A stretch of 64,000 bases of DNA. Source: Paracoccaceae bacterium. Lineage in GTDB: Bacteria; Pseudomonadota; Alphaproteobacteria; Rhodobacterales; Rhodobacteraceae. The notes beneath the pieces are model-generated. The model made no database searches. It saw only the letters and a list, made by a program, of their open reading frames with translations, and was not told where the DNA came from. Numbering within the stretch: the first letter of the stretch is position 1; every line of letters starts with the position of its first letter. This document shows positions 1-64,000 of the stretch, piece by piece. Where the stretch lies: NCBI GenBank assembly GCA_017854585.1, contig JAFMHK010000009.1, positions 1-64,000 of the forward strand, written 5' to 3'. The position numbers and the translations under genes were made by a program.

Positions 1-245
1 TGCTTGGAAAGGGTCAGCAGGGGAGATAGCGGAACGAGGGGGGTGAGGGAAGGGGGGGCGGCCAGTCAGGGTGCAAAGCGCGGGGAGAGGGGCCAGCCAA
101 TGCGTCGCGGGGCCGACCGGAGGCGGTGCATCCGTGGCCGTCACGCCGGTTGCGGCGGATCGACCGGCGCGCGGCATCAGATTTCCGCTCGCGCCGCAGC
201 CGGGGCGTGGTATCGTTTTGCTCGCACACTCAGGAGACCGCCCCC
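1..245. other. non-coding left edge
   Basis: I see no convincing gene in this stretch. It is very purine- and G-rich at the start, and the open frames crossing it have compositions unlike the neighbouring proteins. The only functional element visible is the AGGAG ribosome binding site at 232-236 that serves the ParB-like gene starting at 246. A gene ending to the left of the window cannot be excluded. Confidence 0.5.
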
Positions 246-494
246 ATGCTCAAGATCACCGCGTTGCCGATTGCCGACATCCATGTGCCCGTGAAGCGGG
301 TCAAGACGTTGGAGCCGGCGAAAGTGGATGCCTTGGCGAACGACATTCTGGAGAATGGGCAGACCACGCCGATCAGGGTCAGGGCGGACAAGAAGCGGTT
401 CGTGCTGATCGAGGGCTATCACCGGCTGGAGGCGCTGCGCGCGCTGGGCGAGGAGAGCATCGAGGGCTACGTGGTGCAGGCACGGCTGCATTAG
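246..494 (+). CDS. stand-alone ParB/sulfiredoxin-type domain protein
   Basis: This 82-residue protein consists of little more than a ParB N-terminal domain. The diagnostic box is GYHRLEA at residues 57-63, preceded by a strand-helix-strand pattern (I-A-D-I-H near residue 10, then NGQTTPIRVR around 37-46). The domain in ParB binds CTP or acts as a nuclease-like fold, but there is no DNA-binding helix-turn-helix here and no parA nearby, so a segregation role is unlikely. AGGAG at 232-236 lies 9 bases before the ATG, which decides this start over longer frames. Function unknown; the domain call is firm. Confidence 0.75.
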   Translation: MLKITALPIADIHVPVKRVKTLEPAKVDALANDILENGQTTPIRVRADKKRFVLIEGYHRLEALRALGEESIEGYVVQARLH

Positions 495-614
495 AACCGG
501 GGCCTGCGCCTGAATGTGATGACGTCCCGGATTGATCCGTGGGCGCGACTCGGGCATAATCGGCGAAAGGCTGGCAGAGACTGGCCCGTGGATTGTGGCA
601 TGAGGCGATTTGAA

Positions 615-914
615 ATGAGATTCTCCGTACTTCTGGCGGGCGCGTTCCTGTGCATCGCGGGACCAGCCAGCGCCAATGTGATTGAGCGAGCCTGTCTGTC
701 ATCGGGCCGCGAGGCTGCAAACCGAAACCTGTGCGCGTGCATCGGCCGGGTGGCCGATCAGACGTTGAGCCGGAACCAGATGCGCGAGGCCGCACGGTTC
801 TTTGGCGACCCCCAACTGTCGCAGAACGTGCGCATGTCCAGCCGCCCCCGCGATGAGGCATTGTGGACCGCATACCGCAATTTCGGCGATCTGGCGGCGG
901 CGACCTGCGATTAA
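615..914 (+). CDS. secreted small cysteine-containing protein, conserved hypothetical
   Basis: The 99-residue product starts with a signal peptide (hydrophobic core about residues 5-15, probable cleavage after ASA at 18-20), so the mature part should be periplasmic. Four cysteines are present, three in the mature domain (C27, C40 and C42 form two close positions, C98 is next to the C-terminus), which suggests disulphides. I chose ATG 615 because AGG at 603-605 is well spaced and because it puts the signal peptide at the N-terminus. Similar short roseobacter proteins are sometimes labelled arginine transporter, but nothing here supports transport. Its last four bases overlap the end of the convergent phosphatase gene. 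Confidence 0.65.
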   Translation: MRFSVLLAGAFLCIAGPASANVIERACLSSGREAANRNLCACIGRVADQTLSRNQMREAARFFGDPQLSQNVRMSSRPRDEALWTAYRNFGDLAAATCD

Positions 915-1357
915 CCCAGCCGGGTTGCCCATGCGGCGGCGGCCATCTCGATCAGGTCGAGGGCGCCATTGAAGTCGCGTGTATAATAGGGATCGGGCAC
1001 GTCTTGCGGCCCATCGGTCAGCGGGCCGAGGAACAGGGCGAGGTCGGCGATTTGCCGTCCGGACCCTGACGGGGCAAGCTTTTTCAGATCGGCCAAGTTG
1101 GACCTGTCCATTGCAAGGATCAGGTCGAAGCGGTTGAAATCCGCAACACTCACCTGCCGGGCGCGCTGTGCGCTGATGTCATAGCCACGGCTGCGGGCGG
1201 CGGTCTGTGCCGGGGGATAGGGCGGATCGTCCAGATGCCAGCCGCCGGTGCCGGCGCTGTCGATGTGGGCGGTGGGCAGACGGGCACGCAACACGCCTTC
1301 GGCCATGGGGGAGCGGCAGATGTTGCCCAGACACACACAAAGGATTCGATGCGGCAT
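911..1357 (-). CDS. low-molecular-weight protein-tyrosine phosphatase
   Basis: The N-terminus carries the family signature CLGNICRS with catalytic Cys9 and phosphate-binding Arg15 of the C-x5-R loop, and the C-terminal part has the DPYY segment that supplies the general-acid Asp. At 148 residues it is close to the usual 145-160. The family removes phosphate from tyrosine or other small aromatic phosphates in the cytoplasm; in capsule producers (Wzb type) it acts on a Wzc-like kinase, but none is seen here and the capsule genes lie 5 kb away. Two in-frame ATGs upstream (1378, 1384) are possible starts; 1357 matches family N-termini best. It converges on the secreted-protein gene with a 4-base overlap. 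Confidence 0.88.
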   Translation of the reverse strand: MPHRILCVCLGNICRSPMAEGVLRARLPTAHIDSAGTGGWHLDDPPYPPAQTAARSRGYDISAQRARQVSVADFNRFDLILAMDRSNLADLKKLAPSGSGRQIADLALFLGPLTDGPQDVPDPYYTRDFNGALDLIEMAAAAWATRLG

Positions 1358-1563
1358 GGCGGCTTTCGCAAGAGGCATGGACATGGGGGCACGATGGCAG
1401 GCCCGGCGGCGCGGTGCAAACAAACCTGTGCAAAGGGGTGTTTGTGCAGGCTGATTGACAGGCGGCGCGTGGTGTCAGGCCCGCGCAGAAAGCGGATCGA
1501 TCGCGGGATGATCAGCGCCCGCATGCGGGGGGAGGGGTGGGCCGATGGCCCACCCCCGTTGCG

Positions 1564-2034
1564 CTACCCGTCGGTGCCGTGGGCCATGGGGCCGGCATGA
1601 TCTTGGCGTTCAAGATCGACGGGGATCATGATGGTGATGGGATCGGCGTGTTCGAAGGTCAGAGTGACCTCGATCTCGTCACCGTGGTTCAGGGGTTGGC
1701 GCAGACCCATCAGCATGATGTGGTCGCCCCCGCGCCTGAGGACGCGGGTGTCGCCCGCAGCCACGGGGAAGCCTTCGGGGACATGGCGCATCTGCATCAC
1801 GCCATTGCCCGCATCGATGTGGGTGTGCAGTTCCACCCGTTCCGCAATGTCCGATGCGGCGTCGATCACCCGGTCATCGCTGTCCGAGGTGTTGGTGATG
1901 ACAAGGAAGGCCGCGCCGGAGCGGGCCACGGGGCTGGCTGCGCGCGCATAGGCATCATCGACCGTCATTTGTGCGGTGGCGATGGCGGGGGCAAGCGCGA
2001 GGGCCCCCGATAGAAGCAGGGTCTTGAGGGACAT
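1564..2034 (-). CDS. PCuAC-family periplasmic copper chaperone
   Basis: The 156-residue protein has a signal peptide (residues 1 to about 21, ending in ATA) followed by a cupredoxin-like PCuAC domain. The copper(I) ligand set is visible as H70/H72, M80/M82 and then H105-x-M107, matching the H-x(about 10)-M-x(about 21)-H-x-M pattern. Members deliver copper to the CuA site of cytochrome c oxidase or sequester periplasmic copper. A histidine near the C-terminus (MAHG) may add a ligand. It follows the DUF2946-like gene by 43 bases on the same strand, a pairing consistent with a small copper operon. Confidence 0.9.
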   Translation of the reverse strand: MSLKTLLLSGALALAPAIATAQMTVDDAYARAASPVARSGAAFLVITNTSDSDDRVIDAASDIAERVELHTHIDAGNGVMQMRHVPEGFPVAAGDTRVLRRGGDHIMLMGLRQPLNHGDEIEVTLTFEHADPITIMIPVDLERQDHAGPMAHGTDG

Positions 2035-2077
2035 GGTGTCCGTCTCCGTCTTGATGTCTGGAAAGGGCGAAGGGGTG

Positions 2078-2455
2078 TCAGACCCCGACGGGCGGGCCGC
2101 GCCCGTTGCCGCCCATCACCACCCGCCCGGCTTGGGCCAAGGCAAGGGTGGGCACGTCCAAAGGCCAGACACGCGGCGACGCGGCGGCGAGATCGGGTGT
2201 GGGCAGAATCGCCAGCGCCCCGATCAGACAATCAGGACACAGCGGGTCATGGGCCGTGATCGGTTGGCCATCGGCGTCCAGCAGGGGCAACCCCATGCTG
2301 TCGGTCAGGACTGCGACCGCGCCGCCATCAATGCAATAGATCTCGCCTGCCGCCACCATATCGGCGCGCGCGACGGACATGGCCACGCCTGTCACTGCAA
2401 GCACGATGGCAAGCAGGACGGCGGATATGGAGCGGTGGATAGCCATTACGTTCAT
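2078..2455 (-). CDS. DUF2946-like membrane-anchored or secreted protein
   Basis: The 125-residue product has a hydrophobic segment (about residues 10-28) that is either a signal peptide or an anchor, then a small domain with an isolated Cys, a CPDC motif and an RGPP segment at the very C-terminus. The C-x-x-C plus RGPP layout recalls DUF2946 proteins that accompany copper-related genes; that assignment is by memory of the pattern. It lies immediately upstream of the PCuAC gene, so a role in copper handling is an inference from context. A start at 2533 would run through the rpmB terminator, so I prefer 2455 (or 2446), preceded by a GCAGGT site. Confidence 0.55.
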   Translation of the reverse strand: MNVMAIHRSISAVLLAIVLAVTGVAMSVARADMVAAGEIYCIDGGAVAVLTDSMGLPLLDADGQPITAHDPLCPDCLIGALAILPTPDLAAASPRVWPLDVPTLALAQAGRVVMGGNGRGPPVGV

Positions 2456-2489
2456 AGCTATGACCTGCGCGGCGCTGGTGCGCTGCGAC

Positions 2490-2530
2490 AAAAAGCCATC
2501 AGCCCCGCGCCGTGGGGCGCGAGGCTGATG
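2490..2530 (-). terminator. rho-independent terminator of rpmB
   Basis: Read on the minus strand, CATCAGCC pairs with GGCTGATG (outer arms at 2497-2504 and 2523-2530) and an inner CGCGCC/GGCGCG stem continues it after one mismatch. The hairpin is followed two bases later by five T residues (A run at 2490-2494 on the plus strand). It lies 22 bases after the rpmB stop codon. Confidence 0.85.
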
Positions 2531-2552
2531 CAATCACACATACGCGGAAGGA

Positions 2553-2840
2553 TCAGGCGGTCGCCTGTGCCTTTGCGATGTCTTTCTTGATCTTCAGTGC
2601 CTTTTCCGACAGTTCCACATCCTTGGCTTTCGCCATGAACGCGTCAAGGCCACCGCGGTGATCCACGGTGCGCAAAGCTGCGTTGGAGATGCGCAGCTTG
2701 AAGCTGCGGTCCAACACGTCGGACCCAAGGGTCACTTCGGTCAGGTTCGGCAAAAACCGGCGGCGGGTCCGGTTCTTGGCGTGGCTGACGTTATTGCCCG
2801 TCATCGGGCCCTTGCCGGTCAATTCGCAAACACGCGACAT
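2553..2840 (-). CDS. rpmB: 50S ribosomal protein L28
   Basis: The start [20 protein letters not shown] and the following [10 protein letters not shown] are diagnostic of L28, a component of the large ribosomal subunit. At 95 residues it has the alphaproteobacterial length, with the lysine- and alanine-rich C-terminal extension usual in this class. GAGGA 8 bases before the ATG is a good ribosome binding site. It is transcribed alone and ends at a clear intrinsic terminator. Confidence 0.97.
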
Positions 2841-2993
2841 CGGTTCATCCTCGCTCAGAAACTAAAACGGGCGCTGGAGCAGGTCTCCACGCCCAGAAAT
2901 CTGCTGGCGGGATAGGCGGCAGGGCCATGGGTGTCAAGCGCGAATACTGTTTTGGGGCCTGACAGACGACACCTTGCCAGCTAGCTTGCGCCA

Positions 2994-3668
2994 ATGACCC
3001 GTGAAACCGATTTATACCTGCCGATCAAGTCATTTCTGGAGGCGCAGGGCTATGAGGTGAAGGCCGAGGTTGCCAGCGCCGACGTCGTCGCGTGCCGTGA
3101 CGGGGAGGACCCCCTGATCATCGAGATGAAGACGGGATTCGCGCTGGCGCTGTTTCATCAGGGGATCGCGCGGCAAGCCGTCAGCGATTGGGTCTACGTG
3201 GCGGTCCCGCGCGGCACCGGGCGGGCGTTCCAAAAGGCGCTGGCGGAAAACACCCGGTTGGCGCGGCGGTTGAGCCTTGGGCTTTTGACAGTCCGGTTGC
3301 CCGATGGGCTGGTTGAAGCACATGCGGACCCCGGCCCCTATGAGCCGCGCAAATCGGCGCGCAAACGGGCGACATTGCTGCGCGAATTCGCCCGGCGGCA
3401 GGGCGACCCGAACCTTGGCGGCACGCGGGGGCGGATCATGACAGCCTACAGGCAAGATGCTATGGCCTGCGCCGCGCATCTCGCGGCCCATGGCCCGTGC
3501 AAGGGCGCGGCGGTCAAGGCGGCGACTGGGGTGGCGCGCGCCACAACCATCATGCGGGACGACCATTACGGGTGGTTCGTGAAGGTCGAGACAGGTGTCT
3601 ATTGCCTGACGGAAAAGGGGACCTGTGATCTTGCGGATGGGCAGGATGCCAGCGGGGCGGCAAAATGA
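2994..3668 (+). CDS. DUF2161-type PD-(D/E)XK nuclease-fold protein
   Basis: The 224-residue protein carries a nuclease-superfamily core near the N-terminus: an acidic residue at D30, then E44-x-K46 in LIIEMKT, with hydrophobic strands around them. The C-terminal part (about 145-215) resembles a winged-helix module (ACAAHLAAHGP, then a YGWFVKVETGVYCLT segment). The architecture matches DUF2161 proteins, often labelled phosphodiesterases; nucleic-acid cleavage is an inference from the fold. Its stop codon overlaps the ATG of the next gene (ATGA), so the two are translationally coupled. Confidence 0.75.
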   Translation: MTRETDLYLPIKSFLEAQGYEVKAEVASADVVACRDGEDPLIIEMKTGFALALFHQGIARQAVSDWVYVAVPRGTGRAFQKALAENTRLARRLSLGLLTVRLPDGLVEAHADPGPYEPRKSARKRATLLREFARRQGDPNLGGTRGRIMTAYRQDAMACAAHLAAHGPCKGAAVKAATGVARATTIMRDDHYGWFVKVETGVYCLTEKGTCDLADGQDASGAAK

Positions 3669-4093
3669 GACACACGGTGTTCACCGTGCAGACCCGTGGG
3701 CCGGGCCTGACCGAGATCACGCAAGATGTCGGTGGCTGGCTGGCGGGACAGGGCGACGGCGTTCTGACGCTGTTTATCCGCCACACCTCGGCCAGCCTGC
3801 TGGTGCAGGAAAACGCCGACCCCGATGTGCAGCGCGATCTGATCGCGTATTTCAGCCGATTGGTGCCGCCTGCGGATGATCCGGCGATGGCGTATCTGAC
3901 CCACACGCAGGAGGGGGCGGACGACATGCCGGCCCATATCAAGGCGGCAGTGATGCCCGTCAGCCTGTCGATCCCGGTGCTGGCGGGCGCGCCGGTGCTG
4001 GGCACGTGGCAGGGGATCTACGTGGTGGAACACCGGCGCGCGCCGCATCGGCGGCAGGTGGCGGCGATGTTCGTCGGCACCGAGGTGTCCTGA
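3665..4093 (+). CDS. yjbQ: YjbQ family (UPF0047) protein
   Basis: The 142-residue sequence contains the UPF0047 landmarks: FIRHTSASLLVQEN with its conserved His and the C-terminal GTWQGIYVVEHR strand. Some members have weak thiamine-phosphate synthase activity in vitro, but the physiological role is not settled. Length is normal for the family. It overlaps the preceding DUF2161 gene by four bases. Confidence 0.9.
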   Translation: MRHTVFTVQTRGPGLTEITQDVGGWLAGQGDGVLTLFIRHTSASLLVQENADPDVQRDLIAYFSRLVPPADDPAMAYLTHTQEGADDMPAHIKAAVMPVSLSIPVLAGAPVLGTWQGIYVVEHRRAPHRRQVAAMFVGTEVS

Positions 4094-4188
4094 CGGGGGT
4101 GCTGCGGCGCAGGCCGTGCACTGGCGGGGCCATCTTGCCCGATGCTGCCTCCAAATGCTGTGGCAAAAACTCCGCACTACCCAACGTC

Positions 4189-4218
4189 TATGGATAAGCC
4201 TATAGTCGCTGTGGATAA
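4189..4218 (+). promoter_or_regulatory. two DnaA-box-like sites upstream of nrdR
   Basis: TGTGGATAA at 4210-4218 is the exact complement of the consensus DnaA box TTATCCACA. TATGGATAA at 4189-4197 differs from it by one base, has the same orientation and starts 21 bp upstream, two helical turns away. They lie 72-101 bases before the nrdR start codon, in the only sizeable gap before it. DnaA control of nucleotide-reduction genes is known in other bacteria; here it is an inference. Confidence 0.5.
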
Positions 4219-4289
4219 CTGGGCATAAGACCCTAACAGGCGGGAATTCGCGCCCCACGACGGGCGCCACAGGGATGAAGGGAAAGCCG

Positions 4290-4754
4290 ATGCGCTGTCC
4301 ATTTTGCGGGAACGTCGATACGCAGGTCAAGGACAGCCGTCCGGCAGAAGACCATGTTGCCATACGGCGGCGGCGGTTCTGCCCGGCCTGTGGTGGTCGG
4401 TTCACCACCTATGAACGGGTGCAGTTGCGCGATCTGGTGGTGATCAAGTCCAGCGGCAAGCGAGAGGATTTCGATCGCGACAAGCTTGAACGGTCGATCC
4501 GCATCTCGATGCAGAAGCGCCCGGTCGAGCCTGAGCGGATCGACCAGATGATCAGTGGCATCGTGCGCCGTCTGGAAAGCATGGGCGAGACCGACATTCG
4601 GTCGAAGGTGATCGGCGAGATCGTCATGGAAAGCCTCGCCCGGATCGACACCGTGTCTTATGTGCGGTTCGCCAGCGTCTACAAGAATTTCCAGGCGACC
4701 GACGATTTCGAGGATTTCCTGGCCGAGCTGCGGCCGCCCGCCGCCGATAGTTGA
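4290..4754 (+). CDS. nrdR: transcriptional repressor NrdR
   Basis: NrdR senses ATP/dATP through an ATP-cone and represses ribonucleotide reductase genes. The protein (154 residues) starts MRCPFCG, with the zinc ribbon cysteines CPFC (3-6) and CPAC about 28 residues later, then RFTTYERV and the ATP-cone beginning [13 protein letters not shown]. The family nearly always begins MRCPFC, and AAGGGA at 4278-4283 is correctly spaced for ATG 4290, so I reject the ATG at 4275. It precedes ribD by three bases, the usual alphaproteobacterial order. Confidence 0.96.
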
Positions 4755-4757
4755 TCG

Positions 4758-5876
4758 ATGGGGGCGGATGACGCCCGCTGGATGCGCCTTGCGCTGTCGT
4801 TGGGCGCGCGGGGTGACGGCAATACATGGCCCAATCCGGCCGTGGGTTGCGTGGTGGTGCGTGCGGGCCGCATCGTGGGACGCGGCTGGACCCAGCCGGG
4901 CGGCCGACCCCATGCCGAGGTCATGGCGCTGGCGCAGGCCGGGGCCGCCGCGCAAGGCGCAACCGTTTACGTGACACTGGAACCATGCGCCCATCAAGGG
5001 CAGACGCCGCCCTGCGCCGATGCGTTGGTTGCGGCGGGTGTTGCGCGGGTTGTGATGGCCCTGCGCGATCCCGATCCACGAACGGATGGCGGCGGCGCGG
5101 CGCGGTTGCGCGCGGCCGGGATCATCGTGACCGAAGATGTGGAGGCGGACGCCGCGCGGCGGTCCCATGCGGGGTTCCTGAGCCGGGTGCAGCGTGGGCG
5201 GCCGATGGTGACGCTGAAGCTGGCGACATCGTTTGATGGCCGGATCGCGACGGGCACGGGCGAAAGCCAGTGGATCACCGGCCCCGAGGCGCGGCGCGCG
5301 GTGCATGGGCTGCGCCTGCGCCATGATGCGGTGATGGTGGGGGCGGGCACGGCGCGGGCGGATGACCCGATGCTGACGGTGCGGGGGCTGGGCGCGGTGC
5401 GTCAACCGGTGCGGGTGGTGTTGTCGCGCCGTCTGGACCTGCCGCGCGACGGCCAGTTGGCGCGCACGGCGGGCGATGTGCCGGTCTGGTTGGTGCATGG
5501 CGAGCAGGCCAGCGCCGAGGCGGTGGCGTTCTGGGAGGGGTGCGGGGCGCGGTGTCTGCGGTGCGAAACGGCATCGGCGGGGCAGATCGACGTTGCGGCG
5601 GCCTTGCGGGGTCTGGGCGATCTGGGACTGACGCGGGTGTTTTGCGAGGGCGGCGGCGCGCTGGCGGCATCGTTGCTGGGCGGTGATCTGGTCGATGCGT
5701 TGGTTGGCTTTACCGCCGGGCTGGCGCTGGGCGCGGAGGGGCAGCCGGGGATTGCCGCGCTGGGCGTGGCGCGGTTGGAGGAAGCGCCCCGGTTTTCGCT
5801 TGGCGATGTGCGGGCCATCGGGGGCGACGTGATGACGGCATGGTCACGTATGCCCCGAGGTACGGACAGGCGGTAG
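4758..5876 (+). CDS. ribD: bifunctional riboflavin deaminase/reductase RibD
   Basis: RibD deaminates and then reduces the pyrimidine intermediate of riboflavin synthesis. The N-terminal deaminase domain shows the zinc ligands RPHAEV and EPCAHQGQTPPC with the proton-shuttle Glu. The reductase domain starts near residue 150 (RPMVTLKLATSFDGRIATG) and contains GAGTARADDPMLTVR, which binds substrate and NADPH. At 372 residues it is complete. It follows nrdR by three bases and should be co-transcribed with it; the partner genes ribE, ribBX and ribH lie beyond the capsule insert. Confidence 0.95.
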   Translation: MGADDARWMRLALSLGARGDGNTWPNPAVGCVVVRAGRIVGRGWTQPGGRPHAEVMALAQAGAAAQGATVYVTLEPCAHQGQTPPCADALVAAGVARVVMALRDPDPRTDGGGAARLRAAGIIVTEDVEADAARRSHAGFLSRVQRGRPMVTLKLATSFDGRIATGTGESQWITGPEARRAVHGLRLRHDAVMVGAGTARADDPMLTVRGLGAVRQPVRVVLSRRLDLPRDGQLARTAGDVPVWLVHGEQASAEAVAFWEGCGARCLRCETASAGQIDVAAALRGLGDLGLTRVFCEGGGALAASLLGGDLVDALVGFTAGLALGAEGQPGIAALGVARLEEAPRFSLGDVRAIGGDVMTAWSRMPRGTDRR

Positions 5877-5883
5877 GCACGAA

Positions 5884-5940
5884 GGGGGCTCTGCCCCCGC
5901 ACCTGCGGTGCCCCCCGGATTTTTCAGGCCAAGATGAAGC
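5884..5940 (+). repeat. dispersed intergenic element, copy A, with two small hairpins
   Basis: Directly after ribD lie two perfect short stems: GGGGGC/GCCCCC (5884-5898) and GCACC/GGTGC (5899-5911). A CCGG-ATTTTT segment (to 5924) and the sequence CCAAGATGAAG (5929-5939) follow. The last part recurs upstream of 11701 and, as CCAGAAGAAG, at 37436-37534. Between the convergent ribD and kpsC it could also work as a terminator. Confidence 0.6.
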
Positions 5941-6012
5941 CCAAAGAGGGTGTGTTCGGGCAAAACTCTTGTGGATTTCGAACCTGTCCCCAGTTTTTTC
6001 CACAGCGCGGGA

Positions 6013-8097
6013 TCAGTGCCGCCAGAGCCAGCTTTGCCCCCTGAACCAGCCTTGCAACTTGGCCAGTGCGCGCAGGGCGCGCTTGCGCGGGATGCTGACA
6101 CCGCTTGCCAGCCTGTCGAGCGCGACCTCGACCGGGCAGGGCAGGCCCGTGACGGGATCAAGGTAGCGGGGGTAGGCGATCAGGGCCGCGTGGACGAGGG
6201 CCGGAAGGCTGGGGCGCGCACGGCGGCGGTTGGGGATCGGCCCGAGATCGGTGGTGAGGCCCCAGCCGGCATAGAATGGCGCACCGAGGGTGGTCACGGG
6301 AACGCCGCGGATCAGCGCCTCGAAGCCGAGGCCGCTGGTGATGGTGACGACCCGGTCTGCCCGGGCCAGCAAGCTTGCGGGATCCACGCCATCGGCCACA
6401 TGATCGGCGAGGCGCGCGAGATCGGCGGCGGGAATGGCGCCTTGCCGCAACCCGGCTTCGATATCGGGGTGCGGTTTGTAGACGATGAAGGCCGTCGGGT
6501 TCAGCCGCCGCGCGGTTTCCAGCAGGTCGCGGTTGGTGCGCACCGACCCCGCGCCCTTGAGGATCGAGGCGTCATCCTCGACCTGACCGGGGACCAGAAC
6601 GATGGGGCGGCCATCGGTGTCGGGGAGGGCCGCGGGCGCGCCCTGATTATACTTGGTCAGGCCAAGCGCATTGAGCGTGTCGATGAGCCGTTCGGCGCGC
6701 CGCAGGCGGAGGGCGGGCCAACCGGCGGCCTGTGCAATCAGGCGTTCGAGCCTGCTTTCGCGGGTCGGATCATAGTAGATCCCCAGATCATCGCGGACCA
6801 GTGACAGGGGCGGGATCAGATCGGCGCCCAAGCCGCGTGACCGGATGAAGCCATCTTCCACGCGCGCCAACGGCAGGGCCGCGCGCAGGCAGGCCTGACG
6901 CAGCGCCTCGTCTTCCTTGCCGGCCCAGACAAGGACAGGCCGGTGCGGGGCCACGGCCGCCGCGGGCGTTTGGGCAAAGATGAGGGGGGTGCCTTGCGCG
7001 CCGAACGCCGCCTGCAGGTGGCCGCGTTTCCAGGCCCGCATGCCGATGGCGGTGTGCCCGTTGCGGTCGGTGCGCCAGACGCTCGCCTGTGCCTCGAGCG
7101 TGGCGAGGACGTCTTCCAGTGCGCAGAGGCGATCGCGGTAGGGATCATACCATGTGGGGTGGAGGATCAGGCAGGCAGCCACCAATTGCGCGCGGGTCAG
7201 GGTCCGACCGCGACGCTGGGGCGGTAGGCGGTCGTCTGTCAGGCCCCAGCCGGCGTAGAAAGGCTGCCCGAAGGTGACGGGCTTGTGCCCTGCCAAGATC
7301 GCCTCGAACCCGAGTTGCGAGGTCACGGTATAGACGGCGCGGGCATGATCGAAGAGGCGCACGGGCGAGACCGGGGTGTCCATCAGCACGGCGCGGGCGG
7401 GCAGGTCGGCGGCGTTGAAGTGCCCGGCGCGATGGCCTGCGGCGGTTTCGGGGTGGGTTTTCACCACGATCTGCGCATCCGGGTGGTCGGCCTGCGCCCA
7501 ATACAGCATCTCGCGGAAGCTGTCGGCGGTGGCGCCGCCATGGGTGATGGAGGCATCGCCGCGCGTCTGGTCGACCACCAGCACGTAGCCGGGCGCGGGC
7601 GGGTCCAGCGTGGGATCGACGGCGGCGTATTTCGTGAGGTGGGCATCGGCGATCCGGGCCATGGCATCGCGGGCGCGGTCCAGCAGGGCGGTGTTGTCCA
7701 GCGGATGCGTGGCGAGCAGGGTTTCGAGATCGGAGGGGTGGCTGGCGTCGAAATAGATGCCGCGCCGGTCGATCACGAGGCCGAGGGGCGGTTCGCCGGT
7801 ACGGCCGGGGTGAAGCGAGCGCAGGAACGCATCTTCGACGCGGACAAGCGACGCGCCGGTGGCGGCGGCCACGGTTTCGCCACGCGGCGCATATGGGGAA
7901 TGTCCCCAGACCACCACATCATCCGTTGGTCCGGGTTTGCCGATGCGCAGGTCATGGCCCGCCAGCGTCAGGATGCGGCGCACCCGCCTGTTGGTCAGAA
8001 ACCCGGCGTTAAAATGATAGGCCCGCCGCGGCGCGGCGGCCGCAGCGGGGGTATCGGATGCCGGATCGGGCGGCAGTGCGGGGCCGGATGCGGCCAC
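6013..8097 (-). CDS. kpsC: capsule beta-Kdo transferase KpsC (two-domain)
   Basis: KpsC adds beta-linked Kdo residues to the lysophosphatidylglycerol anchor on which group 2-type capsules are assembled. The 694-residue protein is a tandem of two homologous glycosyltransferase units. Paired landmarks recur in both halves: VRVEDAFLRS and VEDGFIRSRG, GIYFDASHPSDLE and GIYYDPTRESRLE, VVKTHPE and VYKPHPD, and near the end of each half an F-Y-A-G-W-G-L-T motif. The length is close to E. coli KpsC. It is last in the kpsS-OPX-kpsC run, starting 4 bases after the OPX stop codon. An N-terminal proline/alanine-rich tail of about 25 residues precedes the first domain. Confidence 0.93.
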   Translation of the reverse strand: MAASGPALPPDPASDTPAAAAAPRRAYHFNAGFLTNRRVRRILTLAGHDLRIGKPGPTDDVVVWGHSPYAPRGETVAAATGASLVRVEDAFLRSLHPGRTGEPPLGLVIDRRGIYFDASHPSDLETLLATHPLDNTALLDRARDAMARIADAHLTKYAAVDPTLDPPAPGYVLVVDQTRGDASITHGGATADSFREMLYWAQADHPDAQIVVKTHPETAAGHRAGHFNAADLPARAVLMDTPVSPVRLFDHARAVYTVTSQLGFEAILAGHKPVTFGQPFYAGWGLTDDRLPPQRRGRTLTRAQLVAACLILHPTWYDPYRDRLCALEDVLATLEAQASVWRTDRNGHTAIGMRAWKRGHLQAAFGAQGTPLIFAQTPAAAVAPHRPVLVWAGKEDEALRQACLRAALPLARVEDGFIRSRGLGADLIPPLSLVRDDLGIYYDPTRESRLERLIAQAAGWPALRLRRAERLIDTLNALGLTKYNQGAPAALPDTDGRPIVLVPGQVEDDASILKGAGSVRTNRDLLETARRLNPTAFIVYKPHPDIEAGLRQGAIPAADLARLADHVADGVDPASLLARADRVVTITSGLGFEALIRGVPVTTLGAPFYAGWGLTTDLGPIPNRRRARPSLPALVHAALIAYPRYLDPVTGLPCPVEVALDRLASGVSIPRKRALRALAKLQGWFRGQSWLWRH

Positions 8098-8101
8098 GCG
8101 C

Positions 8102-9232
8102 TTATTGTCCGAAACTGGCCAGCGTATCGGCCGAACTCAAGGTTCCGGTCAGCGCGCGGATGGCGTTGTTGAACTGCGTGATCGGGGCGGCGGTGACATA
8201 AACGGTATCGCCGTCGCGGATCACGAAGTCACGGGCTTCGAACATGCCGGTCGGGGCGGTCAGGTCAAGCACGTAGATCATGCGCTGGGTGCCGATCAGG
8301 TCATTGCGCCCCAGCACCAGCTGGGCGATTTCCTCGGGCTCGTTTCGCAGCACGAACACACCAGTGGGGTCCGCCAAGATCGGGTTCAGACCGCCGACGG
8401 TTGCGATGGCCTCGATCGCGGAGATGACCTGTGACTGGAACGGGACGATCGTTTGCGACCCGGTGGCGCCAAGTGCGGTGAAGGTTCTGCTGTCTTCCTC
8501 GATCAAGATGCGGTCACCGTTGCGCAGCGCGATATCGAAGGAGAGATCCTCATAGAGGTCCTCGAACCAGATGGTGCCGCGCTGTTCGCCGCGGATCACG
8601 GTGATCTGCGCAATCTCGGGTTCGATCGACACGCCGCCTGCTGCTGCCAACATGCCCGAAAGGGTGCGGGTCGGCCGCTGAATCGGATAGACACCCTGTC
8701 CGCCGATGGCGCCTGCGATGGACACCGTCGCGCCGTCGCCCGTTTCGCGGCGCACCATGACCTGTGGGTCCGGGGTCTGTTCATCGAGGTTGCGGGTGAT
8801 GATGCCGCGCAAAGCCTCTGGGGTGTTGCCGGAGGCGCGGATGCGCCCGGCGTAGGGAATGAAGATGAAACCCGCGCTATCGACCTGCACCTCGCTGATG
8901 CTGGCGGCGGTGCCTTCGCCGGCCAGCAGGCCATCGGCGACGTTTTCGTAGATGACGAGCGACAGCGTATCGCCGGGGCGAATCGTTTCGGTGTCCGACA
9001 GGCCTGCGTTGATCAGGCTGTCGGGGAAGCCGAGCGCGGGCACCACGGCGGTTGCCTGAGTGACGCGCTGGTTGACTTCGACGACAAACGCGTCGCCTTG
9101 CCGCTGGACGGAGCCAGCGAGCAATTGGTTGCGGTTTGGCCCGGATGCGGGCAGCAGCCCGCATGATCCAACCGCGAATGCAACGCCAATAAGCGCCGCA
9201 ATGCGCGCGCTTCGTGAAGCCTGTGATGTCAC
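8102..9232 (-). CDS. outer-membrane polysaccharide export (OPX/Wza-type) lipoprotein
   Basis: The 376-residue product has a lipobox ending VGSC (Cys24), so it should be a lipoprotein. A polysaccharide-export (PES) domain follows at about residues 80-170 (IRPGDTLSLVIYEN, then GFIFIPYAGRI), and then SLBB-type beta-grasp repeats (VSIAGAIGGQGVYPI, LRNGDRILI, FVIRDGDTVYVTA). Members form the outer-membrane pore for capsule export. Translation starts at GTG 9232 with AAGGAG 7 bases upstream. It sits between kpsS and kpsC; no inner-membrane ABC exporter (KpsMT/KpsE) is seen in this window. Confidence 0.92.
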   Translation of the reverse strand: MTSQASRSARIAALIGVAFAVGSCGLLPASGPNRNQLLAGSVQRQGDAFVVEVNQRVTQATAVVPALGFPDSLINAGLSDTETIRPGDTLSLVIYENVADGLLAGEGTAASISEVQVDSAGFIFIPYAGRIRASGNTPEALRGIITRNLDEQTPDPQVMVRRETGDGATVSIAGAIGGQGVYPIQRPTRTLSGMLAAAGGVSIEPEIAQITVIRGEQRGTIWFEDLYEDLSFDIALRNGDRILIEEDSRTFTALGATGSQTIVPFQSQVISAIEAIATVGGLNPILADPTGVFVLRNEPEEIAQLVLGRNDLIGTQRMIYVLDLTAPTGMFEARDFVIRDGDTVYVTAAPITQFNNAIRALTGTLSSADTLASFGQ

Positions 9233-9316
9233 GGGGCGGCTCCTTATTGCCTGTACTGCCTCAAGTTCTTTTTTTTACACCTTAGCGAATCTCTGCAAAC
9301 CGCGCCAGTGTTTCGA

Positions 9317-10591
9317 TTATTTCACGACAGACAGGTGTTGCCGTGGTGCCGGTCTGCCTGCCTCGAGTGCTTCGTAGGGGTCTTCGGGCAGTAACATCAT
9401 GTCCACGACCTGACGCAGCAGTTGCCGCCGACCGGGCGCGGAATAGAAGCTGCCGGTGATCTGGGATGTCTCAAGCAGGTAGTGGCGATAGTCGCGATAG
9501 GCGCGGCTGTCGGGGCGGGTCGGGTTCTGAAAAAACGCATCCAGAGGCTGCGCCGAGACGAATTCGGGCTTGAGGTAGACAGCCTGTCCGAACGCCTTGA
9601 CCGGCAGCCCGCGCCAAAGCGCCTGCTGCGCGGCGGTCGAGTTGACGGTGACGGCGCTGCGCGCATCGTTGAGGAGGCGGGCGAGTTTGCCGCCGCGCAC
9701 GTAGTGGACGCGGTCTATCACGCCGTGCTGACGGGCGAGGCGGCGGATATCATGGCGCATGGGGGTGCGCCCATCTTCGAGTGGGTGAGCCTTGAAGACG
9801 AGGTGGTGATGGGTTGGCGCGCCGGCCGCGAAGCCTTCGATCAGCACGGTGAGGAAGTCGGACATGGTCTCGAACGGGCTGTGGTCGCGGAAGCTGGCGT
9901 CATGTTCCAACTGCAACAGCGCCAAGTGATAGGGAAAGCCACCGGTCTTGATCCGCCACGTGGCTTGCACACGGTCCAGCCACAATAGCGGCATGAAGGC
10001 GATGCGGCGCAGGTAAAGCCACAACTCGCGGGCCACCGTGATGTTGCGATGCGGCCTGAAATGGCGATAGCGCACGTTCAGGAACATCACGAACCAATGA
10101 TAGAGCGCGCCGTAGAAGATGTGCTGTCGCATGTCGCCCCATTTGGACGGCGTGTCGGGCAGGTCGAGGTCCAGCCCCTTCAGTGCGCGGCGCATCTGCG
10201 GCACGCTGAGCGTCATGATCCGGCTATGCCCGTTGGCGCCGCCGCGCTCGTATGTGACCCAATAGGGGCGCAGGTATCCTTCTTCGAAGACATGCACGGT
10301 CAGGCCACGCGATTTGGCGATGGCCACGGCCTCGGCGTGGATCGGGCGGGTGTCGCCGTAAAGAACGACGTCGGTGATTTGCTTGTCCGCACACAGGGCG
10401 CGAAATTTGTCGGGCCAGTCCGCGACGGTATCGGTGAAGGGGATGTAGCTTGCCCGATGCAACCAGAAGGCGCTGTCGCCCTGATTGAAACCCACGCGCC
10501 ACACCGTCCCCCCGGCCGCCCGCAGCATGTGCCCGAGCCGGTGGAAGAAAGGCCCATGTGGCCCTTGGAGAAACAGAAAGTTGCGTTGCAT
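9317..10591 (-). CDS. kpsS: capsule beta-Kdo transferase KpsS
   Basis: KpsS adds the first Kdo to the phosphatidylglycerol anchor of the capsule linker. The 424-residue protein starts with the family N-terminus (FLFLQGPHGPFFHRLG) and contains VFEEGYLRPYWVTYE, the LVFKAHPLEDGR active-site segment and the VNSTAAQQALWRGLPVKAFG block typical of KpsS. Length agrees with the family. It is the first gene of the minus-strand capsule run and faces ribE across a 151-base gap that must contain both promoters. Confidence 0.93.
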   Translation of the reverse strand: MQRNFLFLQGPHGPFFHRLGHMLRAAGGTVWRVGFNQGDSAFWLHRASYIPFTDTVADWPDKFRALCADKQITDVVLYGDTRPIHAEAVAIAKSRGLTVHVFEEGYLRPYWVTYERGGANGHSRIMTLSVPQMRRALKGLDLDLPDTPSKWGDMRQHIFYGALYHWFVMFLNVRYRHFRPHRNITVARELWLYLRRIAFMPLLWLDRVQATWRIKTGGFPYHLALLQLEHDASFRDHSPFETMSDFLTVLIEGFAAGAPTHHHLVFKAHPLEDGRTPMRHDIRRLARQHGVIDRVHYVRGGKLARLLNDARSAVTVNSTAAQQALWRGLPVKAFGQAVYLKPEFVSAQPLDAFFQNPTRPDSRAYRDYRHYLLETSQITGSFYSAPGRRQLLRQVVDMMLLPEDPYEALEAGRPAPRQHLSVVK

Positions 10592-10742
10592 GGTCAGAGC
10601 GGAGCCTTAGCGGGTTTTTGTCAACAAAACAAAGGGAGACGGCTTGATAAGGGCCCGATTGCGCCAGATCTGTGGCATCGGCGTCTGTCTTGTGTCGCGG
10701 GGGACGGACGGCTACGTCTGTGTAAACAGTTGGAGGACGTGC

Positions 10743-11342
10743 ATGTTCACGGGCATCATCACCGATATCGGCCGGGTTCAGAGGCTGGAGCGGCGTGGCG
10801 ATCTGCGGGCGCGGATCGCGACCGGCTATGACACGGACGGCATCGATATCGGTGCGTCGATCGCGTGTGATGGCGTGTGTCTGACCGTGGTGGCGTTGGG
10901 CGGTGGATGGTTCGACGTCGATATCTCGGCAGAGACCGTCAGCAAGACCAATATCGGGAACGATGGCTGGCACGAAGGCAAGGCGATCAATCTCGAACGG
11001 GCACTGCGGGTTGGCGACGAGTTGGGCGGTCATATCGTCAGCGGCCATGTGGATGGCGTGGCCCGCATCATCGCGATGGCCGACGAAGGCGACAGCACGC
11101 GGTTCACCTTTCTTGTACCCGACGGGCTGGCGCGGTTCATCGCGCCCAAGGGGTCCGTCGCACTGAACGGCACCTCGCTGACCGTGAACGAGGTGGACGG
11201 CGCGACGTTCGGGGTGAACATCATCCCGCACACCAAGGAGGCGACAACCTGGGGTGCATCGCGGGTGGATGACCGGGTCAATCTGGAGATCGACACATTG
11301 GCCCGCTACGTGGCCCGGTTGCACGACTGGGGCGGCGCATGA
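10743..11342 (+). CDS. ribE: riboflavin synthase alpha chain
   Basis: This enzyme dismutates two 6,7-dimethyl-8-ribityllumazine molecules to riboflavin. The sequence begins MFTGIITDIG, the invariant start of the family, and shows two internal repeats: SIACDGVCLTVV, then SGHVDGVARI and VALNGTSLTVNEV. At 199 residues it is full length. GGAGG at 10732-10736 lies 6 bases before ATG 10743, which rejects a longer frame from 10644. No FMN riboswitch fold is visible in the leader. It overlaps the next small gene by four bases. Confidence 0.96.
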   Translation: MFTGIITDIGRVQRLERRGDLRARIATGYDTDGIDIGASIACDGVCLTVVALGGGWFDVDISAETVSKTNIGNDGWHEGKAINLERALRVGDELGGHIVSGHVDGVARIIAMADEGDSTRFTFLVPDGLARFIAPKGSVALNGTSLTVNEVDGATFGVNIIPHTKEATTWGASRVDDRVNLEIDTLARYVARLHDWGGA

Positions 11343-11566
11343 GGGGGGGGCCGCGTATCAAGCCGGTCGTCGTCGCATCGATCAACGATGAAATGATGGC
11401 GCGCTGCATCGACGTCTTGCGCGTGGGCGAGGTGTTCGCCTGGGTGGAGTGCCGCCGCGACCCCGAGGACAATCACGGCTGGCGGCGCTTGAGCCCGCCG
11501 CACGGCGGGTTTGACAGTGCCGGGGATGCGCTGGACGATGCGCGCGCAAGCGTCGGCTGGATGTAG
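11339..11566 (+). CDS. small RRDPED-GW protein (uncharacterised), copy 1
   Basis: I do not recognise this 75-residue family. It is coupled to ribE by an ATGA overlap. The middle carries CRRDPEDNHGW and the protein ends in a D-A-R-A-S-V-G-W-M segment. A second gene in the window (15875-16114) has FRRDPEDGRGW and ends in a similar A-K-T-K-V-S-W-L segment, so the two are paralogues. The predicted layout is two or three beta strands, the motif, then one amphipathic helix. There is no signal peptide or membrane segment, so it is cytoplasmic. A role in flavin metabolism is suggested only by position, and the second copy is not near rib genes. Confidence 0.65.
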   Translation: MRGGPRIKPVVVASINDEMMARCIDVLRVGEVFAWVECRRDPEDNHGWRRLSPPHGGFDSAGDALDDARASVGWM

Positions 11567-11654
11567 CCGTTCGGGGGCGACTGCGTTGCCGCCCTGTGGC
11601 GGATGCCGGCCGGGATGCCGGACCGCCCGCGGCGTTGCGGGGGGATGGGGCAGG

Positions 11655-11688
11655 CGCCTCCGGCGGGAGTTTTTTGACCAAGATGAAG
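11655..11688 (+). repeat. dispersed intergenic element, copy B
   Basis: A short GCC-TCC-GGC stem (around 11656-11664), then GGGAG and six T residues, is followed by CCAAGATGAAG at 11678-11688. The order stem, T-rich stretch and CCAAGATGAAG matches copy A after ribD and the pair at 37436-37534. This copy ends 12 bases before the next start codon, and the AGGGG that follows it serves as ribosome binding site. Confidence 0.6.
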
Positions 11689-11700
11689 CAGGGGCGCACG

Positions 11701-12270
11701 ATGAGTGGATTGGGCCATAACGGCGGACCGACGATGGAGCCGGGGTTCGGTTTTCGCAAGCTGGCATGGACCAAGGCGCGCGCGCAGTTGTTGCCGAGCC
11801 TGCCGTTGCAGGTGGTGCGTCTGCGCGTGGCGCGGGCCAAGCGGCTGGGCCTGCCGTACAACACCTATGCCACGATCCGCGCCACGAGCGGGATGGATAT
11901 CGTGGGGTTTCTGTTTTCGGGTAACGCGCTGGAGTTGACGCGGGGCCGCGCGGCGGTGCCCGATGCGGTGGCGGCGCGGTTGGTGCTGCTGGATGGGGCG
12001 GTGGACCGGCTGGCGGCGATTTATGCGCCGCTTCATCCCGGTGCGGTGATGCGGGCCAATGCCGGATTGGTAGATGCGGCGGGGGCGGCGCCGGGGTTCG
12101 GGGCCAAGTGGGGTGAGGTGCGGGCCGGTCTGCGCACGATGTTGCGCGACCGCAAGTTGCCGCTGGACGGGGTTGTGGTGGTGGCCGCCACGGCGATTGA
12201 ACGGGAGTGGTGCGCCACCGCCGGTTTGGCCGGGGTCATCCATGCGGACGCGATGTTCCGTCCGGCGTGA
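11701..12270 (+). CDS. conserved hypothetical protein (MSGLGHNGGP-type)
   Basis: The 189-residue protein begins MSGLGHNGGPTMEPGFG, a start shared by a family of alphaproteobacterial proteins of unknown function. The middle (about 35-85) is basic and helical (VVRLRVARAKRLGLPY, then IRATSGMDIVGFLFSSN-like residues), the sort of segment that might bind nucleic acid. The C-terminal half is alanine-rich with no recognised motif. Starting at 11701 gives the conserved N-terminus and uses the AGGGG just downstream of repeat copy B. It lies between ribE and ribBX, all in the same direction, so it may be co-transcribed with them. Confidence 0.65.
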   Translation: MSGLGHNGGPTMEPGFGFRKLAWTKARAQLLPSLPLQVVRLRVARAKRLGLPYNTYATIRATSGMDIVGFLFSGNALELTRGRAAVPDAVAARLVLLDGAVDRLAAIYAPLHPGAVMRANAGLVDAAGAAPGFGAKWGEVRAGLRTMLRDRKLPLDGVVVVAATAIEREWCATAGLAGVIHADAMFRPA

Positions 12271-12332
12271 TCTGGCAAAGCGGTGCGTGATGGTCTATCT
12301 GCGCCGGTGACACGCGCGAAAGGACGGCCCGC

Positions 12333-13463
12333 ATGACACAGCAATTCGAGAGCCCCGGCCCGGTGGAGCAGAACTGGTCCGATGCGATTTCGGGGGTCGA
12401 TGAGATTCTTGAGGATGCGCGCAACGGGCGCATGTTCATTCTGGTCGATCACGAGGACCGCGAGAACGAGGGCGATCTGGTGATCCCGGCGCAGATGGCG
12501 ACGCCCGAGGCGATCAATTTCATGGCGACGCATGGGCGCGGTCTGATCTGTCTGTCGATGACGGGGGAGCGGGTCGATGCGCTGGGCCTGCCGCTGATGG
12601 CGTCATATAATTCGAGCCGCCACGAGACCGCGTTTACCGTGTCGATCGAGGCGCGCGAAGGGGTCAGCACGGGGATATCGGCGCATGACCGGGCGCGCAC
12701 GGTGGCAGTGGCGATCGATGCGGGCAAGACGGCGTCTGATATCGCGACGCCGGGCCATGTGTTTCCGTTGCGCGCGCGCGATGGCGGGGTGCTGGTGCGT
12801 GCGGGCCATACGGAGGCGGCGGTGGATATCGCGCGGCTTGCAGGCCTGAACCCCAGCGGGGTGATTTGCGAGATCATGAACGAAGACGGGTCCATGGCGC
12901 GGCTGCCGGATCTGGTGGCCTTTGCGCAGCGCCATAACCTGAAGATCGGGACGATCAGCGACCTGATCGCGTATCGGCGGCGCCATGACAATCTGGTGCG
13001 GGTCCGCGACGAGCAGGTCATCACGTCGGAGTTCGGCGGCGAATGGACGATGCGGATCTACACCGACGAGACGCAAGGGGCCGAGCACATCGTGTTGATC
13101 AAGGGCGACATTTCGGGTGAGGCCCCGGTGCTGGTCCGGATGCATGCGATGGACCCGCTGCTGGATGTGGTGGGGACCGGCGGCACGGGCCGGGCGGCCG
13201 AATTCGGCGACGCGATGCGATTGATAGCGGATGAAGGCCGCGGGGTGCTGGTGTTGTTGCGTGACCTGACCATGAAACTGGTGGTGGAGGGCGAGATGTC
13301 GCCGCAGACATTGCGGCAATATGGGCTGGGGGCGCAGATCCTGTCGTCATTGGCGTTGTCGCGGATGATCTTGCTGACCAATTCGCCCAAACCCAAGATT
13401 GTCGGTCTGGAAGCCTATGGGCTTGAGATCGTGGGAACGCGCAAGATTTCGGAGATTGGCTAG
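12333..13463 (+). CDS. ribB: 3,4-dihydroxy-2-butanone 4-phosphate synthase with degenerate GTP cyclohydrolase II domain (RibBX)
   Basis: The N-terminal half (about residues 25-220) is a complete RibB domain converting ribulose 5-phosphate to the four-carbon riboflavin precursor: DHEDRENEGDL, THGRGLICLSM, FTVSIEAREGVSTGISAHDR and VRAGHTEAAVDIARLAGL are all present. The C-terminal half aligns with GTP cyclohydrolase II but lacks the zinc cysteines; where the enzyme has C-x2-GD..SLRCDCG this protein has MDPLLDVVGTGGTGRAAEFG. That is the RibBX arrangement known in many Proteobacteria, in which the second domain is not a cyclohydrolase. AAAGGA lies 8 bases before the ATG. ribH starts on the very next base. 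Confidence 0.92.
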   Translation: MTQQFESPGPVEQNWSDAISGVDEILEDARNGRMFILVDHEDRENEGDLVIPAQMATPEAINFMATHGRGLICLSMTGERVDALGLPLMASYNSSRHETAFTVSIEAREGVSTGISAHDRARTVAVAIDAGKTASDIATPGHVFPLRARDGGVLVRAGHTEAAVDIARLAGLNPSGVICEIMNEDGSMARLPDLVAFAQRHNLKIGTISDLIAYRRRHDNLVRVRDEQVITSEFGGEWTMRIYTDETQGAEHIVLIKGDISGEAPVLVRMHAMDPLLDVVGTGGTGRAAEFGDAMRLIADEGRGVLVLLRDLTMKLVVEGEMSPQTLRQYGLGAQILSSLALSRMILLTNSPKPKIVGLEAYGLEIVGTRKISEIG

Positions 13464-14012
13464 ATGGCGGGACATTCCGACAATGACATGGGGCTGCCGG
13501 CGTTTGAAAAGCCGGTAAAGGTGGCGATCGTGATCGCGGCCTATTACACCGCGATTTCGCAGGCGCAGCTGGCCTCGGCCCGGGCGGTGCTGGAGCGGGC
13601 GGGTGTGGCGCACGAGACGATCGAGGTGGCCGGATCGCTGGAGGTGCCGACGGCGATCGGCATCGCCAACAGGTTGTCGAATTTCGATGGGTTCGTGGCG
13701 CTTGGCTGCGTGATCCGGGGGCGCACCAGCCATTACGATGTGGTGGTCGAGCAAAGCGCCCATGGGTTGATGTTGCTTGGGTTGCAGGGGCTGTGCATCG
13801 GCAACGGGATCATCACCGTGGAGAACATGGAACAGGCTGAGGAGCGCGCCGACGCGGCGCGGCTGGACACCGCGGGGGGGGCCGCCGGAGCGGCGCTGCA
13901 CCTGATCGCGTTGACGCGCCGGTTCGGGCAGCCTAAAGGCGGCATTGGCTTCAAACCCCGCACCGAGACAATCGAGATCGCGGGCCAAACCGACGGATCA
14001 ACCACCGCATGA
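13464..14012 (+). CDS. ribH: 6,7-dimethyl-8-ribityllumazine synthase
   Basis: RibH condenses the pyrimidine and butanone phosphate intermediates to lumazine. Diagnostic segments are VAGSLEVPTAI, VALGCVIRGRTSHYDVV (with the active-site His) and IGNGIITVENMEQAEERA. At 182 residues it is slightly long because of a C-terminal tail (IGFKPRTETIEIAGQ). Its ATG abuts the ribB stop codon and its own end overlaps the nusB start (ATGA), so ribB-ribH-nusB is one operon. Confidence 0.96.
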   Translation: MAGHSDNDMGLPAFEKPVKVAIVIAAYYTAISQAQLASARAVLERAGVAHETIEVAGSLEVPTAIGIANRLSNFDGFVALGCVIRGRTSHYDVVVEQSAHGLMLLGLQGLCIGNGIITVENMEQAEERADAARLDTAGGAAGAALHLIALTRRFGQPKGGIGFKPRTETIEIAGQTDGSTTA

Positions 14013-14494
14013 CCGACCCGCGCCCAACCGGCCCGACCCAAGACGAGAAACGGCAGATGAAATCGGCCGCGCGGCTTTATGCCGTGCAGGCTTTGTTTCA
14101 GATGGAGCATTCGGGCCAGACGCTGGACGTGGTGCGCGCCGAGTTCGAAACCCACCGTTTTGGCGAAGTGATCGACGGCGTGGAAATGGCCGAGGGCAAC
14201 GTGGACCTGTTTCGCAAGCTGTTGGAGGATGCCGTGGGGCGGCAGGCCCTGATCGACCAGATGACGGACCGCGCGCTGGTGGCAAAATGGCCGATCGAGC
14301 GGATCGACCCGACCCTGCGGGCGCTGTTTCGCGCGGCGGGGGCGGAAATGGTGGCGTCTGATACGCCGCCCAAGGTCGTGATCAACGAGTTCGTCGATGT
14401 CGCGCGGGCGTTCTTTCCCGAGGGGCGTGAGGCGAAATTCGTGAACGCGGTGTTGGACCATATGGCGCGCGAGGCCAAGCCAGAGGCGTTCTGA
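14009..14494 (+). CDS. nusB: transcription antitermination factor NusB
   Basis: NusB binds boxA RNA with NusE/S10 and promotes rRNA antitermination. The 161-residue protein has the all-helical family pattern: SAARLYAVQALFQMEHSG at the N-terminus, then RIDPTLRALFRAAGAEM, VVINEFVDVARAFF and KFVNAVLDHMAR. A short proline-rich leader of about 12 residues precedes the first helix. The location directly after ribH is standard, and it is the last gene of the rib operon. Confidence 0.95.
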   Translation: MTDPRPTGPTQDEKRQMKSAARLYAVQALFQMEHSGQTLDVVRAEFETHRFGEVIDGVEMAEGNVDLFRKLLEDAVGRQALIDQMTDRALVAKWPIERIDPTLRALFRAAGAEMVASDTPPKVVINEFVDVARAFFPEGREAKFVNAVLDHMAREAKPEAF

Positions 14495-14816
14495 GGGGGC
14501 GTCTGGTTTGTGGATCGGCCGCCCTCCCGCCGAGGGTGCGTTGCGGCATCGATGACCTACGGCCCTGCGCAGGAAGCGGGATATGCAACATTCACCGGGC
14601 AGCACCTGATCAACTGGCGTGACCGGCCCATGCGGTGCTTTCGCCGACTGCCTCAACGTTGCGATGCAGCTTAAAATTGCTGCCAACCGTGCTTCGTGCA
14701 GCAGCCTGGGTCAGCGTAGACCGCGCTCAACGATCCTTGCCAATGTCGCACATGAGAGATCAGAGTTCCGGCCAGCAAGCTAACTTGCTTGAAGTGACTG
14801 CTTTGATCGGCCCGAA
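14495..14816. other. gene-free gap at the edge of a less GC-rich patch
   Basis: I find no gene in these 322 bases. The left part is GC-rich like nusB; from about 14640 the sequence becomes visibly richer in A and T and stays so to about 16650. The one structure I can point to is an inverted repeat AGCAAG-CTAA-CTTGCT at 14774-14789, 28 bases before the EamA start codon, which could be an operator for that gene. No terminator with a T run is visible after nusB. Confidence 0.5.
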
Positions 14817-15734
14817 ATGACATCCATCACGCCTCTCTCTTCCAATGCGGATGCCCACAAATACGGCGTGCTTTTCGTCTTTGCGGCCGGGGTTTTGTGG
14901 TCAACGGTCGGTCTTGGCATTCGCCTGATCGAAGACGCCGTCGTCTGGCAGATTCTGCTCTATCGGTCGATCGCCATGTCGGTGTTTCTGTATGTGGTCA
15001 TTCGGGTGCGGTCGGGCGAAAGCCCCTTTGTCCAGATCCGTCGCACCGGCTTTCCCTCTGTCATCGCCGGGTTGTCGCTTGTTGCCGCCTATTCCGGTGG
15101 GATCTACTCAATCCAGAATACATCGGTCGCGAATGCCATGCTGCTTTTTGCAACAGCGCCGTTCATGGCTGCGGTGCTGGGTTGGATCATTCTGCGTGAA
15201 CGCGTACGCCTCGCAACGTGGATTGCGATTGCTGTTGCCATAGGCGGGATCGCGATCATGGTTGCGGACAAATCCGGCAGCGTCGTCCTGAGAGGCAGCC
15301 TTGCCGCGCTTGGGTCGGCATTTGGCTTTGCGGTCTTCACGGTTGCTTTGCGATGGGGGCGGACGGGCGAAATGCTTCCATCGGTCTTCCTGTCCGGTCT
15401 GTTCGCCATCGTGGTCACATTTGGAATATGCCAATTCTCGGGGCTATCCGTTGTCCTCAGCTTTCGCGACGGCACGATCTCCATGGGTATGGGGGTGTTT
15501 CAGGTAGGTGCGGGGCTAATCCTTTACACGCTCGGGTCGCGCAGTCTCCCTGCTGCAGAGCTTGCGCTGCTATCGCTGGCCGAGGTCCTGCTTGGCCCGT
15601 TTTGGGTCTGGCTCTTCCTTGGTGAAACAGCGAGCCCCAATACGCTGATCGGAGGTGCCGTGCTGCTTGCCGCGATTGCAGGGAATGCAGTGTCAGGCAA
15701 GCGGCGCAAGCCTCCGCCAATCATCGCGCCATAA
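14817..15734 (+). CDS. EamA/DMT family permease
   Basis: The 305-residue protein has ten hydrophobic segments in two EamA halves (about residues 15-145 and 160-295), with the usual LLFATAPFMAAVLGW and the second-half counterpart LPAAELALLSLAEVLLGPFW. Substrate cannot be read from sequence; relatives export amino acids or metabolites. It is the first gene of the less GC-rich patch and stands alone, with a possible operator palindrome 28 bases upstream. Its wobble positions look less GC-biased than in the rib genes, in keeping with more recent acquisition. Confidence 0.9.
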   Translation: MTSITPLSSNADAHKYGVLFVFAAGVLWSTVGLGIRLIEDAVVWQILLYRSIAMSVFLYVVIRVRSGESPFVQIRRTGFPSVIAGLSLVAAYSGGIYSIQNTSVANAMLLFATAPFMAAVLGWIILRERVRLATWIAIAVAIGGIAIMVADKSGSVVLRGSLAALGSAFGFAVFTVALRWGRTGEMLPSVFLSGLFAIVVTFGICQFSGLSVVLSFRDGTISMGMGVFQVGAGLILYTLGSRSLPAAELALLSLAEVLLGPFWVWLFLGETASPNTLIGGAVLLAAIAGNAVSGKRRKPPPIIAP

Positions 15735-15874
15735 GGATTTTCACGGTTGGCGGCCCAATGTGGTCATTCGCGGCCGAGCGTGGCGAACGGCTGCCAAGAG
15801 CCCATATCTACCAAAGCAGGCGGATGGCTGTTATGACCGCCATCATAGATCACCTTAACATTTGAAAGCTGCTC

Positions 15875-16114
15875 ATGGCACACACGAATAAGGTTATCCG
15901 CTCGATCAATTTGGATGGTGAAACCATCTGCGTCGATGTTTTTCTTCGTCCTGATGGCACCTACGGCTTTGATGAGTTTCGAAGAGACCCGGAGGATGGC
16001 CGAGGGTGGTATAGCATTGGGCATTATGGCGCAGCTTCTTTCGGGACTTTTGATCAAGCTTTTGCGGGAGCAAAGACAAAGGTCTCATGGCTGACGGATA
16101 CCGTTTCCGAATGA
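15875..16114 (+). CDS. small RRDPED-GW protein (uncharacterised), copy 2
   Basis: This 79-residue protein is a diverged paralogue of the gene coupled to ribE (11339-11566). Both share an N-terminal S-I-N strand, then R-R-D-P-E-D-x-x-G-W (here FRRDPEDGRGW), a glycine/serine-rich turn and a final helix ending in W-L or W-M. It has no signal peptide or transmembrane segment. It lies alone between the EamA permease and the NTF2-like gene in the less GC-rich patch. I do not recognise the family and give no function. Confidence 0.6.
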   Translation: MAHTNKVIRSINLDGETICVDVFLRPDGTYGFDEFRRDPEDGRGWYSIGHYGAASFGTFDQAFAGAKTKVSWLTDTVSE

Positions 16115-16292
16115 CGGGTTTTCCCGCAGACCTTCCGCTCCAGCCTTTAGGTGCCATTGTCTGCGCCGCTCAGAGGCAGACATTCATCATAGACGCAGCA
16201 ATCGACGGCTCTAAGCTCAGACCTGCAACGCTTGTGCTGCGGCCAATTCTCGGTAACGTCAGGAAATCTGACCTTTGTTTATGGTGGCATTT

Positions 16293-16643
16293 ATGAATGG
16301 ACGAGCATTTGCGAAGGCTTGGGAGCAAGGGTGGAACAGTCATGATCTAGACGTGATCATGAGTCACTACCGCGAAGACATTGTGTTTCGATCCAAGAAG
16401 GCAATTCCACTCGTTGGCAAGGGTGAAATCAAAGGAAAACAGAACCTTTTAGACTACTGGGCAGCAGCGCTAAAACTTCAGCCTGACCTTAAGTTCCTTG
16501 TTCAAGAAATATTCGAAGGTCACAATATGCTAGTGATTTCGTATTTGAATCACCGAGACGTTCTCGCAGCTGAGACCCTCTACTTTGATGACAAGGGGCA
16601 GGTTTACCAAGCTGGCGCATGCCACAGCGCGGATGAAAACTAA
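16293..16643 (+). CDS. NTF2-like (SnoaL-type) fold protein
   Basis: The 116-residue sequence starts with the helix FAKAWEQGWNSHDLDVIMSHY, followed by V-F-R-S strands and the G-K-G-E-I-K-G-K-Q turn, the profile of small SnoaL/NTF2-like alpha+beta barrels. These bind small hydrophobic ligands or act as isomerases; the substrate here is unknown. The N-terminus is uncertain: ATG 16281 or 16275 would add a few residues, and no strong ribosome binding site is seen. Lower GC than the flanking core genes. Confidence 0.7.
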   Translation: MNGRAFAKAWEQGWNSHDLDVIMSHYREDIVFRSKKAIPLVGKGEIKGKQNLLDYWAAALKLQPDLKFLVQEIFEGHNMLVISYLNHRDVLAAETLYFDDKGQVYQAGACHSADEN

Positions 16644-16838
16644 GGGCAGCTTCGTCCCGCACGGCCGTCACCCACGCCTTGAGCCGCTACCGACCGCTTC
16701 CCGCCAATCCTGAATGTGCTTCCGCTGTCAACTGGCCGCCAGAAATCGCTCCACCAAGGGCTGGGCCCGGTCGATAGGGACTGCAGCATCTGAGGCGGGG
16801 CCGACTGTCCGGATGTCCTTCCGAGTTGCGATCCGGCT

Positions 16839-17636
16839 CTATTGCGTCGCCTCCGTCGCGTCGCCCTGCCAGCGTATCTGATACCTCTCCAGTTCTTCGG
16901 GCAGCAGAATGTAGATCTCGTCGGGCGGGGTGGCCATGGCGTGGCGCATGACCAGAACGTCGATCCCCATGGCATCGAGGTGGTCCATCACCTGGGCCTG
17001 ACCGCGTTGAATGTCGGACACGGCAAGGAAGGCGGGCAGGGCGGTGTTTTCCCCAAAATAATGCTGGTGGACGCCGACCATCGCGTCGTCGGCGATGGTG
17101 CGCGTGACGCCGCCCGCAAGGATATAGGGGCAGGCTGACAGGCAGATGTCACCGGTTTGCATGACGGTGCCCGCTTCGGTGTCACGGATCGCGCGGCCGA
17201 TGGCGAGGGCGTCGGACACGCTGCCGCCGGGGGAATGCAGGCGGATGGATTCGGGGAGCGGGTTCGCGGACAGGTAGGTTGCAAACCGTGCGGCATCGCC
17301 CGGCGCGATGGTGCCCGTGATCAAGAGCGTTTGATCGAGCGCCTCGAACCGCAGGCGCGATGGCATCTGTCCGGGGTCGGGCAGGGACGTTTGGCGCGCG
17401 GGGTCTTGCACCTGCCGGGCGGGCAGATCGGCGGGGCGATAGCGGCGGGTCTGGTCGCCGGGGGCGACGGGCGTATCCAGCGTGGGCTGGCGCGCGGGCG
17501 AAAGCAGGCTGGGAAGCGACCTGAGCAGGTCGCCACCGGCCAGTACCACGGCCATGCCGAGTTGCAGCGCAAGGATTGCGAGGATGGCGCGGCGGACCGA
17601 CCATTCCCGGCGCGGGCGGCCCACGTGGTCAGTCAT
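16839..17636 (-). CDS. membrane-anchored ClpP-fold serine protease-like protein
   Basis: The 265-residue product has one N-terminal transmembrane segment (about residues 17-34), a proline-rich linker (to about 90), then a ClpP/crotonase-type domain. Key segments are LHSPGGSVSDALAIG (about 134-147), ICLSACPYILAGG with candidate nucleophile Ser167, and GVHQHYF with His190, spaced as in ClpP-class proteases. The domain should face the periplasm. It overlaps the end of the upstream coiled-coil membrane protein gene by eight bases, so the two are translationally coupled and probably act together. No substrate is known. Confidence 0.75.
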   Translation of the reverse strand: MTDHVGRPRREWSVRRAILAILALQLGMAVVLAGGDLLRSLPSLLSPARQPTLDTPVAPGDQTRRYRPADLPARQVQDPARQTSLPDPGQMPSRLRFEALDQTLLITGTIAPGDAARFATYLSANPLPESIRLHSPGGSVSDALAIGRAIRDTEAGTVMQTGDICLSACPYILAGGVTRTIADDAMVGVHQHYFGENTALPAFLAVSDIQRGQAQVMDHLDAMGIDVLVMRHAMATPPDEIYILLPEELERYQIRWQGDATEATQ

Positions 17637-18930
17637 CGCGCTGCGCACGCGGCAGGGGCTGGATATTCGGGGCCACCTCGGGCGGTGAGGGGGCGGCCCG
17701 GGGTGGGTGCATGGCATCCTCCACGTCGCGGATAGCGTGAAGGGCCGCGCGCAGTTCGGCCAGCGTCAGCGTGTCTTCGGCGGGGACATCGCCGCGCCCT
17801 TCGCGGATGGCGCCGTGCGTCACCATCAAGATCAGCACGAGAACGGCGGGCAGCAGGTCGATCGCAATGGCCCCGGCCCATGAGGGCATGAAATTGCGCG
17901 CATAAAGGATGACCGCATCGGCGGTGGAGATGGGGGTATAGGTGGTGTCCGGCGGGGTGGGGCGGGCCAGCACCTGCTGTGCGGCCTGCCCAAGGGAGGC
18001 CGCCCGGAGTTGCAGCACATCGAGTACGGAGGTGATAGTGCTGGCCTGTGCGGCCTGACCGCCGGCGGTCTGGCTGTCGAGTTCGGGCAGCACGACCGAG
18101 GCCGACAGGTCGGCCGCGGCGCGGTCCACCAAGGGGGCCACGGATAATTGGCGCAGGGTGGTGATGATGCCCGCAAGGCGCACGGCGTCCTCGGAAAAGG
18201 CGACGGAGCGGGTTTCGACCGGGCCGGGGGCGACCGTGAGGCCGCGCATGTCGCTGAGGATCTGGTTGCCTTCGTCAAAGGCGGCATCGATCAGGGGCCC
18301 TTGGGTTGCGATCTGCAGTTCCAGCGCGGCAAGTTCGGCCGATTTCTGACGAAGCACGCGAAACACCGCGCCGCGCCCCGCAAGGCCTGACAGATCACCC
18401 GCCGCCTCTTGTTCAGACAGGTCTTCGAAGCTTTGGCGCACGCGGGCCACATCGCGTTCGAGGGCCTGCGCGCTGACGGCGATATCGTGGGCCTGTTCCA
18501 GTGCCGATTGATAGTCTTGCACGGTGCGCGCCAGATGCTGTTCGACAGCCGCAGCCCCCGCCAATGCGGCGGCGTTCAACCATGATGACATGGCGATGAT
18601 CGCAAGCGAGCCAAGCACCATCGCGCCCATCAGCTTGATCTTGGAGCCGACGGTGCGCATCGCGGGCAATAGCCGCATCAGGTAGGACCAGAACACGAAG
18701 ATGGCGACGGAGACGGCAATGGAATAGGCGGAGGCCGCAAAGAAGCTGAGCGCGCCGGTATCATCGAGCAGGGAGGACACGCCGAGATAGGTGTAGATCC
18801 CCGAAGCGGTCGCCAGAACCGCCAGCGCCGCGCCGGAAAAGCTGTCGAGCCATGTCAGGTGGGCCTCAAGCTCGCGGGCATGGCGCAGGCCGTGGCCATC
18901 GCGGGAGCGGTTCGTGAATTGGTCAGACAA
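17629..18930 (-). CDS. membrane protein with long coiled-coil domain (TTG start)
   Basis: I do not recognise this 433-residue protein. Three hydrophobic segments lie in the first 125 residues, a long alanine/leucine-rich region of about 200 residues with heptad-like spacing follows, then one more transmembrane segment (AIDLLPAVLVLILMVTHG) and a charged, proline-rich tail. The start is TTG 18930: AGGAG lies 7 bases upstream, whereas the longer frame reaching 19071 has no such signal. It is the first gene of a pair with the ClpP-fold protein. The topology suggests a membrane scaffold for that protease-like partner, which is inference. Confidence 0.7.
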   Translation of the reverse strand: MSDQFTNRSRDGHGLRHARELEAHLTWLDSFSGAALAVLATASGIYTYLGVSSLLDDTGALSFFAASAYSIAVSVAIFVFWSYLMRLLPAMRTVGSKIKLMGAMVLGSLAIIAMSSWLNAAALAGAAAVEQHLARTVQDYQSALEQAHDIAVSAQALERDVARVRQSFEDLSEQEAAGDLSGLAGRGAVFRVLRQKSAELAALELQIATQGPLIDAAFDEGNQILSDMRGLTVAPGPVETRSVAFSEDAVRLAGIITTLRQLSVAPLVDRAAADLSASVVLPELDSQTAGGQAAQASTITSVLDVLQLRAASLGQAAQQVLARPTPPDTTYTPISTADAVILYARNFMPSWAGAIAIDLLPAVLVLILMVTHGAIREGRGDVPAEDTLTLAELRAALHAIRDVEDAMHPPRAAPSPPEVAPNIQPLPRAQRDD

Positions 18931-19069
18931 TGGGCATCTCCTGCGGTGGTTCGCCCAAACATAGGCGGCTTGTGGCCGTTCCCCAACTTTCAGATGCATT
19001 CCGGGGGCGTTTTGCTTGCTTGGGGTCGAAGAGACCCTAAATAAGAACATGAAACATGAGGAGCGTGCC

Positions 19070-19375
19070 ATGCCCGATCACATCAAGTTCATTTTGCGTC
19101 ATGCGGGGGTCGGCGTTTTGGTCGCCCTTGGGTTTACCGGGATGGTTCTTTATTTCAACGTCGCCAACATCTGGCATCTGGTGACGCACACCGCCGAGGG
19201 GCCGATCGCATTGGCCGTCTTCGTGGTGCTGTGTTCGATCACGTTCGGGTCGGTGCAGATTGGTTTGCGGATCATGGCAATGGGGCGCGACGATGATACC
19301 GACACGGGCCACAAGCGCGCGGTGCCGATGGCGCAGTTGCAGCCGATCCCGATCCGGCACGACGACCGCCGCTGA
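19070..19375 (+). CDS. two-helix membrane protein, hypothetical
   Basis: The 101-residue protein has two hydrophobic helices (about residues 9-30 and 42-66) and a polar C-terminal tail rich in charged residues. GAGGAG at 19058-19063 is 6 bases before the ATG. No family is recognised. It is monocistronic: it diverges from the TTG-start gene and is followed after about 7 bases by a strong intrinsic terminator. Confidence 0.7.
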   Translation: MPDHIKFILRHAGVGVLVALGFTGMVLYFNVANIWHLVTHTAEGPIALAVFVVLCSITFGSVQIGLRIMAMGRDDDTDTGHKRAVPMAQLQPIPIRHDDRR

Positions 19376-19381
19376 AACAAG

Positions 19382-19413
19382 AAACGCCAGCCCCGAGAGG
19401 CTGGCGTTTTTTT
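19382..19413 (+). terminator. rho-independent terminator
   Basis: AAACGCCAGCC (19382-19392) pairs perfectly with GGCTGGCGTTT (19399-19409) around a six-base loop, and the second arm runs into seven T residues (19407-19413). It ends the small membrane protein gene at 19375. Confidence 0.95.
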
Positions 19414-19627
19414 GTGTAACGGGGACCACCGTAACCGTAGAGGCGTTAATTCCCGGGGACCTGTATGTACAGGTGGGCGCCAGGTAATCGAACCAGGGTC
19501 CGAACAGAGCCAGCTCCCGTGGAATTGCTTAAGGCCACTGGAATTTTGCCACAGGTACGCATCAGGCAGATCCGTCAAAGAAGATGTAGGCCGCAGCAGG
19601 GGTTCCCGCAAGGGGCTTGAGACGAAG
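19414..19627. other. gene-free stretch with a 16-base palindrome
   Basis: No gene or RNA is recognised between the terminator and the convergent methyltransferase-like gene. ACCTGTA-TG-TACAGGT, at about 19459-19474, is a near-perfect dyad. A segment just beyond it resembles a tRNA T-loop on the minus strand (GGTTCGATTACC), but the flanking bases do not pair, so I do not call a tRNA. Confidence 0.4.
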
Positions 19628-20374
19628 CTATCGTCCGGGTCTGTGCAACCACCGGGTCCGGAGCACCGTCAGCCGGGTGCCGACAAGCAGCAGCAACCCC
19701 AGAGCGGCAAGAACGTACCACACAGGTTCAACGTGGGTTGCATCGCCGCCAAGATAGACCTGCCCCAACTCGATCACGAAGAGCATCAAGATCGCGCCGG
19801 CAATGCCCGGATGTTCCCGCCGCAACGTGGTGCGCCAGCAAAACGGCAAGGCCGGGGGCACCCAGCCGTTCAGGCGCGGCAGAAATGCGGGCGTTTTGGC
19901 GGACCAGTCGGCGTAGGAGGTGCCGAACTCCTCGGTCAGGAACGCCTCTTCGGCGGCGATGATGCGTTCGTAGTAGATGATCAGGACAAGCAGCATGACG
20001 ACGCTGAGCCAAAGGCTTTGTGTGGTCAGCACCAAGCCCAGATACATCATGCAATTCCCAAGATAGAGCGGGTTGCGCGTGACGGAATAGAAGCCTGTCG
20101 TGTTCAGTTGCTTTGCGACCTGCGCGTGCGTGTTGCGCCCCGAGGTGCCCGCAGGCGCGAATCCGACCGTCAGGATACGGATCAGCAGGCCGCCGACAAT
20201 CAGGGCGAGGGCCGCCATTTCGAACGCTTCGCCACCGACTTCGCCGATGAACGCCTCGACCGGTTCGCCGCGCGTCAGGGCGTAGGCCATGAATGGCAGG
20301 AACGCCAGAAGGACGAAGCTGCGCCTTTTGAACAGGTTTTGCCCTGTCGAAACGAAATGTTCTTGCAGAAGCAT
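19628..20374 (-). CDS. isoprenylcysteine/phospholipid methyltransferase-like membrane protein
   Basis: The 248-residue protein has four to six hydrophobic segments and the SAM-binding signature of the ICMT/PEMT group, GFYSVTRNPLYLGNCMMYLG, followed by a helix and the E-E-A-F-L-T-E-E-F-G..Y..W segment that these methyltransferases share. The substrate is unknown; relatives methylate lipids or isoprenoid-linked groups. I chose ATG 20374 (AAAGG 8 bases upstream); ATG 20392 is the alternative. It diverges from mmcB across about 120 bases. Confidence 0.8.
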   Translation of the reverse strand: MLLQEHFVSTGQNLFKRRSFVLLAFLPFMAYALTRGEPVEAFIGEVGGEAFEMAALALIVGGLLIRILTVGFAPAGTSGRNTHAQVAKQLNTTGFYSVTRNPLYLGNCMMYLGLVLTTQSLWLSVVMLLVLIIYYERIIAAEEAFLTEEFGTSYADWSAKTPAFLPRLNGWVPPALPFCWRTTLRREHPGIAGAILMLFVIELGQVYLGGDATHVEPVWYVLAALGLLLLVGTRLTVLRTRWLHRPGR

Positions 20375-20469
20375 CACGGTTGCCTTTCGCATGATTACCA
20401 ATTCCCGCTTCTGCCCAATTTACCGGCCTGACAAGGGGGCAAGACCCTGATGCGCGGATAGTTGCAAGT

Positions 20470-20484
20470 GTTCCGTTAATGTTC
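20470..20484 (+). promoter_or_regulatory. LexA (SOS) box of mmcB
   Basis: The sequence reads GTTC-CGTTAAT-GTTC, an exact match to the alphaproteobacterial LexA operator GTTC-N7-GTTC. It ends 13 bases before the mmcB start codon, where a bound repressor would block transcription. Confidence 0.85.
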
Positions 20485-20497
20485 CATTTTAACGTCC

Positions 20498-20944
20498 ATG
20501 GAAAAACCCGCTGTTCGCTTGATGCCCGGTCAGTTGCTGGCCCGTGGTGTGTGCCGTCACCTGCTGACCCATGATTTCGCCACGTTGGAGGAGTTCACGC
20601 CCGAACGGGGGCGGCGGGTGGATGTGATGGCGCTTGGCCCCGCGGGCGAAATCTGGGTGGTTGAGTGCAAATCCAGCCGCGCCGATTTCACGTCAGACGG
20701 GAAATGGGAAGGCTATCTGGATTGGTGCGACCGCTATTTCTGGGCGGTTGATGAGGCATTTCCAACCGATCTGTTGCCCGATGGCACAGGGCTGATCATC
20801 GCCGACGCCTATGACGCCGAAATCATCAGGTTCGGGCCGGAAACCAAGCTGGCGGCTGCGCGGCGCAAGGTGCTGACGCGGAAGTTCGCGCGGGCGGCGG
20901 CATTGCGGTTGCAGGGCGTGCGCGATCCGGGGCTGACGGTGTAG
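20498..20944 (+). CDS. mmcB: MmcB family DNA repair protein
   Basis: The 148-residue protein has a PD-(D/E)XK nuclease-like core: RRVDVMALGPAGEIWVVECK gives the Asp, then Glu-x-Lys of the active site, followed by SSRADFTSDGKWEGY. MmcB of Caulobacter belongs to the SOS regulon and helps survival of mitomycin C damage. The LexA box 13 bases upstream supports the same regulation here. The tail (TKLAAARRKVLTRKFARAAA) is basic and could contact DNA. It is monocistronic. Confidence 0.9.
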   Translation: MEKPAVRLMPGQLLARGVCRHLLTHDFATLEEFTPERGRRVDVMALGPAGEIWVVECKSSRADFTSDGKWEGYLDWCDRYFWAVDEAFPTDLLPDGTGLIIADAYDAEIIRFGPETKLAAARRKVLTRKFARAAALRLQGVRDPGLTV

Positions 20945-21015
20945 GCCCTGCTGTTGGTCAGCATGGCCGCATTGGCCGGGTTCCGGCGCGTGAGCACCCG
21001 GCAGTCCGTGTTGGC

Positions 21016-21210
21016 CTAGCCCTTTTTGCCCATCTTGCGTGCGGCGGCGGCGGCGGCGCGCAGTTCGTCCGCGATTTCCTCGGCTTCGTCCGGTTCGAAG
21101 TCCAGCGGCAGGTCAACCCCGTCGCCTTCCAGATAGATCCGCACCATGCCAAGGGTGGTTGGCCCGATTTGCAGGTTGGCGGCCATTTCGCTTTCGCTGT
21201 TGATGCCCAT
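21016..21210 (-). CDS. DUF6324-type small acidic protein
   Basis: The 64-residue product begins MGINSESEMAANLQIGPTT and continues with a short strand region (MVRIYLEGDGVDLPLDF) and an acidic-then-basic helix. This layout fits DUF6324, a small alphaproteobacterial family without known function. AGGGAG lies 6-7 bases upstream of ATG 21210, so the longer frame from 21282 is rejected. Confidence 0.7.
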   Translation of the reverse strand: MGINSESEMAANLQIGPTTLGMVRIYLEGDGVDLPLDFEPDEAEEIADELRAAAAAARKMGKKG

Positions 21211-21256
21211 CGCATTCTCCCTAAGACTGCTGCGCAGGTAATGGTTTGGGCGCGAT

Positions 21257-21751
21257 ATGGCAAGCGATGTGGTCCTGCGCAATTTGGCTGTGGGTGACGC
21301 CGGATGGCTGATTGAACAGCACGGTGTTCTTTATGCGGAGGAGGAGGGGTTCGACCCGAGTTTCGAGGCATTGGTTGCCGAGATATTGGCCGATTACATC
21401 CGCAACCATGATCCGACCTGTGAACGGGCGTGGATTGCTTGGCGCGGCAACCAGCGTCTGGGGTCGATCTTTTGCGTAAGGGGCGGCGCGCCGGACTTGG
21501 CCAAGTTGCGGCTGTTCCTGTTGACGCCGGAGGCGCGGGGGCAGGGGTTGGGCCAGCGAATGTTGACCGAATGCCTGACCTATGCGCGGACAACCGGATA
21601 CCGGCAGATGACGCTGTGGACGCACGAAAGCCACAAGGCGGCCTGTGCGCTATATACGCGCAACGGGTTCGTGCTGGAGAGCAGCAAGGCAGTGACCTCG
21701 TTCGGGGTCAGATTGATCGAGCAGCAATGGAGCCTGCATTTGACGGCCTGA
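21257..21751 (+). CDS. GNAT family N-acetyltransferase
   Basis: The 164-residue sequence has the acetyl-CoA binding loop RLFLLTPEARGQGLGQRML (motif A, R/Q-x-x-G-x-G/A) around residues 90-110 and the C-terminal LYTRNGFVLE strand. The N-terminal WLIEQHGVLYAEEEGFD segment resembles the GNAT part found fused to MarR regulators in related proteins. The substrate is unknown. There is no good ribosome binding site at ATG 21257, which lies 46 bases from the divergent DUF6324 start. Confidence 0.85.
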   Translation: MASDVVLRNLAVGDAGWLIEQHGVLYAEEEGFDPSFEALVAEILADYIRNHDPTCERAWIAWRGNQRLGSIFCVRGGAPDLAKLRLFLLTPEARGQGLGQRMLTECLTYARTTGYRQMTLWTHESHKAACALYTRNGFVLESSKAVTSFGVRLIEQQWSLHLTA

Positions 21752-21795
21752 CCCCCTTGCAATCATATTGAAGCAGCGCTATTGCCCGCCCGTGT

Positions 21796-21872
21796 GCCGG
21801 CGTAGCTCAGTAGGTTAGAGCGCTTGATTGTGGATCAAGAGGTCCCCCGTTCGAGCCGGGGCGCTGGTACCA
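21796..21872 (+). tRNA. tRNA-His (anticodon GTG)
   Basis: The acceptor stem pairs GCCGGCG (21796-21802) with CGCTGGT (21862-21868), the anticodon GTG is at 21830-21832 in a CTTGAT/GATCAAG arm, and the T-arm contains GTTCGAG. The 3' CCA is encoded (21870-21872). Position 73 is A and no base-paired G-1 is present, the exceptional form of tRNA-His known in alphaproteobacteria. It stands alone between the GNAT gene and the DUF6476 gene, with no integrase beside it. Confidence 0.95.
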
Positions 21873-21875
21873 CCC

Positions 21876-22190
21876 TTAATTTGTCGGAATTTGCAGCGTG
21901 TCGCGCAGTTCGCCGTCGCTGATGCGGTAAACGCGGATCAGGCCATCATCTCCGACGATGACCGCGTGACCGTTCCATATGGAATAACCGGTGGCCGCAA
22001 TGCCGGGGGGCAAGTCGAAGGATTCGGGGTGGACCAGCACGGCGCCGCTATTGTCGTTCAGCCGGATGACAAGCAGCGCCACGATGGTTATGACGCCCAA
22101 GATCATCACCGACGTCAGCACCGTGACCAGCGTTTTCAGGAACCGCAGGTCGGGGGGCAGGGGCGCGTCGTCATTGGAAAGGTCATTCAT
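21876..22190 (-). CDS. DUF6476-type single-pass membrane protein
   Basis: The 104-residue protein begins MNDLSNDDAPLPPDLRFLK, has one transmembrane helix (about 20-43) and a periplasmic tail that looks like two short blades of a propeller (GYSIWNGHAVIVGDDGLIRVYRISDG). This matches DUF6476. Its start codon at 22190-22188 overlaps the rluD ATG at 22189-22191 in the opposite strand, within the four bases CATG. Function unknown. Confidence 0.75.
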   Translation of the reverse strand: MNDLSNDDAPLPPDLRFLKTLVTVLTSVMILGVITIVALLVIRLNDNSGAVLVHPESFDLPPGIAATGYSIWNGHAVIVGDDGLIRVYRISDGELRDTLQIPTN

Positions 22191-23205
22191 GTCCGTTGCC
22201 CGCAATATCACGGTCCTGATCGGCCCGGACCCAGCACCGCGCCTTGATAAGGCACTGGCCCGCGATGTGCCAGAGGCGGCCTCGTTGAGCCGGTCGCGGC
22301 TGTCGCGGTTGATCGCGGATGGCGCCGTGACGCTGAACGGTGCCGTGGTGACGGACGCCAAGGCCAAGGTGGTCGAGGGGGATATGCTGGAAATAGCGGT
22401 GGCCGAGGCGACCGAGGTGGATACCCTGCCCGAAGCGATCGCGCTGGATATCTTGTTCGAGGATGACGACCTGCTGGTTGTGAACAAGCCCGCGGGCATG
22501 GTGGTGCACCCGGCCCCCGGCACGCCGGGTGGCACGCTGGTTAATGCGCTGTTGCATCATTTCGGCGGAAACCTGTCGGGTGTCGGGGGCGAGAAACGCC
22601 CCGGTATCGTGCACCGGATCGACAAGGACACATCGGGCCTGTTGGTCGTGGCGAAATCTGACAAGGCGCATCATGGGTTGGCGGCACAATTCGCCGATCA
22701 CAGCGTGGGCAGGCATTATCAGGCGCTGTGCCACGGCGTGCCCAATGGGGCCGATCCGCGTCTGCGCGGCGTGCGCGGTGTGAGTTTCGAGGATGGTGGG
22801 GTGCTGAAGATCACCACGCATCTTGCCCGCCACAAGACCGACCGCCAGCGGCAGGCGGTGTTGTTCCAGAACGGGCGCCATGCGGTGACGCGTGCGCGGG
22901 TTGTGGAAGATTTCGGCAACTGCGCGCTGATCGATTGCTGGCTGGAGACGGGGCGCACGCACCAGATCAGGGTGCATCTGTCCCATGTGGGTCACGCGCT
23001 GATCGGTGATCAGACCTATGGCGGGCGGCGCAAGGTATCAGAGAAGGTCATGGGCGAGGTGGCGGTGACGCTGAACAGTTTCCCGCGGCAAGCGCTGCAT
23101 GCGGCCAGCCTTGGGTTCGTGCACCCCGTCACGGGCGAGGACCTGCAATTCGAGGTGCCGATGCCCGCCGACATGGACGCGGTGTTGCAGAAGTTGCGCG
23201 GTTGA
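22189..23205 (+). CDS. rluD: RluA/RluD family 23S rRNA pseudouridine synthase
   Basis: The 338-residue enzyme has an N-terminal S4-like RNA-binding domain (SRSRLSRLIADGAVTLNG) and a pseudouridine synthase domain with HRIDKDTSGLL, catalytic Asp145, plus KPAGMVVHPAPG and LETGRTHQIRVHL. RluD modifies helix 69 of 23S rRNA; the specificity within the family is assigned by similarity. The start is fixed by GGAAAGG 6 bases upstream, which lies inside the divergent DUF6476 coding region. Confidence 0.9.
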   Translation: MSVARNITVLIGPDPAPRLDKALARDVPEAASLSRSRLSRLIADGAVTLNGAVVTDAKAKVVEGDMLEIAVAEATEVDTLPEAIALDILFEDDDLLVVNKPAGMVVHPAPGTPGGTLVNALLHHFGGNLSGVGGEKRPGIVHRIDKDTSGLLVVAKSDKAHHGLAAQFADHSVGRHYQALCHGVPNGADPRLRGVRGVSFEDGGVLKITTHLARHKTDRQRQAVLFQNGRHAVTRARVVEDFGNCALIDCWLETGRTHQIRVHLSHVGHALIGDQTYGGRRKVSEKVMGEVAVTLNSFPRQALHAASLGFVHPVTGEDLQFEVPMPADMDAVLQKLRG

Positions 23206-23407
23206 CGCCTGCCGGTGGTGCGTGATTTTCGCGGCACCGGGCGTATCCGAGCGGCACTGACCCGGTTTGTTTTTTGCGCGAAGTTGCTGCGGATCGGCCC
23301 TGTAACATGTGCGCAAATGCACGTGATGGGGGGAAGTCGCGCATTGCTGTTGGCAGGTCCACAGGGCATATTTTCAGCCGTTAGATTGAAATGGATCGAT
23401 TAAGCCA

Positions 23408-23436
23408 CTTGACTGCGGGGGCTTCGGCACCCACTT
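23408..23436 (+). promoter_or_regulatory. possible heat-shock promoter of rpoH
   Basis: CTTGA at 23408-23412 and CCCACTT at 23430-23436 are 17 bases apart, roughly the layout of alphaproteobacterial sigma-32 promoters (CTTG, 17-18 bases, CYTATNT), although the -10 part matches only partly. It lies about 50 bases before the rpoH start. Confidence 0.3.
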
Positions 23437-23488
23437 GTAACCCAAGTTAATGCGATTTACATTCAGACTGAATTGGAGGTTCATGCAA

Positions 23489-24382
23489 ATGGCGACCTAC
23501 GCAAACCTGCCGGCACCGTCCCCGGAGCAAGGCCTGAATCGCTATCTTCAGGAAATCCGCAAGTTCCCGATGCTGGAGCCTGAAGAGGAATACATGCTGG
23601 CCAAACGGTGGGTCGAGGACCAAGACACCGAGGCCGCGCACAAGATGGTCACCAGCCACCTGCGTCTGGCGGCAAAAATCGCCATGGGCTATCGCGGCTA
23701 TGGCCTGCCGCAGGCCGAGGTGATTTCCGAGGCGAACGTGGGCCTGATGCAGGCGGTCAAGAAATTCGACCCGGAAAAAGGGTTTCGTCTGGCGACCTAT
23801 GCGATGTGGTGGATCCGCGCCTCGATTCAGGAATATGTCCTGCGGTCGTGGTCGATGGTCAAGCTGGGCACGACAAGCGCGCAAAAGAAGCTGTTCTTCA
23901 ACCTGCGCAAGGCCAAGGCGCGTATTGGAGCGCTGGAAGAGGGCGATCTGCGGCCTGAGAACGTGGCGCGCATCGCGACCGATCTGGGCGTGACGGAAAC
24001 CGAAGTGATCTCGATGAACAGGCGGTTGTCGGGCGGGGATGCGTCGTTGAACGCAGTTGTTGGCAGCGACGGTGAAGGTGCAACCCAATGGCAGGATTGG
24101 CTTGAGGACGAGGACGCGGACCAAGCGACCGATTATGCCGAGAAGGAAGAGTATCAGCACCGGATGTCGCTGATGACCGAGGCAATGCAGGTTCTGAACG
24201 AGCGGGAGCGGGATATTCTGACCCAACGCCGCCTGAAAGATCAGCCCGTGACGCTGGAGGATCTGTCTTCGGTCTATGACGTCAGCCGTGAACGGATCCG
24301 ACAGATCGAAGTGCGCGCATTCGAGAAACTGCAAAAGCGGATGCGTGAACTGGCCCGCGAAGAGGCAATGGTTTCCGCCTGA
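23489..24382 (+). CDS. rpoH: RNA polymerase sigma factor RpoH (sigma-32)
   Basis: The 297-residue sigma factor has region 2 (HLRLAAKIAMGYRGYGL, ATYAMWWIRASIQEYVLRSW), the RpoH box QKKLFFNLR that distinguishes heat-shock sigma factors, and region 4 (VSRERIRQIEVRAFEKLQ). GGAGG at 23475-23479 is 9 bases before ATG 23489, making this start better than ATG 23483 or the frame opening at 23450. It has a 280-base upstream gap that presumably holds its promoters and ends at an intrinsic terminator. Confidence 0.96.
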   Translation: MATYANLPAPSPEQGLNRYLQEIRKFPMLEPEEEYMLAKRWVEDQDTEAAHKMVTSHLRLAAKIAMGYRGYGLPQAEVISEANVGLMQAVKKFDPEKGFRLATYAMWWIRASIQEYVLRSWSMVKLGTTSAQKKLFFNLRKAKARIGALEEGDLRPENVARIATDLGVTETEVISMNRRLSGGDASLNAVVGSDGEGATQWQDWLEDEDADQATDYAEKEEYQHRMSLMTEAMQVLNERERDILTQRRLKDQPVTLEDLSSVYDVSRERIRQIEVRAFEKLQKRMRELAREEAMVSA

Positions 24383-24402
24383 TCGCATGGATGACCACAA
24401 CA

Positions 24403-24435
24403 GGGGCCTCGCGGATTGCGGGGCCTTTGTTTTTC
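24403..24435 (+). terminator. rho-independent terminator of rpoH
   Basis: GGCCTCGC (24405-24412) pairs with GCGGGGCC (24418-24425), with one G-T pair, around a five-base loop. TTTGTTTTT follows. It lies 20 bases after the rpoH stop codon. Confidence 0.85.
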
Positions 24436-24499
24436 AAGACAGTAGTTGAACCATCGCACCCGAACCGCCTAGGCTTTTGTCGATCAACGGAGGACTGCC

Positions 24500-25474
24500 A
24501 TGACCGATCACATCCGATGGGGTATTCTGGGCGCTGCGGATTTCGCGCAGCGCGTGATGACCCCCGCCATCAATGAGGCGGCGCGCGGTCGCCTTGTGGC
24601 GATCGCCTCGCGGACACCGGCGAAGGCGGCGCCTTTCGTGGCGCAGAGCCCGGGCCTGCGGGTGCATGACAGTTACGAGGCGCTTTTGGCCGATCCCGAT
24701 ATCGACGCGGTCTACATCCCGTTGCCCAACAGCATGCATGTGGAATGGTCCATTCGCGCGGTCGAGGCGGGCAAGGCGGTGTTGTGCGAAAAGCCGATTG
24801 CCATGCACGAGGCGGAATTTGACGATCTGATTGCCGCGCGGGACCGCACCGGCAAGATGCTGGTCGAAGGCTGGATGCCGGCGTTCCATCCACAATGGAC
24901 CGCGATCCGGGATTTGATCGCAGGCGGTGAGATCGGCGATCTGCATACGGTCACCAGCACGTTTTCCTTTGGCCTGCATGATGCGGGCAATATTCGCAAC
25001 ACCGTTGACATGGGTGGCGGCGCGTTGCGCGATATCGGGGTTTATCCGATCGGCACCTTCCGCTTTGCCACCGGTCTTGAGCCGACCGTTGTCTGGGCCG
25101 ATGCGGTATGGGATCGCGGGATCGATGCGTCGGCTTGGGTGCAGGCGCGTGCCGGGGACGTGCGGTTCGCGTTCCACCTGTCGATGCGGACGACCCGGCA
25201 GCAGGCCATGGCGTTCGAGGGGACAAAGGGCACCATCCGCGTTGCGGCGCCTTTCAACGCCGGAATAATCGGTCAGGCCGATGTGACGGTGTTGCGCGAA
25301 GGTCGCGACGAGATGGTTCTGCGGTTTCCCACGGCGCGGCAATACGTTGCGCAGTTGGAGGCATTTCACGACACCGTGCTGGACGGCGCGCCCTATGCCT
25401 GCCCGTTGGAGTTTTCGCGTGGAACACAGGCGATGATCGATGCGGTGTTTACGGCCTTGGGCCCGCCAGCATAG
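24500..25474 (+). CDS. Gfo/Idh/MocA family NAD(P)-dependent oxidoreductase
   Basis: The 324-residue protein has the Rossmann start IRWGILGAADFA, the DAVYIPLPNSMHVEW segment and the EKP motif of the family (LCEKPIAMHEAEF), where Lys is catalytic, followed by the C-terminal sheet domain (NTVDMGGGALRDIGVYPIG). Members oxidise or reduce sugar-like or dihydrodiol substrates; the substrate cannot be told. GGAGG lies 6 bases before the ATG. No functionally linked neighbour is obvious. Confidence 0.9.
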   Translation: MTDHIRWGILGAADFAQRVMTPAINEAARGRLVAIASRTPAKAAPFVAQSPGLRVHDSYEALLADPDIDAVYIPLPNSMHVEWSIRAVEAGKAVLCEKPIAMHEAEFDDLIAARDRTGKMLVEGWMPAFHPQWTAIRDLIAGGEIGDLHTVTSTFSFGLHDAGNIRNTVDMGGGALRDIGVYPIGTFRFATGLEPTVVWADAVWDRGIDASAWVQARAGDVRFAFHLSMRTTRQQAMAFEGTKGTIRVAAPFNAGIIGQADVTVLREGRDEMVLRFPTARQYVAQLEAFHDTVLDGAPYACPLEFSRGTQAMIDAVFTALGPPA

Positions 25475-25511
25475 GGTGATGTATAAATTCTTCCTCAACG
25501 GAGCCAGATGA

Positions 25512-25820
25512 ATGGCGCGCAATGACGATGATAACGTGGACGGTCGCCTGCGCGGTGAGCAGGGCCCAGATCACGAACGAGACAGCATGCCGATGCGGTT
25601 GCTTTACGTGATCTTGATCGCCTTGATGCTCAGCCTTGCGCAGACTGCGCTGACGGCGATCACGGTGATCCAGTTCATCGTGATGTTGGTCAATACCGGA
25701 GAGCGCAATCAGCGTTTGGCGGACTTTGGCACCGATCTGGGGATCTGGATGGCCAAGGCCGCGCGCTATATGGTGGCGGCCAGTGATGTGAAGCCATGGC
25801 CGTGGACCGAGTTGGATTAA
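25512..25820 (+). CDS. DUF4389 membrane protein
   Basis: The 102-residue product has a charged N-terminal tail of about 27 residues, a hydrophobic helix (about 28-50) and a second apolar stretch (ITVIQFIVMLV) followed by the conserved GERNQRLADFG segment. This fits DUF4389, a membrane family of unknown function. GGAG at 25500-25503 is 8 bases from the ATG. Confidence 0.75.
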   Translation: MARNDDDNVDGRLRGEQGPDHERDSMPMRLLYVILIALMLSLAQTALTAITVIQFIVMLVNTGERNQRLADFGTDLGIWMAKAARYMVAASDVKPWPWTELD

Positions 25821-25943
25821 CCCTGCCATTGCCCACCCCCGCGCGCCTTTGACCAACGGTCTCCAAGCGCGCAGACTGCGGGGTCTGCGGTGTGGATGTG
25901 ACGGCGCGCAGGGCGTGGTGACGCATAGGTGGAGGGGAACGGC

Positions 25944-26213
25944 ATGGCGGGTGGATGGACACGCGATGGTGCGGTGCAGGACCAGATCGATGCATCAATC
26001 AAGGATGAACTGGCCCGGATGAAGGCCCGCAAGGGGCCGGTTGGCGAGAGCCTGACCCATTGCGCGGATTGCGAAGACCCGATCCCCGAATCCCGGCGGC
26101 TGGCAGTGCCGGGGGTCAAGGTGTGCGTGGATTGCGCCCGGGAGCGGGATGGCGCGCGCGTTGCGCGCGGCGGCATCAACCGGCGCGGATCGAAAGATAG
26201 TCAGTTGAAGTGA
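25944..26213 (+). CDS. DksA/TraR family C4 zinc-finger protein
   Basis: The 89-residue protein carries a C-x2-C...C-x2-C zinc finger: CADCEDPIPESRR, then VCVDCARE. It lacks the long N-terminal coiled coil of full DksA, so it resembles the short TraR-like proteins that bind the RNA polymerase secondary channel. GGAGGGG immediately upstream selects ATG 25944 over an in-frame GTG at 25929. A hairpin without a T run (GGCAGGCC/GGCCTGCC, 26216-26238) follows the stop and may serve the convergent gene pair. Confidence 0.8.
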   Translation: MAGGWTRDGAVQDQIDASIKDELARMKARKGPVGESLTHCADCEDPIPESRRLAVPGVKVCVDCARERDGARVARGGINRRGSKDSQLK

Positions 26214-26292
26214 CGGGCAGGCCCGACGGTGGCCTGCCGCGACCGGGGCTATGCCTTGTGCCGTTGCCCGCCCTTCAGATGGCCGCCTTGCG

Positions 26293-26748
26293 TCACATCG
26301 CGTCAAGCGTGGACATGAGCAGGCTTTCGATCTTGTCGATCGGGTGGTTTGTGAGCGTCTTGGGGATTTCGGCAAGGACGGCGTCGATCGTCGCTGCCGA
26401 CAGCTTTGGGCGCAGTTCTCCAAGCACGGCAGGTGGGGCGAAGATCACCAAGCTGGAAAAGGCCCCGTCTTTCCGCGCGCCATTGAGAATTGCGGCGATT
26501 TCCTCGGCAAACTTGTCTTCGGCCAGTTGGTGCCAGTCGGTTTCCGCCAATCCGGCACGACGCCCGCCCGGCGCAGAATGAGGCCGACCGGGCCGATCGG
26601 TGCCCTGCAACCGGCTGGCGGGATTGAACAGGGCCTCTTGCCGGATGACGTTCAGGTCATAATTCCGGTCATCCAGATCATTGCGTAGAAACAGCGCCTT
26701 CCTGCCATCCGCAACCAGAACCCAAGCCCCTTTTTCAAGTTTTATCAT
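26293..26748 (-). CDS. host-attachment-type protein (Host_attach/baeRF family)
   Basis: The 151-residue protein begins MIKLEKGAWVLVADGRKALF and ends with a helix-rich part containing LVIFAPPAVLGELRPKLS and AEIPKTLTNHP. This pattern belongs to the family annotated as required for attachment to host cells, related to archaeo-eukaryotic release factor (eRF1) domains. The name comes from a plant-associated bacterium and says little about function. GGGAAA lies 7 bases before ATG 26748. It ends convergent with the zinc-finger gene. Confidence 0.75.
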   Translation of the reverse strand: MIKLEKGAWVLVADGRKALFLRNDLDDRNYDLNVIRQEALFNPASRLQGTDRPGRPHSAPGGRRAGLAETDWHQLAEDKFAEEIAAILNGARKDGAFSSLVIFAPPAVLGELRPKLSAATIDAVLAEIPKTLTNHPIDKIESLLMSTLDAM

Positions 26749-26910
26749 CGCATTTCCCAATCGCTACGTGAAACATGGGAATTGTGGCACGACTTCCGAT
26801 CCGGCGCCTTGAGAGTCATCAAGACGGGGAAAAACATGTTGGCGGACCCGAAGGCTTGGGCGCCGTCGCAGCTGGCCTGAAGCGCGGCATGGGATGTGGC
26901 GTTAAACGCG

Positions 26911-26946
26911 CGCGCCGCGCCCCGCAGTTGATTGGGGCGCGGCGCG
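26911..26946 (-). terminator. strong hairpin terminator downstream of pepF
   Basis: CGCGCCGCGCCCC (26911-26923) pairs perfectly over 13 bp with GGGGCGCGGCGCG (26934-26946) around a ten-base loop. On the minus strand it follows the pepF stop codon by 26 bases; the T stretch after it is short (TTT), so termination may be partly structural. Confidence 0.65.
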
Positions 26947-26972
26947 GCGGTCATTTCCGCACTTGGGGGCGA

Positions 26973-28799
26973 TTATTCCTCCATCGCCTCCAGTTCGTCG
27001 ATGAAGCCCTCGATCATGGAAAGGCCCTTGTCCCAGAACGCGGGGTCCGAGGCATCAAGACCGAAGGGGGCCAGAAGTTCCTTGTGGTGCTTGGACCCAC
27101 CCGCCTTGAGCATGTCGAAGTACTTCTCCTCGAAACCGGGCGCGCCTTCCTCGTAGACCGCATAGAGCGCGTTTACCAAGCCGTCGCCAAAGGCATAGGC
27201 ATAGACGTAGAACGGCGAGTGCACGAAGTGCGGGATGTAGGCCCAGAATGTTTCATAGCCGTCCATGAAATTGAACACCGGCCCGAGGCTTTCGGCCTGC
27301 ACCGACATCCACAGCGCATTGATGTCATCGGGGGTCAGTTCGCCCGCGCGCCGCGCCGCATGCAGTTTGCATTCGAAATCGTAGAACGCGATCTGGCGGA
27401 CGACGGTGTTGATCATGTCCTCTACCTTGCCTGCCAGCATCACCTTGCGCTGCGCGGTGTCCTTGGCCCCGGCCAGCATCTTGCGGAAGGTCAGCATTTC
27501 GCCGAACACGGATGCGGTTTCGGCCAGAGTGAGGGGGGTCGAGGACAGCAATTCGCCCTGATCGGCTGCCAGACGTTGATGCACGCCGTGGCCAAGTTCA
27601 TGCGCCAAGGTCATCACGTCGCGTGGTTTGCCCAGATAGTTCAGCATCACGTAGGGGTGGACATCGGACACCGTTGGATGGGCGAAGGCACCGGGCGCCT
27701 TGCCTTCCTTGACGCCCGCATCGATCCAGCCATCGGTAAAGAAAGGCTTTGCAAGGTCCGCCATGCGCGGGTCGAAGTCTGCGTAGGCGTCCATCACTGT
27801 CTTGCGCGCCTCGTCCCAGCCGACAAGGCGCTTGTCCTCCATCGGCAGGGGGGCGTTGCGGTCCCAGACCTCAAGCGTGTCAAGACCCAGCCACTTGGCT
27901 TTCAAGGCGTAATAGCGATGCGACAGGCGCGGGTAGGCTGCGACCACGGCATTGCGCAGGGCTTCGACCACCTCGGGTTCCACCTGATTGGACAGGTGAC
28001 GCGCCGTTTGCGGGGTCGGCAGGCCGCGCCAGCGATCCTCGACCTCTTTCTCTTTGGTCAGGGTGTTGTGGACGCGGGCAAAAAGCGGCAAGCGCTCGCC
28101 AAATGTCTCGGTCAGGGCGCGGGCGCCGGCTTCGCGCTTGTCGCGGTCGGAGTCGGTCAGCAGGTTCAGCGTCGCCTCGATGCCAAGGCTGTCACCGTCG
28201 ACCTCGAAGGTGAGCCCGGCGATGGTTTCATCGAACAGACGGTTCCACGCCGCAGAGCCCACCACCGATTGATCGTGCAGGAATCTCTCAAGCTCATCGG
28301 ACAGCTGATAGGGCTTCATTGCGCGCATCCGGTCGAACACGGGCTTGTAGCGGGCAAGGGCCGCGTTTTCCGACAGGCGCGCGGCATATGTGGCATCGTC
28401 GATGCGGTTGAATTCGAGGCTGAAAAACACAAGCGGTGTGGTGAATGTGGTGACCTTGTCCTGCATGTCGGACATGAATTTCGCGCGGTCGGGGTTCGTG
28501 GTTTGCTGGTAATAGCGCAGGCCCGCAAAGGACATGATGCGCCCGGCAATCAGGTCGATCTTTTCGTAGCGCTGCACGCATTCCAGCAGCCCCTCGGCAT
28601 CCAGATCGGCCAGCTTGCCCTCGTAATCCGCCGCGAATGCGGCGCAGGTGGTTTCAAGCCATTCGAGGTCTTGTTTGATCTGGGGGGCATCGGGGGCGGT
28701 GTAAAGATCGCTGAGATCCCATTCCGGCAGGTCGCCAAGTGATTTTCCCCCTTTGTCAGAGGACACATCGCGGACAGGAAAGGGCAGGGAAAATTTCAT
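26973..28799 (-). CDS. pepF: M3 family oligoendopeptidase (PepF)
   Basis: This zinc metallopeptidase cleaves short cytoplasmic peptides. The 608-residue chain contains the HEXXH motif as AHELGHGVHQ (HELGH at 400-404) and downstream the TASVFGEML segment that supplies the third zinc ligand Glu. The N-terminal helical half (WDLSDLYTAPDAP, FAGLRYYQQTTNPDRAKF) is typical of PepF. AAGG 7 bases upstream favours ATG 28799 over the in-frame codon at 28832. It is monocistronic, with a strong hairpin after the stop. Confidence 0.95.
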   Translation of the reverse strand: MKFSLPFPVRDVSSDKGGKSLGDLPEWDLSDLYTAPDAPQIKQDLEWLETTCAAFAADYEGKLADLDAEGLLECVQRYEKIDLIAGRIMSFAGLRYYQQTTNPDRAKFMSDMQDKVTTFTTPLVFFSLEFNRIDDATYAARLSENAALARYKPVFDRMRAMKPYQLSDELERFLHDQSVVGSAAWNRLFDETIAGLTFEVDGDSLGIEATLNLLTDSDRDKREAGARALTETFGERLPLFARVHNTLTKEKEVEDRWRGLPTPQTARHLSNQVEPEVVEALRNAVVAAYPRLSHRYYALKAKWLGLDTLEVWDRNAPLPMEDKRLVGWDEARKTVMDAYADFDPRMADLAKPFFTDGWIDAGVKEGKAPGAFAHPTVSDVHPYVMLNYLGKPRDVMTLAHELGHGVHQRLAADQGELLSSTPLTLAETASVFGEMLTFRKMLAGAKDTAQRKVMLAGKVEDMINTVVRQIAFYDFECKLHAARRAGELTPDDINALWMSVQAESLGPVFNFMDGYETFWAYIPHFVHSPFYVYAYAFGDGLVNALYAVYEEGAPGFEEKYFDMLKAGGSKHHKELLAPFGLDASDPAFWDKGLSMIEGFIDELEAMEE

Positions 28800-28953
28800 C
28801 GGGCAACCTTCGGGTTTGATCAACAGTTGCACCAGATATGGCCCTGCAACGGTCCACCCTCAACCCCGCAGGCATGCCATCTGCGGGTGATCGGCCGCAA
28901 CATGTGCGAAAAAACAGAAAATCGTCGATCACGGCGGGCGAAAGGGTGACCGG

Positions 28954-29307
28954 CTAGAGCTCGACCTCGTTTCCGTCCTGGGGGTCCGGAAGGTCGTCCA
29001 ACGGAGGGGCATCGGGGCTGCGACGGATGATGATGTCGCCGTTGGGCAGCCGTTCGGGAAGCTCGTATGCCCCCAGATCTTCCACCAGCAACGACAGCCG
29101 TTCGAAGAATGGCAGCATTTCCTCTTCGAAGAACGGGCGGGCCTCTTCGAGCATGGGGCGCATTTCGTCCATCAGCCCTTCCAACATCATTCCGAAGCCT
29201 TCGGAAAACATGTCGAAGCCCTCGCCAATGTCGCCGTCGCTGTCTTGCGCCGACGCGGGCGCGGCAAGGACAAGGGCAAGGGCGGTGGCGGCGACAATCG
29301 TTTTCAT
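28954..29307 (-). CDS. secreted acidic protein, conserved hypothetical
   Basis: The 117-residue protein has a signal peptide (residues 1 to about 20, APASAQ), then an acidic helix rich in Glu, Met and Phe (EEARPFFEEEMLPFFERL) and a C-terminal segment LPNGDIIIRRSPD. The same layout recurs in Rhodobacteraceae proteins that databases often label AAA+ ATPase, but no Walker motif exists here. It follows the EEP hydrolase gene by 31 bases on the same strand. Confidence 0.6.
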   Translation of the reverse strand: MKTIVAATALALVLAAPASAQDSDGDIGEGFDMFSEGFGMMLEGLMDEMRPMLEEARPFFEEEMLPFFERLSLLVEDLGAYELPERLPNGDIIIRRSPDAPPLDDLPDPQDGNEVEL

Positions 29308-29338
29308 GACTTGCATATAGGCGGCTTCGGCATCGATT

Positions 29339-30373
29339 TTAAGTCTTTGTTCCAAGGTCGAGCGTGACGGGAAAATGATCGGACGCGGTCAATAGGGCAT
29401 CGCGCAGGGGGGCGTCGCGCCAGCATTCGGGATCATCGAACGGGTGCCAGATACGCCAGTGCTGGGCCAAGGGGCGCAGTGGCGGCGAGACCATGATGTA
29501 ATCCAGCAGCGCCGACAGGAAACGCTTTTCTTCGTGGATATAGAACCGTGCGGTGGTGTGTTGGGCGGCCAGACGCCGCTGCAGGGCGCTGGCGGCATGG
29601 GGATCGTAGAGTTGCGCCTCGGGCGGGGAGGCGGTTCCCAGAACGATCTCGACCCCTGAGCGGCCAAACAGTTTTTCGTATTCATCAAGGCCGGGACCAT
29701 CGTTCAGATCACCCAGAACGATCAGTCGGTCGCCCGCCGCCAGATGCTGGTCGATCCGGGCGCGCAGCCAGATGCATTGGGCCAGTTGCTTGCGCCGGTT
29801 GGCAATGGCAAGGCGCATGACATCGGCCCGGTTGCGCGCGCCATGCGGGGCCTTGGATTTCACGTGACACCCGATCAGTCGCAGGGGGCCGATGGGCGTT
29901 TCCAACGCGGCCTCGAGCGGGGGTTTGGAAAAGGTGATCACGTCCTCGGTCGCGTCGATATCCAGATCCAGACGGAACACACCATCGAACCGGGGAGCAT
30001 CGTGGCTGCCCTGCGGGCCGGTAATCTCGCCCAAGGGATTGTGACGGGCCTTGATGATGTCGGGGTCGTAAAGCAGGATCAATTCCTGCTGCGTGTCGTT
30101 GGGAAAGCCGATGAGCGCTTTGCGCGCGCGCAAACCGGCATGCGCGGCGAACGTTTCCATCGCCACGATGCCGTCGCGATGCCGCGAGCCGTCTGGCGCT
30201 TCGACAACCAGCACGGCATCGGCATCAAGGGTGCGGAACACGGTTGTCAGGGCCGCGATCTGGTCGGCGCGGGTCACATCCCGCCGCCCGGACCAGCCGC
30301 CATCGTTCAACAACTGCCCGTCGTCGTCAAAGAGGTTCGCGAACCATTCCACATTGTAGGTGGCGATCCGCAT
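29339..30373 (-). CDS. endonuclease/exonuclease/phosphatase (EEP) superfamily hydrolase
   Basis: The 344-residue protein has all the superfamily blocks in order: ATYNVEWF at the start, ADAVLVVEAPDGSR with the metal-binding Glu, CHVKSKAP, VLGDLNDGPG with the catalytic Asp/Asn, and the C-terminal SDHFPVTLDL with the His. It should cleave phosphodiesters or phosphomonoesters, substrate unknown. No signal peptide is seen. Its ATG lies 7 bases after the TerB/DnaJ stop codon, so the two are in one operon. Confidence 0.88.
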   Translation of the reverse strand: MRIATYNVEWFANLFDDDGQLLNDGGWSGRRDVTRADQIAALTTVFRTLDADAVLVVEAPDGSRHRDGIVAMETFAAHAGLRARKALIGFPNDTQQELILLYDPDIIKARHNPLGEITGPQGSHDAPRFDGVFRLDLDIDATEDVITFSKPPLEAALETPIGPLRLIGCHVKSKAPHGARNRADVMRLAIANRRKQLAQCIWLRARIDQHLAAGDRLIVLGDLNDGPGLDEYEKLFGRSGVEIVLGTASPPEAQLYDPHAASALQRRLAAQHTTARFYIHEEKRFLSALLDYIMVSPPLRPLAQHWRIWHPFDDPECWRDAPLRDALLTASDHFPVTLDLGTKT

Positions 30374-30379
30374 CGGGGG

Positions 30380-31063
30380 TCAGTTCCCGTTTTGCGCGGA
30401 GATTTCATCCCACGCGCGGTTGATGGCGACAAGGCGGCGTTCGGCAAGCTTTATCGCCTCGGCGGGCAGGCCGCGCGCCATCAATTGATCTGGGTGGGTG
30501 CTGCGAACCTCGGCCTTCCAGGCTGCGCGGATCTCGTCTTGCGACATGGTGGGGTCGACGCCAAGCACGGCATAGGGATCAGGCGGGGCATCGGGCACGT
30601 AGGAGGCGCGGAGGCGGTGGAACTGACGCGGGGGGATGGCAAAGATATCGGCCACGCGGGTCAGGAACGCATCTTCCGCCGGGTGGTATTCACCATCTGC
30701 GGTCGCGATGTGAAACAACCCCTCCATCAGATCCGAGAGCGCCGCGCTGCCGTCGTTGAACATTGCGGCGATGCGGGTGGCGTATTCCTCGAAGCCGGCG
30801 ACGTCTTCGCGGGCCATGTTGAACACGCGGGCGGCTGCTTTTTCATCCTCGGGCGCGATATGGAACACTTCGCGGAAGGCGGTGACCTCATCACGGGTGA
30901 CCAGACCGTCGGCCTTGGCCATTTTGGCAGACAGGGCGATGACGGCGATGGTGAACGCCACAGAGCGTTCGGGCGACGCGCGCAAGCGATCGAAGACGGA
31001 GGCAAGACCTTCGCCCTTTGCAAGTGCGGAAAGCGCGTCGGATATGCGGGACCAGAGCGACAT
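30380..31063 (-). CDS. TerB-DnaJ domain protein (DjlA-like)
   Basis: The 227-residue protein has an N-terminal TerB-like helical domain (about 30-150: FTIAVIALSAKMAKADGLV, then GLFHIATADGEYHPAEDAFL) and a C-terminal J-domain (about 160-225: DPYAVLGVDPTMSQDEIRAAW) with the HPD motif in STHPDQLMARG. This is the DjlA layout without a membrane anchor. It should stimulate a DnaK-type chaperone. ATG 31063, with AAGGG upstream, starts the conserved sequence; the frame runs open further to 31648 but without coding character. Confidence 0.9.
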   Translation of the reverse strand: MSLWSRISDALSALAKGEGLASVFDRLRASPERSVAFTIAVIALSAKMAKADGLVTRDEVTAFREVFHIAPEDEKAAARVFNMAREDVAGFEEYATRIAAMFNDGSAALSDLMEGLFHIATADGEYHPAEDAFLTRVADIFAIPPRQFHRLRASYVPDAPPDPYAVLGVDPTMSQDEIRAAWKAEVRSTHPDQLMARGLPAEAIKLAERRLVAINRAWDEISAQNGN

Positions 31064-31095
31064 GGGAGCCCTTCTAGCCGCCCGCGCCCAAGATG

Positions 31096-31566
31096 TCAGA
31101 GTATTTTCTGCATCAAGATCAGATCGTGCCATCGACCGAATTTCCAGCCCACCTGCGACAGGCGGCCAACCTGCGTGTAGCCCATGGCGTCGTGGAAGGC
31201 GGCGGCGGCCTCGTTTTCGCCAGCGATGCCCGCGATCAGGTGCTGGACGCCCGCCTGCCGCGCGTGGCGTTCCAAGGCCTGCAACAGAGCTTTGCCAAGG
31301 CCCTGACCGCGTGCGTCCTCGGCCAGATGGATGGAATGTTCCATCGTGTATGCATAGCCGGGACCGGCGCGAAACGGGGCGTAGGTGGCAAAACCGGCCA
31401 CCCGCCCGCCGCGTTCGATGACGAGGAAGGGCTGTTGGCCCATCGCCTCGGCCACGGCCTGCGCGGTCTTTTCGGTGGTGGTGAACGTGGCGGTTGTATC
31501 TCGGATGATCCGGTTCCAGATCAACGCGATAGGCAGTGCATCGATTGGCCGGGTCTGGCGGATCAC
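31096..31566 (-). CDS. GNAT acetyltransferase, phosphinothricin acetyltransferase-like
   Basis: The 156-residue protein begins IRQTRPIDALPIALIWNRII and carries YTMEHSIHLAEDARGQGLGKALL, the V-x-V-x-x-x-x-R/Q-G-x-G acetyl-CoA loop as seen in the Bar/Pat subgroup, followed by IAGIAGENEAAAAFHDAMGY. The substrate may be an amino-acid analogue, not proven. It starts with GTG 31566, which overlaps the stop of the upstream VOC gene (GTGA). Confidence 0.88.
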   Translation of the reverse strand: MIRQTRPIDALPIALIWNRIIRDTTATFTTTEKTAQAVAEAMGQQPFLVIERGGRVAGFATYAPFRAGPGYAYTMEHSIHLAEDARGQGLGKALLQALERHARQAGVQHLIAGIAGENEAAAAFHDAMGYTQVGRLSQVGWKFGRWHDLILMQKIL

Positions 31567-32177
31567 AGGGTGACAGGGCCCGACGGGGTCGCAAAGGTTG
31601 CGCGGATGGCCGGGGTGTCGCCCGCCACGATGACCAGCCGGGGGTCATCGATCAACGGGGCAAGGGTCGCCTGCAGGGCGTCCGCGTCGGGTGAGATCAG
31701 GTGCAGAGCCGACAGCCGCACCCCCGCATCGGCCAGCCGCGGCGCGGGATGGGCGGTGCCGTTCCATTGGATAAGTGCGGGAAACAGGCCGCCAAAAGGC
31801 AGCTTGCCATCGGTCGGGATGGCCATGCGCCAGCTGAGGTCGCCGCGGGCAAGATCCCACGGTCGGCCCGCACCCTGCGGTGCCGCTTGCAGGGCAAGAT
31901 CAAGGTCGGGGACCCGGCAAATCCAGTTTGTGCAGCGTGCGGGGCCATCGAAGTTGTCCAGATCGAACCAACGCGGCTGGTTTGGGGCGGTCCCTTCGGG
32001 GTCGATGGCGATGACCTCGAGGTATTCATCGGGACCAAGCGACAGAAGACGATTGTGGGTGCCCATGTGCGGATGCACCCCGCCGTTGGCCAGCGGCAGG
32101 CCGAACGCGGCCTCGACATCGGCGGTGCCTGCGGCAAGCGCTGTGGTGGCGATGGCGATGTGATCCAAGCTCAGCAT
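31563..32177 (-). CDS. VOC/glyoxalase-like domain protein
   Basis: The 204-residue protein starts LSLDHIAIATTAL, the first metal-binding His of the vicinal-oxygen-chelate fold, and continues with the pattern of the longer glyoxalase-like domain (HPHMGTHNRLLSLGPDEYLEVIAID). Function within this broad superfamily is open. ATG 32177 begins the conserved strand; there is no clear ribosome binding site. It is coupled to the GNAT gene by a four-base overlap and starts about 100 bases from the divergent PPOX gene. Confidence 0.8.
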   Translation of the reverse strand: MLSLDHIAIATTALAAGTADVEAAFGLPLANGGVHPHMGTHNRLLSLGPDEYLEVIAIDPEGTAPNQPRWFDLDNFDGPARCTNWICRVPDLDLALQAAPQGAGRPWDLARGDLSWRMAIPTDGKLPFGGLFPALIQWNGTAHPAPRLADAGVRLSALHLISPDADALQATLAPLIDDPRLVIVAGDTPAIRATFATPSGPVTL

Positions 32178-32278
32178 GGCATATGGATAGCGTGGCAAAC
32201 GCGCGTCGGGAAGGCTTGGCGGCGGTGATCGGAGGATTTTTGCTTGCATCGGCGGGGGGCGGGGTGGCTGATGATGCG

Positions 32279-32737
32279 ATGAACACGCCCTTTGACCCCC
32301 ATGCGCTGCTGGACGCGCCGCTGATGGCGAATCTCGCTACGATCTGCCCCGATGGCCCCCGCAACGCGCCCATGTGGTTCTTGTGGGAGGCGGGGGTGAT
32401 CTGGCTGCCATCGGATACGCGCGCCAGTTCGGTTGCCCGGATCGCGGATGACCCGCGCGTCGCGGTGGAAATCGTGCGCTTCGAACCCGACACCGGCATT
32501 TTGCTGCATTTAGGCCTGCGTGGGCAGGCAGAAGTTGTGGCAATGGATGCAAACAGGTTCCGGTGTCTGCTGGTGAAATATCTCGGGCCGGATCAGGCGG
32601 GTTGGAATCCTTGGTTCATCGACACGATTGCCCGGATCGACGACCCCAATGGGCGGTTCATCCGACTGTCCCCCGACAGCACATTCACCAACAACGTGTC
32701 GTTCTTTCGCACAGGGCCGGGGCTCGCATGGCCATGA
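32279..32737 (+). CDS. pyridoxamine 5'-phosphate oxidase-type FMN-binding protein
   Basis: The 152-residue protein has the split-barrel pattern of PPOX proteins: LLDAPLMANLATICPDGPRNAPMW at the N-terminus, then VIWLPSDTRASSVARIADDPRVAVEIV. Such proteins bind FMN or F420 and reduce or sense small molecules. GGGGTGG shortly upstream fits ATG 32279. Its end overlaps the start of the cyclo-ligase gene by ten bases. Confidence 0.82.
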   Translation: MNTPFDPHALLDAPLMANLATICPDGPRNAPMWFLWEAGVIWLPSDTRASSVARIADDPRVAVEIVRFEPDTGILLHLGLRGQAEVVAMDANRFRCLLVKYLGPDQAGWNPWFIDTIARIDDPNGRFIRLSPDSTFTNNVSFFRTGPGLAWP

Positions 32738-33282
32738 CGATGCCAGACAAAGCCGCGTTGCGAACCTTGGCCTATGCCGCGCGCAAGCTGGCCCATGCAG
32801 CGGGCGGCGATGCGACGGCGGCCTTGCTGGCCGAGATCGGGCCGGTCACGGGCCATGTCATTTCGGGATACATGCCGATTCGCACCGAAATCAGCCCGCT
32901 GTCCGCGATGGCGGCGTTGGCCACGACAAACCGGATTTGCGTCCCGGTGATCATGGGCAAGGGTCTTCCGCTTTCGTTCAGGGAATGGACGCCCGACGCG
33001 GTGATGGTGGCGGGACCATTTGGGGCGCTGACCCCGGAGACGGGCGATTTTCTGACCCCCGACATCTTGATCGTGCCGCTGGTGGGGTTTGATCGGCATG
33101 CGCAGCGGCTTGGCTATGGCGGCGGGTTCTATGACAGGACGCTTGCGCGTCTGCGCGCCATGGGTCCGGTGCGGGCCATTGGCCTTGCATATCGGGCGCA
33201 GGAACTGCCGCCCCTGCCGATTGAGCCGACGGACCAGCCGCTTGATTGCATCGTGACCGAGCAGGGTGTGATCCGGCCATGA
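32728..33282 (+). CDS. ygfA: 5-formyltetrahydrofolate cyclo-ligase
   Basis: The enzyme converts 5-formyl-THF to 5,10-methenyl-THF with ATP and returns the folate to one-carbon metabolism. The 184-residue chain shows ISGYMPIRTEISP, the LIVPLVGFD strand and the ATP-binding loop RLGYGGGFYDRTL, followed by AYRAQELPPLPIEPTDQPLD. Length and motifs are typical. It starts inside the 3' end of the PPOX gene. Confidence 0.93.
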   Translation: MAMTMPDKAALRTLAYAARKLAHAAGGDATAALLAEIGPVTGHVISGYMPIRTEISPLSAMAALATTNRICVPVIMGKGLPLSFREWTPDAVMVAGPFGALTPETGDFLTPDILIVPLVGFDRHAQRLGYGGGFYDRTLARLRAMGPVRAIGLAYRAQELPPLPIEPTDQPLDCIVTEQGVIRP

Positions 33283-33336
33283 GGGGGTGGAATTGCGCCC
33301 TTGCCCTGTCCCCGCCCGCGTCCTAAGCCGTTCCCC

Positions 33337-34149
33337 ATGAAAATACTGTTCCTTGGTGATGTGATGGGCCGTGCGGGCCGGACTGCGGTGACCGAACGGG
33401 TTCCCGGTTTGCGCAAGGACTGGGCGCTTGATTTCGTGGTGGTCAATGGCGAGAACGCGACTGGCGGCAATGGCCTGTCCGCAGCCCATGCCAAGACGCT
33501 GCTGGATGCGGGGGTGGATTGTCTGACCCTTGGCGATCACGCATTCGACCAGCGCGACATGCTGCAATTCATCGAGGCCGAGCCGCGTATCTTGCGGCCG
33601 CTGAACTATGCAAAGACCGCGCCGGGCAAGGGCACGCGGGTGTTCGAGGCGCAAGGCGGCCGCAAGGTTGTTGTGGCGCAGGCCTTGGGGCAGGTGTTCA
33701 TGAAGCGCCCGTTCTCCGACCCGTTTTCGGCGCTGCAAGCGACACTGAACACCTATCCGCTTGGTGGTCAGGCCAGCGCGGTGATCGTTGATATCCATTG
33801 CGAGGCGACATCGGAAAAGATGGCTGTCGGTCATTTCTGCGACGGCCGCGCCAGTCTTGTTGTCGGCACCCACACCCATGTTCCAACCGGCGACGCGCAG
33901 ATATTGCCGGACGGCACCGCCTATCTGACCGACGCCGGTATGTGCGGCGACTATGACAGCGTCATCGGAATGGACAAGCTGGAGCCGATGCGCCGGTTCA
34001 TCACCGGCATGCCGAAGGAGCGGTTTACCCCCGCCGAGGGCCCCGCGACCCTGTCGGGCGTCTACATCGAAACCGATGATCGCACGGGCAAGGCGACACG
34101 GATTGTGCCCATTCGTTTGGGCGGGCGGCTGCAAGAGTCTGCTCCGTGA
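33337..34149 (+). CDS. YmdB-type metallophosphoesterase
   Basis: The 270-residue protein begins MKILFLGDVMGRAGRTAV, with the first metal-binding Asp, then VVNGENATGGNG (Asn/Glu ligands), LTLGDHAFDQRD, and a late VGTHTHVPTGDAQIL with the His ligands, all as in YmdB. That protein hydrolyses cyclic nucleotides such as 2',3'-cAMP. It follows the cyclo-ligase by about 55 bases. Its stop codon overlaps the GTG start of the next gene (GTGA). Confidence 0.92.
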   Translation: MKILFLGDVMGRAGRTAVTERVPGLRKDWALDFVVVNGENATGGNGLSAAHAKTLLDAGVDCLTLGDHAFDQRDMLQFIEAEPRILRPLNYAKTAPGKGTRVFEAQGGRKVVVAQALGQVFMKRPFSDPFSALQATLNTYPLGGQASAVIVDIHCEATSEKMAVGHFCDGRASLVVGTHTHVPTGDAQILPDGTAYLTDAGMCGDYDSVIGMDKLEPMRRFITGMPKERFTPAEGPATLSGVYIETDDRTGKATRIVPIRLGGRLQESAP

Positions 34150-35072
34150 AACGCGACTGGGCCGGCCTGCTGGCCGTTTTGGTGGTGATCGCCGCCGCGT
34201 GGGGGATGACCCAACCACTGGCCAAGATCGCGGTTTCCGACGGATACCGCGATGTCGGCATCATCTTTTGGCAATTCACGATCGGTGCCGCATTGTTGGG
34301 CACGCTCAACCGGCTGCGTGGCAAGGGCCTGCCGATGGGGTGGCCGCAACTGAAGCTCTATCTGTTCATTGCGCTGATCGGCACGCTGCTGCCCAATTCG
34401 GCCAGCTACACCGCGGCAATTCACCTGCCATCGGGCATCATCTCGATCCTGCTGTCGATGGTGCCGATGTTGGCGTTTCCAATTGCGCTGGCATGGGGGA
34501 TGGACAAGTTTTCGGCGGCGCGACTGACGGGCCTGCTGCTGGGATTTGCCGCCATCTTGCTGATTGCACTGCCACAGGCGAGTTTGCCCGACCGGGCCAT
34601 GGTCTGGTGGTTGCCAATTGCCCTGATCGCCCCTGCTTTCTATGCGGTCGAGGGAAATTTCGTCGCCCGCTATGGCACCAGCGGGCTGGATGCCCTGCAG
34701 GTCCTGCTGGGGGCGTCGTTGGTTGGGCTGATCATAACTGCGCCGCTGGCCCTGATGAGCGGGCAATGGATTTCGCCGCTTCCGCCCTATGCCGCGCCCG
34801 ATCTGGCGGTCATGTTATCCGCCTGCCTGCATGCCTTGGCCTATACCGGGTATGTCTGGGTGGTGGGGCGCGCGGGGGCGGTTTTTGCCGCGCAGGTCAG
34901 CTATCTGGTGACCGGATTCGGCATTCTTTGGGCCAAGCTGATCTTGGGCGAAGTGTATTCCCCGTGGGTCTGGGCCGCCGTCGCGCTGATGTTCGCGGGC
35001 CTGTTTCTTGTGCAGCCCCGGCGCAAAGAACCGCTGGACGCCACGCAGCCAACCGGGGATGATGCCTGCTGA
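34146..35072 (+). CDS. DMT/EamA family transporter
   Basis: The 308-residue protein has ten hydrophobic helices in two EamA halves (first about residues 5-135, second about 145-295), with YTAAIHLPSGIISILLSMVPM and FAAQVSYLVTGFGILWAK as the two conserved helices. Export of a small metabolite is expected, substrate unknown. It starts with GTG 34146, coupled to the YmdB-type gene. It is one of three such transporters in this window. Confidence 0.9.
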   Translation: MKRDWAGLLAVLVVIAAAWGMTQPLAKIAVSDGYRDVGIIFWQFTIGAALLGTLNRLRGKGLPMGWPQLKLYLFIALIGTLLPNSASYTAAIHLPSGIISILLSMVPMLAFPIALAWGMDKFSAARLTGLLLGFAAILLIALPQASLPDRAMVWWLPIALIAPAFYAVEGNFVARYGTSGLDALQVLLGASLVGLIITAPLALMSGQWISPLPPYAAPDLAVMLSACLHALAYTGYVWVVGRAGAVFAAQVSYLVTGFGILWAKLILGEVYSPWVWAAVALMFAGLFLVQPRRKEPLDATQPTGDDAC

Positions 35073-35105
35073 AGCGAAGATGCCGGCAACGGGCAAGGAG
35101 AATTC

Positions 35106-36890
35106 ATGCTCGACCTCCAGCTATCCCAGACGACCCAAGGGGTCCTGACGCTGATCATTCTGGGGCTGATGTTCGTGCTGTTTCTGCGCGAACGGTTCCC
35201 GACCGAGGTCGTGGCGATCATGGGTGTGGCGGTGCTTATGGTGCTGGGGCTGCTGCCCTATGCCGACGCGCTGGAGGTGCTGTCCAACCCGGCGCCGTGG
35301 ACGATTGCCGCGATGTTCATCGTGATGGGCGCGCTGGTGCGGACGGGGTCGCTGGACCGGCTGACACGGCTTGCCGAGACATTGGCCAAATCAAAGCCGC
35401 GGTCCGCGGTGGTGTTGCTGCTGGCCATCGTGATGTTTGCTTCGGCCTTCATGAACAACACGCCGATCGTGGTCATCATGATTCCCGTTTTCGTGCAGAT
35501 CGCGCGCATCTTGGAGCAATCGGCCTCCAAGCTGCTGATCCCGCTCAGCTATGCCGCGATCATGGGCGGCACGCTGACGCTGATCGGCACGTCAACCAAC
35601 CTGCTGGTCGACGGTGTCGCGCGTGCGCAGGGGATGGAGCCGTTCTCGATCTTCGAGATCACGCCGATCGGGCTGGTGGTGGTGGCGTGGGGGATGATCT
35701 ACCTGACGCTGTTTGGCCGTCATCTGCTGCCAGACCGCACATCCATGGCCGCCATGCTGGGGTCAGGGCGGGCGCGCCCAAAGTTCTTCAGCGAATTCGC
35801 TGTTCCCGAAGACAGCAATCTGATCGGGCAGAAGGCAATGGACGTCGATATCTTCCGGCGCGACGGTGTCCGCCTGATCGATGTGCTGCGAGGCGATGCG
35901 TCTTTGCGCCGTGATATGGCGGCGGTGGAACTGGCGGCAGGCGACCGGGTGGTGTTGCGCACGGAAATGGCCGAGGTTCTGGGGCTGCAGCAATCCAAGG
36001 AATTGCGCGCGATCGACAAGCTGAGTTCGGTCGCGACCACAACGGTCGAGGTGCTGATCACGCCGGGTTGCCGCATGGTGGGTCGATCGCTTGGCGCCAT
36101 GCGACTGCGCCGCCGTTATGGTGTCTACCCGCTGGCCGTGCATCGACGGAACCAGAATATCGGGCGGCAACTGGACGATCTGGTGGTGCGGGTGGGCGAT
36201 ACGTTGCTGCTTGAGGGCGACCCCGCCGATATTGCGCGTCTGGCCGCAGATATGGACATGGTCGATGTGAGCCAGCCGTCGGAACGCGCCTATCGGCGCG
36301 ACAAGGCCGCGATTGCCATTGCCGCGATGGCCGGTATCGTCACTCTGGCGGCCTTTGACGTGGCCCCCATTCTGGCGCTTGCCGTTCTGGCGGTGGCGGT
36401 CGTGCTGGCGACCGGCTGCATCGACGCGGAAGAGGCATTTTCGTTTGTCGACGGGCGATTGCTGGCGCTGATCTTTGCCATGCTGGCCGTCGGTGCGGCG
36501 CTGGAAGCAACGGGGGCAATCCAGTTGATCGTTTCGGGGATCGCGCCGTGGCTGATGGATATGCCGCCATGGGTGCTGGTCTGGGCGGTGTATTTCCTGA
36601 CAACGACGTTGACGGAACTGGTGTCGAACAATGCGATTGCCGTCATCATGGCGCCGATCGCCATTGCATTGGCCCATGCCACGGGGGTTGACCCGCGCCC
36701 GCTTGTCATCGTGGTGATGATCGCGGCATCGGCCGCGTTTGCCACGCCCATCGGGTACCAGACCAATATGCTGGTCTATGGACCGGGTGGCTACAAATTC
36801 ACCGATTTTATGAAGATCGGCATTCCCTTGAACCTGAGCCTCGGGATTGTCGTCTGCCTTGCCGTGCCGATGATCTGGCCGCTTAACTGA
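35106..36890 (+). CDS. SLC13-type permease with two RCK/TrkA-C domains
   Basis: The 594-residue protein has hydrophobic halves at about 10-185 and 405-590 and between them two cytoplasmic TrkA-C domains (about 205-290 and 300-385, e.g. LELAAGDRVVLRTEM-like and VVRVGDTLLLEGDPAD). Family anchors are FMNNTPIVVIMIPVF, GTLTLIGTSTNLLVDG, then SNNAIAVIMAPIAIALA and PIGYQTNMLVYGPGGY in the second half. Relatives move sulfate, dicarboxylates or other anions with Na+. A paralogue lies convergent at 37546-39321, with a small lipoprotein gene and an inverted repeat between them. Confidence 0.92.
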   Translation: MLDLQLSQTTQGVLTLIILGLMFVLFLRERFPTEVVAIMGVAVLMVLGLLPYADALEVLSNPAPWTIAAMFIVMGALVRTGSLDRLTRLAETLAKSKPRSAVVLLLAIVMFASAFMNNTPIVVIMIPVFVQIARILEQSASKLLIPLSYAAIMGGTLTLIGTSTNLLVDGVARAQGMEPFSIFEITPIGLVVVAWGMIYLTLFGRHLLPDRTSMAAMLGSGRARPKFFSEFAVPEDSNLIGQKAMDVDIFRRDGVRLIDVLRGDASLRRDMAAVELAAGDRVVLRTEMAEVLGLQQSKELRAIDKLSSVATTTVEVLITPGCRMVGRSLGAMRLRRRYGVYPLAVHRRNQNIGRQLDDLVVRVGDTLLLEGDPADIARLAADMDMVDVSQPSERAYRRDKAAIAIAAMAGIVTLAAFDVAPILALAVLAVAVVLATGCIDAEEAFSFVDGRLLALIFAMLAVGAALEATGAIQLIVSGIAPWLMDMPPWVLVWAVYFLTTTLTELVSNNAIAVIMAPIAIALAHATGVDPRPLVIVVMIAASAAFATPIGYQTNMLVYGPGGYKFTDFMKIGIPLNLSLGIVVCLAVPMIWPLN

Positions 36891-36909
36891 AACCCCGAAA
36901 GGATTTCCC

Positions 36910-37284
36910 ATGCGCCGTCTGCTGTTTCTGACCGCCGCCACAGTTGGCCTGTCTGCTTGTGCCGCGACGCCCCCGCGCCCTGTGGAGGTGTCGCTTAGTC
37001 AAACCCTTCTGGAGGTGCGGCTGTCCAATGGTCAGACCTGCACCGGCCCCGCGCCTGCGGCGGCCGCCGCCGGCTGGTCGGGGACCCTTGAGGGATGCGC
37101 TGTCGCATTGCCTTATGAGGTCACGATCGACCCCGGCACAAACCCTGTGCGTTTCGTGCTGCAGGAGATCTTTACCGCGATCGGTCTGACGGATGCGATT
37201 GCACCCATCGCAACCGTCACGATCACCGACGCCACGGGGCGCACGCGCACCTTTGCATCGCCGCCGCCGCGTGAAGGTGACTAG
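36910..37284 (+). CDS. small lipoprotein, hypothetical
   Basis: The 124-residue product has a lipobox LSAC (Cys17), so it should be a lipoprotein. The mature part is mostly beta (SLSQTLLEVRLSNGQTCTG, then CAVALPYEVTIDPG) and contains two cysteines that may pair. No family is recognised. It follows the SLC13 gene by 19 bases on the same strand and could be co-transcribed. Confidence 0.65.
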   Translation: MRRLLFLTAATVGLSACAATPPRPVEVSLSQTLLEVRLSNGQTCTGPAPAAAAAGWSGTLEGCAVALPYEVTIDPGTNPVRFVLQEIFTAIGLTDAIAPIATVTITDATGRTRTFASPPPREGD

Positions 37285-37434
37285 GCCACCGAATGATCGC
37301 GCTGACCGGAGTCCAGCGTCCGGGCTGGCCGCAGCCATTCCTCCCGGACGCCTTCTCCTGGTGCGGTCATCGGCTTCCCAGCCTGTACCGCACCGCAAGA
37401 ATGTGGCGATCAAAATGAATAATTCGTAAATGCG

Positions 37435-37535
37435 GCTTCTTCTGGTTTCAAATATCCCTGCCGGAGGCAGCCTTGTCAGGGGGCCGGACAAAAAGAATAA
37501 TGCCTTCGGCGAGGATATTTGAAACCAGAAGAAGC
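37435..37535. repeat. long inverted repeat between convergent genes (dispersed element, copies C and D)
   Basis: A 23-base sequence (37435-37457, containing CTTCTTCTGGTTTCAAATAT) is repeated exactly, inverted, at 37513-37535. The symmetry continues imperfectly inward through small CTGCC-GGA-GGCAG and TGCC-TTC-GGCA hairpins, so each arm is about 35 bases around a 31-base centre. Each arm resembles the element after ribD and before 11701. It sits between a plus-strand lipoprotein gene and a minus-strand permease, where it could stop transcription in both directions. Confidence 0.8.
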
Positions 37536-37545
37536 GAGAGACGTT

Positions 37546-39321
37546 TCAGAGCGGCCAGACGATCAGGATTGTCGGAATGGAGACGGCGATGACGAGGATT
37601 TCAAGCGGCAACCCCATCCGCCAGTAGTCCCCGAACCCATAACCACCCGGCCCAAGGATCAGCGTGTTGTTCTTGTGCCCGATGGGGGTCAGGAAGGCGG
37701 CAGAGGCCGCGACCGCGACAGCCATCAGGAACGGGTCGGGAGATACTTCAAGCGATTGCGCCATCTGGATGCCGATGGGGGCCGCAACGATTGCGGTGGC
37801 GGTGTTGTTCAGAACGTCCGAAAGCGTCATCGTGACGATCATCAAGACGGTCAGGATCATCCATGCGGGCCACCCTTGCGTCAGATCCAGAAGGCTGCCC
37901 GCGATCAGTTCGGTGCCGCCAGACGCCTCAAGCGCCGCGCCGAGCGGGATCATGGAGCCGAGCAAGACCACCACCGGCCATTCGATATGGGTGTAGATTT
38001 CCGAAAGCGGCAGAATTTTAGCCAGCACATACCCGATCGTCACAAGACCAAGCGCAATCGGCAGGTACAACAGGCCAACCGACGCGGCCAGAACCGCCGC
38101 CCCGAACAGGCCGATGGCGAGCCATGTCTTGGTATCCCGAGTGACGCTGAGCCCGCGGTCGGCCAGTGTCAGGCCGCCGAGCCAATCGACGACATCCTCG
38201 GCGCTGTCTGTGGGGGCCAGCAACAGCAGGATGTCGCCCGGTTCCACCACCGTCTTGCGCAGCCGTGCCGTGATACGCTGGCCGCGGCGGGCAAGACCCA
38301 GCAATGTCGTGCGCTTGCGCCAGGCCAATCCCATGCCTTCGGCGGACTTGCCGACGATGCGGGATTGGTCGGTGACGACCATCTCGATCAGGGTCACGCC
38401 TTCGCCGAGGGCGTTGGCGGCGGGGTTGTCGGCCTCGGCGATTTCAAGGCCGAGGTTGGTGCGGAATTCATCGAGCGCGTCTGGGGCCGCCTCAAGCACC
38501 AGCACATCGCCCGCGCGCATCGCGATGTTGCGCCCGGTGCCGAACCGGCGCTTACCGTCCCGCATCAGGCCCATCAGCGCCACATCGGCATGTTCAGCGG
38601 GGTCGGTCAGTTCGGCCAGACGTTTGCCGACCAGCTTGCTGTCCTTGGGGATGCGCAGTTCGGCGATGTAGGGGGCCAGTTCCTTGAGCTTGTCGCCGCC
38701 AACGCCGCTGTCACGCACCGGGATCAGCCGCCAGCCGACAAGCGCCACGAAGGCGATGCCCGCAATGGCCGCGACACCGCCCACCGGGGCGAAATCGAAC
38801 ATCTTGAAAGGTTCCCCAAGGGATTGTTCGCGGATGGCGGCGATGATGATGTTGGGGGGCGTGCCGATCAGCGTGACCATGCCGCCAAGGATTGTGGCAA
38901 AGGACAGGGGCATCAGTGACAGGCCCGGTGCGCGCCCGGCCTTGCGCGCGGTGGCGATGTCGACCGGCATCAACAGGGCAAGTGCCGCGACGTTGTTCAT
39001 GAAGGCCGACAGGATCCCGCCGATCCCGCCCATGATCGCGATATGGGAGCCAAGCGAGCGCGACGCATCCACCAGCGTGCGGGTGATCAGGAACACCGCG
39101 CCCGAACGCACCAGCCCCGCAGACACGACCAGCACCATGGCCACCACCAGCGTTGCAGGATGTCCAAAGCCGGCGAAGGCGTCCTTGCGTTCGACCACGC
39201 CAAGGACGACACCTGCCATGAGCGCGGAAAAGGCCACGAGGTCGTAGCGGAAGCGCCCCCAGATCAACAAACCGAAGACCGCGCCGAAAAGTGCAAAGAG
39301 AGTGATTTGATCCTGAGTCAT
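37546..39321 (-). CDS. SLC13-type permease with two RCK/TrkA-C domains (paralogue)
   Basis: The 591-residue protein repeats the layout of the gene at 35106: membrane half, two TrkA-C domains in the middle, membrane half. Landmarks are [53 protein letters not shown] and [18 protein letters not shown]. The GTPPN signature in the first half corresponds to GTSTN in the paralogue, so the two probably differ in substrate. I placed the start at ATG 39321, preceded by AAAGGGGG. It is convergent with its paralogue across the inverted repeat. Confidence 0.92.
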
Positions 39322-39441
39322 CCCCCTTTGGTAGGGGCAAGCGGGGCCGAGCGAAAGGGGAATGGCGCGGCACGCTTGCACAGGCTTGGTGGCTTGGATT
39401 ACACAGCGCGAGATCACGCCGCAGCGGAGGAGAACGAGCGC

Positions 39442-40188
39442 ATGGCAGGCCATTCAAAATGGGCGAACATCCAGCACCGCAAGGGGCGGCAGGACAAACT
39501 GCGCTCAAAGCTGTTCTCGAAACTGGCCAAGGAAATCACCGTCGCCGCCAAGATGGGCGACCCGGACCCGGATAAGAACCCGCGTCTGCGGCTTGCGGTG
39601 AAAGAGGCCAAGAGCGTTTCGGTGCCGAAGGACGTGATTGATCGGGCGATCAAGAAGTCCATGGGCAATGACGCGGAAAACTATGACGAGATACGCTATG
39701 AAGGCTATGGCCCGAACGGTGTGGCGGTGATGGTCGAGGCGATGACCGACAACCGGAACCGGACGGCATCCAACGTGCGGTCGATTTTCACCAAGAACGG
39801 TGGAAACCTTGGGGAAACCGGGTCTGTTGCGTTCATGTTCGAGCGGAAGGGGCAGGTAAGCTACGCTGCCAATGTCGGGGACGCCGACACCGTGATGATG
39901 GCTGCGATCGAGGCGGGTGCCGAGGATGTGGAGAGCGGCGATGACGAGCATGTCATCTGGTGCGCCGATAGCGATCTGAACGAGGTGTCCACCGCGCTGG
40001 AGGCGACGCTGGGTGAGAGCGAAAGCACGAAGCTCGTGTGGCGTCCGCAGACATCGACGCCGTTGGATTTTGATGGTGCCGAGAAGCTGATGAAGCTGAT
40101 CGAGGCATTGGAAGATGATGACGATGTGCAGACCGTGACCGCGAATTTCGAGATCTCGGATGAGGTGATGGCGCAGCTTTCGGCCTGA
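39442..40188 (+). CDS. YebC/PmpR family transcriptional or translational regulator
   Basis: The start [18 protein letters not shown] is diagnostic of the family, with the acidic central part ([23 protein letters not shown]) and the [10 protein letters not shown] segment. At 248 residues it is complete. Older literature describes DNA-binding repressors; more recent work shows ribosome binding that helps translate proline stretches. GGAGGAG lies 9 bases before ATG 39442; earlier starts in the same frame would overlap the permease gene. Confidence 0.95.
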
Positions 40189-40283
40189 TCCTTTCGGCGT
40201 AGGGACCGCGACTGCACTTGATTGCTAAGTGCCTGTGCAAGGAACCGCTTTGATTGCGGTGGCCAAGGCCTTGGGGCCGCGCG

Positions 40284-41165
40284 TCAGGCGGGAACAAGCG
40301 CGCCGCGCGCGGCGCGGCGCATCGCGCGGGTGAGGTCGGCCAGTGCATCGCGGTTCTGGCGGGGAACCTGCCAGATCAGCGGCGTATCGAGGGTTTGGCC
40401 GGCAATGATCTCGGTCAGGTGGCCGGCGGCGATCAGCGGATCAACCATGGAGGTCGGGTTCATGCCCCAGCCGATGCCCGCGATGGCGGCCTGCGTGATG
40501 GCATTGGTTTCGGGGATGTAATGGGTTTTGAGGCGGGGTTTTCCGCCCGTCGCCTGCGTGACCCATTGGCGTTGCAGGGTATCTTTTTGGTTGAAGGTCA
40601 GGGCGGGAGCCGCGCCGAGCCTGTCGGCGGTGACGCCATCGGCGAACCACCGGGCGGCGAAGGCGGGCGCACAATAGGCGCGGTAGCGAAGGCTACCCAG
40701 AGCGTGCGCATCGCAGCCCGGCACCGCGCCGCCGGCAAGTGTGACGGCAGCTGCCACCGCGCCCTGACGTAGCAGTTCGGCGGAATGGTCCTGATCGTCG
40801 ATCACCAGATCGAACAGCAGGTCGGGCACCGCAGCCAGCGCGGGCAGGAGCCACGTTGCGAGGCTGTCGGCGGTGACGGCGATGCGCAGCGGGGTATCGG
40901 GTGTCGGCAGCAGGCCGCCAAGGTCGGCTGCAAGGCGGCGGTCAAGGAGGCTGATCTCCTCCGCGTGTTGAAGAAGTCTTGCGCCTGCGACGGTGGCTGT
41001 TGCGGGGCGGGTGCGCCGGACGAGGGCTGTCCCCAGACGATCCTCAAGTGTTTTCACGCGTTGGGAAATGGCCGATTGGGTAAGACGCAAGTCGGCGGCC
41101 GCCCCTTCGAAGGAGCCGGTTCGCAAGACGGCGGCAAGCGCCGCGAGGGCTGCAGGGTCAATCAT
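40284..41165 (-). CDS. argP: LysR-type regulator ArgP
   Basis: The 293-residue protein has an N-terminal winged helix (LTQSAISQRVKTLEDRLGTALVRR) and a periplasmic-binding-like effector domain. The ArgP/IciA subgroup is recognised by AALAAVLRTGSFEGAAADL and by its position, divergent from an argO-type exporter. ArgP activates argO in response to arginine or lysine. The 89-base region between the two starts contains an AT-rich stretch (TTGCTTATATTAAATCAG) that is the likely binding site. Confidence 0.88.
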   Translation of the reverse strand: MIDPAALAALAAVLRTGSFEGAAADLRLTQSAISQRVKTLEDRLGTALVRRTRPATATVAGARLLQHAEEISLLDRRLAADLGGLLPTPDTPLRIAVTADSLATWLLPALAAVPDLLFDLVIDDQDHSAELLRQGAVAAAVTLAGGAVPGCDAHALGSLRYRAYCAPAFAARWFADGVTADRLGAAPALTFNQKDTLQRQWVTQATGGKPRLKTHYIPETNAITQAAIAGIGWGMNPTSMVDPLIAAGHLTEIIAGQTLDTPLIWQVPRQNRDALADLTRAMRRAARGALVPA

Positions 41166-41254
41166 TAGCGTTGCTTATATTAAATCAGAAGTATGCGATA
41201 GACCAATGGTACGCGCCGCGGTAGCAAACCCGACCTGATACGGAGCGTTACCTT
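41166..41254. promoter_or_regulatory. argP-argO divergent control region
   Basis: This 89-base gap separates the two divergent start codons. Near argP it holds an AT-rich stretch, including TTGCTTATATTAAATCAG (41168-41186 region), unusual in this GC-rich DNA and of the T-N11-A type bound by LysR regulators. It must contain both promoters. Confidence 0.5.
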
Positions 41255-41857
41255 ATGTTCACCGCAGCAATTGCCGGTTTTTCGCTGGGCTTTGGCCTGA
41301 TCCTCGCCATCGGCGCGCAGAACGCCTTTGTGCTGCGGCAAGGGTTGCGGCGTGCGCACGTGGGCGCGGTGGTGGCGGTGTGTGCCCTGTCGGACGCGGC
41401 ATTGATCGTGCTGGGAGTGACCAGCTTTGCCGTTGTTTCAGCAGCTTTGCCGTGGGCCGTGCCGGTGCTGCGTTATGGCGGCGCGGCGTTCTTGGCAGTT
41501 TATGGCGCCAAGGCGGCATGGGCCGCGTGGCAGGGCGGTGCGGTCCTGCATGCGGCGGACGACGGGGCCGGGGGCCTGCGCGCCGCGGTCCTGACCTGTC
41601 TGGCGATGACGTGGCTGAACCCGCATGTCTACCTTGATACCGTGGTGCTGGTCGGATCGGTCGCCACGCAGTACGGGGAAAATGCGCGATGGTTCGGCGC
41701 GGGTGCGGTCGTGGCCAGCGGCGTTTTCTTTACCTCGCTGGGCTATGGCGCGCGTTTGTTGGCGCCGGTGTTTGCCCAGACGGGGGCGTGGCGGGTTCTG
41801 GATGCCGTCATCGCGGTGGTCATGTGGGGGCTGGCGGCCAAGCTGATCATGATGTGA
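41255..41857 (+). CDS. argO: LysE/ArgO family amino-acid exporter
   Basis: The 200-residue membrane protein has six hydrophobic helices and the family start GFSLGFGLILAIGAQNAFVLRQGL, followed by AALPWAVPVLRYGGAAFLAVYGAKA and CLAMTWLNPHVYLDT, hallmarks of the LysE superfamily. Arginine (and perhaps lysine) export is inferred from pairing with argP. The product lies in the inner membrane. Confidence 0.92.
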   Translation: MFTAAIAGFSLGFGLILAIGAQNAFVLRQGLRRAHVGAVVAVCALSDAALIVLGVTSFAVVSAALPWAVPVLRYGGAAFLAVYGAKAAWAAWQGGAVLHAADDGAGGLRAAVLTCLAMTWLNPHVYLDTVVLVGSVATQYGENARWFGAGAVVASGVFFTSLGYGARLLAPVFAQTGAWRVLDAVIAVVMWGLAAKLIMM

Positions 41858-41897
41858 CGGGTTGCAGCGCGTTGCCGGATCGGGTTCATGTCGGGTC

Positions 41898-42821
41898 ATG
41901 ACCGAGGCAACCGCACCCATCATCCGCCCTGACGCGCGCCCGGTTCTGGGCGTTTTCTGGATGCTTGTGACCGGGATATGTTTCGTTGCGGTCACGGCCA
42001 CCGTCAAGGTTGTGGGGGCGGACGTGCCCCCGGCGCAGGCGGCGTTCTTGCGATATGCGTTGGGGCTGGTGTTCCTGATCCCCATGATCCCTGCGATGCG
42101 GGCGGCGCATCTGGGCCGACGACAGTTGGGATTGTTCGGCATCCGGGGCGCGGTGCATACGCTGGGCGTGATCTGCTGGTTTTACGCGATGACGCAGATC
42201 CCGATCGCGGAAGTGACGGCGATGAATTACCTGAACCCTGTCTATGTGACGGTTCTGGCGGTGTTCGTGTTGGGCGAGCGGATGGCCTTGCGGCGCATTC
42301 TGGCGGTGGGTGTGGCGTTGTTGGGGGCCTTGATCATCCTGCGCCCCGGATTTCGGGAATTGAATGGCGGGCATCTGGCCATGTTGTTCACCGCCGCATC
42401 GTTTGCGGTGGGATACCTGATTGCAAAGATCATGGCCGATGAGGTCGCGCCAGCCGTGGTGGTGTTCATGTTGTCGGTCACCGTGACGGTTGGGCTGGCG
42501 CCTTTCGCGTGGTTCGTGTGGGTTCCGGTAACGTGGGAGCAGCTTGGCTGGCTGTTCCTGACGGCGACATTCGCGACGGCCGGGCATTTCAGCATGACGC
42601 TGGCGTTTCAGGCCGCGCCGCTGGCGGTGACGCAGCCGGTCACATTCCTGCAACTGGTCTGGGCGACGGCCTTGGGCGCTCTGGTGTTTGGCGAAGCGGC
42701 CGATGGCTGGGTGATCCTTGGGGGTGCGATGATTATCGCGGCGATCAGTTTCATCACTTGGCGTGAGGCCGTGTTGAAACGGCGCGGGGTCACGCCTGCG
42801 GTCAGCCAGACCAAGCACTGA
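41898..42821 (+). CDS. DMT/EamA family transporter
   Basis: The 307-residue protein has ten transmembrane segments in two EamA repeats; the anchors IAEVTAMNYLNPVYVTVLAVFVLGE and APLAVTQPVTFLQLVWATALGALVFGE occur at equivalent positions. It carries a short N-terminal tail and no signal peptide. The substrate is unknown. It follows argO by 40 bases, so ArgP might also affect it. The ribosome binding site is weak; ATG 41898 was chosen because the frame upstream of it lacks family residues. Confidence 0.88.
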   Translation: MTEATAPIIRPDARPVLGVFWMLVTGICFVAVTATVKVVGADVPPAQAAFLRYALGLVFLIPMIPAMRAAHLGRRQLGLFGIRGAVHTLGVICWFYAMTQIPIAEVTAMNYLNPVYVTVLAVFVLGERMALRRILAVGVALLGALIILRPGFRELNGGHLAMLFTAASFAVGYLIAKIMADEVAPAVVVFMLSVTVTVGLAPFAWFVWVPVTWEQLGWLFLTATFATAGHFSMTLAFQAAPLAVTQPVTFLQLVWATALGALVFGEAADGWVILGGAMIIAAISFITWREAVLKRRGVTPAVSQTKH

Positions 42822-42993
42822 AGGTAATTTGCGACGTTAACTTTTTTCGCCTTGCCCTAAAAATGGGCATCGCAGGGAAACATCGCATAGGTGACAATCA
42901 AAGCCCAATGCTGCGCTGCGCGAATGCGACCGCTTTGGGTTGTATCATCCGGCCGTCTCCCGAGGCTATGTACCAAGGTGATGGAGGACCGGC

Positions 42994-43689
42994 ATGACCT
43001 TGGAAGCAGTTATATTCGCAGGTATCGGAACGGTGGCGGAATGCGCCGACATGGATCGCGCGGCGTGGAATGCGGCGTTTCGCGCGCATGATGTGCCGTG
43101 GGAGTGGTCTTGGGATACTTACGCGGAGTTGATGCGCCCGGGCGGCGACCGCCAACTGGCGGCCCGCTATGCCGCGCATCTGGGGCAGGTCGTGCCCGCC
43201 GATACGCTGGACATGACCCATCAACGGCTTTTCGCGGCGATGTTGAGCGACGGTATTCCGCTGCGCCCGGGTGTGGCGCGGGTCATGCAATGGGCGGCGC
43301 GGGCAGGTCTGCAACTGGCAATGGTGAGCCGCTCAGAGATGGAGCCGGTGCGCGCATTGCTGAACGCGACGGCGCGACAGCGCGGCGGGGTGGCGTTCGA
43401 TGTGGCGGTCTTGCGCGGTGACGTGACCCGGATGGCCCCTGACCCCGAGGCGATTATCAGCGCGGTCGCGGCACTTGGCGTAGGGCGCGGGCGTTGCGTG
43501 GTCGTGGCCGATACCGCTGCGGCGGTCGAGGCGGCAGAGCGGGCAGGGGTCGCGGCCCTCGCGTTTCCCGGACGGTTGGGCGAAAGCGACCCCGACGCGT
43601 TTCCAGATCAGGTGCCGATGGTGCCTGCCCTATCGCCAGAGGCGTTGACGCAAGCATGGCGCGGGACAAGCCGCACGGCCGCCGAATAG
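42994..43689 (+). CDS. HAD-like protein lacking the nucleophile motif
   Basis: The 231-residue protein follows the HAD (CbbY-like) fold: first strand, helical cap (about 20-90), LRPGVARVMQWAARAGLQLAMVSRSE as motif II with its Ser, APDPEAIISAV near motif III and a VVVADTAAAVEAAERAGV strand for motif IV. Motif I, normally D-x-D-G-T, reads FAGIGTV, so both catalytic aspartates are replaced by Ala and Ile. Phosphatase activity by the usual mechanism is therefore unlikely. GGAGG at 42983-42987 fixes the start. Confidence 0.8.
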   Translation: MTLEAVIFAGIGTVAECADMDRAAWNAAFRAHDVPWEWSWDTYAELMRPGGDRQLAARYAAHLGQVVPADTLDMTHQRLFAAMLSDGIPLRPGVARVMQWAARAGLQLAMVSRSEMEPVRALLNATARQRGGVAFDVAVLRGDVTRMAPDPEAIISAVAALGVGRGRCVVVADTAAAVEAAERAGVAALAFPGRLGESDPDAFPDQVPMVPALSPEALTQAWRGTSRTAAE

Positions 43690-43774
43690 AAGCGGTGGGT
43701 TTGATCTGCCTCAAGGCCGTGGCCGCGCCGCGTGGCTAGTGTTGACCCTGTTCTGACTGCAGAGGAGCAGACCA

Positions 43775-44011
43775 ATGCCGCATACACCCCACGAATTGGC
43801 CGAAGAATTCCCTGAGGCGGTGGACAAGATCCATGCGCTGAAAATATCAAACGCACATTTCGCCAAATTGATGGATGCGTATCATGAGGTGAACCGGGCG
43901 GTGCACCGCGCCGAAAGCGGGGTAGAGCCTTGTGACGACTTGACGGAAACCACGATGCGCAAGCAGCGGATGCATCTGAAGGATCAGATCGCGGCGATGC
44001 TGGCAAAATGA
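43775..44011 (+). CDS. DUF465 (YdcH-like) small helical protein
   Basis: The 78-residue protein is helical and charged. The conserved part is FPEAVDKIHALKISNAHFAKLMDAYHEVNRAVHRAE, with a C-terminal TTMRKQRMHLKDQIAAML segment as in DUF465. Function is unknown. GAGGAG at 43762-43767 lies 7 bases before the ATG. It is a cytoplasmic stand-alone gene. Confidence 0.9.
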   Translation: MPHTPHELAEEFPEAVDKIHALKISNAHFAKLMDAYHEVNRAVHRAESGVEPCDDLTETTMRKQRMHLKDQIAAMLAK

Positions 44012-44077
44012 TGTGACGGCGCGGCGTGGGCGGGCCTTCACCGCACGCGCCGCCCAGTCGTCTTCAGGTAGGCAACC

Positions 44078-44551
44078 CTAAGCGGTCGTCTCGGTCTCTG
44101 GCTGGTCGGTCCCTTCCAGACGGGCTTGGAAGCGTTCAAAGAACTGATCCGCCATCTTGCTGGCAAAGCTGTCGATAAGTCGGGAGCCGAGTTGCGCAAT
44201 CTTGCCACCCACCTTGGCGTTTACCACATACTGCAGTTCGGTGCCGCCGCCATCGGCGTCGGACAGCGACACCTGCGCACCGCCCTTGGCAAAGCCCGCG
44301 ACGCCGCCTTTTCCCTCGCCCGAGATCGTGTAGCTTTCAAGGGGGACGACGTCCGACAGCGTCACCTCTCCTTTGAAGGTCGCCTTTACAGGGCCGACCT
44401 TTTGTTTGACGACCGCAGAAAACCCTTCTTCTGGTGAGCCGGTCAATTCCTCGCAGCCGGGGATGCAGGCCTTGAGCGCTTCGGCGTCATTCAAAGCGGC
44501 CCAGACGGCGGCGCGGTCGGCGGCGATTGTGCGGCTGGCGCTGAGTTCCAT
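44078..44551 (-). CDS. CoxG family SRPBCC protein
   Basis: The 157-residue protein has the START-like fold of CoxG: MELSASRTIAADRAAVWAAL, CIPGCEELTGS, VGPVKATFKGEVTLSDV and a helix before the acidic C-terminus. CoxG helps mature or anchor molybdenum hydroxylases such as CO dehydrogenase, but no such enzyme is in this window. GGAG 8 bases upstream favours ATG 44551 over GTG 44560. It lies downstream of pccR on the same strand. Confidence 0.88.
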   Translation of the reverse strand: MELSASRTIAADRAAVWAALNDAEALKACIPGCEELTGSPEEGFSAVVKQKVGPVKATFKGEVTLSDVVPLESYTISGEGKGGVAGFAKGGAQVSLSDADGGGTELQYVVNAKVGGKIAQLGSRLIDSFASKMADQFFERFQARLEGTDQPETETTA

Positions 44552-44605
44552 GATGATCACTCCGTTGGTTGTTGCTTCAGGATTAGGGTGCAGGTGGGCC
44601 TGCCG

Positions 44606-46000
44606 TCAACGTTCGATCTGATAGGGCAGCGTATCGCGGTGGTTGGGGTCCACACGCAGTTTGCGTTCAAGCGGCGGCACGGCGCGTTGGTGGCAATTGG
44701 CCCGTTCACAGATACGGCACGAAATGCCGATGGGCTGAAACGCGGCGTCGGATGCAAGGTCAAGGCCGTCTGCATAGACAAGGGCGGGGGCGTGTTTCAC
44801 CTCGCACCCCAAGGAAATGGCGAAGCGGCGCAGCGGTGCGCCCCATGCCCCACCTGACTTGGACACGTCGCGCGCAAGAATCACATAGCGTGCACCATCG
44901 GGTGTTTCCGCCAGTTGGCGCAAGAACCGACCCGGCGACTCAAACGCCGAATGGACATTCCAGAGCGGGCAGGCCCCTCCGAAGCGCGCGAATTGAAGCC
45001 GCGTGGCGGAATGGCGTTTGGTGACCGTTCCGGCCTGATCGACACGGGCGAAGAAGAAGGGCACGCCCTTGGCGCCCGGGCGCTGCAGCGTGGACAAACG
45101 ATGCGCAATCTGTTCGATCGATGCGCCGAACTGGATCGAAAGGCGTTCCAGATCATGGCGGGTTTCGGCGGCGGCGGCGGCAAACCGGGTGTAGGGCATC
45201 AAGACCGCACCGGCGAAGTAATTGGCCATGCCGATCTGCGCGATGGCGCGGGCGACATCGGATTGGAACCGGGCAAGGTCAAGGGTGGCGCTTAGCAGGC
45301 GGTCTTCGGCAAGAAGCGCGTATTGGTGAAGAAGCTGGAACCTTTGTGTTTCAGGGGCCGCGCGGGGCGACAGGGTCAGCACCCGTGTGGCGGGATCATA
45401 GTGGCGAACCCCGTCGCCGGCGCTGTGGCGAATGGTGATGCCCATCGCCTCCAAGGCGTGTACGGCATGCACGGCAAGATCGCCCTTGGCCTGCGACGCA
45501 AAGCGTTCGGCGGCATGATCGACGGCGTCGATGTAGTTGTCGCAATAATGGAAGAAATCGCGCACCTCTTCCCACGGGCTGGAGGTGGTGGAGCCATCGC
45601 GGCCAAGCGCCTCGTCCAGAGAGGCAAGGCGTTCGTGGGTTTGACGATAGGCGCGATGCAGGTCGAGGAATGCGCGGGCAAGGGCGGGCGCATTGGCCGC
45701 GACAAGCCGCAGATCGGGCAATGGCGGGCCGACGTCCGTGAATACAGGATCTGCCAGCGCCTCACGCATGTCCGAGACGAGGCGTTCCGTGTCGCCGGAC
45801 CCAAGGGCCGCGACATCAACGCCGCATTCCTGTGCCAGACCAAGGATAACGGCGCCGGAAACGGGGCGGTTGTTGTTCTCCATCTGGTTCAGATACGGAA
45901 GCGAGATGCCAAGCTTGGCCGCGAAATCCTTTTGCGTCAGGCCGAGCCGCGTTCGGATCTCGCGCAGTTTGGCGCCGATGTAGAGCTTTTGGGTTGGCAT
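44606..46000 (-). CDS. pccR: short-chain fatty acyl-CoA regulator PccR
   Basis: The 464-residue protein combines an N-terminal XRE-type helix-turn-helix (REIRTRLGLTQKDFAAKLGI, about 10-60), an IrrE-like peptidase-related region and a C-terminal DUF2083 region ending in a cysteine cluster (CRICERANCHQ). This is the ScfR group; PccR of Rhodobacter sphaeroides activates propionyl-CoA carboxylase genes. Its own upstream region and that of pccB, 1.4 kb away, hold TTTGCAAA-type sites. GAGG shortly upstream selects ATG 46000; the frame opens earlier (46042) across the operator. Confidence 0.93.
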   Translation of the reverse strand: MPTQKLYIGAKLREIRTRLGLTQKDFAAKLGISLPYLNQMENNNRPVSGAVILGLAQECGVDVAALGSGDTERLVSDMREALADPVFTDVGPPLPDLRLVAANAPALARAFLDLHRAYRQTHERLASLDEALGRDGSTTSSPWEEVRDFFHYCDNYIDAVDHAAERFASQAKGDLAVHAVHALEAMGITIRHSAGDGVRHYDPATRVLTLSPRAAPETQRFQLLHQYALLAEDRLLSATLDLARFQSDVARAIAQIGMANYFAGAVLMPYTRFAAAAAETRHDLERLSIQFGASIEQIAHRLSTLQRPGAKGVPFFFARVDQAGTVTKRHSATRLQFARFGGACPLWNVHSAFESPGRFLRQLAETPDGARYVILARDVSKSGGAWGAPLRRFAISLGCEVKHAPALVYADGLDLASDAAFQPIGISCRICERANCHQRAVPPLERKLRVDPNHRDTLPYQIER

Positions 46001-46013
46001 GGGGGCCTCTGGC

Positions 46014-46043
46014 TTTGCAATGCGCATTGTGACGGTTTGCAAA
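46014..46043. promoter_or_regulatory. PccR-type sites upstream of pccR
   Basis: TTTGCAAT (46014-46021) and TTTGCAAA (46036-46043) lie 14-43 bases upstream of the pccR start codon. The first overlaps a perfect 12-base palindrome CAATGCGCATTG (46018-46029). They match half-sites of the known PccR operator TTTGCAAA-X4-TTTGCAAA, though the spacing is 14, not 4. Their position suggests autoregulation. Confidence 0.6.
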
Positions 46044-46063
46044 CCAGTGGCAAGGGGGGCTTG

Positions 46064-47281
46064 TCAGCCGCCCATGACGTGCTTTTCGCGCCGGATCGTA
46101 TAGAGGATGGCTGCGACCCCCAATGCGGACGTCGCCAGCATGATCCAGATCAGTGGAAACGCCCCCTCGCCGCGCGTGAGCATCGTGCCCGCCACCGCCG
46201 ACAGCGCCGCGCCGCCGCCCAGCATGATCGCCCCGCCAAGCCCCGAGGCCGTGCCTGCAAGATGCGGGCGCACCGACAACATGCCAGACGTCGCGTTGGG
46301 CAACACCATTCCGTTGCCGAACCCAACGAAGGTCATGAAGCCGAAGAACACCAAGGCCGTCTTCAACCCCAGCGTGAAGAGCAGCAGCGACAGCAGCAGC
46401 CCGGTCATGGATGCGATGGCGCCCGCGAGGATCATCATGTTGATGCCGAACCGGACCGAATAGCGACCTGAAATGAAGTTGCCGAAGAAATAACCAAGCG
46501 CCGGCGCGCCGAAGAAGAACCCGACGACTGAGGGGGGCAGGCCGAACACCTCGGAGCCAACATAGGGCGCGCCACCGAGATAGGCGAAGAACGCACCCGA
46601 TGCGAATGCGGCCGACAGGCAGTAGCCCCAGAACCGGCGCGAGGCGAGAAGTTCGGGGTATTGGGCAACCTGCTGGCGGAAATTGCTGGTATTTTTCGGG
46701 GCTGTTTCGCCCAGATCGCGCACGGTCAGGGCCATCGCCGCAAGGCCAAGGATCACCATGAGGACGAAGTTCGCCTGCCAGCCCAGATATTGATCAAGCA
46801 GGCCGCCGAACGCCGGACCGATCATTGGCACAACCGCCATACCCATCGTGACATACCCGATCATCGAGGCTGCTTCGGTCGGGCCGACCATGTCGCGCAC
46901 AATTGCGCGGCCCAGCACAAGACCCGCGACGATAACCGCCTGCATCATGCGGAAGAACAAGAACACCTCGATCGATGGAGCCATAAGGCAGCCAAGTGTC
47001 GCGATCAGGAAAAGCGTCATGCACCATAGCAGAACCGGCCGCCGACCAAAGCGGTCCGAGATAGGCCCGATCAGCAATTGCAGCGCTGCGTTTACCGCCA
47101 GATACAACGAGACCGACAGCTGCATGACCCGGTATTCGGTGTCGAAATACACGGCCATCTGCGGCAGCGACGGCAGAAAGATGTTCAGCGTCAGGGCGCC
47201 AAGGCCGGTCATCACGATCAACGTGAAGATATGTGGGGGCGTGGTGCGGTCCAGGAACCGGACGATCGGTCGGGATGTCAT
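46064..47281 (-). CDS. Bcr/CflA family MFS drug-efflux transporter
   Basis: The 405-residue protein has twelve hydrophobic helices. The Bcr/CflA group is indicated by LPSLPQMAVYFDTEYRVMQLSVSLYL, GPISDRFGRRPVLL (MFS motif A) and GRAIVRDMVGPTEAASMIG. Proton-driven efflux of drugs or metabolites is expected. It ends about 20 bases upstream of the pccR operator and diverges from pccB across a 192-base region with the PccR array, so PccR could affect it too. Confidence 0.92.
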   Translation of the reverse strand: MTSRPIVRFLDRTTPPHIFTLIVMTGLGALTLNIFLPSLPQMAVYFDTEYRVMQLSVSLYLAVNAALQLLIGPISDRFGRRPVLLWCMTLFLIATLGCLMAPSIEVFLFFRMMQAVIVAGLVLGRAIVRDMVGPTEAASMIGYVTMGMAVVPMIGPAFGGLLDQYLGWQANFVLMVILGLAAMALTVRDLGETAPKNTSNFRQQVAQYPELLASRRFWGYCLSAAFASGAFFAYLGGAPYVGSEVFGLPPSVVGFFFGAPALGYFFGNFISGRYSVRFGINMMILAGAIASMTGLLLSLLLFTLGLKTALVFFGFMTFVGFGNGMVLPNATSGMLSVRPHLAGTASGLGGAIMLGGGAALSAVAGTMLTRGEGAFPLIWIMLATSALGVAAILYTIRREKHVMGG

Positions 47282-47341
47282 GCAATACTGCTATGACCCG
47301 CGCGCGGGCACGTCCAGCGCAATCTGCACCGAACCGTCCAG

Positions 47342-47389
47342 TTTGCGAGTTTGCAAGTTTGCGAAGCGAGCGATACAGATTTTTGCAAA
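47342..47389. promoter_or_regulatory. tandem PccR operator array upstream of pccB
   Basis: Three contiguous octamers, TTTGCGAG, TTTGCAAG and TTTGCGAA (47342-47365), are followed by a fourth, TTTGCAAA, at 47382-47389, exactly two octamer lengths later. All start points are multiples of eight apart. They resemble PccR half-sites. The array is about 85-130 bases before the pccB start codon and 60-110 bases before the divergent MFS start. Confidence 0.75.
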
Positions 47390-47473
47390 TATTCCAAATC
47401 GGACTCGCCCCCGCGCGGCGGCCCCGTTACCTTGGCTGCAAAAGCGCCGCGGGGACGCGATGTGGAGGGACAG

Positions 47474-49006
47474 ATGAAAGACATTCTGGAACAGCTGGAA
47501 CAACGTCGCGCCGACGCCAGGTTGGGCGGCGGGCAAAACCGGATCGATGCACAGCACGCCAAGGGCAAGCTGACGGCGCGCGAACGGATCGAGCTGTTGC
47601 TGGATGAGGACAGTTTCGAAGAATACGACATGTTCGTCACGCACCGTTCCACTGATTTCGGGATGGCGGCGTCCAAACCGCGCGGCGATGGGGTCGTGAC
47701 CGGCTGGGGCACGGTGAACGGCCGTGTGGTATACGTGTTCGCACAGGATTTCACCGTTCTGGGTGGGTCGGTGTCGGAAACCCATGGCGCGAAGATCTGC
47801 AAGATCATGGATATGGCGATGCAGAACGGCGCGCCGGTGATCGGTATCAACGATTCCGGCGGCGCGCGCATTCAGGAAGGGGTGGCGTCGCTGGCGGCTT
47901 ATGGCGAGGTGTTCCAGCGCAACATCGAAGCCTCGGGCGTGGTGCCGCAGATCAGCCTGATCATGGGGCCGTGTGCGGGGGGCGCTGTCTATTCCCCGGC
48001 GATGACCGACTTCATCTTCATGGTGAAGGATTCGAGCTACATGTTCGTGACCGGCCCGGATGTCGTGAAGACCGTGACGAACGAACATGTGACCGCCGAG
48101 CAGTTGGGGGGGGCCTCGACCCACACCCGGAAATCATCCGTCGCCGATGGCGCCTTCGAGGATGACGTGGAGGCGATGTCGGAAGTGCGCCGGCTGATTG
48201 ATTTCCTGCCGCTGTCGAATCGCGAAAAGCCCCCTGTGCGACCGTTCTATGATGATCCGAGCCGGGTGGAGGAAAGCCTTGATACGCTGATCCCCGATAA
48301 CCCGAACATGCCCTATGACATGAAAGAGCTGATCCACAAGCTGGCGGATGAAGGCGATTTCTATGAGCTTCAAGCCGATTTCGCGGGCAACATCCTGACG
48401 GGGTTCATCCGGCTTGAGGGGCAGACCGTGGGCGTGGTGGCGAACCAGCCGATGGTGTTGGCGGGGGTTCTGGATATTGACAGCGCGCGCAAGGCTGCGC
48501 GGTTCGTCCGGTTCTGCGACTGCTTTGAAATTCCGATCCTGACGCTGGTTGATGTTCCCGGTTTTCTGCCCGGCACGACGCAGGAATATAACGGCGTGAT
48601 CAAACATGGCGCCAAATTGCTGTTCGCTTATGGCGAGGCGACGGTGCCCAAGGTCACGGTGATTACCCGCAAGGCGTATGGTGGGGCCTATGTGGTGATG
48701 TCGTCAAAACACCTGCGCGGCGACGTGAACTATGCCTGGCCCACCGCCGAGATCGCGGTGATGGGCGCAAAGGGGGCGACCGAGATTCTGTATCGGTCCG
48801 AACTGGGCGACCCCGACAAGATCGCCGGGCGCGTGAAGGAATACGAGGATCAGTTCGCCAATCCCTTTGTCGCGGCGGAACGCGGGTTCATCGACGAGGT
48901 GATCCAGCCACGCAGTACTCGGAAACGGGTCTGCCGGGCCTTTGCAGCGCTCAGAACGAAACGGCGGCAGATGCCGTGGAAGAAACACGATAATATTCCG
49001 TTGTGA
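47474..49006 (+). CDS. pccB: propionyl-CoA carboxylase beta subunit (carboxyltransferase)
   Basis: PccB transfers the carboxyl group from biotin to propionyl-CoA, giving methylmalonyl-CoA. The 510-residue protein has the ACC/PCC carboxyltransferase blocks: [56 protein letters not shown] and, in the C-half, [25 protein letters not shown] and [15 protein letters not shown]. The Asp in the substrate loop that favours propionyl-CoA is consistent with the PccB group. GGAGG 5 bases upstream gives ATG 47474. It heads the pcc gene run. Confidence 0.96.
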
Positions 49007-49081
49007 TAACCAGAGCGCCGCGCGGGATTGACCCCGAGCGCGTTTGAAAGGCGGCGTTGCCGCGCCACTCAGGAGGATGAC

Positions 49082-49468
49082 ATGAGCCAATCTTTCGTGA
49101 TTACTCACGCGGATAACGCGCCCTTCCGGGGCGAGGGACTGCGTGCGTTCTTTGAATACAGGCAGACCGGGATTGCCGAGGCGACGGGCGGTGAGTTCGG
49201 GGCCCATGTGATCCGCGCGGTGCCCGGAGAGGAAAGCCCCGGTAGCTGGCATTCCCATGATCTGAACTTTCAGATGGTCTATGTGACCAAGGGCTGGGTA
49301 GTGTTCGAATACGCGGGCGAGGGCGAGCACATGCTGCGAGCGGGGTCTTGCGTGCTGCAGCCGCCGGGGATCGTGCATCGCGAGGTGCGGCATTCCGACG
49401 ACATGGAACTGCTCGAAATCACTTCGCCGGCTGAATTCGCCACCCATCCGCAAGATGCACCCGCATGA
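49082..49468 (+). CDS. cupin-domain protein
   Basis: The 128-residue protein has a single cupin barrel with the metal-binding pattern WHSHDLNFQMVYVTKGWV (H-x-H...E/Q) and G-S-C-V-L-Q-P-P-G-I-V-H-R as the second motif. It is cytoplasmic, function unknown. GGAGG lies 5 bases before the ATG. It is first of the small accessory genes between pccB and pccA and overlaps the next by four bases. Confidence 0.85.
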   Translation: MSQSFVITHADNAPFRGEGLRAFFEYRQTGIAEATGGEFGAHVIRAVPGEESPGSWHSHDLNFQMVYVTKGWVVFEYAGEGEHMLRAGSCVLQPPGIVHREVRHSDDMELLEITSPAEFATHPQDAPA

Positions 49469-49809
49469 GTGATGGCTGGCACATCTTGCGAGACGGGCCT
49501 TGCGTGACTGTCGCACGGCAATTGCCCGCGCAGTTCGACATCGTCGCAAGCGCGGCCTTTCCGCGTGTCGGGCGGCTGCGGCTGGCCATGCAGGTACGGC
49601 AGGATCTGTGGCGTATGCTGCAGCGGGTCAGGGGGTTTTCACCCGTTGTCACGGTCGAGGCGCGTGACGATGGGCTGTGGCTGCGCGCTGGAGGCCGGGT
49701 TTCCGGCACGGCGCCTGCCGGGCGCCTGAATGACAGGATCGCGGCGATGCTGGGAGACCCGGCCCATCGCGCGCGCTGGATCAGACAATCTGGAGGTTTG
49801 GGTGGCTGA
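49465..49809 (+). CDS. conserved hypothetical protein of the pcc gene run
   Basis: The 114-residue protein is coupled to the cupin gene by an ATGA overlap and to the RidA-like gene by an eight-base overlap. It is basic, with strands near the N-terminus (WHILRDGPCVTVARQL) and an arginine-rich middle (AFPRVGRLRLAMQVRQDLWRML). No family is recognised. Tight coupling implies a role linked to its neighbours. Confidence 0.6.
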   Translation: MSDGWHILRDGPCVTVARQLPAQFDIVASAAFPRVGRLRLAMQVRQDLWRMLQRVRGFSPVVTVEARDDGLWLRAGGRVSGTAPAGRLNDRIAAMLGDPAHRARWIRQSGGLGG

Positions 49810-50191
49810 ATTTCATATGATCACCGGAGGCGCGCGGCCCGTCGCACCCTTTTCGCATGCGGTTGAAGCCGACGGCTGGCTGATGCTGACCGGGCAGATG
49901 CCCACGGATCCGGCGGCCCCGGATGCGCCGTTGCCCGATGGGATCGTGGCGCAGACCAAGGCTGTCATGCGCAATCTGGAGATTGTGCTGAACGGCGTCG
50001 GGTTGGACCTTTCGCACGTGATGCAGTGCCGGTGCTACCTGACCGCGTTCGAGCGGGATTATGCGGCCTTCAACGATACCTATCAGACGTATTTCCCGGC
50101 AGACCGCCGACCGGCCCGCACAACCGTGGGAGTGACGGCGTTGGCGGTGGGCGCATTGGTGGAAATCGACATGTTGGCACGGCGGCCGTGA
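49802..50191 (+). CDS. RidA family protein
   Basis: RidA proteins hydrolyse reactive enamine/imine intermediates. The 129-residue sequence has PVAPFSHAVEADGWLMLTGQ, the MRNLEIVLNGVGLDLSHV helix, YFPADRRPARTTVGV with the substrate-binding Arg, and a V-E-I-D-M ending, typical of the family. It starts with GTG 49802 (GGAGG 5 bases upstream), overlapping the previous gene; its stop overlaps the next GTG (GTGA). Confidence 0.92.
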   Translation: MAEFHMITGGARPVAPFSHAVEADGWLMLTGQMPTDPAAPDAPLPDGIVAQTKAVMRNLEIVLNGVGLDLSHVMQCRCYLTAFERDYAAFNDTYQTYFPADRRPARTTVGVTALAVGALVEIDMLARRP

Positions 50192-50601
50192 TCCGATGGG
50201 CGGCCCTTGGCGCGATCGTGTTGGCGTTCGTGATGGCGGCCATCTGGATTGTCTGGCCGCGCCAGCCCGTCGGCGATGTCGTGATTGCGCCGTCCGGTCA
50301 GGCCGTGACGATCCACGAGGTTCTGTTCGAGGAAGATTCGGGCAGCGGGATGTGGATCGTGGTGCGGGTTGCCGCCCCGAACATGGAGGACCTGACCGGG
50401 GACCAACGTCATGCCGATCTGGTCTGGGCGTGCGAGACATGGGGCATTCCCGCTGGCGAGATCCTGTCGCGCCCGCCCGAACGTATCATCGTCCAGATGA
50501 TGGCCCAAACCTTCCCACGTGGCGAACCCGCGCAAGGGATTACACAAAATATCGAGGCTTACAGTCTTTCGGACGCCTCCTGCATTTGGGAACTTTTTTG
50601 A
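50188..50601 (+). CDS. DUF6497-type single-pass protein
   Basis: The 137-residue protein has an N-terminal membrane segment or uncleaved signal (IRWAALGAIVLAFVMAAIWIV) and a periplasmic domain with APSGQAVTIHEVLFEED, a Trp-Ala-Cys and a C-terminal Cys. The pattern fits DUF6497, sometimes mislabelled acetolactate synthase. It begins with GTG 50188, sharing bases with the RidA stop codon. Confidence 0.65.
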   Translation: MIRWAALGAIVLAFVMAAIWIVWPRQPVGDVVIAPSGQAVTIHEVLFEEDSGSGMWIVVRVAAPNMEDLTGDQRHADLVWACETWGIPAGEILSRPPERIIVQMMAQTFPRGEPAQGITQNIEAYSLSDASCIWELF

Positions 50602-50803
50602 TGCAACCCCAAGATCTTGCGATCTGTCATTCATGTGGACATGTTGGTGATGCAGGCGGGCCACAGCCGGTGTCGGCCTGTGGAAAACCCTGTGGAAATG
50701 GCCCGGTTCACGGTATCTTGCAAGGTGGCCACATCCGTGAGGCCACCACTCTGGCCTTGGTCGGGATTGCCCCGGTCATGGCTCAACAATATTGGAGAGC
50801 AGG

Positions 50804-50950
50804 ATGTCGAAAGCCATCAAAGCCCTTCTTGCAGCATGTTTGTTGGCAGGTGTCGCTGGTTGCGCCGCCCCCGCACCCGAGCAGGAAGAGATCATCTTTA
50901 TCGAGCCGGCGCCGATCGTTCAGGAACCGGTTTACAACAAGTACAACTGA
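50804..50950 (+). CDS. 48-residue lipoprotein
   Basis: This gene is short enough to be missed by length cut-offs. It encodes MSKAIKALLAACLLAGVAGC (lipobox VAGC, Cys20) and a 28-residue acidic, proline- and isoleucine-rich tail ending VYNKYN. GGAGAG at 50794-50799 and in-frame TGA at 50948 frame it. It is probably a lipoprotein of unknown role, comparable to small secretory lipoproteins found in other bacteria. The 200-base gap before it holds GGTGGCC/GGCCACC arms that could form a leader hairpin. Confidence 0.7.
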   Translation: MSKAIKALLAACLLAGVAGCAAPAPEQEEIIFIEPAPIVQEPVYNKYN

Positions 50951-51022
50951 CAAAGACCTGACCGGACGGGTGGCGACATTCGTCCGGCACGTCCCCACCG
51001 GGATTCAGGGGGGGGCTTCCAT

Positions 51023-51397
51023 ATGATCAAGCATCGCGGATTTCCGGGGCGGCTGCCGTCGTCCGATTTCCAGTTCACAATTCGCCGCGACAACAGGGAA
51101 GGCGCGACGAAACTGATCCGCCGCGAACGCCACGCAGACCGCAGGCCCGCCGACCGGCGCGCCGACGCGGGCTTCATGGAGGCGCTGTGGCTGTATTTCG
51201 GTGAAGAACCGTTCGAGCGCGGCAATCTGGACGCGGGGCGTCTGAGTTGGTTGTTCGGCCGCGAGGTGGTGCCCGCCGAAGACCCCTTCGACCCCGAGAG
51301 CTATGAAGCGCTGTTGCGCATAGACGTGGGGCGTGCGCAGGCCTCATTCCCCGAAGCCTTCGATGGAAGCGGTATCTGGCAGGGAAAATCGGCATGA
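51023..51397 (+). CDS. conserved hypothetical protein of the pcc gene run
   Basis: The 124-residue protein has a strongly basic N-terminal third (many Arg, about residues 20-50, TKLIRRERHADRRPADRR) and an acidic C-terminal part (FGEEPFERGNLDAGRLSWLFGREVV). It has no signal peptide, membrane segment or recognised domain. Tandem charge separation suggests nucleic-acid or protein binding. It lies 72 bases after the small lipoprotein gene. Confidence 0.6.
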   Translation: MIKHRGFPGRLPSSDFQFTIRRDNREGATKLIRRERHADRRPADRRADAGFMEALWLYFGEEPFERGNLDAGRLSWLFGREVVPAEDPFDPESYEALLRIDVGRAQASFPEAFDGSGIWQGKSA

Positions 51398-51710
51398 TCT
51401 TGCTTGCCGTTAACCGTGGTGGGCGCTTTGGCGCCCATCTTTCGCGGCCCGTTCGGTTCCCCCTTTTGCCTGTCGAAAATCATGCGATGGTCGGGGTGTC
51501 GGCCCTTGTCCCCAGTAGCTTTGGGGCCGACATCGACAAGACGTGTTACCCTTCCCCTTCGATGCGGTCGGCCAGCTTGCTGTGCCGACCGCTTTTTCCC
51601 ACCGGATATCCAGCGGTGGTGGGGGAATGCGACACTGCCCGGGCTATGCGCCAGCGTGGAAAGGGTGTAGAATCAGGGCCACGAGGCAATTCGACAGGAG
51701 AAGACGCAAC
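51398..51710. other. 313-base gap with two stem-loops
   Basis: No gene is called here. TGGGCGC/GCGCCCA (51420-51437, loop TTTG) followed by TCTTT is a weak terminator candidate for the operon ending at 51397. Further on, TGTCGGCCC (51497-51505) pairs perfectly over 9 bp with GGGCCGACA (51534-51542) across a 28-base loop, which itself contains alternative CCCC/GGGG pairing. The promoter of the next gene should lie between 51550 and 51700. Confidence 0.5.
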
Positions 51711-51914
51711 ATGCGCGCCAACACAAAGATTTCAGCACTTATTCTCACCGCGACGCTTGCCCTTTCGGGCTGTGTCACGTCCGACCTTGAACGGGGTGCC
51801 ATCGGCGCCGGCGTCGGAGGGCTTACTGCCGCCGCGTTCAACGGCAACGTGGCGACCGGCGTGCTTATCGGCGCCGCCGGCGGCGCGCTGTGCGACGACG
51901 TCAACCTTTGCTGA
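51711..51914 (+). CDS. Gly-zipper lipoprotein
   Basis: The 67-residue product has a lipobox LSGC (Cys21) and then a glycine/alanine-rich stretch (GAIGAGVGGLTAAAFNGNVATGVLIGAAGGA) of the Gly-zipper type that packs helices in membranes. Cysteines near the C-terminus (CDDVNLC) may pair. GGAG 10 bases upstream supports ATG 51711. It lies 120 bases before pccA, same strand. Confidence 0.7.
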   Translation: MRANTKISALILTATLALSGCVTSDLERGAIGAGVGGLTAAAFNGNVATGVLIGAAGGALCDDVNLC

Positions 51915-52036
51915 GGTCACACCGACCCGCCTAGGCACCACAGAGACGACAATCAGGACCATCGGGGTGAACAACCCCGGTGGTCCTTTGTGTTTGAAGA
52001 CAGGCCGGAACGGCCAGGACGAGGGGACCGCCTGAG

Positions 52037-54037
52037 ATGTTCAAGAAACTGCTCATCGCCAACCGGGGCGAAATTGCCTGCCGCGTGATCAAGACGGCGC
52101 GCCAGATGGGGATCACCACCGTGGCCATCTATTCCGATGCGGATAGGAATGCCCTGCATGTGAAAATGGCCGATGAGGCCATCCATATCGGCCCGTCGCC
52201 GGCATCCGAGTCCTATATCGTTATCGATAAGGTCATGGCCGCGATCAAGGCAAGCGGCGCCGAGGCGGTGCATCCGGGGTATGGGTTCTTGTCGGAAAAC
52301 CGCAAGTTCGCCGAAGCGTTGGAGGCTGCGGGCGTTGCTTTCGTCGGGCCACCCGCCACTGCGATCGAGGCGATGGGCGACAAGATCACGTCGAAGAAGC
52401 TGGCACAGGAGGCGGGGGTCAACACCGTGCCGGGGCATATGGGGTTGATCGAAGACGCAGCCGAAGCGATCACGATTTCGGGGATGATCGGCTACCCCGT
52501 GATGCTGAAGGCTTCGGCGGGCGGCGGTGGCAAGGGCATGCGCATCGCGTGGTCCGAAAGCGAAGTTGCCGAAGGGTTCCAGGCGTCAAAGAACGAGGCT
52601 GCCAGCAGCTTTGGCGATGACCGCATGTTCATCGAGAAGTTCGTGACCCAACCCCGGCACATCGAAATTCAGGTGCTGGCCGATCAACACGGCAACTGCG
52701 TCTATCTGGGTGAGCGGGAATGTTCGATCCAGCGGCGCAACCAAAAGGTGATCGAAGAAGCGCCAAGCCCGTTTCTGGATGCCGCTACCCGAAAGGCGAT
52801 GGGCGAACAGGCATGCGCGCTGGCGCAGGCGGTCGGCTATACCAGTGCGGGCACGGTTGAATTCATCGTCGACGGCGACCGCAACTTCTATTTCCTTGAG
52901 ATGAACACCCGGTTGCAGGTCGAACATCCGGTGACCGAACTGATCACGGGCATCGATCTGGTCGAACAGATGATCCGCGTGGCCTACGGAGAGGCGCTGC
53001 CGTTCACGCAAGGTGACATCAAGCTGAATGGCTGGGCGATGGAAAGCCGGCTTTATGCCGAAGATCCGTATCGCAATTTCCTGCCCTCCATCGGGCGGCT
53101 GGTTCAGTATCGTCCGCCGACCGAAATGGCCACGGAAACTGCGGTGGTGCGCAATGACACCGGCGTGTTCGAAGGCGGCGAAATCTCCAGGTTCTACGAC
53201 CCTATGATTGCCAAGCTGTGCACATGGGCACCGACCCGGTCCGAGGCGATCGAGGGGATGCGGAACGCGCTGGACGGGTTCGAGTTGGAGGGGATCGGGC
53301 ACAACCTGCCATTTCTGGCCGCCGTGATGGACCACCCGCGCTTTGAGAGCGGCAACATCACCACCGCCTTCATTGCCGAGGAATACCCCGACGGGTTCGA
53401 GGGTGTCACACCGGGGCCGGATGTATTGCGGCGTCTGGCTGCGGTTGCCGCCCACATGAAGATGTTGAAAGAGGATCGCGCGGCTAAGATCAGTGGCGCG
53501 ATGGCCAACCACACGCGCCGCGTCGCGACCGATTATGTCGTGCGCGTCGGCAAGACGGATTTCCCGGTCCATATCGACGAGACGGATTTCGGGACCGAGA
53601 TCATCTTTAGCGATGGCACGCTATACAAGGTGAATTCCGACTGGCGGCTGGGCGATACCCTGTTCAAGGGGCAAGTCGGTGATGTGCCGATGATCGTCAA
53701 GACGGCGTTCATTCCCGGCGGCGCGCGGTTGCGGTACCGCGGCGCGGACCTGAAGGCGGTCGTGCGCACCCCCCGGCAGGCGGAACTGGCGGCGCTGATG
53801 CCCGAGAAACTTCCGCCCGATACATCGAACCTGCTGCTGTGTCCGATGCCGGGGCTGATCGTGAAGGTCGATGTGGCCGTCGGTGACGAGGTGCAGGACG
53901 GTCAGGCGCTCTGCACGATCGAAGCGATGAAGATGGAGAATATCCTGCGGGCCGGACGCAGGGGCGTGATCGCCAAGATCAACGCCAATGCGGGCGACAG
54001 TCTGGCCGTCGATGACGTGATCATGGAGTTCGAGTGA
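52037..54037 (+). CDS. pccA: propionyl-CoA carboxylase alpha subunit (biotin carboxylase plus biotin carrier)
   Basis: PccA carboxylates biotin with ATP and bicarbonate. The 666-residue protein has the biotin-carboxylase start FKKLLIANRGEIACRVI, the ATP-grasp glycine loop SAGGGGKGMR, MNTRLQVEHPVTE in the active site, and a C-terminal biotinyl domain with EAMKMEN (biotinylated Lys632). Between them is the BT-like region (about 470-590) that docks PccB. Length and motifs are normal. It converges with the DUF4174 gene, 49 bases away. Confidence 0.96.
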   Translation: MFKKLLIANRGEIACRVIKTARQMGITTVAIYSDADRNALHVKMADEAIHIGPSPASESYIVIDKVMAAIKASGAEAVHPGYGFLSENRKFAEALEAAGVAFVGPPATAIEAMGDKITSKKLAQEAGVNTVPGHMGLIEDAAEAITISGMIGYPVMLKASAGGGGKGMRIAWSESEVAEGFQASKNEAASSFGDDRMFIEKFVTQPRHIEIQVLADQHGNCVYLGERECSIQRRNQKVIEEAPSPFLDAATRKAMGEQACALAQAVGYTSAGTVEFIVDGDRNFYFLEMNTRLQVEHPVTELITGIDLVEQMIRVAYGEALPFTQGDIKLNGWAMESRLYAEDPYRNFLPSIGRLVQYRPPTEMATETAVVRNDTGVFEGGEISRFYDPMIAKLCTWAPTRSEAIEGMRNALDGFELEGIGHNLPFLAAVMDHPRFESGNITTAFIAEEYPDGFEGVTPGPDVLRRLAAVAAHMKMLKEDRAAKISGAMANHTRRVATDYVVRVGKTDFPVHIDETDFGTEIIFSDGTLYKVNSDWRLGDTLFKGQVGDVPMIVKTAFIPGGARLRYRGADLKAVVRTPRQAELAALMPEKLPPDTSNLLLCPMPGLIVKVDVAVGDEVQDGQALCTIEAMKMENILRAGRRGVIAKINANAGDSLAVDDVIMEFE

Positions 54038-54086
54038 CAAAGCAGGCGCCGCATATCGCCGCGCACGGGGCGGGTGATGGCGGCGG

Positions 54087-54566
54087 CTATTCGTCGCCGC
54101 TGCCGCCGCGCAGTTCTTCTTGCCGCAGTTGGAAATTATCGATGGCACGGGTCAGTTCGCGGACATCGCGAACCGATGGACGGCGCAGACCGACAGACCC
54201 GTCCTTGGCGATGATCACAACGGTGAACCCGCGCGGGCGCAGCTGCTGCCTTATGGCCGAGCGCGCGGATGGATCGGTGTCATACAAAATGACCACGTCG
54301 CGTTCCAGAAGCGGGCCGGGACGCTCGGCCAGCAATTCCATCTGTTCGACAAAGCGCGGGTCGGCGGGTGTATCCGCGAACACGATGATCGGGCGCGCCA
54401 CCCACAGAAATTCGTCCAGCGTCAGCCCGGTCGCATCGCGTGGCGCCAGCGGATCAACCGCTGCGGCATCGGTTTGGGTAACATCGCCTTGGGCCAACGC
54501 CACCTCTTGTGCGGCGGCGGGCAGCGCAAGGGCTGCAATGATCGCTATGGTCAGGAATGTTCGCAT
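54087..54566 (-). CDS. DUF4174 domain secreted protein
   Basis: The 159-residue protein has a signal peptide (residues 1 to about 20) and a DUF4174 domain with RPIIVFADTPADPRF, RDVVILYDTDPS and FTVVIIAKDGSVGLRRPSV, a thioredoxin-like strand order without the CxxC motif. Function unknown. GGAGG at the correct distance gives ATG 54566; the longer frame from 54698 is rejected. It converges with pccA. Confidence 0.85.
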   Translation of the reverse strand: MRTFLTIAIIAALALPAAAQEVALAQGDVTQTDAAAVDPLAPRDATGLTLDEFLWVARPIIVFADTPADPRFVEQMELLAERPGPLLERDVVILYDTDPSARSAIRQQLRPRGFTVVIIAKDGSVGLRRPSVRDVRELTRAIDNFQLRQEELRGGSGDE

Positions 54567-54717
54567 CGGTCCTCCGTTCCAGATTGATATAGGCAGTGCC
54601 GGACGGAAAGCGAAGTGTTTCGCGCCACTTGGCCACGCCAAGGCGTTCACGCGATGTTCAACCTTGTCCACGAAAGATTGGCGAAGCGATCGCGACAATC
54701 ATCGGAGGGCTGGTGCC

Positions 54718-55623
54718 ATGGACGTCATCTTGCACGTGGGTGCCCACCGCACCGCAACCACAACCCTGCAACGTATGATGGGGGCCAGCAACCACGCAAC
54801 GGCCGCCGCCGGCGTGGCCTATTGGGGGCCCAAACGCACCCGTGGGGGGTTGTTCAACGGGTTGGGCGACCTGACGGTGCCACGGCAACGGCAGCGCGCG
54901 TTGGCCCGGATCCGGTTTCATGCGGCGCAATTGGCAAAGGACGGGCATCGCGCGCTGCTGATCAGTGACGAAAACATGCTGGGCACCTTGCGACGCAACA
55001 CCACCGATCTGCGGCTGTATCCCGGGGCCGCCGACCTGCTGACGCCGTTGGGCGGGGCATTGGCCGACCATCGGCTGACCGTGGCCATGGGCATTCGCAG
55101 CTATGACAGCTATTGGGCCTCTGTCTTGGCATTTCGTCTGGGGCGGGGCGGGCCGCTGCCGACACCGGGTATGGTGGATCGCCTGATTGCGCAGCCACAT
55201 CGCTGGCGCCACATCACCGCCAGCGTGGCGGCTGCCGTGCCACAGGCGCGCGTCGTTGTCTGGACCCACGAAAGAATGGGCGCGCGGCCTGATCGGCTCG
55301 TGCGCGAACTGACCGGGGCGGACATGACCTTGAGTGGTGCCGATGCGTGGACCAACACCATGCCCAGCATTGGCAGGTTGCGCGAGACGGTGGAAGATTT
55401 CGGTGGCGACCCGGCCCTGATCCGCGAAGTTTCCGGACGCTTCATGCCATTTGACCACGATCAGCGCGCCACGCTGCGCGCACAGTATTCCGAGGATCTG
55501 ACCTGGCTGCGCGCCGGGGCGGGTGGCCTCGCGACATTGATCGACGACCCCGCCACAGAGCTGGGCGCGACAGGACAAGGAAGAGGATTTGACCATGACG
55601 CAGAGCACAGAGGCCTGGCGTAA
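54718..55623 (+). CDS. sulfotransferase-like protein
   Basis: The 301-residue protein begins [20 protein letters not shown], resembling the PAPS-binding loop H-x-G-x-x-x-T/S-G-T-T of sulfotransferases, though Gly is replaced by Ala at one position. The following helix and the [10 protein letters not shown] segment fit the family; catalysis is not certain. CGGAGGG 9 bases upstream marks ATG 54718. Its 3' end overlaps the mutase start by 29 bases, so the two should be co-transcribed. Confidence 0.65.
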
Positions 55624-57724
55624 TCTTGCCGCAAAGGAACTTCGCGGGCGCGACCCCGACAGCCTAAGCTGGGAGACGCTGGAGGGGATCCGCGTCAAGC
55701 CGCTCTATACCGCCGAGGACGTGGCGCAGCTGCCGCATATGGGTGGTATTCCGGGTGCGGCTCCGTTCACGCGTGGGGTCAAGGCCACGATGTATGCGGG
55801 CCGCCCTTGGACCATCCGCCAATACGCCGGGTTTTCCACCGCAGAGGAAAGCAACGCATTCTACCGCAAGGCGCTGAATGCGGGGCAGCAAGGTGTCTCG
55901 GTCGCCTTCGATCTGGCCACGCACCGCGGCTATGACAGCGACCACCCCCGTGTGGAGGGCGATGTCGGCAAGGCCGGTGTCGCCATCGATAGCGTGGAAG
56001 ACATGAAGATCCTGTTCGACGGGATCCCCTTGGACAAGGTGTCGGTCTCGATGACGATGAACGGGGCGGTCATCCCGATTTTGGCCAGTTTCATCGTGAC
56101 CGGCGAGGAACAGGGCCATTCGCGCGCGGTTCTGTCAGGCACCATTCAGAACGATATTCTGAAGGAGTTCATGGTCCGCAACACTTATGTGTATCCGCCC
56201 GAGCCATCCATGCGGATCGTGGCCGACATTATCGAATATACCGCAACCGAGATGCCCAAGTTCAATTCGATCTCGATCAGCGGCTATCACATGCAAGAGG
56301 CCGGCGCGAACTTGGTGCAGGAACTGGCCTATACGCTTGCGGACGGGCGCGAATATGTGCGCACGGCGATCGAACGCGGCATGGATGTCGATGCTTTCGC
56401 CCCGCGTCTGTCGTTCTTCTTTGCCATCGGGATGAATTTCTTCATGGAGGCCGCCAAGCTGCGCGCCGCGCGGTTGTTGTGGTCGCGGATCATGGATGAA
56501 TTCCAGCCGAAGGACCCGAAATCCTCGATGCTGCGCACGCATTGCCAGACGTCGGGCGTGAGTTTGCAGGAACAAGATCCCTACAACAACGTCGTTCGCA
56601 CCGCCTATGAAGCGATGAGCGCGGTTTTGGGCGGCACCCAAAGCCTGCATACCAATGCCCTCGACGAGGCGATTGCACTGCCCACCGAATTCAGTGCCCG
56701 CATTGCCCGCAATACCCAGTTGATCTTGCAAGAGGAAACCGGCGTCACCAAGGTCGTCGATCCGCTGGCGGGATCATACTATGTTGAGGCGCTGACGGCA
56801 GAGTTGGCCGAACAGGCGTGGGCCCTGATTGAGGAAGTCGAGGAAATGGGCGGCATGACCAAGGCCGTGGCCAGCGGCATGCCCAAGCTGCGGATCGAGG
56901 AAAGCGCCGCCAAGCGGCAGGCGCTGATCGACCGGGGAACCGATGTGATCGTGGGGGTCAACAAGTATCGCAAGGATCATGAAGACCCGATCGATATTCT
57001 GCAAATTGACAATGACCGGGTGCGCGACGGCCAGATTGCGCGGCTGGAAAGAATGCGTGGCACGCGTGACGAGAAGGCGTGTCAGGCCGCGCTGGCGGAG
57101 ATGAGCCGGCGCGCGGCGGAGGGCGGCAACCTGTTGGACGCGGCCGTGGATGCCGCGCGCGCGCGGGCATCTGTGGGGGAAATAAGCATGGCGATGGAAA
57201 AGGTGTTCGGACGCCACAGGGCCGAGGTCAAGACATTGGCGGGCGTCTATGGCGCCGCCTATGAGGGTGACGCGGGCTTTGCCGCCATACAGGCGGATGT
57301 GGAGGCATTCGCCGAGGAAGAGGGGCGTCGCCCCCGGATGCTGGTCGTGAAGATGGGTCAAGACGGGCATGACCGGGGCGCCAAGGTCATTGCCACCGCC
57401 TTTGCCGATATCGGGTTCGACGTCGATGTGGGGCCCTTGTTCCAGACGCCCGAAGAGGCCGCGCAGGACGCCATCGACAACGATGTTCATGTTGTCGGCA
57501 TCAGCTCGCAGGCGGCGGGGCACCGGACACTTGCGCCCAAGCTGATCAAGGCGCTTGAGGCGGCCGGTGCGGGCGAAATTCTGGTCATCTGCGGTGGTGT
57601 GATCCCACAGCAGGACTATGATTTCCTGAAAGAGGCGGGGGTGAAGGCGATCTTTGGGCCGGGCACCAACATTCCCGATGCGGCCAAGGACATCTTGCGC
57701 CTGATCCGTGCCGCGCGGGAGTAG
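55595..57724 (+). CDS. scpA: methylmalonyl-CoA mutase (B12-dependent, single-chain)
   Basis: The mutase isomerises methylmalonyl-CoA to succinyl-CoA, the last step of propionyl-CoA use. The 709-residue chain has the substrate barrel ([58 protein letters not shown]) and a C-terminal cobalamin domain with [10 protein letters not shown], where His592 binds cobalt. Length is as in the MutB/ScpA type. ATG 55595 follows a GGAAGAGGA ribosome binding site and overlaps the end of the sulfotransferase-like gene. An epimerase gene is not seen here. Confidence 0.96.
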
Positions 57725-57850
57725 CCGCCCCGCGCATCCGATGCGCCAACCCGGCTTTCGCCATCCGCTGCGCGCCCCACGGACACGCCCTTTACCCTTG
57801 CCCTTCAAGGGGCGCTGACGCATCTAGAAGGGATTAGAGGAGGGATCGCC

Positions 57851-58942
57851 ATGGCCCTGCCGGTTCGGCAACAGTTCATCTATTGGGGCATCGCCACGGC
57901 GGTGTTCCTTTTGCTGCTTTGGGTGCTGGGCGATGTGATCCTGCCCTTTATCGTCGGCTTGGCGATCGCCTATTTTCTGGACCCCGTGGCCGACCGGCTG
58001 GAACGGCTGGGTCTGGGGCGGCTGTGGGCCACGGTGATCATCTCGATCTTTGCGCTGACCATCGTGATCATTGCCGTATTGATCGTGGTCCCGGTGCTGG
58101 TTCAGCAAACCGGCGATCTGATAAACCGCGCGCCCGCGTTGTTCGAGCAGTTGCGGGCCTTTCTGGCCGAACAGTTTCCATCGTTCATGGATGAGACCTC
58201 TCCGTTGCGGCAATCCCTGGCCTCGATCGGGACGACGATTCAAAGCCGCGGCGGTGAGGTTCTGACTCAGTTGGTGTCCTCGGCCATGGGGGTCGTGAGT
58301 TTTCTGGTCTTCATCGTCGTGGTGCCGGTGGTGGCCTTCTACATGTTGATGGACTGGGACCGGATGGTTGCCCGCATCGACGCCCTGTTGCCACGCGATC
58401 ATCGCCCCACGATTCGCCGTCTTGCGAGCGAGATTGACCAGACACTGGCCAGTTTTGTGCGCGGGCAGGGCACTGTTTGCCTGATCCTTGGCACGTTTTA
58501 TGCCGGTGCGCTGATGCTGGTGGGGCTTGAGTTCGGGTTGGTTGTCGGGGCTCTGGCGGGCCTGCTGACGTTCATCCCCTATCTGGGCGCGCTGATCGGC
58601 GGGGCGCTGGCCATCGGGCTGGCGCTGTTCCAGTTCTGGGGTGAATGGTGGTGGATCGTGGCTGTGGCAGCGATTTTCCAGTTCGGCCAACTGGTTGAAG
58701 GCAACGTCCTGACGCCGAACCTTGTGGGCAGTTCGATCGGCCTGCATCCTGTGTGGCTGATCTTTGCCCTGTCCGCCTTTGGTTCGGTCTTTGGTTTCGT
58801 CGGGCTGCTGGTGGCCGTGCCCGTCGCCGCCATGATCGGCGTATTGGTCCGTTTCGGGATCGAGCGGTATCGCGTCAGCCTGCTTTATCGTGGCCTTGAA
58901 GGCGTGACGGATCTGCGCGACAGCAATGACGATACCCCCTGA
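57851..58942 (+). CDS. AI-2E family transporter
   Basis: The 363-residue protein has a double helix at the N-terminus (about 15-75), a polar middle (90-160: LINRAPALFEQLRAFLAEQFP), and five to six further helices (about 165-350) with GLLTFIPYLGALIGG and GLHPVWLIFALSAFGSVFGFVGLLVAVP, the signature of the family. Members include TqsA and sodium/proton antiporters; AI-2 transport is not implied. It overlaps the hdaA start by one base (TGATG). Confidence 0.9.
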   Translation: MALPVRQQFIYWGIATAVFLLLLWVLGDVILPFIVGLAIAYFLDPVADRLERLGLGRLWATVIISIFALTIVIIAVLIVVPVLVQQTGDLINRAPALFEQLRAFLAEQFPSFMDETSPLRQSLASIGTTIQSRGGEVLTQLVSSAMGVVSFLVFIVVVPVVAFYMLMDWDRMVARIDALLPRDHRPTIRRLASEIDQTLASFVRGQGTVCLILGTFYAGALMLVGLEFGLVVGALAGLLTFIPYLGALIGGALAIGLALFQFWGEWWWIVAVAAIFQFGQLVEGNVLTPNLVGSSIGLHPVWLIFALSAFGSVFGFVGLLVAVPVAAMIGVLVRFGIERYRVSLLYRGLEGVTDLRDSNDDTP

Positions 58943-59607
58943 TGGCCCGGCAACTGGTTTTTGACCTTCCGCTTCGTGCAGCGATGGGGCGCGAGGAATT
59001 CATGGTGACAGCGACCAATGCCGATGCTGTCGCCGGGATTGACGCATGGCGTGAATGGCCGTTTTCCAAGATGATCCTGATTGGCCCCGAGGGCGCGGGC
59101 AAGACACATCTGGCCCATGTATGGGCGGCACAATCGGGGGCGCGCGTCATCCCGGCCGCCGGCATTCCGACCACGCATATCGACGCGCCCGCCGTTGTGG
59201 TGGAGGATGCAGATCGCATTGCCGGTGACAGGGACGCGGAAACGGCGCTGTTTCATCTCCACAATTCCTTGGTCCAGCGAGGTGCGCCCTTGTTGCTGAC
59301 GGCACGCGATGCGCCGCAGCGCTGGGGCCTTTGCTTGCCTGATCTTGAAAGTCGCATGGGGCAGGCCGGGCTTTTGCGCCTGCCACCGCCTGATGATACG
59401 TTGCTTATGGCGCTGATGGTCAAGCTGGCGACTGATCGCAGAATGCCGCTGACACCGGCCATCTTGCAGTTCGCGGCACCCCGTCTGGAAAGGTCCGCAG
59501 TGGGTGTGCAGCGGTTTATCGCGGCGCTGGATGCGGCGGCGCTTGCGGAAAAGACCCCGCCGAAATTGCGCCATGCCAAGGCGTTACTTGCATCCACCCC
59601 CGAATGA
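58942..59607 (+). CDS. hdaA: replication inactivator HdaA (DnaA-like AAA+)
   Basis: HdaA stimulates ATP hydrolysis by DnaA bound to the sliding clamp and prevents re-initiation. The 221-residue protein starts with the beta-clamp binding motif QLVFDLP, followed by the Walker A loop [11 protein letters not shown], an acidic VVEDADRI as Walker B and an SRMGQAGL segment near the sensor. It lacks the DNA-binding domain IV of DnaA. It shares one base with the upstream gene. Confidence 0.92.
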
Positions 59608-59625
59608 CTGTCACGTTGCTGTCAC
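59608..59625 (+). promoter_or_regulatory. Pho box upstream of ppk1
   Basis: CTGTCAC-GTTG-CTGTCAC is a two-repeat PHO box (7-base repeats, 4-base spacer) matching the PhoB consensus CTGTCAT-N4-CTGTCAT at all but the last base of each repeat. It starts one base after the hdaA stop codon and ends 23 bases before the ppk1 ATG. Confidence 0.85.
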
Positions 59626-59648
59626 ACTTCACACCTAACGCAAATGCC

Positions 59649-61823
59649 ATGACAAACGCAGATTTCCTGACCGCCCCATTGCCCGCCCCCGTCGAACTTC
59701 CCACAGAAGAGACCACGGGCCCGAAACGATTTTTCAACCGTGAGTTGAGCTGGCTGGCGTTCAACTGGCGCGTGCTGGAGGAGGCCGCGAACCCCCGTGT
59801 GCCGCTCTTGGAGCGGGTGCGTTTCGTTTCGATCTCGGCGGGAAACCTTGATGAGTTCTACACGGTGCGCGTCGCCGGCCTGCGGGAACTGGCGATGGCG
59901 GGCAATACCATGCCGTCCGACGATGGGCGCAGCCCTGCCGAACAGCTGACGCTGATCAACGCCGATGCCCGCCGCCTGATGCAACGCCAGCAGGCCGAAT
60001 GGACCAATCTGAAGAAGGAGCTGGAGGCCGAAGGCATTATGGTGGTGTCCCGGTCGGCGTTGAAGGCGGGGGATCGGAAATACCTTGAAAACGTGTTCCT
60101 GACACAGGTGTTTCCCGTGCTTTCGCCGCTGGCGATCGACCCGGCGCACCCGTTCCCCTTTATTCCGAACGAAGGTATCGCGCTGGCCCTGCAGATGAAG
60201 CGGCAGCGTGATGGCCGCGTCTTGCAGGCGCTGCTGCCGATCCCGGGGCAGATCGACCGGTTCGTGCGTCTGCCTGCGCCAGAGGGATGCGCCCGTTTCT
60301 TGCCACTTGAGGAGTTGTTGCTACTGCATATCGGGGCGCTGTTCCCCGGTTATGAACTGACCGGAAATTGTGCGTTTCGGGTGCTGCGCGACAGTGATCT
60401 TGAGGTTGAGGAAGAGGCCGAAGATCTGGTGCGCGAGTTCGAGACCGCGTTGAAACGCCGCCGCCGGGGCGAAGTGGTGCGTCTGCAGATATCGGCGGGT
60501 GCCCCCACCGACCTGAAGGATGAGATTGTCGAGCAACTGCACGTGCGCGGGGATGAAGTGGTGGAAGTGCGCGGGATGATCGGGCTTGTCTCGCTCAAGG
60601 AACTGGTGCTGGACAACCGGCCCGACCTGCTGTGGAAATCCTTTACCCCGCGGGTCCCGGAACGGGTGCAGGACCATGACGGCGACATGTTCGCGGCGAT
60701 CCGCCAGAAGGACATGTTGCTGCACCATCCGTATGAAACCTTTGACATGGTCATCCGGTTTCTGGCGCAGGCGGCACGTGATCCCAATGTGGTGGCGATC
60801 AAGCAGACACTGTATCGCACATCCTACGAGTCCCCCATTGTGGAGGCGCTGTGCGAGGCCGCCGAAAACGGCAAGTCGGTCACGGCCTTGGTGGAATTGA
60901 AGGCGCGGTTCGACGAGGCCGCCAATATCCGCCAATCCCGCAAACTCGAGCGCGCGGGCGCGCATGTCATCTACGGGTTCATCAACTACAAGACACACGC
61001 CAAGATTAGCACAGTGGTGCGTCGCGAAGGTGATCGGCTGGTCACCTATACCCATTTCGGCACCGGCAATTACCACCAGATCACCGCGCGGATCTACACG
61101 GACCTGAGCTTGTTCACCTGCGACGATGCGCTGGGTCGCGATGCGACCAAGGTTTTCAATTACGTCGGCGGCTACGCCGAACCCGAGCGGTTGGAAAACC
61201 TGTCGATCTCGCCGCTGACCCTCAAGCAGACCATTCTGGACAATCTGCGGGCCGAAGCCGCGCATGCCCGCGCCGGCAAGCCCGCGATGGTGTGGGTCAA
61301 GCTCAACAGTCTGATCGAACCCGACATCATCGATGCGTTATATGACGCCAGCCGGGCAGGTGTGCGGATTGATCTGGTTATTCGCGGCATTTGCGGTGTG
61401 CGTCCCGGCGTAAAGGGTCTGAGCGAGAATATCCGTGTCAAATCCATTGTCGGTCGGTTTCTGGAACATTCGCGAATCGTGTGTTTCGGCAACGGCGCGG
61501 GCCTGCCCTCCAAGAAGGCGCGGGTCTATATCAGTTCCGCCGACTGGATGGGCCGCAACCTGAGCCGCCGGGTCGAAACGTTGGTGGAATGCACCAACCC
61601 CACCGTCAAAGCGCAGATCGTCAGCCAGATCATGGCCGCCAATCTGGCGGACGAGGCGCAAAGCTGGGTCTTGCAGCCCGATGGCACCTTCCAACGCCCC
61701 GATCTGAGCGGCGTGGACAACCCGTTTTCGTGCCACAGGTTCTTTATGGAAAACCCGTCCTTGTCGGGCCGGGGCAGTGCCGGGGCCAAGGATGTGCCGG
61801 AACTGACGCACTCCACTGATTGA
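59649..61823 (+). CDS. ppk1: polyphosphate kinase 1
   Basis: Ppk1 makes polyphosphate from ATP. The 724-residue protein shows [49 protein letters not shown] and, in the catalytic domains, the phosphorylated His in INYKTHAKI and the [11 protein letters not shown] segment. The start codon ATG 59649 has no visible ribosome binding site and lies about 24 bases after the Pho box, so the mRNA may be leaderless. ppx follows 31 bases later. Confidence 0.95.
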
Positions 61824-61854
61824 CGCGCGCGACCGGGGCGTGTCACATCCCCCC

Positions 61855-63423
61855 ATGATGGGAGATGCTCAAGCGATCGAGGAACTGCACCCCGATTGGG
61901 GACCATTTGGCGTTCCGCTGTTCGACGGGCCGCAGGCGCGCGCGCTCAGCCGGGTCGGGGTCATCGATATCGGGTCAAACTCGGTTCGATTGGTGGTCTT
62001 CGATGGTGCGGCACGCAGCCCGGCATATTTCTACAACGAAAAGATACTGTGCGGGTTGGGCGCGGGCTTTGCCGAAACCGGGCGGTTGAACGTCGCGGGG
62101 CGCGCGCGCGCGCTATCGGCTCTGAAACGCTTTGCCGCGCTGACCAAGGGGATGGGGGTCAAACCCCTGCTGACGGTCGCCACCGCAGCGGTGCGTGATG
62201 CCGAAGACGGGCGCGAGTTCCGCGACGAGGTGCTGGCCCGGACGGGCCTGACAATCCGCGTTGTCGATGGGCAAGAGGAAGCCCGCCTGTCAGCGCAGGG
62301 CGTGCTTTTGGGGTGGCCGGGCGCGCAGGGCCTGATCTGCGATATCGGCGGCAGTTCGATGGAACTGGCCGAATTGCTGGGCGGTGGTGCGGTCGGCATG
62401 CGCCGCACGTCGGACCTTGGGCCGCTGAAACTGATGGGCATCAAGGGGGGGAAGCGCGCTGTCAGCGCGCATATCAAGGATCGCATCGCGGATCTGAAAA
62501 GCAGCTTTGTGAACCGTCACGACAGGTTGTTTCTTGTGGGCGGCTCGTGGCGCGCCATCGCGCGTATCGATATGGAGCGGCGCGGTTATCCGTTGAAGGT
62601 GCTTCACGAATACCGCATGACGCCTCAGGCGATCATGGAGACGATCAGGTTTATCGGCAGCACCGATATTGATGCCCTGCGCGCCCGCACTGGGACCAGC
62701 GCGGAACGGATGCGGCTGGTGCCGCTGGCGTCCCAAGTGCTCAAGGAACTGGTCAGCAGCCTGAAACCGCGCGAGGTCGCGATTTCCAGCTATGGGATCC
62801 GTGAAGGCCTGCTGTACGAACAGATGGGCGACGAATTGCGCCATCGTGACCCCCTGATCGAGGCTGCGCGCCACGCGGAGGCGATGAACGCGCGGATGCC
62901 GGGCTTCGGGCGGACGCTTTACAAGTTCGTGGAGCCGCTGTTTCCACGCGCGACATACGAAAAACAACGTCTGATCCGCGCGGCTTGCCTGCTCCATGAT
63001 GTCAGCTGGCGCGCGCACCCCGATTACCGGGCAGAGGTCTGCTTCGACAACGCCACGCGGGCCAATCTTGGCGGGTTGGATCATGCGGAGAGGGTGTATC
63101 TGGGGCTGGCGCTGCTGCACCGCTACAAATCCAATCGCGCGGGAACGAATTTCAACCCCGAACTATTGAGCCTGCTACCCGAGGCGCGCGTCCGCGAGGC
63201 GGAAATTCTGGGCCGCGCCATGCGGTTCGGAGCGATGTTCACGGTTGAAAAACCCACTGATCACGGCGAGCTGTTCTGGCTGCCCAAGAAAAAGCAGCTG
63301 CGCCTGACGCTGAAAACCGACGCGGGGCGGGATCTGTTCGGCGAGGTGGCCGAGGCGCGATTTGCGGCACTTGCGGGCGCGATGGGAGCCGAAGGCGTGG
63401 TCCAAGGCGCAGCGAAGCCATGA
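61855..63423 (+). CDS. ppx: exopolyphosphatase / GppA-type phosphatase
   Basis: Ppx removes terminal phosphates from polyphosphate or converts pppGpp. The 522-residue protein has the ASKHA-fold loops VGVIDIGSNSVRLVVFD and LICDIGGSSMELAE, the VATAAVRDAEDG segment and a C-terminal HD-like helical region (LLHDVSWRAHPDYRAE). The start is uncertain: GTG 61840, ATG 61855 and ATG 61858 are all in frame and none has a good ribosome binding site. It follows ppk1 in one operon, and its end overlaps a 30-codon frame. Confidence 0.93.
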   Translation: MMGDAQAIEELHPDWGPFGVPLFDGPQARALSRVGVIDIGSNSVRLVVFDGAARSPAYFYNEKILCGLGAGFAETGRLNVAGRARALSALKRFAALTKGMGVKPLLTVATAAVRDAEDGREFRDEVLARTGLTIRVVDGQEEARLSAQGVLLGWPGAQGLICDIGGSSMELAELLGGGAVGMRRTSDLGPLKLMGIKGGKRAVSAHIKDRIADLKSSFVNRHDRLFLVGGSWRAIARIDMERRGYPLKVLHEYRMTPQAIMETIRFIGSTDIDALRARTGTSAERMRLVPLASQVLKELVSSLKPREVAISSYGIREGLLYEQMGDELRHRDPLIEAARHAEAMNARMPGFGRTLYKFVEPLFPRATYEKQRLIRAACLLHDVSWRAHPDYRAEVCFDNATRANLGGLDHAERVYLGLALLHRYKSNRAGTNFNPELLSLLPEARVREAEILGRAMRFGAMFTVEKPTDHGELFWLPKKKQLRLTLKTDAGRDLFGEVAEARFAALAGAMGAEGVVQGAAKP

Positions 63424-63512
63424 CTGCCTTGGCACTGGTTTGCGGCCTGATCTTGGTTGCGATCATGCATGAACAGAGGTCGGGCCCGGTGCCCATATTG
63501 GTCACCTTGTGA
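63420..63512 (+). CDS. possible 30-residue hydrophobic peptide
   Basis: ATG 63420 overlaps the ppx stop (ATGA) and opens a 30-codon frame, a hydrophobic helix (MTALALVCGLILVAIMHEQR) then a short polar tail. The overlap is the same coupling used by other genes in this window, but length alone gives little support, so this is tentative. Confidence 0.3.
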   Translation: MTALALVCGLILVAIMHEQRSGPVPILVTL

Positions 63513-63513
63513 T

Positions 63514-63551
63514 CAAGTTCATCGGGGATGCTGCCGCCAATGATGAACTTG
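63514..63551. other. stem-loop between ppx and proS
   Basis: CAAGTTCATC (63514-63523) pairs perfectly with GATGAACTTG (63542-63551) over 10 bp around an 18-base loop. It lies in the 123-base gap after the possible mini-ORF and upstream of proS. No T run follows, so it may be an attenuator-like leader element or an operator. Confidence 0.45.
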
Positions 63552-63634
63552 GGTGGCCGCACGCCCGTCTTGTGAGGGGTCTGGCAATGGCGTAGACGGA
63601 CGGGGCAGTTGACCCAAAAGCCCCGGATACCCTT

Positions 63635-64000
63635 ATGCGCCTCAGCCGTTATTTCCTGCCCGTCCTCAAAGAAACGCCTGCCGAAGCGCAAATTGTCAGC
63701 CATCGCCTGATGTTGCGGGCGGGCATGATCAAGCAGTCCAGCGCAGGGATCTACTCGTGGCTGCCGCTGGGCTTCAAGGTTTTGAAGAATATCGAAAAGA
63801 TCGTGCACGAGGAGCAAATCCGCGCCGGTCATATCCCGATGCTGATGCCCACCTTGCAGCCTGCGGACCTGTGGCGTGAGAGCGGGCGCTATGATGCCTA
63901 TGGCCCCGAAATGCTGCGCATCCGCGACCGGCAGGACCGCGACTTGCTATTCGGGCCGACGAACGAGGAGATGATTACCGATATTTTCCGCGCGCATGTC
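63635..64000 (+). CDS. proS: prolyl-tRNA synthetase (5' part, cut by window end)
   Basis: ProS charges tRNA-Pro. The first 122 codons are in the window: [45 protein letters not shown] (family N-terminus), and the class II motifs [18 protein letters not shown] and [16 protein letters not shown]. The reading frame runs off the right edge. The 5' gap contains the stem-loop at 63514-63551. Confidence 0.95.

Follow-up and report, generated by a model that had tools for sequence, protein, structure and literature searches.

Genes and Features of the Locus

In the window (the whole stretch of 64,000 nucleotides that was analysed), the gene pccB, encoding the carboxyltransferase subunit of propionyl-CoA carboxylase, is located at 47474–49006 on the forward strand (PF01039, 665.9 bits), and among the frames downstream of it a pccA-like biotin carboxylase at 52037 and a mutase at 55589 were named by eye. 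The gene of a Bcr/CflA-type MFS transporter (46064–47281, reverse strand; TIGR00710, 245.3 bits, above the cut-off of 200.9) is divergent from pccB, and the gap between the two starts (47281 and 47474) is 192 bp. Adjoining the MFS gene on its downstream side is pccR (44606–46000, reverse strand), the gene of an ScfR-family regulator (PF09856 with 234.4 bits, PF06114 and PF01381; E value of 2e-81 to PrpR structures).

All three domains of the ScfR family, namely the HTH, the IrrE-like and the C-terminal ScfRs domain, are over the Pfam cut-offs in this protein. It can be assigned to the PccR subclass (orthologues of the R. sphaeroides PccR beside pccB), with 70% identity over residues 4–462 to the pccR product of genome G051, whose gene is likewise located by pccB; against the RamB model (NF038139) it reaches 428.2 bits, below the cut-off of 700. 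The [4Fe4S] motif C-X2-C-X4-C and the cysteine of the GAF-like domain are both present, in CRICERANC and GGACPLW, which align with the cysteines of PrpR as given in the available part of PMC6765138.

Between the divergent genes, four octamers lie on the forward strand: TTTGCGAG (47342–47349), TTTGCAAG (47350–47357), TTTGCGAA (47358–47365) and TTTGCAAA (47382–47389). Their offsets from the first are 0, 8, 16 and 40 bp, so that the arrangement described in the earlier note, 8-bp steps with three contiguous octamers and a fourth two octamers further on, agrees with the coordinates. When TTTGCAAA, the anchor of the family profile and part of the proximal box, is set as position 0, the other three octamers are half-sites of the distal box at −40, −32 (the core half-site) and −24. 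At +8, a degenerate second proximal half-site, TATTC (47390–47394, forward strand), is found in place of the family consensus TTTGC, which is often TATGC; neither this half-site nor the related octamer pair in front of pccR (46014–46043) is mentioned in the earlier note.

Distribution of the Octamers

Taken singly, the elements of the array are not special. TTTGCRAR occurs 13 times in the window against 8.6 expected, and 13 or more were obtained in 10 of 100 shuffles. The pair TTTGCNNNTTWGC, i.e., two TTTGC words 8 bp apart, has 14 places in the window genome and 9 in the reversed control, which is near chance, and the lone 8-bp pair was therefore rejected as evidence. The triple TTTGC-N3-TTTGC-N3-TTTGC is found at one place in the 3.37-Mb genome (reversed control 0) and in 10 of 198 genomes of the family, the window genome included (reversed control 1 of 198); in five of these ten (G000, G047, G143, G160 and G175) it is near pccB, as judged by coordinates among the pccB matches listed.

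The composite TTTGC-N3-TTTGC-N27-TTTGCAAA, which joins distal and proximal elements, has 44 places in 43 of the 198 genomes and none in the reversed control, so a chance origin was rejected. As many as 42 of the 44 places sit 108–139 bp upstream of pccB; one further place is at pccB of G069 (by coordinates), and the remaining one, upstream of the propionate-CoA ligase gene of the same genome, fits the pathway.

Two-Box Architecture Upstream of pccB

The comparison drew on 80 named loci surrounding the best relatives of PccR and on the pccB loci of related genomes, in which pccB was placed by tblastn and the upstream regions were read. In the relatives, a distal TTTGC cluster is separated by poorly conserved DNA from TTTGCAAATTTGC or TTTGCAAATATGC on the proximal side. 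The test set comprised 156 genera with one genome each out of the 198 sampled, because close species would otherwise crowd the sample. pccB was matched in 183 of the 198 genomes, with the places listed in part, and the 156 genera stand for 155 of these 183 plus G028, which has a partial pccB; the pccB region of G069 itself and G155 were left out, and the upstream region of G194 ends at 141 bases.

Without any anchoring, direct pairs of TTTGC were found at distances of 8, 32 and 40 bp in 91, 87 and 90 of the 156 genera, respectively, compared with 0.3, 0.3 and 0.4 genera in first-order resamples (which are not exact shuffles). Other recurrent distances are 48 bp (43 genera), 25 bp (33), 15 bp (23) and 7 bp (22), and the 12-bp distance occurs in 3 of 156. 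With a position matrix trained on 86 loci without the window, some of whose genera also belong to the test set, an operator scoring higher than the reversed-control maximum of 6.1 is detected in 132 of 156 genera; 122 of 156 remain when the stricter reverse-complement maximum of 28.1 is applied. The window scores 35.0 and exceeds both maxima; its rank is as low as 107 of 156 because the +8 half-site has two mismatches, the −25 half-site is displaced and the −35 of the promoter is poor.

In these 132 genera, the half-sites relative to the proximal TTTGCAAA are located at −40, −32 and −25 in the distal box and at 0 and +8 in the proximal box. Exact TTTGC is present at 0 in 121 of 132 genera (all 132 within one mismatch), at −32 in 96 (123), at +8 in 70 (108), at −40 in 68 (110) and at −25 in 34 (80). 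Both −40 and −32 are exact in 47 of the 132 genera, 8 bp being the usual step from the first half-site of a box to the second. The window has TTTGC at −32, TTTGCAAA at 0 and the putative pccB promoter downstream, and we read its array, from this comparison of sequences, as the window genome's version of the two-box operator upstream of pccB in most of the genera examined. In six pccB loci outside the family (L139–L144) no anchor site was found. The literature searched, a body without the primary PccR paper and most subscription papers, did not describe a PccR operator of two boxes.

The 8-bp Register and the Third Distal Repeat

In the earlier note, the strict 8-bp register itself was regarded as the meaningful feature, which might let several PccR units bind on one face of the DNA. 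The comparison does not bear this out: the conserved feature is a pair of boxes in which TTTGC words recur at distances of 32 and 40 bp, and the 40 bp that separate the first octamer of the window from its fourth are this conserved distance between boxes. Geometry points the same way: a helix with 10.5 bp per turn makes 0.76 turn in 8 bp, 1.14 in 12 bp, 3.05 in 32 bp and 3.81 in 40 bp, and of these spacings only 32 bp returns to the same face. That is to say, the half-sites at −32 and 0, about three turns apart, lie on the same side of the DNA.

The third distal half-site departs from an 8-bp register in the family, where the position −25, 7 bp past −32, is preferred to −24 (exact TTTGC in 34 versus 5 of 132 genera; −24 within one mismatch in 17). 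At other Rhodobacteraceae pccB genes, where the earlier note had proposed to check the spacing, 8-bp pairs recur and the contiguous triple is rare, exact −40/−32/−24 being present in 3 of 132 genera (G000, G047 and G143). Among six near relatives with pccB to hand (L036–L041), TTTGC at −24 is absent from all, and GCAAA at −9 (octamer −12) is kept in five and lost in the window. The window array represents one of the local forms of an operator in which half-sites come and go. Instead of a special one-face 8-bp array, the comparison gives an operator of two boxes around a 32-bp core, spread through the family and present in the window in a partly degenerate and locally rearranged form.

It is very unlikely that the contiguous register is functional in the way first proposed, with PccR units side by side in an extended complex. 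The three contiguous half-sites of the window, the 47 genera with exact −40/−32 and the 70 with exact +8 are what it would explain; the exact triple in 3 of 132 genera, the empty −24 position in the near relatives and the rotation of the helix by 274 degrees over 8 bp all argue against it. As for the third repeat alone, it would be a lineage-specific variant of the half-site usually at −25, and it may matter little or may tune affinity now that the −12 half-site, still present in near relatives, has been lost. That it is a neutral product of slippage or a small indel beside the ancestral −40/−32 pair, without regulatory effect, has a chance somewhat below even: its position one base off the family's and its absence from the six near relatives are in favour, while the full TTTGCGAA is retained, and the missing GCAAA at −9 would fit compensation.

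Comparison with Known ScfR Systems

The PccR operator of Rhodobacter (Cereibacter) sphaeroides pccB, in the work of Carter and Alber of 2015, is reportedly TTTGCAAA-X4-TTTGCAAA, which has a 12-bp period. Of the 198 genomes, 3 contain exact TTTGCAAA-N4-TTTGCAAA; at pccB it was seen in a single one of them, G051, which is probably R. sphaeroides. The pccB upstream region of G051 contains TTTGCAAA-GTCA-TTTGCAAA (−12 and 0) together with TTTGC at −32 and −25, so the published motif sits within the wider architecture. In the window genome this motif has no place, and the octamer at −12 is GCGATACA. Accordingly, the 12-bp motif was rejected as a family rule, and the view that the array deviates from such a rule loses its ground. 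The window and the R. sphaeroides operator share the gene, the regulator family and the half-site word; unlike the latter, the window is without the −12 octamer and has −40, −32 and −24. The motif of one species thereby falls under a broader rule for the operator, which 132 of the 156 genera show, and the two-box rule also accounts for the periodic look of the window.

The RamB site of the glyoxylate-cycle operon of Paracoccus denitrificans belongs to the same family of regulators. In the available part of PMC10370305, its two boxes are 18 bp apart in an 80-bp fragment with 17-bp ends, and both boxes are required for activation. From this arithmetic, and as far as the part available gives the fragment, the boxes are 14 bp long and their starts 32 bp apart, the same distance as that of the core half-sites here. 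Although the site resembles that of the window in having two boxes with this distance, its half-site letters are different (the boxes begin with TGACAA), and so are its subclass and target.

PrpR of Mycobacterium tuberculosis is a tetramer in the available part of PMC6765138, and its DNA-binding domain was truncated there. Its site, according to the same part of PMC6765138, resembles the window in having TTTGCAAA and TTTGCgAA in tandem and a homologous regulator, and differs in having one base between the octamers (a 9-bp period) and in being a single 17-bp site. The solved PrpR chains align with the window PccR from residue 71 onward only. Since their DNA-binding domain is truncated as far as the available part of that source shows, the two-box rule offers a direct test of how a PrpR-type tetramer that senses acyl-CoA reads DNA. 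On the parts of these sources available, a 32-bp box distance is common to two acyl-CoA regulators, PccR (here) and RamB.

PccR and the Probable Promoter of pccB

A PccR relative is present in 170 of the 198 genomes; of the 28 genomes without a match, 20 are listed as such and 8 were deduced from their absence in the table. When an orthologue is defined by a best E value below 1e-110, a cut-off chosen after the hit list was known, 130 of the 156 genera have both operator and PccR, 2 the operator only, 3 PccR only and 21 neither; under a looser rule (any hit at 1e-60), the numbers are 131, 1, 9 and 15. The two genera with an operator and no orthologue (G028 and G159) are represented by fragmented assemblies of about 450 contigs, and those with a PccR relative and no detected operator are G004, G017 and G077. 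In G011, PccB is 89% identical to that of the window, and neither PccR nor the operator is present. Because genera share ancestry, these counts mean a strong association and not that many independent events.

An architecture that recurs family-wide and co-occurs with PccR makes it very probable that the array serves PccR as its operator at pccB, as the earlier note had supposed; the comparison supports this predicted assignment well. Another ScfR-type regulator of the window genome in its place is most improbable. A second protein with an ScfRs domain is encoded at C17 (45.9 bits), and TTTGC-type sites are used by other ScfR proteins in the partly available literature; the C17 protein is 26% identical to the window PccR with a divergent HTH, TTTGCRAR occurs once within 10 kb of its gene against 1.25 expected, and it is PccR with which the operator co-occurs.

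Two pairs of family columns downstream of the operator, +22/+23 (C 95%, T 98%) and +46/+47 (T 79%, A 79%), are at a fixed distance from it and are read as belonging to the −35 and −10 of pccB. The proximal box would therefore lie just upstream of the −35, the region where activators bind. In the window, the probable −35 is CTCGCC (47404–47409, forward strand, profile position +22 to +27; family CTTTGG) and the probable −10 is TACCTT (47428–47433, forward strand, +46 to +51; family TATGGT), both of which are poor. A −35 that departs from the family form may mean a stronger reliance on the activator. The word ACTCG, similar to the divergent −35 of the window, is also present in several near relatives.

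Taken as a whole, the best explanation, with a probability of roughly 0.8, is an operator by which PccR (46000–44606) would control pccB, its two TTTGC boxes being contacted from one face. Both boxes consist of tandem TTTGC half-sites, which lie at −40, −32 and, in the window, −24 in the distal box and at 0 and +8 in the proximal one. Since the RamB boxes are 32 bp apart and both needed, and PrpR is a tetramer, we infer that PccR, presumably tetrameric like PrpR, reads both boxes from one face as a single tetramer. Loaded with a short-chain acyl-CoA, PccR may then help RNA polymerase at a weak promoter; judged from the −10, the start site of pccB would be roughly 52 bp past the proximal box in the downstream direction.

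The Divergent MFS Gene

The probable −35 of the MFS gene is TGGACG on the reverse strand (47311–47316; offset −71), and TGGACA is conserved upstream of the MFS gene in relatives. The corresponding word TGTCCA is exact in 58 of 132 genera, at offsets from −143 to −49, and has no exact match in 74. In the window the word has one mismatch and the modal offset (25 of 58 are at −73 to −69), and 44 of the 58 offsets fall into three of seven helical-phase bins.

The proposal of the earlier note that the array could serve pccB and the MFS gene together has arguments on both sides: the preferred helical phase partly speaks for it, whereas the offset of the MFS −35 varies and the spacing of the pccB −35 is fixed. 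An operator that is bidirectional, setting the divergent MFS transcription as well, is rather unlikely. Its position between both promoters, the modal offset of the window and the phase bias speak for it. The spread of the offsets and the 74 genera without the exact word speak against it, as does G011, which keeps the MFS gene (75% identical) and the TGGACG word without operator or PccR; moreover, in several genera (L125, L127 and L134) it is pccR and not the MFS gene that is divergent to pccB.

Sites at pccR, prpE and Elsewhere

Upstream of pccR, read on its reverse strand, the octamer pair at 46014–46043 consists of TTTGCAAA (46036–46043) and TTTGCAAT (46014–46021, as read on the forward strand), 22 bp apart, and is a probable autoregulatory site. 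Of 81 regions upstream of pccR, 80 contain TTTGCAAA, compared with 0 of 81 control stretches taken from within the gene, which suggests autoregulation. For the second octamer at pccR, distances of 30, 22 and 21 bp are the most frequent, so the 32-bp rule is not rigid.

For prpE, 30 upstream loci (L286–L315) were taken from 57 matching genomes of 61 searched, and 9 of 30 score above the reversed-control maximum of −8.7. A pccB-type operator is found upstream of prpE in G003 (L302, score 46.3) and, as the exact composite, in G069 (L159, 1501–1548). G043, G027 and G037 reach 7.0 to 14.4, the rest of the nine stay below 0, and these seem to be arrangements of a different kind. TTTGCAAA-N2-TTTGC, with a 10-bp period, was seen by eye in 11 of the 30 regions. 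The prpE of the window genome (L312) has a best score of −39.5 and no TTTGCAAA-N2-TTTGC site.

A general rule for ScfR activators can be put forward tentatively, as an idea with somewhat less than an even chance: a single tetramer would bridge two boxes with a 32-bp (three-turn) core, both facing one side of DNA that is not looped, the spacing within a box (8, 9, 10 or 12 bp) would drift, and pccB operators across a bacterial family would gain or lose single TTTGC half-sites around the fixed core. Given the spacing at pccR and the other common arrangement at prpE, 32 bp is not universal for such sites. In G149, where no pccB match was obtained at E 1e-200, a long tandem TTTGCGGG array (L006, G149:C1 near 1882281–1882453) gives 24 overlapping matches of the triple pattern and is apparently unrelated to the operator.
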